Source of the DNA: a virus
Virus record (IMG/VR): IMGVR_UViG_3300029309_000424
Coordinates: 1 to 20,587 of that record
DNA: 20,587 bases
Reading direction: 5' to 3' (one strand)
Shown: positions 1-20,587 of the stretch, piece by piece
How positions within the stretch are numbered: position 1 is the first letter of the stretch
Layout: every line of letters starts with the position of its first letter
Made by a program: the position numbers and the translations under genes
The notes under the pieces: model-generated
The model's input: only the letters and a program-made list of their open reading frames with translations
The model's database searches: none
Told to the model about the DNA's origin: nothing

Positions 1-75
1 TATGTACAGAAAATTGTATTTTAAGATTTTGCACCCCCCTACTGTATAAAATTTTATTTTTTTTTTATATATCAT
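1..75 (-). CDS. Start of an unidentified gene running off the left edge (partial)
   Basis: An ATG at 75 overlaps the stop of the HNH gene as TAATG, the coupling arrangement used repeatedly in this genome, and the frame stays open to the window edge (25 codons, starting MIYKKKIKFYTVGGCKI). The peptide is too short to identify. By position, between an HNH endonuclease and the unseen terminase and portal genes, it could be the small terminase subunit or a short leader. It contains a run of six G on the coding strand, unusual in such AT-rich DNA. The open frame may be chance. Confidence 0.3.
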   Translation of the reverse strand, partial: MIYKKKIKFYTVGGCKILKYNFLYI

Positions 76-377
76 TATTCTTTATGGGCTTCCTTACCAC
101 TCTTTACAGCATGACAAGTATTACATAGTGTTTGTAAATTATTTAAGCTTAGTTTTTCACCACCAAGTCTTATTGGTATTATATGGTCAATACATTCACC
201 AGCTTTTATTATGCCTTTTTCTTTACAATATTTACATAATGGGTTTAGTTGCATAACATATTGTCTAAGTCTTCGCCATTGTCTACTGTTATAAAAATTA
301 CTATTGTCAGTAATACTTACTATTCTTTTTCTTTTTTTTATCCAAGCACGTGGTCGGCTACTATTTAGTTTTGGCAT
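75..377 (-). CDS. HNH endonuclease, terminase-associated type
   Basis: This 100-residue protein carries a complete HNH motif with zinc-binding cysteines: C48 and C51, Asp-His at 64-65, Asn79/Asn80, then C85, C88 and H89. A basic N-terminal stretch and the sequence FYNSRQWRRLR precede it, as in small phage HNH proteins. In HK97-like phages such a protein is encoded next to the terminase genes and helps nick or cut DNA during packaging at cos; that role is inferred here from family and position. The start ATG at 377 overlaps the upstream stop (TAATG), which fixes the start. It is the last complete early-side gene before the missing packaging genes. Confidence 0.85.
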   Translation of the reverse strand: MPKLNSSRPRAWIKKRKRIVSITDNSNFYNSRQWRRLRQYVMQLNPLCKYCKEKGIIKAGECIDHIIPIRLGGEKLSLNNLQTLCNTCHAVKSGKEAHKE

Positions 378-715
378 TACTCAATAATTAAATAATAATA
401 CTCAATATCATTTTCCAATATATATTCCATATTTTTATGATAATCTAATAACTTGTATCGTTCTTTACTTTCCCAAATATTATGACACCCTTTACTATTA
501 TCTGGTCCAATGACGCAATGATATGTTATATTATTTATATCACATACTAAGTCTGGTCTTCTACTTCTTGGAATTATATGCGAATGACTTAACGGTACAT
601 TAGAACGCCCGCAACCAGTACAATAATGACCACGCGTTTCACTCATGCGCTTATATACTTTTTTAAGTTCATTATTTATTTTACTTTGTCTTTTACTTAC
701 TTTTTTCATAAACAT
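377..715 (-). CDS. HNH-like zinc-binding protein (possible second nuclease)
   Basis: A 112-residue protein with a treble-clef-like pattern: C32-x2-C35, HSHIIPRS with H44 and H46, Asn61/Asn62, H66-C67, and C77-H78. The arrangement resembles HNH/NinG-type phage recombination endonucleases more than the classical HNH protein encoded next. The N-terminus (residues 1-30) is strongly basic, suggesting DNA binding. It overlaps the VRR-NUC gene at its start and the HNH gene at its stop, so the three are translationally linked. The start could be Met1 (715) or Met3 (709). The HNH-like fold is fairly well supported; catalytic activity and role are inference. Confidence 0.65.
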   Translation of the reverse strand: MFMKKVSKRQSKINNELKKVYKRMSETRGHYCTGCGRSNVPLSHSHIIPRSRRPDLVCDINNITYHCVIGPDNSKGCHNIWESKERYKLLDYHKNMEYILENDIEYYYLIIE

Positions 716-1119
716 TCTTGCAATCTACAATAGTCTTCTTTACAATTAGATATTATAGTATTTTCTTGCTTCATATAATTATCTATTGCATTTATAGTTT
801 CGTCAATTCCTTTTACAATCAAAGCTTTATAACCTCTATTATTTAAGTCTTCAACCCATTCTTTTTGGTCCTTTGTTGCACGTCCTTTATTAGTTTTTAA
901 TTCTAAAAACAAACCAAAATAACCGCCCCTTGCTTCAGTAATTTGTAAGTCTGGAAAACCACGTTTGTAGCCAGTTCTTTTAGCTTTTACAGCTTGCGTT
1001 GGTGAAGTATAAATACCACCAAGCGAAGCGCAGTACTTTGCTTTAGGGTACTGTAAAGAAATATACTTTACAACTTCAGCTTGTAATATTGCTTCACTCA
1101 TAACTATTAGTTTATTCAT
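706..1119 (-). CDS. VRR-NUC domain nuclease
   Basis: This small protein has the PD-(D/E)xK core of the VRR-NUC family: GFPD at 54-57, the ELK motif with E73 and K75, and the trailing Q85 with W88 followed by GYKALIV. VRR-NUC proteins in phages are stand-alone nucleases, thought to process DNA junctions or flaps during recombination or replication. The frame has two possible starts: Met1 at 1119, overlapping the stop of the NinB-like gene, and Met7 at 1101. The second fits better, because family members usually begin close to the S-E-A-x-L-Q helix. It forms a three-gene nuclease cluster with the two HNH-type genes downstream. Confidence 0.85.
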   Translation of the reverse strand: MNKLIVMSEAILQAEVVKYISLQYPKAKYCASLGGIYTSPTQAVKAKRTGYKRGFPDLQITEARGGYFGLFLELKTNKGRATKDQKEWVEDLNNRGYKALIVKGIDETINAIDNYMKQENTIISNCKEDYCRLQECL

Positions 1120-1492
1120 GCGGTAAATTAATATTTAAAGTATCATTAGCCCAGAAGAAAACGTCATTAGTAAGTTTATTAAATTCAGACTTAGATAAAG
1201 TTGCTGTAGACTTTATATACTTTTTTGTTTTACCGTCTTGTATATATTCACGTGTAAGAAACTTTGCCTTTAGAATATCATGTATTTCGTTTTTTGAATA
1301 TCCTAAAGTATCACCTATAATTTGCGCCCAAGTCCACCAAAGTTTATTTTGCTTATTGCTTCTACTGTCTTCTAATAAAGTTATTTCTATTTCAGCTATA
1401 GTATCGTCTGAAATTGTTTGTATATATTCTAATAGCTTTTTATTAGTCTTATATATTATTTTGCCTTTTGATATTTTTACGCTGTATTTCAA
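1112..1492 (-). CDS. NinB/Orf-like recombination protein
   Basis: A 126-residue protein resembling lambda NinB (Orf), a recombination mediator that binds single-stranded DNA and SSB and helps load annealing proteins. The recognisable part is the central RSNKQNKLWW segment (about residues 44-53), followed by a helix with GYSKNEIHDILKAKFL (about 69-84), both typical of NinB-like proteins in many phages. The N-terminal strands (KISKGKIIYK) also fit. It lies directly upstream of the VRR-NUC gene, with the stop overlapping the next ATG. Its own start lies inside the end of a small membrane-protein frame. Assignment is by family resemblance only. Confidence 0.7.
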   Translation of the reverse strand: MKYSVKISKGKIIYKTNKKLLEYIQTISDDTIAEIEITLLEDSRSNKQNKLWWTWAQIIGDTLGYSKNEIHDILKAKFLTREYIQDGKTKKYIKSTATLSKSEFNKLTNDVFFWANDTLNINLPHE

Positions 1493-1619
1493 ATTGTCTT
1501 TTAGTAGCTATCCATAAATAAACACAAAAGAAAAAAGGTATACATATTAAAAAAGTTGTAATTCCAATTAGTGTTTTTATTAAAGATAAAATTAAATTAT
1601 GCAACATAGTAGCAAACAT
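1449..1619 (-). CDS. Small single-pass membrane protein (56 aa)
   Basis: An ATG at 1619 opens a 56-codon frame ending with TAA at 1449. It encodes a short N-terminus, a hydrophobic stretch at about residues 17-38 rich in Ile, Phe, Leu and Thr, and a basic tail (KRQFEIQRKNIKRQN). This is the pattern of a one-pass membrane protein with a cytoplasmic C-terminus. It fills what would otherwise be a gap of about 185 bases in a tightly packed operon and overlaps the start of the NinB-like gene by 44 bases in another frame. An A-rich leader precedes it. No family is recognised; a role at the host envelope early in infection is only a guess. Confidence 0.5.
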   Translation of the reverse strand: MFATMLHNLILSLIKTLIGITTFLICIPFFFCVYLWIATKRQFEIQRKNIKRQNNI

Positions 1620-1677
1620 ATATATATTTTTTTTATTATAAGTTTATTTAAATTAAATAGTTATTAATAATTTTTTG

Positions 1678-1935
1678 TTAATAATCTATTTCGTTTATAT
1701 TTTTTATCCAATCTTTAGGTTCTCTATTTCTATTGTATTGCTCAATTAAAAACTCACATCTACAGTCTAAATTATATTCCGAACAATCGTCACAAAGTTG
1801 GTGGTCGTAGCATACATCGTCCCAGTCTTCTACTTCATTATCACATTTACAGCATTTATCATTTATACCGTTAAATTCTCTTGGGTCATTATACATAGAA
1901 CGAATACCTTTTATATATTCTTCTTCGCTAAACAT
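1678..1935 (-). CDS. Small cysteine-rich, probably zinc-binding protein
   Basis: An 85-residue acidic protein with a dense cysteine/histidine cluster: CCKC near residue 30, then C-x2-H and C-x2-C in DVCYDHQLCDDC, and finally C-R-C near residue 60. The spacing suggests one or two zinc-ribbon-like knuckles. Net charge is strongly negative, which argues against simple DNA binding and for a protein-protein role, though this is inference. Its start overlaps the end of the upstream gene by 8 bases. The 58 bases after its stop are A/T only or nearly so and hold no other gene. No named family is recognised. Confidence 0.6.
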   Translation of the reverse strand: MFSEEEYIKGIRSMYNDPREFNGINDKCCKCDNEVEDWDDVCYDHQLCDDCSEYNLDCRCEFLIEQYNRNREPKDWIKNINEIDY

Positions 1936-2308
1936 TTATTAGTTTTTGTTTTAAAGTTATCATACCAGTATTATTTCTACTTCTGTATTTAAGTCTTTTA
2001 TCTTTATATAGTTCTTCTTTACTTTCGTTTTGCCAGATTAAGTCGCGGTGTCTTTTTATCCAGTTGTAATAAGTCTTTACGTTTAAAGAAAATAATTCAG
2101 TTCTTCTTACACCTTCGCGAAAACTTTTTTGTATGTCTATAAAATATAATTTATAAAAATCTTCTTTTAAGTCTTCAGCTAAAGATGTAGCTAAGATTAC
2201 TATTTCTTTATCTGTTTTACTTTGTCCGAGTTCTACTAAAGTCTTACTAACTAAATCTACACAAAGTAATTTTAATTCTTTAATTTCTATTTCTTTTATT
2301 GTCTTCAT
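1928..2308 (-). CDS. Conserved-type phage protein of unknown function (126 aa)
   Basis: This is a helical protein with the segment FREGVRRTELFSLNVKTYYN and then WIKRH. The pattern (a helix with FR-G-R, then L-N-V-x-T-Y-Y-x-W) recurs in small proteins of Bacteroidetes phages and prophages located among replication genes. The first half (residues 8-60) is amphipathic helix; the C-terminal 30 residues are basic and probably disordered. It overlaps the HTH gene upstream by 29 bases and the zinc protein gene downstream by 8. The location beside a replication-initiator-type gene suggests an accessory replication role, but no enzymatic motif is visible. Confidence 0.6.
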   Translation of the reverse strand: MKTIKEIEIKELKLLCVDLVSKTLVELGQSKTDKEIVILATSLAEDLKEDFYKLYFIDIQKSFREGVRRTELFSLNVKTYYNWIKRHRDLIWQNESKEELYKDKRLKYRSRNNTGMITLKQKLINV

Positions 2309-2501
2309 TTAATTTATCTATTTTTCTTTTGTTTTCAAATCTACGTTCAAGTTCTTCGCTTATCATTCTGTTTAAAGCGGCTACTGATATTTTAAATTTT
2401 TTTTGCATTGTTTTCCAGCTATTGTCATGATTTGTAAAAAAGTATTCAATAACTTTTTTTTCTATTTTTTTAAATTTATTTTTGTTATAACCTTTAACCA
2501 T
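2280..2501 (-). CDS. Small basic helix-turn-helix-like protein
   Basis: A 73-residue, very basic protein. Residues about 15-50 (IEYFFTNHDNSW, then KTMQKKFKISVAALNRMI) have the spacing of a helix-turn-helix in which KISVAALNRMI would be the recognition helix. The C-terminal tail is charged and probably unstructured. It starts 8 bases inside the upstream replication-type gene and runs 29 bases into the next gene, so it belongs to the same polycistronic message. It may be a DNA-binding regulator or replication accessory protein. The fold is inferred from sequence pattern alone. Confidence 0.5.
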   Translation of the reverse strand: MVKGYNKNKFKKIEKKVIEYFFTNHDNSWKTMQKKFKISVAALNRMISEELERRFENKRKIDKLNEDNKRNRN

Positions 2502-3132
2502 TTTTTTCTATCATATCACGCGCTGAAATCCAAGCGCCTACTTGCCTATCTAATTTATTAGTTTTATTACCATACCATTTATTATTATTTTTAACCCAAG
2601 TTTTTAAACGTCTGTTTGTGTCCCAAGTCTTTTGCATTTCAAAACGTGTCTTGCCAGTTTTACTTGGTTCAAGCCAATATTCTAAAAATTCTATTTTAAC
2701 TATATTTTCGCAACCTTCAAAATTTGCCACTTCACATTTAAGTTCTTGTATTAAATCTTTTTTTATAGTTATTTTATTTTCTTCTTTATTTATTTGTTGC
2801 TGGTTTTCCGTTATCGGTTTTACCGTGTCCGAATTATTAGCTTTCGGTTCTTCATAAACTATATATTGATAACCTTTAAACATTCCTTTATTTCGTATTA
2901 TGTTACGTTCTATATACTTACAATCTATAAGTTCATTTATAGTTGTACTTATAGAATGTTTACCTTCTTTAGTTATTTTACTTAAACCAGATATATTTAA
3001 ATTCCAGTCGTTAGGTAAAGATAAAATTAAAGCTAAAAGACCTTTACCTTTTAAGCTTACGTTTTTATCTCTAAATACGTTATTTGCTATTGTACTATAG
3101 TTTCTGTTTTTAATTACTCTTATTATTTCCAT
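2494..3132 (-). CDS. Phage replication protein with N-terminal helix-turn-helix (DnaD/initiator-like)
   Basis: A 212-residue protein whose first 90 residues closely follow the winged-helix start of phage replication proteins: YSTIANNVFRDKNVSLKGKG, then LLALILSLPNDW, then the helix GKHSISTTINELIDCKYIER. A polar linker at about 95-125 separates this from a C-terminal helical segment (FLEYWLEP, TWDTNRRLKTWVKNN) like the tail of DnaD-type or helicase-loading phage proteins. The likely job is recognising the phage origin or loading the helicase of host or phage; that is inference. TAATG-type coupling joins it to the preceding gene. No helicase or primase gene is visible in the window, so host proteins may be recruited. 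Confidence 0.7.
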   Translation of the reverse strand: MEIIRVIKNRNYSTIANNVFRDKNVSLKGKGLLALILSLPNDWNLNISGLSKITKEGKHSISTTINELIDCKYIERNIIRNKGMFKGYQYIVYEEPKANNSDTVKPITENQQQINKEENKITIKKDLIQELKCEVANFEGCENIVKIEFLEYWLEPSKTGKTRFEMQKTWDTNRRLKTWVKNNNKWYGNKTNKLDRQVGAWISARDMIEKNG

Positions 3133-3503
3133 TATTCAAATATTGTTAGCTGACCAGTTCCACCAAGCATTAATGACTGTTTTTCAAGTGAATGTAAAGT
3201 TTTCATTTGCGTATAAATTCTTTGCTTTAATGAAGTCATACAGTCGTTTAGTTCGCGTATATCATTTGCAACATAATAACCGCTTTTAGTAGAACATAAG
3301 CCAAAAATTAAATCATTAGTTCTTATATATCCAATTATTTTTCTTAGACGTGCGCCAGTTAAGTTTAGCGCTTTCTGTATTTTAGTACCACTAACAGCAT
3401 TTTCTTTACCTTTTTTATTTAACAAACCTTTAACAATAATTGGTAATAAATCTTTTTCTTCAGCTGTTAATTCGTACGTTATATTTTCGTAACCTTTTAA
3501 CAT
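3132..3503 (-). CDS. Winged-helix protein with a C-terminal clamp-binding-like motif
   Basis: A 123-residue protein. Residues about 15-78 look like a winged helix: TAEEKDLLPIIVKGLLNKKG, then a helix-turn-helix (SGTKIQKALNLTGARLRKII) followed by a strand pair ending GYYVAN. A helical coiled region (about 83-110) follows, and the protein ends in GQLTIFE. QLTIF resembles the bacterial sliding-clamp-binding pentapeptide QL(S/D)LF placed at an extreme C-terminus, as in many clamp clients. It sits between the DUF3127 gene and the initiator-like gene, fitting a replication or recombination role. The function is not established and the clamp motif is a near match only. Confidence 0.6.
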   Translation of the reverse strand: MLKGYENITYELTAEEKDLLPIIVKGLLNKKGKENAVSGTKIQKALNLTGARLRKIIGYIRTNDLIFGLCSTKSGYYVANDIRELNDCMTSLKQRIYTQMKTLHSLEKQSLMLGGTGQLTIFE

Positions 3504-3504
3504 C

Positions 3505-3795
3505 TTAAAAGGGTGTTTCTTGACTATCTAAAACTGTTATTTTCCAAGCTATTATATTATGAAAATATTTATCATTGTATGGTTTTGAATATAAGTTAAG
3601 TTCAATTTCTAATTCCGAACCTATTTTGATATTTTTAATAACATCTATATTTTCTTTGAATGTAGAAATACATAATTCTGGGTTAAACTGCGCGCCAGTA
3701 TCTATAATAAAATCTTGCTTTTTCCATTCGTTACCAGCTTTGTTAATACCAGATATTTCTGGTAATAGTTTTTTAAGTTTTCCTTTTACTATCAT
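3505..3795 (-). CDS. DUF3127 protein, OB-fold/SSB-like
   Basis: This 96-residue protein matches the DUF3127 pattern common in Bacteroidetes and their phages: G-K-L-K near the N-terminus, LPEISG, GNEWKKQDFIIDT, a cysteine-containing strand (PELCIS), IKIGSELEIELNL, and a final HNIIAWKI. The family is predicted to adopt an OB fold and is often encoded with replication and recombination genes, which suggests single-stranded DNA binding; that activity is inferred. Length is slightly short for the family because the usual disordered tail is missing. It begins inside the end of a 34-codon frame and its stop lies 1 base before the next ATG. Confidence 0.8.
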   Translation of the reverse strand: MIVKGKLKKLLPEISGINKAGNEWKKQDFIIDTGAQFNPELCISTFKENIDVIKNIKIGSELEIELNLYSKPYNDKYFHNIIAWKITVLDSQETPF

Positions 3796-3877
3796 TTTTT
3801 TTGTTTTTAAATTTATAAATTATTTTAGGCGGTAATAATTGAATAATAAAATTACCTATTTTAAATCTGTTTTTCAT
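3773..3877 (-). CDS. Possible 34-codon coupled gene, basic peptide
   Basis: An ATG at 3877 overlaps the stop of the DnaA-like gene as TAATG and opens a 34-codon frame ending at 3773, 23 bases inside the DUF3127 gene. The peptide (MKNRFKIGNFIIQLLPPKII, then a Lys/Asn-rich tail) has a short hydrophobic centre and a strongly basic end. It fills the 81-base gap between the two longer genes. Coupling at the 5' end is the main support. It could equally be a translated leader that keeps ribosomes moving to the next start. No family is recognised. Confidence 0.35.
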   Translation of the reverse strand: MKNRFKIGNFIIQLLPPKIIYKFKNKKNDSKRKT

Positions 3878-4254
3878 TACTTAATTATCTTAAACACTTT
3901 GCTCATAGTATCACTAAATATTTTGTTTTTATGTAATTTATAAAAGTTATCAGTATCACATAAATAAAGTAATTCTATATATTTTATTTGTAATTCTTTA
4001 TCTACAGTAAATAAATCTTTAATTTTTTTTACATGATAAATTGAAGTCGCATGGTTTATGCCTTTTATGTACATAAACATTTTATAGTGCCTAATATCTT
4101 TTTCAGTAAATAGATAGTAATTAAACATTCTACGGGCTTCTATTACGTTTTCTTTTCTGCTACCTATTTTTTTTATTTCTTCAATATCTACTTTATACAT
4201 TATAGAAAGCTGTTCTACTACTTTGTTTATTATTTCTTTTTCTTTATCTAACAT
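3877..4254 (-). CDS. DnaA domain IV-like DNA-binding protein
   Basis: A 125-residue protein resembling the C-terminal DNA-binding domain of DnaA without the AAA+ part. Residues 14-25 fit the first helix; SRKENVIEARRMFNYYL (32-48) corresponds to the DnaA segment with R-K-x2-V-x-A-R; HATSIYHVKKI (68-78) corresponds to the DnaA signature helix that reads the DnaA box. This form occurs as a stand-alone gene in many Bacteroidetes phages. It may mark the phage origin or compete with host DnaA, which is inference. It overlaps the nuclease gene upstream by 7 bases. No perfect TTATCCACA box was noticed in the window. Confidence 0.75.
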   Translation of the reverse strand: MLDKEKEIINKVVEQLSIMYKVDIEEIKKIGSRKENVIEARRMFNYYLFTEKDIRHYKMFMYIKGINHATSIYHVKKIKDLFTVDKELQIKYIELLYLCDTDNFYKLHKNKIFSDTMSKVFKIIK

Positions 4255-4973
4255 TGTACGTTTATTATTTGTGGTTTATAAATACGTTCATTACACATTA
4301 TAGGGCATTTTCTACAAGTTTCATAATTATTTATACCTACGGGCTTAAAAGTCTTAAAATCTTGCTTAAAACGCTTTATTTTGTCTTTATATTCATCTAA
4401 ACTTTTTTTGGTTAAATCAATACAAATAAATTTAACCCAGCCAGACTTACCGAACACTAAATAAAAAAAAGGTAAATATATATCATGGATTTGTTTATAC
4501 AATTCTATATAATGAATAGCTTGGCTAAAATCTTTATATTCTAAATCAGACCAAGCGTACGGGTTCCATTTTGCGCTTTCTGTTTCTTTTATAGCTGTAT
4601 ATTTCAAATCTAAAATAGCAAGTTCACCTTTATAATTAATTAAAGCGTCTGGGTGTCCTATAAGTTCTTTTGAAGACCATTCTGGTTGTACATCTATTAA
4701 TTCTATTTCTAAATCTTTAATAGTTTGTTTTGCAAATTCAGATAGTTTTAATAAATCAGTTTCACGCTTAGAAGGTTTACCAGTTTTTAGTTTTGGTATA
4801 TTATAAACTTCGCCACCCCTACTTTCACCTATCACATTTTGCTCAAAAAACAAACCGTCAATCATAGCAGACGTAGGTTTTGTTCTATAATTATTAATAT
4901 ACATTTCTTCCCACTTGACCTTACAAAAGTCTTCATTATAAAAATCACGTAAAGCTGACTGGCTTATTTTCAT
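4248..4973 (-). CDS. PD-(D/E)xK nuclease with Fe-S cluster cysteines (RecB/Cas4-like)
   Basis: The 241-residue protein has the RecB-type nuclease core: GHPDA with D109, LDLKY with D122 and K124, and Q151-x3-Y155 as the last motif. Four cysteines are placed as in Fe-S nucleases of the AddB/Cas4/Dna2 group: C17 near the N-terminus and C220, C223 and C227 at the end. Such proteins are 5'-3' exonucleases or end-processing nucleases in phage recombination systems. Next to a putative annealing protein (the gene just upstream, overlapping by 4 bases), it probably forms an exonuclease plus annealing pair like lambda Exo/Bet. Core and cysteines are visible; activity is inferred. It is not a CRISPR Cas4, since no array or other cas gene is present. 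Confidence 0.85.
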   Translation of the reverse strand: MKISQSALRDFYNEDFCKVKWEEMYINNYRTKPTSAMIDGLFFEQNVIGESRGGEVYNIPKLKTGKPSKRETDLLKLSEFAKQTIKDLEIELIDVQPEWSSKELIGHPDALINYKGELAILDLKYTAIKETESAKWNPYAWSDLEYKDFSQAIHYIELYKQIHDIYLPFFYLVFGKSGWVKFICIDLTKKSLDEYKDKIKRFKQDFKTFKPVGINNYETCRKCPIMCNERIYKPQIINVQC

Positions 4974-5350
4974 TTATTAACTATTTGTTTTTTTTGGTGG
5001 TTTACTTCTTCTTCACCCATAGCTTTGCTTAAACCTACAGTAGCTATTACAACACGTGCTAAAGCCCTTTTTTGTGCCACTTCAACTTTAAAATTATTGT
5101 AGCAATTTTCGTCTGAAGCCGAACCAAAGGCAATTTCTTTAGGTTCTTCATTAATATAACTTGTAGCTTTAAATACAACAAAATCTTTATCACATCTAAT
5201 TGTTTCATAATCAACAAAAATATTATGATTAAATTTTATTTTTTCAATACCAGACTTTGTTATAATTGTAAAACCCCTTTTGTCAGTATGCGTATCTTTT
5301 TTTGTAAGTGAATTATCTAAGTATAGCTTCTTTAATATATCTTTATTCAT
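4970..5350 (-). CDS. Putative recombination protein, possibly a single-strand annealing type
   Basis: This 126-residue protein contains a central antiparallel-strand region (IFVDYETIRCDKDFVVFKAT) followed by a helix with VEVAQKRALARVVIATVGL at about 89-107. A conserved (A/C)-E-K-R-A-L-A-R helix of this kind is characteristic of Rad52/Erf-like annealing proteins and their Bacteroidetes phage relatives. It starts 4 bases inside the upstream gene and its stop overlaps the start of the Fe-S nuclease gene, an arrangement common for annealing protein plus exonuclease pairs. It is short for a full Erf or RecT, so it may be a minimal or divergent form. The fold match is tentative. Confidence 0.5.
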   Translation of the reverse strand: MNKDILKKLYLDNSLTKKDTHTDKRGFTIITKSGIEKIKFNHNIFVDYETIRCDKDFVVFKATSYINEEPKEIAFGSASDENCYNNFKVEVAQKRALARVVIATVGLSKAMGEEEVNHQKKQIVNK

Positions 5351-5637
5351 TGGTTATCTAATTCTTTTAATAATAATTCTACAGCCCTAAACCAGTCTTC
5401 TTCTGTGCATTTATCATAATCACCGTCAATTATAATTTCTGGTATTGTAGTTAAGTACTGGTGACCGCCTTTAGTGTTTATTTCTAATTTATGAGCCACT
5501 AAATAACCCTCAATAACTTTAAGTCTAAAATACCAAGTGGTATTGTAACCAAAATATATTTTATAAATAGGTAAATCATTAGCGCTTATATTCACTTTTT
5601 GTTTTACTGTTTTGTTTATAGTATAATTATTTGTCAT
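5347..5637 (-). CDS. Unknown early protein (96 aa)
   Basis: A mixed alpha/beta protein of 96 residues without a motif I can name. Residues 20-60 alternate hydrophobic and polar (YKIYFGYNTTWYFRLKVIEG), suggesting a small beta-sheet. The C-terminal part (EEDWFRAVELLLKELD) is an amphipathic helix. Its start overlaps the end of the 41-codon gene and its stop overlaps the ATG of the putative annealing protein gene, so it is part of the continuous early message. Its position just before the recombination pair may indicate an accessory role, but nothing in the sequence proves it. Confidence 0.55.
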   Translation of the reverse strand: MTNNYTINKTVKQKVNISANDLPIYKIYFGYNTTWYFRLKVIEGYLVAHKLEINTKGGHQYLTTIPEIIIDGDYDKCTEEDWFRAVELLLKELDNQ

Positions 5638-5752
5638 TTTTCTTTTTCTTTTTTATAGAATAAGTAGCCCTTACCCTATCAGTTATTTCTTTATCTAATT
5701 TTCTTAATCTTTGTATTTCTTTTTGATAATAAGCCCAGCGTTCTTTAGTCAT
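5627..5752 (-). CDS. Small basic coiled-coil-like protein (41 aa)
   Basis: This 41-codon frame starts at 5752 with ATGA overlapping the stop of the preceding gene and ends at 5627, 11 bases inside the next gene. It encodes MTKERWAYYQKEIQRLRKLD followed by a polar segment and a run of lysines. The helix has a heptad-like pattern. It fills exactly the 111-base hole between the two flanking longer genes and is coupled at both ends, which makes it likely to be real despite its size. Function is unknown; a small nucleic-acid-associated protein would fit the composition. Confidence 0.6.
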   Translation of the reverse strand: MTKERWAYYQKEIQRLRKLDKEITDRVRATYSIKKKKKNDK

Positions 5753-5931
5753 TGTTTTTTATAGTTTTTGTTAGTATATATTTTATGATAATTTTTTAAT
5801 AAATTTTCTGTAGATATTATTTTTGTTTTATTACTTCTGAATATGATAATGTCATTTTCAGACTTTTGAACGGACCAAATTAAACCGCTTTTATTATTAA
5901 TCCAGTATTGTGTTGTTGTAATTTCTTTCAT
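5749..5931 (-). CDS. Unknown small early protein (60 aa)
   Basis: A 60-residue protein with no recognised family. Residues 8-45 suggest a small beta-barrel or sheet (YWINNKSGLIWSVQK, DIIIFRSNKTKII), and the C-terminus is basic. It lies 12 bases after the first early gene and its TGA overlaps the ATG of the next small gene (ATGA). As one of the first genes behind the early promoter it could act on the host soon after infection, but that is inferred from position only. Confidence 0.5.
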   Translation of the reverse strand: MKEITTTQYWINNKSGLIWSVQKSENDIIIFRSNKTKIISTENLLKNYHKIYTNKNYKKQ

Positions 5932-5943
5932 TGGTCCTTTTAT

Positions 5944-6267
5944 TTATTTTGTTTCTTTTATTAGTTTTTCTAATTCTCTTGCATAGGACCAAGTGTTCCA
6001 ACTATAATAACTATCAGTTGAAATCATTTCCATTTTATTTTTTGGTATTTTTAATCTCCAACCGTAATATGTTCCACCTCCGCTTGTATGGTATCTTAAC
6101 CCATTTTCTCTCCATTTAGTTTCACTCCATTCATCTAAACGGTTTTCTATGTTTAATTCATCTAATAACTTAGATATTGATTTTAAACTTGGAAATCTTC
6201 CAGTTTCTCTTGCTTTTAATTGTATTCTGTAAAAAGTTTTTTGAGATTGTTTGCTTAAATTTTTCAT
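5944..6267 (-). CDS. First early-operon protein, unknown function (107 aa)
   Basis: This is the first gene behind the promoter at 6301-6330, with a leader of about 30 bases that is A-rich and lacks a Shine-Dalgarno sequence. The N-terminal 45 residues (SKQSQKTFYRIQLKARETGR, then SLKSISKLLDELNI) could form a helical DNA-binding-like unit. A Gly/Tyr/Trp-rich centre (SGGGTYYGWRL) and a helical end follow. Immediate-early phage genes often encode regulators or host-takeover factors; whether this one does is unknown. No named domain is recognised. Confidence 0.55.
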   Translation of the reverse strand: MKNLSKQSQKTFYRIQLKARETGRFPSLKSISKLLDELNIENRLDEWSETKWRENGLRYHTSGGGTYYGWRLKIPKNKMEMISTDSYYSWNTWSYARELEKLIKETK

Positions 6268-6300
6268 GTTAGTTTGTTTTTGTTTAATGTTTTTATGCTA

Positions 6301-6330
6301 CAAATATATAATAGTTTTTAACAATACCAA
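6301..6330 (-). promoter_or_regulatory. Bacteroidetes-type promoter of the early operon
   Basis: On the minus strand a TTG at 6330-6328, within GTTTTGG, is followed after exactly 19 bases by TATATTTG at 6308-6301. This fits the Bacteroidetes primary-sigma consensus (TTG at -33, TAnnTTTG at -7, usual spacing near 19). Transcription would begin around 6295, leaving a leader of about 28 bases before the ATG at 6267. It is the only full match to this consensus in an intergenic region and directly follows the late terminator. Confidence 0.75.
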
Positions 6331-6364
6331 AACAAAACAAAGTTTTTTTTATATTTTTTTATTA

Positions 6365-6431
6365 TTGATAATCAACAACTTACAAGCTTTACGTATAAAT
6401 TATTTAAAAAAGCTATTGTTAAGAACCTTAA
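6365..6431. repeat. Two short palindromes in the control region
   Basis: Upstream of the early promoter are TTGATAATCAA at 6365-6375 (11 bases, one central base) and TTAAG-AAC-CTTAA at 6419-6431 (13 bases). They lie about 35-100 bases upstream of the promoter's TTG element. Their symmetry suits binding by a dimeric regulator, but in AT-rich DNA short palindromes also arise by chance. They share no obvious common core. Confidence 0.3.
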
Positions 6432-6440
6432 TTTTTAGTC

Positions 6441-6488
6441 AAAAAAAAGGCAATCTAAATGAATTTTTGACGTTCAAATAAATTGCCT
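6441..6488 (-). terminator. Rho-independent terminator of the late operon
   Basis: The minus-strand transcript forms a 16-bp imperfect stem (AGGCAATTTATTTGAA with TTCATTTAGATTGCCT, three mismatches, perfect 7-bp base) around a 9-base loop, followed at once by a run of eight T (6448-6441). It lies about 40 bases after the metallophosphoesterase stop and about 110 bases before the early promoter. The opposite strand lacks a T-run, so it works in one direction. Confidence 0.85.
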
Positions 6489-6529
6489 AAACAAAAACTT
6501 ATTATTGAAAACCCGCAAATATAATAAAA

Positions 6530-7759
6530 TTATATTACGACTTGAAATATGGTTTTATTTTGCGCGGTCTTTTTTAAAGACTTAGCATTATAAGCTTCAA
6601 GTTCTTTTTTAATATCATAACCTTCATAATTAAAAGTATCTTGTAAGTCTATACTAATATCATGCCTACCCTCTTTTGTAAATATGTATATGTTTTGTGC
6701 AGCCCTACCAGTTAAATTCAAAGCATTCTCACTATAAGCATTTGAACCTACTAATGAAGAACCCCTACTTAAATTATCTGTTATCATAGTACTATGTAAA
6801 TGACCGCATATAATAAAATCTATTATGATATTTTTTGCAGCATATTTAGCAATTACTTTACTTTGCTGGTTAGTATCCATTTTACCCAGCTGGTGTCCGT
6901 GTATTAGTAATACGTTTTGATTACCTATATTTACAATAATTTCTAAAGCATTACCAGTCAAAAATTTCATATCTGGTAAAAGGTGTCTAAGCATTTCAAA
7001 TATAGTAAAATCATAATTATCACTTGCGACAATATCCACCCAGCCAAGTTCTTGTTTTACTCTACTTTCATTACCAGTAACACACGCTACAGTAATATTA
7101 GCTATTTTATTTAATTCAAGTAAAAAAGTTTTTATAAGCGCTACACTTAAAAAAGTAGCTTTTGCGCGGTTAGTACTCATACTTGTAAGTTCATCAAGCC
7201 GCCTATCACTATTCATTAAATCACCAGTTATACCTACTAATATATTTTTAATTTTAAAAAGCTTTGCATATTTTTTAATTTGTACACTAAATTTTTGCAA
7301 TCTTTTACTGGCAATATTAAAATCGTATTTATTATTTCTTAGTTCTACAAGTTCGTTAAAGTGTGTGTCGGTAAGGTGTACTAATATAGCAGCTTCAGTA
7401 TTTTCTTTATATTTTTTTACTTTTAACTTTGTGCTTTCGTTCTTTAAAAGTTTTATAAGTTCTTTATTATAACCTTCTAAAGCGTTTTCTATTCGCGCAT
7501 ATTCTCTAAAAGATTTGTTTTGTATTCTATTTAAGTCCCGTAGCTTTTGGGCTTGCTTAGAAAGCTTTACGTTGCTTTCTACTATTTCTTTATCTGATAG
7601 TTTCCAAATAAGAATTTCTTTAACTCTTTTTCTAAAATAATCTGGTGAAACATCAAGGCAGTATTTGTCAATAATCTGCCTTGAAATTTCAATATAACTT
7701 TTACCTTCATTAAATAAATAAAGTATTTCATCTTGATAAAGAAGGTGTTTGCTATTCAT
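6530..7759 (-). CDS. Metallophosphoesterase with N-terminal helix-turn-helix-like region
   Basis: A 409-residue protein with the calcineurin-type metal-binding motifs in order: DTH (131-133), GD (179-180), GN (229-230), HGH (287-289) and GHLH (319-322). The third motif reads GNES instead of the usual GNH(D/E), so the histidine that normally assists catalysis is replaced. Residues 1-125 form a separate helical region; residues 10-50 look like a resolvase-type helix-turn-helix and the rest like a coiled coil. The substrate is unknown; relatives act as phosphodiesterases or nucleases on DNA or nucleotides. It is the last late gene, directly after the lysis cassette (ATG overlapping the previous stop) and before the terminator. 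Confidence 0.85.
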   Translation of the reverse strand: MNSKHLLYQDEILYLFNEGKSYIEISRQIIDKYCLDVSPDYFRKRVKEILIWKLSDKEIVESNVKLSKQAQKLRDLNRIQNKSFREYARIENALEGYNKELIKLLKNESTKLKVKKYKENTEAAILVHLTDTHFNELVELRNNKYDFNIASKRLQKFSVQIKKYAKLFKIKNILVGITGDLMNSDRRLDELTSMSTNRAKATFLSVALIKTFLLELNKIANITVACVTGNESRVKQELGWVDIVASDNYDFTIFEMLRHLLPDMKFLTGNALEIIVNIGNQNVLLIHGHQLGKMDTNQQSKVIAKYAAKNIIIDFIICGHLHSTMITDNLSRGSSLVGSNAYSENALNLTGRAAQNIYIFTKEGRHDISIDLQDTFNYEGYDIKKELEAYNAKSLKKTAQNKTIFQVVI

Positions 7760-8016
7760 TATTTACGTTTTGCAGCGTCAGCTACACCTTGACCTAAAAT
7801 TAAGGCAATTATAGCATATAATAAATTTTCAGTTTCTTTTGGGTCAAGTCCAAAATTATCATGTAAAAAAGTTACAACCGCAGCTATAACGGTATACCAA
7901 AATTTTCTTGACTTTAAGATTTTATTTATTATAAGTTCTTCAAACCATTTTTTCATAATTATTATTTTAAATTTGAATAAATTAAAAGCTTTATTCTTGG
8001 CTTTTAGTAAACCCAT
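7759..8016 (-). CDS. Holin-like membrane protein
   Basis: A small protein with two hydrophobic segments: about residues 41-51 (WYTVIAAVVTFL) and about 65-76 (LLYAIIALILGQ), ending in the basic tail VADAAKRK. This resembles small phage holins with a charged C-terminus. Two starts are possible. ATG at 8016 lies within the end of the peptidase gene and adds a basic amphipathic 20-residue extension; ATG at 7956 gives a 65-residue protein starting MKKWFEEL, which looks more like family members. Adjacency to the M15 peptidase supports a role in lysis timing or membrane permeabilisation. Confidence 0.65.
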   Translation of the reverse strand: MGLLKAKNKAFNLFKFKIIIMKKWFEELIINKILKSRKFWYTVIAAVVTFLHDNFGLDPKETENLLYAIIALILGQGVADAAKRK

Positions 8017-8402
8017 AATCTTGGGCTTTTACTATCTTTTATGTCAATATGTACAAAATTACCTTTACCTTCACCAGCTATACCTATACGAATAGGTAAA
8101 CCCATGTCGCTGCAAATATCCATAGCATTACCAACTATTAAAGCACGTTGAAAGTTATTTGTAATTTTAATGTCAGCGGCTAAACCGTCTTGGTGGGCGC
8201 TTCTAAATTTAGCGGTTTTGTAACCGCGCTTAGTCAATTCGTCTTGCCAAGCTTGCGTTCTAAACCCGCTTGTAACTCTAAAAGGAAAACCGCACCTTTC
8301 GCGGCATAAATCAAGCATTGATAAAAATTCTTTACTCATATATTTTTTACCGCTACCTTCTAAGTCTGGGCTATCAAATTCTGAATATTTAAAATATTTC
8401 AT
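8004..8402 (-). CDS. M15-family peptidase, endolysin
   Basis: A 132-residue single-domain zinc peptidase of the M15 (D-Ala-D-Ala carboxypeptidase-like) family. The signature S-x-H-x2-G-x-A-x-D is present as SAHQDGLAAD (H70 and D77), and the third zinc ligand is in FVHID (H118). The N-terminal part (FKYSEFDSP, then VTSGFRT) is also typical. These enzymes cut peptide crosslinks of peptidoglycan, so this is the probable lysis enzyme. There is no signal peptide and no cell-wall-binding domain, so it depends on a holin for release. Its gene is sandwiched between two membrane-protein genes, overlapping both. Confidence 0.9.
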   Translation of the reverse strand: MKYFKYSEFDSPDLEGSGKKYMSKEFLSMLDLCRERCGFPFRVTSGFRTQAWQDELTKRGYKTAKFRSAHQDGLAADIKITNNFQRALIVGNAMDICSDMGLPIRIGIAGEGKGNFVHIDIKDSKSPRLWVY

Positions 8403-8554
8403 TTATTATTTTGTATTGTTTTGTAAAATTTGTAAATAGTAAAACATATAGCTAAGCTTGTAGATATAAAAAGTAAAATTTCGTTACATTCCGCTAAACT
8501 TAACCCTAAAACACCCCCATTTGCAATTATTACTTCAGTAGTATCTTTTTTCAT
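8399..8554 (-). CDS. Small membrane protein, candidate holin
   Basis: From the ATG at 8554 this frame encodes 51 residues: a short acidic N-terminus (MKKDTTEVIIANGGVLGLSL), one transmembrane segment at about residues 27-46 (EILLFISTSLAICFTIYKFY) and a short basic end. I prefer this start over the ATG at 8599, which would run 32 bases back into the fibre gene and add an unlikely polar extension. The layout (one transmembrane segment, small size, immediately upstream of the endolysin with a 4-base overlap) fits a holin or pinholin-like protein. A second candidate holin lies on the other side of the endolysin. Confidence 0.6.
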   Translation of the reverse strand: MKKDTTEVIIANGGVLGLSLAECNEILLFISTSLAICFTIYKFYKTIQNNK

Positions 8555-8567
8555 TTTTTCATTATAT

Positions 8568-9575
8568 TTAAATTTGTTGTACATATATATTACAAGCATT
8601 TAACAAAGTAATAGCTGTAGTAGAAGCTGTAGTACTTTCTTCCTTCCATAAAACCAATCTATAATATTTTGTAGCTACATTATGTCTAATAATTCTTTGT
8701 CCGCTTGTACTTCCTTTACGTACACTTCCGTTTCCCCTATCATAAATATAGCAATATGAAGGTTCTATATCAGTCCACTCTATTGCTTCACCATCTCCTA
8801 AACCTTGCTGTAATTTTACACCAGATAATATTCTATTATTAGAAATGTTTGTGTTAGTTCCTACATTCCAGCTAAAAACATAAAAACCCGTTGTACCCAT
8901 AGCCCAAGAATTAGCGCCACCAGTCAAGCCACTTACACCACTAGAACCATAAAAAGTAATTGTATTAGTATTGCTTTCTGTTATTGTAGTATCAAAAGGA
9001 ATAGTAACCGCATGGATTTCACCGTCCGAAGCTGAAGTAGTTATTGTTGAAGTACACTTAACATCTTTAAAATTTTGTACTGAACCTCCTGAATTTGCAT
9101 CCACATAAGCTTTTACACTTTCCGCAGTAGGTACATTATTAGCAGTAGCACCAGTCATTGTATCACTATCTAACCAGCCAGTTATTTCAATACCACCTTT
9201 TGTTAAACCGTCAGTATCTACAGCAAAACCAGCTACAGTTCCTTCGGTTTTGAATTGATATTGATTAAATAAATTAGTCCTATCTATTACTATTTTATCA
9301 CCAATTAATATTGGATTTTCCAAAGTTGTACTATTAAAAGATAAAGAATTTTGACCAGCTGTAGCCGCTGAAGCTAATTGAAGCTGGTTACCGTTTATCA
9401 TAACCCTACTTCCTACTGTTAAATCAAATAATATAGGGTTACAACCAAAAGAAGTTTCATGGGTTATTGCTTGCCCATCGTCAAAATCAGCAGTCATTTG
9501 ACTTATTACTAATTTATTAGTTTCGTCTTCAGCATTTAAAAATTGTAAATTTCTACTATTTTGGTTTACACTCAT
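8568..9575 (-). CDS. Tail fibre / receptor-binding protein
   Basis: A 335-residue protein. Residues 1-150 are beta-rich, with repeated short Gly/Asn turns. SVKAYVDANSG at 153-163 is the short helix common in trimeric phage fibres. The C-terminal 170 residues contain GFYVFSWNV and YYRLVLWKEE among alternating strands, suggesting a C1q/TNF-like jelly-roll head as in other phage adhesins. This would place the receptor-contacting domain at the C-terminus. It directly follows the tail tip gene and precedes the lysis genes, the usual place for a fibre gene. The jelly-roll call is a pattern judgement. Confidence 0.7.
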   Translation of the reverse strand: MSVNQNSRNLQFLNAEDETNKLVISQMTADFDDGQAITHETSFGCNPILFDLTVGSRVMINGNQLQLASAATAGQNSLSFNSTTLENPILIGDKIVIDRTNLFNQYQFKTEGTVAGFAVDTDGLTKGGIEITGWLDSDTMTGATANNVPTAESVKAYVDANSGGSVQNFKDVKCTSTITTSASDGEIHAVTIPFDTTITESNTNTITFYGSSGVSGLTGGANSWAMGTTGFYVFSWNVGTNTNISNNRILSGVKLQQGLGDGEAIEWTDIEPSYCYIYDRGNGSVRKGSTSGQRIIRHNVATKYYRLVLWKEESTTASTTAITLLNACNIYVQQI

Positions 9576-9576
9576 A

Positions 9577-11982
9577 TTACATAGCTATTATAGGGTCATC
9601 AGGTATATCATCGTCCCAAGTTTGTGTATTTGTTGTTAAAGTAGGTACTTCACGCTGCATTTGTACCCATTCACCTTGCCATTCGTCTTTTACAAAATTA
9701 AAAGTACTTCGCATCATCATATATTTTTTTCCATCAGCATCTACTATTCTGGCTACTGGGCTGACCCATTTACGCTTAGAAGAACCAGTATAAAATTTAT
9801 CATTTGCTGATAATACAGTTGTACCGTTTAATGTCAAAATACTTCTACTTTGATTATTTAAAATTTCTTCACCAAGTAAATCTTGTAGTTTTTTGTTGTA
9901 ACTTATTGTCCAATCAAAATCAGTTGTACCACTATTATAAGCATGTTCGGCTAAACCCCATTTACCAAGAGCATCAACAAACACCCAGTTAGCACCGTCA
10001 TAAACTTTTATTGTCGCAGTACTATTAGCCCCCGAACCATCACCAAAAAATATTTCGCCAACATCATATACAAAAGTGTCGCTACTATCTTGATTTACTT
10101 GAATTTGTTGGGCTGTATTACCATTTGTTTGCGCATTATCCATGACTGGCACAAATCTACTTAAAAATTGCCCATTCATATCTATAGCATCTGTATAATC
10201 AAAAGCATAATAAGAAGGTGTTTGCGCCCTAACCATTGGTGTTGTACCACTTACGTTTGTACCTTGTAACCCCCAACCATTCATAATACGACCATGACTA
10301 TATAAAGCGTTATTACCTTGTGCTTGCATTTGAAAGGTCGTAGCATTATCATAACCAGTAAAGGTCCAAAATTGAAAGTCCCAATCACCTACAAAAGCGG
10401 GGTCAGTTGGAAACAAATTACCAGTAGTGTTTGTAGTCGTAGTCGTGCTACTATCCCAAATATTAATTATTTCGTTTGTACAATTTGCTGGAATAGTTAT
10501 ATAATCTCTTATATATTGTTGGTTATTATCCAAAGGAAACTCATTACCACTATCTATACTCATCCAGCGAATTTCTGCAAAATTAGCAGCTTGAAATTTG
10601 AAAGCTACATAATTATCACTATCACCAAAATTTGAAGAAGCTGGCTTTGCTCGCATACTCCATGCTGTTTCCATAGTTAAATTACCAGTAGACGAATTAC
10701 TAAAACTACCGTAAATACGAACAATAAAACCAGCTAAAGTATCGGCATCTGTAAAACTCATAACATTTAAAATACCGTTACTTTCACTTTGTTGTGTAAA
10801 TTCATGGTAAGCCCCGTCAGTAGGAAAAGCTGTTGGTGTTTGTAAAGTATTATGCGTTACAAATAAAGGGTACCCAGTAAAATGATTTGAACCAGCAAAT
10901 TCTTTGTAGAAAATATTTACTTTTTTAATAGCTGGAATAGCTTGGTATATAGTACCCGCAATCTTTTGTAAGCCAGCGCTTTTTAAAATAGGTTCTATTT
11001 GAGCAAAATACATAGAATAATTGTTATTACCTATAAATTTATGAGTAGTTTGTGAAGACCCTACATGAAAATAAATTCGTGTTGGTATATTAACTACAGT
11101 AGAAAAAGGAATTGAGCCATTTTCGTCTGTATTATATTCGCCAATTTGTGCAAAATAAAATTTATGTTGCCAATAAAAAAACCGCATATTAAAATTTCTA
11201 CATATTATTTTGACCAACTCATATACACTTGGCGGGGTAATTATATTGTTTTCGTCCCTTCGGTGAAGTTCGCGAATATTTATTTTCATATTTGCTAAAG
11301 GGTCATTTGTTACGTCTGGAGAAACACCCATGTCTTCATTCCACCAATTAAAACTTGTACTAATAAAATAATCTTCTAAAGTCGTAGAAGTACTATCAGT
11401 ATCTAATAACTGACCCGTAGCTTCACAGATTAATTTTAACCAAGATGTACTATTACCTATAACACGTTGCCACCCCGCATTATAATAAGTGTCGTTTGCA
11501 GTATAAGGAAAAGTAGGTGCGGTTGAGGTGCCAACTGTAGTTTCACGTAATAATGGTACTTCTTTTAAAGTAGCAATACCATCTACAGCTACCAGCGTAG
11601 TTTCGTTGGGTAAACTAACGTCTTCTTGGGCTTCTAAATCTAAAATAAAATATCCGCACCATAATAGTTTATTACCGTTAGCATGCGTAATAGTAAGCCA
11701 TACGTCTTTTTCATTTTTTGTACTTCTTATATTTTGTAAAAAAAGCTGCATAGCGCCATCAGTTACCATTAAACTTAATGTACATTTAGAAGCTAAAATT
11801 GGTGAATTTTTATCTTGGGCTTTTTCGCTTTCCCAAGATAATTTTAAACCATCTTTTGCTAAAGTCCAAGTTCTCGTATTAGCTGTACCAGTCCATAAAA
11901 TAGCGCAATTATATTGGTCGCCATTGTAAGATTTTACCGTAAACGTAGCATATTGATTTAAATTGTAGGGGTCCCTTGCCAT
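9577..11982 (-). CDS. Tail tip / baseplate protein (801 aa)
   Basis: A large protein immediately after the tape measure, joined to it by a TAATG overlap. The N-terminal 150 residues (YATFTVKSYNGDQYNCAILW, then LKLSWESEKAQDKNSPILAS, and WCGYFILDLEAQED) are beta-rich and resemble the tail-hub-like start of minor tail proteins in uncultured marine siphoviruses. The region about 240-285 (ELHRR, VYELVKIICRNFNMRFFYW) looks like a gp27/hub-type domain that docks under the tail tube. The remaining 500 residues are Thr/Asn-rich beta structure, probably adhesin-like. The distal tail protein and hub functions may be combined here, since no separate Dit gene is seen. Role assigned mainly by position. Confidence 0.65.
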   Translation of the reverse strand: MARDPYNLNQYATFTVKSYNGDQYNCAILWTGTANTRTWTLAKDGLKLSWESEKAQDKNSPILASKCTLSLMVTDGAMQLFLQNIRSTKNEKDVWLTITHANGNKLLWCGYFILDLEAQEDVSLPNETTLVAVDGIATLKEVPLLRETTVGTSTAPTFPYTANDTYYNAGWQRVIGNSTSWLKLICEATGQLLDTDSTSTTLEDYFISTSFNWWNEDMGVSPDVTNDPLANMKINIRELHRRDENNIITPPSVYELVKIICRNFNMRFFYWQHKFYFAQIGEYNTDENGSIPFSTVVNIPTRIYFHVGSSQTTHKFIGNNNYSMYFAQIEPILKSAGLQKIAGTIYQAIPAIKKVNIFYKEFAGSNHFTGYPLFVTHNTLQTPTAFPTDGAYHEFTQQSESNGILNVMSFTDADTLAGFIVRIYGSFSNSSTGNLTMETAWSMRAKPASSNFGDSDNYVAFKFQAANFAEIRWMSIDSGNEFPLDNNQQYIRDYITIPANCTNEIINIWDSSTTTTTNTTGNLFPTDPAFVGDWDFQFWTFTGYDNATTFQMQAQGNNALYSHGRIMNGWGLQGTNVSGTTPMVRAQTPSYYAFDYTDAIDMNGQFLSRFVPVMDNAQTNGNTAQQIQVNQDSSDTFVYDVGEIFFGDGSGANSTATIKVYDGANWVFVDALGKWGLAEHAYNSGTTDFDWTISYNKKLQDLLGEEILNNQSRSILTLNGTTVLSANDKFYTGSSKRKWVSPVARIVDADGKKYMMMRSTFNFVKDEWQGEWVQMQREVPTLTTNTQTWDDDIPDDPIIAM

Positions 11983-14900
11983 TATGTTGTTCTTAATCTG
12001 TTAATACTTTCACTTTGATTTGATAAAAATATATCGTTTCCAGTCAATCTACCAAATATTTGTATTTTTTGTTGGTTTTGACCCATTAAGCTTTTTAATT
12101 TGTTTAAAGGTGCTACCACTTCGGGGTTACCAGTACCCGCCCCAATATTATCACCAACTATAGCATTTGTTGGTCCCGAAACAATACCACCTTCTGCTAA
12201 AGGTATTGGCGTAGAAGCTATCAAAGCTATTTGCGCTGCACCTAAAGCCCCAATAATACCAGCTGCTATTGGTCCACCAAAAATACCAGTTTGTGCAAAA
12301 GCTTTCATAATAGCGGCAGCTGTATTTTGTATAACAGATGTAATTGCTATAGCTTTATCTGTAATAGCTGCACGCTTTTTAATTGCTCTAAGTTTTTTGT
12401 CAGCTGCGTCTTCTACAGCTACTCGTTCATCTGCTATTTTTCCTTGCAAAATTGCCAAAGCACGTTGTCTTTGTTCTTCAGTCATTGAAGAATTATTTAT
12501 CATTTCAGTTTCTCTACGTTCTTTTTCGTCTATTTCGTCTAAATCTCGTTTCTTTTTATTTTCGGCTATAATTTCTGCGCGTTTATTAAAAGCTTCAAAA
12601 GCGCCTATAGCTGCGTCCATAGCATTAGCTATTGTTTCGCCACTTTCTTCAAAAATTTCACTTAAAGTTTTACCGAATATTTTTAACTTAGGAAAAAATT
12701 TATCTACAAGTTGTATGAAAGCTGGTAATTCTTGTTTTGTGGTATTACCTATAGCGTTATTATATTCGTCTTGTTTTTCTTTTAATTCAGCTGTAGCTTT
12801 TTTAAAATCAGCTAATTGTTGTGTATAATCTTCACCGCTTATAATAGCTTTTTTAAGTTCGGCATCAGCTGTACTTACAGCATTTGTTAATTCAGTAAAT
12901 GGGTTTTTTTCGTCATTTGCTACTATTCCAAGTAAGTCATTATATTCTTTTGTATGTTTTGTTAATTCATCTTGGGCATCTAATAGTTTTTGTTTTGCTT
13001 TCATTAAAGCTTCATCAGTAGCACCCCCATTAATCATTAAAGTACGTAAAGCTTCTTCAGCGTCATTTACTTTCTTTTGTAATTTTTGAAATTCAGTAGA
13101 TACGTCTGATAAAGTTCCGCTAAAATCTTGAAACTTATTTTTATCAAAAAATTTATCAACATTACCGCCTTCACTCATATCAATTTCTTCAGCAGCTCTT
13201 TTATTTAAATCGTCTATTTCTTTATTTACTTCATCTAATTTCTTTGTAAAAGTTTTAATATCAGCGTTAAATTCAGCTACATTTTCTCTAGCTTCTTTTA
13301 CCATACCTTTTATGATATGATTACCAGATTTTTGATTTGCCTTAATAAAAATTTCTTGTTCTTGTTTTTCTACTTTCAAATCAGCAATTTTTTTAGCCAA
13401 AACTTCAGCTTCAGCTTGTGCTATTAAAGTTTTAGTATAAAGTTCTGTTGCTTTAGTAAGTTGTATCAAGTCAAGCTTACTTGCATTTAAAGCCCCATAG
13501 TATTGCGGTGAAATTTGTTTTAGTTCGTTTAATACTCTTTTTTTAGTGGCTAAGCTTACATTTTCGTCTTTTAATTGGTTAGTCAATAATCTAACACGTT
13601 CAACTTGCGAACCTACATTTCGTCTTACTTCAGCATCTACTTCAGCAATCGCGTCCATACTTGAACGTACTTTATCAGTATTAAAAGCCCAGTCTTTTAA
13701 AGCAAGAACAATACCGCCTATAGCTACAGCTAAAGCTACGTAGGGGTTAGCCAAAGCAGCCAATCTAAGCATATTCATAACCTTTATTACTGTCATACCT
13801 ATTGTAACCAACTTACCAAATATAAATACAAGAGGACCTACAGCCGCAGCTATTGCCATAAACTGTCCGATAGTTCTTTTTTGACTATCAGATAAACCAC
13901 TAAAAGACCTTGCTAAAGTTGAAATCATATTAGCAAGACTTCTAATAACTGGAGCCAAACTATCACCTAATTGCGTACCCGCAACTTTTAAATCATTAAA
14001 AGCTTGTTTCATTTGAAAGCCCGCTGTATTTGCAGTAATACTAAAAGCATTATCTACAAAACCTTGCTTTCTTGCTAAATCATCTAAAATATCTACGTAA
14101 GTTTCTGTTTGATTACCTAAAACACCCATAACACCTTTTAAAGCTTGCGACTTAGTAAAAAATTCACTAAGCTGCATATTATTAGCTTTAAATTCTTGGT
14201 CTAAAAAGATTAAGGTTTTTTGTAATCCTTCACTACCAAGCATTTTACGCAAACCGTCCGCTGACAAACCAATTTTAGCTAAAGCTTTTTCTTGTATCGG
14301 TGCAATTTTTGCAAAACTCATCATAACCGCACCAAAACCAGTTGTAGCGCTTGTAGCGTCACCAGTAGTCTTAGTATAAGTAGAAATAAAAGCCCCTACT
14401 TCTTCAAATGATATACCCAGATTAGCTGATAAACCTAAATTAGTTCCAAGTACTTGCGCAAGTTCTTCAGACTTAAACATACCAGTTTGAACCATACCAC
14501 CAAAAACATCAAGTGCTTCAGCTGCACTTAGAGTTTCTACACCGTAAGCATTTTGCGCAGCCGCTACAGTTTTAGATAAAGCTTCCATTTCACCAAGTCC
14601 AGCCGCAGTACCTTTTGACACCATTTCTAAAGCCATCAAAGCGTTTTCACCTTTTAAACCAGCTGAAGTTAAAAAGAATAAAGCATCAGCAAGTTCTTTA
14701 GGCGAACGCGCAGTTTCACCAGATAGTTCAAGCACCCTATCCTTCATACCTCTTACTTCTTCAGCTGATAAACCTACTAAAGTTTGTATTTTAGTCATTG
14801 AAGTATCAAAGTCCATAGATAATTTACCAGCTGCCGCACCTACAGCTACTAAAGGTAAAGTAATATTCTGGGTCATATTACGACCTAATTTTTGCATGTT

Positions 14901-15008
14901 TTTGCCAAATTTGTTTACGCTTCGTTCAGCTTTTTTCATAGCTTTATCAAAGCCCTTCATATCGGCACCAAATACCATTGTCAATAAACCTATTGCTTTA
15001 CTTGCCAT
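11982..15008 (-). CDS. Tape measure protein
   Basis: A 1008-residue protein with the features of TP901-type tape measures. It has an N-terminal helical region with KAMKKAERSVNKFGKNMQKL, then the conserved core (about 65-380) containing LSGETARSPKELADALFFLT. Hydrophobic stretches follow at about 385-460, a long charged coiled coil at about 480-880, and a final Gly/Ala-rich hydrophobic region at about 905-950 ending with GGIVSGPTNAIVGDNI. It sets tail length; at the usual ratio of about 1.5 angstrom per residue the tail would be near 150 nm, a typical siphovirus. The gene overlaps the end of the chaperone frame by 11 bases, as in lambda-like phages. Confidence 0.92.
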   Translation of the reverse strand: MASKAIGLLTMVFGADMKGFDKAMKKAERSVNKFGKNMQKLGRNMTQNITLPLVAVGAAAGKLSMDFDTSMTKIQTLVGLSAEEVRGMKDRVLELSGETARSPKELADALFFLTSAGLKGENALMALEMVSKGTAAGLGEMEALSKTVAAAQNAYGVETLSAAEALDVFGGMVQTGMFKSEELAQVLGTNLGLSANLGISFEEVGAFISTYTKTTGDATSATTGFGAVMMSFAKIAPIQEKALAKIGLSADGLRKMLGSEGLQKTLIFLDQEFKANNMQLSEFFTKSQALKGVMGVLGNQTETYVDILDDLARKQGFVDNAFSITANTAGFQMKQAFNDLKVAGTQLGDSLAPVIRSLANMISTLARSFSGLSDSQKRTIGQFMAIAAAVGPLVFIFGKLVTIGMTVIKVMNMLRLAALANPYVALAVAIGGIVLALKDWAFNTDKVRSSMDAIAEVDAEVRRNVGSQVERVRLLTNQLKDENVSLATKKRVLNELKQISPQYYGALNASKLDLIQLTKATELYTKTLIAQAEAEVLAKKIADLKVEKQEQEIFIKANQKSGNHIIKGMVKEARENVAEFNADIKTFTKKLDEVNKEIDDLNKRAAEEIDMSEGGNVDKFFDKNKFQDFSGTLSDVSTEFQKLQKKVNDAEEALRTLMINGGATDEALMKAKQKLLDAQDELTKHTKEYNDLLGIVANDEKNPFTELTNAVSTADAELKKAIISGEDYTQQLADFKKATAELKEKQDEYNNAIGNTTKQELPAFIQLVDKFFPKLKIFGKTLSEIFEESGETIANAMDAAIGAFEAFNKRAEIIAENKKKRDLDEIDEKERRETEMINNSSMTEEQRQRALAILQGKIADERVAVEDAADKKLRAIKKRAAITDKAIAITSVIQNTAAAIMKAFAQTGIFGGPIAAGIIGALGAAQIALIASTPIPLAEGGIVSGPTNAIVGDNIGAGTGNPEVVAPLNKLKSLMGQNQQKIQIFGRLTGNDIFLSNQSESINRLRTT

Positions 15009-15683
15009 TTGATTTGTTTTTTAATTTATAGTCTTCTAATTTTTTTATGTATTCTGCATAGTCTTTGGCTACTTTATTTTCTTTTTCTTTTTCTACCTCC
15101 CAATCAAATTTAATTAAATCGGTTATTTTTAATCTTTTACCACTTGGTACATGAACATTTAATAAAAGCCATGTTTGCCACCTTGTACGTTCCCAGTCTT
15201 GACGTTCTTTTAAGTTTAATTTTTTATAAAAACCATTCATTTTTGACCAAAAATATTTAGGCAACATGTTAAAAAAATCTTCTGGGCGCATGTTCATTTC
15301 ACCAAAAGCTATTTCAAATATTCTAGCCCAAGTAAGAACTTCTACGCTTTCTTTGTCTTCTTGGGCTTCTTCTTTTTTTCCTCAAAACCATTTGTCATTT
15401 GACTTGCTAAAACATTAAAAACGCTTTCCATGCAGTCCCAGTTACCATCAAATAAATCAGCTAAATCGTCTATACTCATGTCAAATTTTTTCTTAGCCAC
15501 CCTGCACCCGTCTTGAATGCCGCAATAACATAAAGATAAGGCACTATTTAAATCCATGCCTTCACCTATATTTTGTAAGTCTGCTAATTTTGTATTTGTC
15601 ATTAAACTATATTTTCTTAAAGCATTAAACCCAAATTTTATTGGAAAATCTTTATCACCTATTGTAATTACTTCATATTCCAT
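14998..15683 (-). CDS. Tail assembly chaperone fusion made by -1 frameshift (gpGT-like)
   Basis: The first 104 residues are shared with the 113-residue chaperone. At A AAA AAG (15378-15372) a -1 shift leads into a second frame open from 15381 to the stop at 14998, giving 124 more residues (228 in all). The second part begins EEAQEDKESVEVLTWARIFE and continues through RPEDFFNMLPKYFWSKMNGF, with the helical, Trp/Phe-rich character of gpT-type domains. Its strong match to such domains begins upstream of the only ATG (15297), so the stand-alone 99-codon reading is almost certainly incomplete. The short and fused forms together would coat and chaperone the tape measure, encoded next. Confidence 0.82.
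15325..15378 (-). promoter_or_regulatory. Programmed -1 frameshift signal: slippery site plus stem
   Basis: In frame with the chaperone the bases read GAA AAA AAG, containing the heptamer A AAA AAG (15378-15372), the slippery sequence used in E. coli dnaX. After a 4-base spacer comes AGCCCAAG (15367-15360), which pairs perfectly with CTTGGGCT (15332-15325) across a 27-base loop. The loop's ends can extend the stem further with a bulge (AAGAC with GTTCTT). The zero-frame stop lies within the loop. This is the expected layout for stimulated -1 frameshifting. Confidence 0.85.
15342..15683 (-). CDS. Tail assembly chaperone, short form (gpG-like)
   Basis: A 113-residue protein (normal termination product) starting MEYEVITIGDKDFPIKFGFN. 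The beta-strand start followed by a helical middle (LRKYSLMTNTKLADLQNIGE, ALSLCYCGIQDGCRV, DLADLFDGNW) resembles Gram-positive and Bacteroidetes tail assembly chaperones. It ends in a lysine-rich tail encoded by the A-rich stretch that also carries the slippery site, with a TAG stop at 15344-15342. Its position between tail tube and tape measure supports the role. In known phages the short form is made in large excess over the frameshift form, which should hold here too. Confidence 0.85.
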   Translation of the reverse strand: MEYEVITIGDKDFPIKFGFNALRKYSLMTNTKLADLQNIGEGMDLNSALSLCYCGIQDGCRVAKKKFDMSIDDLADLFDGNWDCMESVFNVLASQMTNGFEEKKKKPKKTKKA

Positions 15684-15705
15684 TTTTTTTCTTTTTTTTG
15701 ATTAA

Positions 15706-15760
15706 TAAAAAAGGTTCACCAAGCCGCCAATCAAGAAAAAGAAAGGCGCTTGGTTCCCCT
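15706..15760 (-). terminator. Terminator or attenuator after the tail tube gene
   Basis: Just after the tail tube stop the transcript can fold AGGGGAACCAAGCGCC with GGCGGCTTGGTGAACCT. The core ACCAAGC/GCTTGGT is perfect; GCC/GGC continues it past one bulged G, and there is a small internal loop near the base. The hairpin is followed by TTTTTT (15712 downward). Downstream chaperone and tape measure genes have no visible promoter of their own, so this probably terminates only part of the transcripts and lowers expression of the following genes relative to the abundant tube protein. Confidence 0.7.
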
Positions 15761-15771
15761 AAATTTCTGTA

Positions 15772-16206
15772 TTAAGATACAGTTTGTGTTATTGCACCAG
15801 TACCAGTAAAGTTTAAGCTGTAAGTAGCTGTGTCTTCAGTTGGCGCTGTTACAGAAAAACTATCAAGAAATACACTACCTTCATAGTAAGTATCACCAGT
15901 TGCACCACCAGTATTACCAAATCTAAGTGTTAAAGCTGTTCTATTTGTTATCATATTTGATAATACTAAATCGTCTGCACCGTTTGTAAGCGCTGACCCC
16001 GCAGAATCAGTCCAACAGTATGCACCGTCTAAAGATACTGTAAAATCTCTAAGACCTTCCAGTACTTCTTTAAAACCGTTACTTTCTTTATTTGTTATTT
16101 CTCTTACTGAATGGTTTAAGTTTAGTGTTCCATTCTGCGCGAAAGCTACTAAAATATTAGTAGTACTATCGTACACTTTTATATCTGTTCCATTTAAAAT
16201 TGCCAT
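15772..16206 (-). CDS. Major tail tube protein (TP901-1-like)
   Basis: A 144-residue protein with the TP901-1/Phage_tail_2 pattern: MAILNGTDIKVY at the start, a strand pair NGTLNLNHSVREITNKES, then GFKEVLEGLRDFTVSLDGAY, and the Thr/Ser-rich C-terminal strands EGSVFLDSFSVTAPTEDTAT and YSLNFTGTG. Hexameric rings of this protein build the tail tube. Length is typical of the family. An A-rich leader (AAAATAAAATAAA-like) precedes the ATG and there is no Shine-Dalgarno sequence. A hairpin terminator follows, in keeping with the need for many copies. Confidence 0.88.
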   Translation of the reverse strand: MAILNGTDIKVYDSTTNILVAFAQNGTLNLNHSVREITNKESNGFKEVLEGLRDFTVSLDGAYCWTDSAGSALTNGADDLVLSNMITNRTALTLRFGNTGGATGDTYYEGSVFLDSFSVTAPTEDTATYSLNFTGTGAITQTVS

Positions 16207-16230
16207 TTTATTTTATTTTTTAAAAATTAA

Positions 16231-16425
16231 TTAATTAGTTTCTTCTTTACTTCCTTTTTCTTCTTTTTTCTTTTTTGTTTTTTTAATTTTAGGTGCTACA
16301 ATATATTCACCTTCTATTAATTCGTTTAACTCTTTTTCCAATTTTATAACTACAAAAGCACCAGCCCCTATTGTTGAACCATGTCTTTTGCTTTTCCAGT
16401 CTTTTAGTAATTTATATTTTTTCAT
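16231..16425 (-). CDS. Small lysine-rich protein of unknown function (64 aa)
   Basis: A 64-residue protein starting MKKYKLLKDWKSKRHGSTIG, with a small beta-rich middle (GAFVVIKLEKELNELIEGEY) and a lysine/glutamate-rich tail. It sits between the tail terminator (DUF3168) gene and the tail tube gene. The N-terminal pattern (V/L-x3-K-x-G-x2-hydrophobic) is common in small proteins next to capsid or tail genes in many phages, which may be minor structural factors. No named family is certain. It has short A/T-rich spacers on each side instead of the usual overlap. Confidence 0.55.
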   Translation of the reverse strand: MKKYKLLKDWKSKRHGSTIGAGAFVVIKLEKELNELIEGEYIVAPKIKKTKKKKEEKGSKEETN

Positions 16426-16445
16426 TTTATTTATTTTTTATTTGT

Positions 16446-16874
16446 TTATGATATGGTGTTTTGTCTAACTTCAAAAACTAACCTTGTTCTATAAATACCA
16501 TTTTTACCCGAACCAGCTTCAAATTCTTCAGTTGAATTTATATAGTTTATACTTTGTAATTTAATAGCCCCATAACTTGTTGAAGGGTAGTTGGGCGCGC
16601 GGTTTAATGTGCGTCTTGCAGCTGAAGCTATATTAGTTACACTATTATACGTTTCTGCATAACATAAAATTTCTAATCTAAAAACTCTAATATAGCTACT
16701 ATCTTGACCATCTTTAGTTTGTACTGGGTCGTCTTGCGTTATTTCATAAATTATAAATGGTAAACTTTGTGTTGCTTTAGCTACCAAAGGAAAAATACGG
16801 TCGCCAGTACCTAATTGTTGTGCTACAGTAGCACTATTAGATAAAATATTATATATTGCCGCGCTAACTCTCAT
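16446..16874 (-). CDS. Tail completion / terminator protein, DUF3168 type
   Basis: This 142-residue protein fits DUF3168 (gp17-like tail completion) proteins. It has an N-terminal helix (IYNILSNSATVAQQLG), then the strand FPLVAKATQSLPFIIYEITQ, with P-F-I-x-Y in the position usual for the family, the strand pair YIRVFRLEILCYAETY and the helix TNIASAARRTLNRAPNY. The last strand region (YRTRLVFEV) is also typical. The family closes the head-distal or head-proximal tail end, joining it to the connector. It overlaps the gp10-like gene by 4 bases (ATGA). Confidence 0.8.
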   Translation of the reverse strand: MRVSAAIYNILSNSATVAQQLGTGDRIFPLVAKATQSLPFIIYEITQDDPVQTKDGQDSSYIRVFRLEILCYAETYNSVTNIASAARRTLNRAPNYPSTSYGAIKLQSINYINSTEEFEAGSGKNGIYRTRLVFEVRQNTIS

Positions 16875-17404
16875 CGTCCTAAAATTCCAAATTGTCTTGT
16901 TCTTTTAGCCCATCTTTTAGTTTCACGTACAAAGATTATTTGTGCATCTCTAGTACTATTACTTAAAACAGTATTTTTTTCACTATCAAAAGCTGGTTTC
17001 ATAAATTTTTTACCAGCGTAATTATTAGCGTTACCAAAATGCATTACTTCATCTCCATATTCTACAAATGAACCATAAAAACCCGCTTTTTCATCTTTAA
17101 ACCTCCCTTTTACACGTGGACCAACATAACCCCCCAGCCAATCATTTCTTCTTTTACGTGTACTAAAGTAACCTATAGACTTTTTTAAAGTACCACTTCT
17201 TATTATTTTTTCACCACTTTTAAATTTAAATTTATGGTCTTTTTTTGAAACAGGCGCGTTTCTTTGCGCAGCTTCTACAAAAGGTTTAGTGTTAAGTCGC
17301 CAAAATTTTTGCCAAGTATTTACTTTTTTTACTCCTTTTGGTAATTCATTAAATAAATCTCTTATAGACTGTAAATTTTTAATATTTATATCTACTCTAG
17401 CCAT
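16871..17404 (-). CDS. HK97 gp10-like head-tail / tail component
   Basis: A 177-residue basic protein of the HK97 gp10 family. It shows the helix KNLQSIRDLFNELPKG, the stretch FVEAAQRNAPVSKKDH, where family members carry an A-P-V-x-T/S-G motif, and GTLKKSIGYF followed by VEYGDEVM and PAFDSEK near residues 134-163. These proteins help complete the head-tail interface and are always encoded between head-closure and tail-terminator genes, as here. There is a slightly longer loop (residues 60-75) than in short family members. The ATG at 17404 overlaps the end of the preceding gene by 8 bases. Confidence 0.82.
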   Translation of the reverse strand: MARVDINIKNLQSIRDLFNELPKGVKKVNTWQKFWRLNTKPFVEAAQRNAPVSKKDHKFKFKSGEKIIRSGTLKKSIGYFSTRKRRNDWLGGYVGPRVKGRFKDEKAGFYGSFVEYGDEVMHFGNANNYAGKKFMKPAFDSEKNTVLSNSTRDAQIIFVRETKRWAKRTRQFGILGR

Positions 17405-17747
17405 TGTTATTTTTTTCTGTAGTCTTAACTTCTAAATAGTCGTTTATTCTGTTTTCTACTTCTCTTATATTTTCTATTATATAAAACTTATCATTAAAAG
17501 AAATTCTATAATTATATTCGTCAAAAGGTACTGAAGTAAATTTAGGGTCACGAATAATAAAAAAAGCGTTTTCTTCAGCTACAAGCTGGTCGCTTTCATC
17601 TTTAACTTTACCACCTTTTACAAAGTATTTAGCCCAGACCGCACTAAAATCTGACCAAGACTGATTTGCACTACCGTAAGTAGTATTAATAGTGGTTTCA
17701 GCTTTTTGTATCATAATACGTCTATCTAAATCACCTATAGTTATCAT
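17397..17747 (-). CDS. Head-tail joining (head closure) protein
   Basis: A 116-residue protein matching the SPP1 gp16 / phage head-tail joining family: DLDRRIMIQKAETTINTTYG at the start, the Trp-containing strand QSWSDFSAVWAKY, a charged loop (GGKVKDESDQLVAEENAFFI), RDPKFTSVPFDEYNYRISFN and the closing IIENIREVENRINDYLEV. The N-terminal L-x2-R-I-x-I-Q and the A-x-V/W strand are the characteristic elements. Its ring sits below the connector and gates the DNA. Overlaps on both sides (ATGA with the upstream stop) show tight translational coupling. Confidence 0.85.
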   Translation of the reverse strand: MITIGDLDRRIMIQKAETTINTTYGSANQSWSDFSAVWAKYFVKGGKVKDESDQLVAEENAFFIIRDPKFTSVPFDEYNYRISFNDKFYIIENIREVENRINDYLEVKTTEKNNNG

Positions 17748-18328
17748 GTTATTTGTACTTTATATTGGTCTAATAAATATTGCGCGCTTTTTGGCATTTC
17801 TGTAGCTATTCTACCTACCACTACTTCTTGTCTATTTTCATAAAAATTACCAATCATTAAAAGAACCGCTTGCTTTATAGCTTGCGGAACATCACTCGCA
17901 GCTGTACCATATCCGCTTACGTAAGTTAATTTTATTGCAGCTTTACGGTCAGCTAATGTTGGGTAACTTTTGTCAGCTTGCAAAAGAAGTCTGGCTGGTT
18001 CATGTACTTTATCAACAATATAGTTTACACTATCCCAAACATCATAGACGGTTGAAGAAGTCCCATAGTATTCTATAGTCGTTGAAGAAAATACTGGCGA
18101 CTTATAAAAGTAAAGTGTTTCGTCCCAAGTGTCACAATCCATACGTACAGAATGATTTATAAAAAATCTGTTTGTATAATTTTGAGCCGCTTGCGTTGCA
18201 GCTAAAATTAAGTTTGTAATAAGTGTATCATCGTCTGTATTACTAACTCTTAAATGGTCTTTTGCTTCACTTAAAGTGACAACAGAAATGTCCGCTGGAA
18301 AAGCAGTTACTTTAAAACTTTTAGCCAT
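17744..18328 (-). CDS. Head-tail connector, gp6 / phiE125 gp8-like
   Basis: A 194-residue protein of the gp6-like connector family: VTLSEAKDHLRVSNTDDDTL followed by LILAATQAAQNYTNRFF. This is the standard start (L-x2-A-K-x-H-L-R-V, D-D, then a helix ending Y-x-x-R). The middle is beta-rich with Y-G and P-x2-L segments. The C-terminus has the typical DVPQAIKQAVLLMIGNFYEN helix followed by Arg-Gln and a final helix ending LLDQY. It forms the ring attached under the portal. An A-rich leader (ACACAAAAAA) precedes the ATG. It is the first gene after the capsid terminator, with no clear promoter. Confidence 0.87.
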   Translation of the reverse strand: MAKSFKVTAFPADISVVTLSEAKDHLRVSNTDDDTLITNLILAATQAAQNYTNRFFINHSVRMDCDTWDETLYFYKSPVFSSTTIEYYGTSSTVYDVWDSVNYIVDKVHEPARLLLQADKSYPTLADRKAAIKLTYVSGYGTAASDVPQAIKQAVLLMIGNFYENRQEVVVGRIATEMPKSAQYLLDQYKVQIT

Positions 18329-18507
18329 TTTTTTGTGTTTTTTTACAATTTAACATAATAATTTTTTTGTCTTTTTTCTTAATTTTTTCTTCTCTAGTGT
18401 TTTGCTTGTATTGCAATATCTAAAGTTTTTAATATACATATTCGCCAGATAACCTAAAGTTGCTTAAAACGCTTTTAAATACTGTTAAAAACGATATGTA
18501 GTTTTTA
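18329..18507 (-). other. Gap between capsid terminator and connector gene
   Basis: This stretch holds no convincing gene and no TAnnTTTG promoter. It is A/T-rich with short runs of A and T and one small palindrome (TATTGCAATA near 18410). A 29-codon Lys-rich frame (18439 to 18350) is present but has no leader or coupling. The region could hold a non-consensus promoter or act as spacer for transcripts that read through the terminator. Confidence 0.4.
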
Positions 18508-18552
18508 ATAAAAAGGTGGAAAAAAGGGTAAAAAAACCCAATTTTCCAACCT
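18508..18552 (-). terminator. Terminator or attenuator after the capsid gene
   Basis: About 14 bases after the major capsid stop the transcript can fold AGGTTGGAAAATTGGGT with ACCCTTTTTTCCACCT (one bulge and two mismatches, GC-rich ends AGG/CCT and GGGT/ACCC) around a short T loop, followed by TTTTT. This is a strong hairpin for such AT-rich DNA. Because no promoter is evident downstream, it likely lets part of the transcripts through. Confidence 0.8.
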
Positions 18553-18566
18553 CTAAAAATGTAAAA

Positions 18567-19811
18567 TTATGCTTCAATTAGATTAGCAAAAGCTGTATCA
18601 TTTTGTACAGCATCACCGTCTACAAGTGAAGTTACAATCATTCTTGGCTCACCAGTTGCACCGTTAGTATAAGGGTCAAATAATATATCTAAACCACCAA
18701 ACTGTGCAATATGTACTTTACTGAAATCACCAAATAAAACAAAAGCTTTTGAAGAATGAGCAGTACCACCAGCACCTACATTAGATGACATGAATGAGAA
18801 ATAACCGTTTACTTCTTTAGTTCTTGCGTCATAAGCTGGGCTTACATTAGAAACTAAATCAGCAACTTTAATAGCTGAATAAGCAGTACTATTCATTAAG
18901 TAAGCCATTCTAGCGCCCTCTAATCTAACACCGTTATCTAAACATGTAGTTTCTAGTGTCAAAGCAGTAGCACCACTAAAAGCAGCAGTAGAAGCAGCAG
19001 CAGCGTCAGTAAAAATACTTGCTGGCGCATTTGTAACATCTGAACCACCTTGTAATAAAGCGTTTTCTAAAGTTGCAGCAATAGAACCAGCCATATTTCT
19101 TCTTAAAGCAGCTTCTAAAGAAGCATTTTGCATCATAGCTTCAGCCGAAACATTTACAACCGAGATTAATTTTTTCGGTGATAAAGTTAAAGATGAAGCA
19201 GTACCATTAGCAGCAGCAGCCGAACCACCACTTTCTGGTAAGAAAGCTGAATTTACAGCTGAAATTACTGGAAACTTCATATTAGTAACACCAGAATAGA
19301 AGTTAGCACCAGCTGAAGCTAATACTAAGTTTGCTTCTAATTGGTCTGTAAACGCCATAGTCTGGCTAGAGTTTACAGCGTCTTTTTCTACAGCTGCTCT
19401 ACTTTCTAAAACAGCTGAAGGTATAGCTAAACCTTTAAAAGTTTGCCCCGTGTATCTTGCTTCATTTCTAGCTTCTTGGTCCATTTCTTTTACAAGACCT
19501 TCTATTTTACCCGTATAAGCCGACCTCATAGCGTCTTGGAATGAGTAATCTTTAGCTTCTTTACTTTCTGATATGTCGTTTTTATTTACAGTACCACCAG
19601 ATACTAAAGCGCTTTCTCTTATTGATTTTTCAACTTTTTCAGCACGTGTTATTTTTACGTCTAAATCGTCTACTTTATTTAAAATACCATCCATTTCAGT
19701 ATTTTCTTCTTTCGTTAGGTCCCTTTCTTCGTTAGTAGCTACTTCTTTCATAACTTCTAATTTTGAAATTAAGTCCGAACGCAATTCTTTAAGTTCTAAA
19801 CTATTTTTCAT
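18567..19811 (-). CDS. Major capsid protein, HK97 fold
   Basis: The 414-residue protein has the layout of HK97 gp5-type capsid proteins. The N-terminal 105 residues are a charged coiled coil with heptads (LKELRSDLISKLEVMKEVAT, NEERDLTKEENTEMDGILNK), serving as the scaffold-like delta domain normally removed by the protease. After the linker, the capsid domain starts near residue 130 with NSSQTMAFTDQLEANLVLAS and contains KFPVISAVNSAFLPE, the P-domain helix with SAEAMMQNASLEAALRRNMA, and the Ala-rich A-domain. It has a poly-A leader (AATTAAAAAAAAATG). The terminator right after it fits its high copy number. Confidence 0.93.
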   Translation of the reverse strand: MKNSLELKELRSDLISKLEVMKEVATNEERDLTKEENTEMDGILNKVDDLDVKITRAEKVEKSIRESALVSGGTVNKNDISESKEAKDYSFQDAMRSAYTGKIEGLVKEMDQEARNEARYTGQTFKGLAIPSAVLESRAAVEKDAVNSSQTMAFTDQLEANLVLASAGANFYSGVTNMKFPVISAVNSAFLPESGGSAAAANGTASSLTLSPKKLISVVNVSAEAMMQNASLEAALRRNMAGSIAATLENALLQGGSDVTNAPASIFTDAAAASTAAFSGATALTLETTCLDNGVRLEGARMAYLMNSTAYSAIKVADLVSNVSPAYDARTKEVNGYFSFMSSNVGAGGTAHSSKAFVLFGDFSKVHIAQFGGLDILFDPYTNGATGEPRMIVTSLVDGDAVQNDTAFANLIEA

Positions 19812-19836
19812 TTTTTTTTAATTTATTAATTATTAT

Positions 19837-20436
19837 TTATTTTCTCTTTGCTATTTCAATTTTTAACTTTGCAAGTGACCGCATTACTAAAAATTTTTCT
19901 TCTTTTTCCATTTCTTTTTTTTCTTTATATGTATCTAACCCTCTTTTTGCTACCAGTAATTCACTTTCAGCTAAACTATAAGCTGGGTAAGTAACACTTG
20001 AAATATCATATAGTCTATCAATTTCTGTAATAGTTCTTATGTCTCTACCTTCTTGGTCAGTACTCCATTGGTCTGACTTAACAGTAAAAGCAAATGAAGA
20101 CTGGCTTATATTACCATTTCTTAAATTTTCCGCTAAGTCTCTACCGTAACTTGTGTTTGGTATGTCAAACTCATACCTTAACCCTTTAGCGTCTGGTGTT
20201 AATTTTAGCGTTCCAGCTGTATTTCTAGCAAGTATTAAATTTGGGTCATGGTTAATTAAAGCCCTCACATCAGACTTAGCTATAAGTTCTTCAGTAAAAG
20301 CGCCTTCTTGTATATATTCATAAAAGCCGCCTAAATCTTCACTTCTACTATTATATAAAGAAGCATGACCCACTACAGTCATTTTATCGTTATCTTCATG
20401 TACTCGGGTTTCTATATCGTAAATTCTTTTTTCCAT
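19837..20436 (-). CDS. Prohead protease (HK97 gp4 type, family U35)
   Basis: A 199-residue protein with the HK97-type protease pattern: VVGHASLYNSRSEDLGGFYE and IQEGAF, catalytic-type His63 in INHDPN, LAENLRNGNISQSSFAF with the nucleophile Ser114 in the Ser-Phe pair, and the acidic third motif around EIDRLYDISSVTYPAY. It cleaves the delta domain of the capsid protein and itself during prohead maturation. The C-terminal 35 residues are charged. The ATG at 20436 (MEKRIYD) is the natural start for the family, but the frame is open upstream for 50 further codons to the window edge, so it may be the second part of a longer protein. Confidence 0.9.
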   Translation of the reverse strand: MEKRIYDIETRVHEDNDKMTVVGHASLYNSRSEDLGGFYEYIQEGAFTEELIAKSDVRALINHDPNLILARNTAGTLKLTPDAKGLRYEFDIPNTSYGRDLAENLRNGNISQSSFAFTVKSDQWSTDQEGRDIRTITEIDRLYDISSVTYPAYSLAESELLVAKRGLDTYKEKKEMEKEEKFLVMRSLAKLKIEIAKRK

Positions 20437-20586
20437 AGTTATATTATTATATTTTTTATCCCAAATGTATTTTATTTTCTTCTCACCTATTACTTCACTT
20501 CCTTTAATACATTCGTCTTCGCAATCGTCTTCACATTCTTTACATTCTATTATACTTCTATTTTGTTTTTCTTCTTCTTCTTCGTC
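20437..20586 (-). CDS. Open frame upstream of and in phase with the protease (partial; possible portal end or fusion)
   Basis: In the same phase as the protease, 50 codons run without a stop from the window edge to the ATG at 20436, with no internal ATG. They encode an acidic start (D then five E), a cysteine cluster (ECKECEDDCEDEC) and a tail ending WDKKYNNIT. The two other phases have stops within the first 36 bases (TGA at 20587-20585 and TAA further in). The portal gene is expected here, and portals often end in acidic tails, so this may be the portal C-terminus fused to the protease. Alternatively the portal ends just outside or in another phase and this frame is open by chance. Confidence 0.45.
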
Positions 20587-20587
20587 A

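Follow-up and report, generated by a model that had tools for sequence, protein, structure and literature searches.

Organisation of the tail gene locus

The DNA analysed here, a virus record of 20.6 kb (20,587 nt; IMG/VR IMGVR_UViG_3300029309_000424) referred to below as the window, carries on its minus strand two overlapping reading frames, G and T, between the genes for the major tail protein and the tape measure protein. The features of this region, in the order of transcription, are:

15772..16206, minus strand: major tail (tube) protein gene, upstream of G (Phage_tail_2, PF06199, E 6.4e-12; phrog_1407, major tail protein)
15342..15683, minus strand: gene G, a putative tail assembly chaperone of 113 aa by standard translation (open reading frame; PHROG and Pfam matches in relatives; predicted structure)
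15372..15378, minus strand: slippery heptamer A AAA AAG in the X XXY YYZ phase (window sequence; conservation in relatives)
15360..15367, minus strand: 5' arm of the putative stimulatory stem, AGCCCAAG, with a conserved core CCCAAG that starts 6 nt past the heptamer (fold; relatives)
15325..15332, minus strand: 3' arm of the same stem, CTTGGGCT, within the T codons for L-T-W-A (fold; relatives)
14998..15372, minus strand: T domain, 124 residues in the -1 frame, the C-terminal part of the predicted 228-aa G-T fusion (open frame; conserved in relatives)
11982..15008, minus strand: tape measure gene, 1008 aa, downstream, its start overlapping the end of the T frame (PhageMin_Tail, PF10145, E 7.6e-18; many tape measure PHROGs)

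The G frame runs from an ATG at 15683 to a TAG at 15342. The T frame is open from 15381, before the slip site, to 14998, and overlaps the G frame at the heptamer, the first A of which is the third codon position of G. Translation through both frames by a -1 shift would give a protein of 228 aa with the junction at residues 104/105. This arrangement had been put forward in the initial annotation as a hidden -1 frameshift with an in-phase A AAA AAG, a 4-nt spacer and an 8-bp stem, and all of its coordinates agree with the minus strand sequence. One point needed amending: conserved residues do precede the T-frame start, as claimed, but the ATG at 15297, described as the only one, is the first of several. 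Upstream of it the T frame of the window contains no ATG, GTG or TTG.

The sequence A AAA AAG occurs 31 times on the minus strand of the window, so the heptamer by itself proves nothing. What exceeds chance is that this copy is in phase, lies within the overlap, is followed by the stem and, most of all, is conserved. In the window, the stem AGCCCAAG/CTTGGGCT has 8 bp, begins after a 4-nt spacer and encloses a loop of 27 nt; the hairpin has a predicted folding energy of -14.4 kcal/mol (z = -3.7), which none of 200 shuffled sequences equalled.

The order major tail protein, G, T and tape measure is the canonical place of a G/GT pair. Further upstream in the window are genes for a capsid protein (PF05065), a head-tail adaptor, a head closure protein, a Neck1 protein and a tail terminator. 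The capsid gene is followed by a gap of 238 nt (18329-18566) that folds strongly (-43.3 kcal/mol) and has a terminator-like hairpin at its beginning. The host is likely to belong to the Bacteroidota, since one relative sits in a Flavobacteriales metagenome bin and distant homologues of T are present in Cellulophaga and Bacteroides phages.

Identity of the G and T proteins

Profile searches were done with the window proteins and with those of 28 relatives. G of the window matched only phrog_2115 ('tail protein', E 0.0009), a family that also matched G in 27 of the 28 relatives. Weak matches to Phage_TAC_12 were obtained for G in nine of these relatives (best E 0.00098), and phrog_183 ('tail chaperone protein') matched in six. 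For T, phrog_16333 matched in all 28 relatives, while the matches to Phage_TAC_6 (6/28, best E 0.0013) and to Phage_tail_T, the family of lambda T (4/28, best E 0.041), were weak and did not include T of the window. Pfam gave no match for the window's own G or T. NCBIfam regulator matches for G were judged spurious, and a Pfam RNase_T match on the T frame (E 0.14) fell below the cut-off and was ignored.

The AlphaFold2 model of G (pLDDT 82) has a beta hairpin followed by helices. Compared with a library of predicted viral structures, it matched predicted tail assembly chaperones (E 4.7e-5, TM about 0.66); fold searches of the PDB with the G and T models, and a sequence search of the PDB, gave no match. 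Homology of G and T to known chaperone families is thus distant and probable rather than proven; the proposal that they work like G and GT draws on gene architecture and conservation.

Conservation of the frame relation and the slippery heptamer

Relatives were collected by tape measure and chaperone searches of virus contigs, together with one genome-contig match and four deposited phage records. Both frames were found at 293 loci, of which 167 are distinct around the junction; nearly all are uncultured virus contigs. T lies in the -1 frame relative to G in 166 of the 167, the sole exception being Cellulophaga phage phi39:1, and an in-frame fusion of G and T was found in none. As the initial annotation had anticipated for ordinary gene calls, deposited relatives list two separate hypothetical proteins.

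A comparison of heptamer and stem across related phages had been suggested as a check, and both proved to be widely retained. The heptamer is A AAA AAG in 146 of the 167 distinct relatives, A AAA AAA in 13, G GGA AAG in four, G GGA AAC in two and A AAA AAT in one, with none in the remaining one; where A AAA AAG has been lost, another canonical slippery heptamer is usually found instead. Among a first set of 79 relatives, the two Lys codons at the slip site are AAA AAG in 74, whereas in the rest of G in the same relatives AAA outnumbers AAG by 799 to 296. The heptamer is therefore kept beyond what the protein needs.

In the relative that has no heptamer (L008), one base relative to L007, a change of CCC to CCT (L008 1880-1910), creates a stop in the -1 frame directly past the slip site, making it the only relative whose fusion would end early. 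This could reflect either a genuine loss or an error in the sequence. In phi39:1 (L027 3949-3966), T lies in the +1 or -2 frame behind a run of eight A, which is unique among the relatives; a different type of frameshift and a homopolymer miscount in the record are both possible. The phi39:1 record carries MS/MS virion notes on neighbouring proteins and none on gp19 or gp20. In a group more distantly related through the tape measure (L021-L026), the tape measure gene is preceded by unrelated frames, one G-like and one T-like, that likewise overlap in the -1 relation.

Compensated changes in the downstream stem

An exact 6-bp core stem starts exactly 6 nt past the heptamer in 70 of the 79 relatives of the first set, against a mean of 0.3 expected after shuffling of the downstream sequence. 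When the cores were redealt among the relatives, a mean of 29 and a maximum of 41 matched. The core occurs in the compensatory forms GCCAAG/CTTGGC, CCCAAG/CTTGGG, GCCAGC/GCTGGC and CCCAGG/CCTGGG, and the larger set adds the core types GCCAAC and GCCCCG. In 26 representatives all 156 pair cells (100%) are standard pairs, with changes on both sides at three of the six pairs, and sliding the stem partner destroys the pairing. Because the 3' arm shares bases with the T codons for T-W and the next residue, changes in it affect the protein as well, and the matched changes in the stem are the more telling for it. The outermost core pair changed only about three times on the tree (two of the changes on starred branches), so that part of the covariation count reflects few independent events, and an independent-pairs test of this pair gave no significance, the independent changes being too few. 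The GCC/CCC stem is absent from the L013-L017 group.

Coding of the junction segment

The stretch of the T frame that separates the slip site from the first ATG encodes a conserved segment of the form (L)(T/S)W..(L/F)E.IA(F/L)G, for example LTW..FEIAFG. Its coding was examined in 73 relatives with the W as anchor. None of the 73 has a Met within nine codons past the conserved W, and 70 have no T-frame start codon upstream of it; in the remaining three an ATG does occur, but only before the heptamer. Substitutions within this segment, assigned to T-frame codon positions, number 1255 at the third position against 510 and 362 at the others, and in the T frame they are synonymous more often than not. 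By this comparative measure the segment is translated in the T frame, given the codon-position bias and the excess of synonymous changes, and only a frameshift from G readily explains such translation.

These results bear directly on the possibility that T is a separate gene of 99 aa, started at the ATG at 15297 without any frameshift, for instance through translational coupling. The ATG is there, and gene callers choose such starts in the relatives. The conserved segment, however, precedes the first ATG in 73/73 relatives and shows the T-frame codon-position bias, a start codon before the W is lacking in 70/73, and the conserved heptamer and stem would have no explanation. We regard a separate start as very improbable.

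Just as little weight can be given to a change of frame through slippage of RNA polymerase on the A run (A7G) in place of a ribosomal event. Runs of A are slippery for polymerases, and the window has seven A in succession; however, what the relatives keep is the ribosomal heptamer and not the run, which is six A long in GGA AAA AAG and only three in G GGA AAG and G GGA AAC. Transcriptional slippage is disfavoured because the heptamer is retained when the run shrinks to three A (G GGA AAG), and it would need neither the X XXY YYZ phase nor the downstream stem, both of which are conserved. A sequencing or assembly error that split one gene, as the homopolymer adjoining the frame change might suggest, is most improbable, the same -1 relation being found in 166 of 167 independent distinct regions with none fused in one frame.

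Taken together, the gene order, the near-universal -1 relation, the heptamer, the compensated stem and the junction residues bear out the initial reading of a -1 frameshift of the lambda G/GT type. On this sequence evidence, the two frames almost certainly encode the G/GT tail assembly chaperone pair of a long-tailed phage, produced through a -1 frameshift at A AAA AAG. We infer the occurrence and rate of slippage, and the roles of the products in assembly, as follows. Most ribosomes would terminate at 15342, having made G (113 aa). A minority, assisted by the stem that begins 4 nt downstream of A AAA AAG (its conserved core 6 nt), would slip back by one base at this heptamer, both Lys tRNAs pairing again as AAA AAA, and would continue in the -1 frame to give GT of 228 aa. 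By analogy with lambda, the tape measure protein may be coated by many copies of G and few of GT, with major tail subunits recruited through the T part.

A pseudoknot in the leader of G

The gap between the stop codon of the major tail gene and the start of G is 88 nt in the window and folds as a strong hairpin, the loop of which is complementary to the sequence in front of G. The features of this leader are:

15688-15760, minus strand: predicted H-type leader pseudoknot, whole (conserved in relatives)
15745..15760, minus strand: stem 1, 5' arm, AGGGGAACCAAGCGCC (leader fold)
15729..15744, minus strand: stem 2, 5' arm, the hairpin loop UUUCUUUUUCUUGAUU (complementarity to 15703-15688)
15712..15728, minus strand: stem 1, 3' arm (leader fold)
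15688..15703, minus strand: stem 2, 3' arm, AAUCAAAAAAAAGAAA, A-rich, its end 4 nt short of the G start codon (complementarity)

Of the 16 positions of UUUCUUUUUCUUGAUU in the window (15744-15729), 15 are complementary to AAUCAAAAAAAAGAAA (15703-15688; z -5.3; 0/300 shuffles). Counting stem 2 pairs on a single MAFFT alignment failed, as divergent rows misalign, and alignment-free tests of complementarity were therefore used. The pairing of loop and leader beats shuffled sequences at p <= 0.01 in 91 of 109 distinct leaders. The 93 leaders that pass at p <= 0.02 contain 22 different complementary stem 2 pairs. In 90 of these 93 the distance from the end of stem 2 to the start codon is 0-4 nt, and in 68 the upstream stop codon is followed after 5-7 nt by the beginning of stem 1. 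When each lineage was represented by a single leader (n = 15) and the partners were permuted, none of 5000 permutations reached the observed total. Stem 1 has changes on both sides at five pairs within one clade. The reality of the structure is thus strongly supported by the comparison of leaders.

The same combination was found at none of the other gene starts of the window, and Rfam gave no credible match for the window region or for nine relatives; a match to mir-4679 (E 0.68, other strand) was put down to chance. No terminator was found when the leader was scanned for one, and this was rejected as the general role of the leader hairpin since most relatives have no U tract after it. The pseudoknot is absent, or the leader too short for it, in the L013 group, the L010/L011 group and the gut phages. 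Instead of the pseudoknot, the leaders of L013-L017 (for example L013 3239-3293) have a small A/U hairpin, UUUCUUUA...UAAAGAAA, a short distance upstream of the start of G.

We think it reasonably likely that this apparently undescribed pseudoknot either sequesters the A-rich initiation region and couples translation of G, and so of GT, to ribosomes finishing the major tail gene, or is a feedback target of a tail protein. In the simplest reading, the pseudoknot would hide the initiation region of G, and a ribosome finishing the major tail gene would open stem 1, which would couple the two genes. Feedback by a tail protein on the pseudoknot, or an activating role, are alternatives to such coupling. 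If the pseudoknot has a role of this kind, it would act together with the frameshift stem to set the ratio of major tail protein, G and GT, with two RNA elements in about 450 bases.

Comparison with known systems

In lambda (PMC5009743), G and GT are made at a ratio of about 30:1; both bind the tape measure protein, and the binding partner of T is the major tail subunit. Such chaperones were surveyed by Xu, Hendrix and Duda (2004), as cited in PMC5009743, and two chaperone frameshifts examined in PMC3711429 gave values of 6-7%.

The locus described here shares with lambda G/GT the gene order, the overlapping frames, a -1 shift near the end of G, a T without a start of its own and a canonical heptamer. 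It differs in its heptamer, A AAA AAG, in a compact conserved downstream hairpin and in a probable Bacteroidota host as opposed to Enterobacteria; direct sequence similarity to lambda G/GT was not found. The lambda heptamer, G GGA AAG, is also used by a few of the relatives.

With the E. coli dnaX signal (PMC3711429) the locus has in common A AAA AAG followed by a hairpin a few bases downstream. The dnaX signal belongs to another gene with another purpose and has its own upstream Shine-Dalgarno-like stimulator. No conserved stimulator of that kind was found here; the GAGG that abuts the heptamer in the window is not kept in the aligned codons of the relatives.

A pseudoknot in the untranslated leader of T4 gene 32 governs its translation. 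The pseudoknot of G resembles it in occupying an untranslated phage leader. It differs in that, in most relatives, helix 2 stops 0-4 nt short of the start codon and stem 1 starts 5-7 nt past the stop codon upstream, and in that the gene encodes a tail chaperone.

We have high confidence that the frameshift is real; it is of an ordinary kind. What a specialist would find new is the leader element, no published description of it having been found in a limited open-access literature. To our knowledge, work on the stoichiometry of tail assembly has dealt almost exclusively with the frameshift step; a leader pseudoknot that proved functional would add a new type of control. The comparisons place a large group of uncultured marine phages, probably infecting Bacteroidota, firmly in the G/GT scheme. 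The compact signal (A AAA AAG, a 6-nt spacer to the core and a GCC/CCC stem) could allow annotation pipelines to join two 'unknown' genes, and the natural variants amount to ready-made heptamer and stem mutants for testing.

The deposited relatives include two phages, Bacteroides phage F4 and Cellulophaga phage phi39:1, in each of which a distant homologue of T follows a G-like gene and precedes the tape measure gene; the pair is annotated in both as two hypothetical proteins. Their leaders are too short for the pseudoknot, and phi39:1 differs further in its T frame (+1 or -2). Phage F4 (L109 2178-2830) is cultured and has the -1 arrangement, with A AAA AAA in phase, and offers a usable experimental system.
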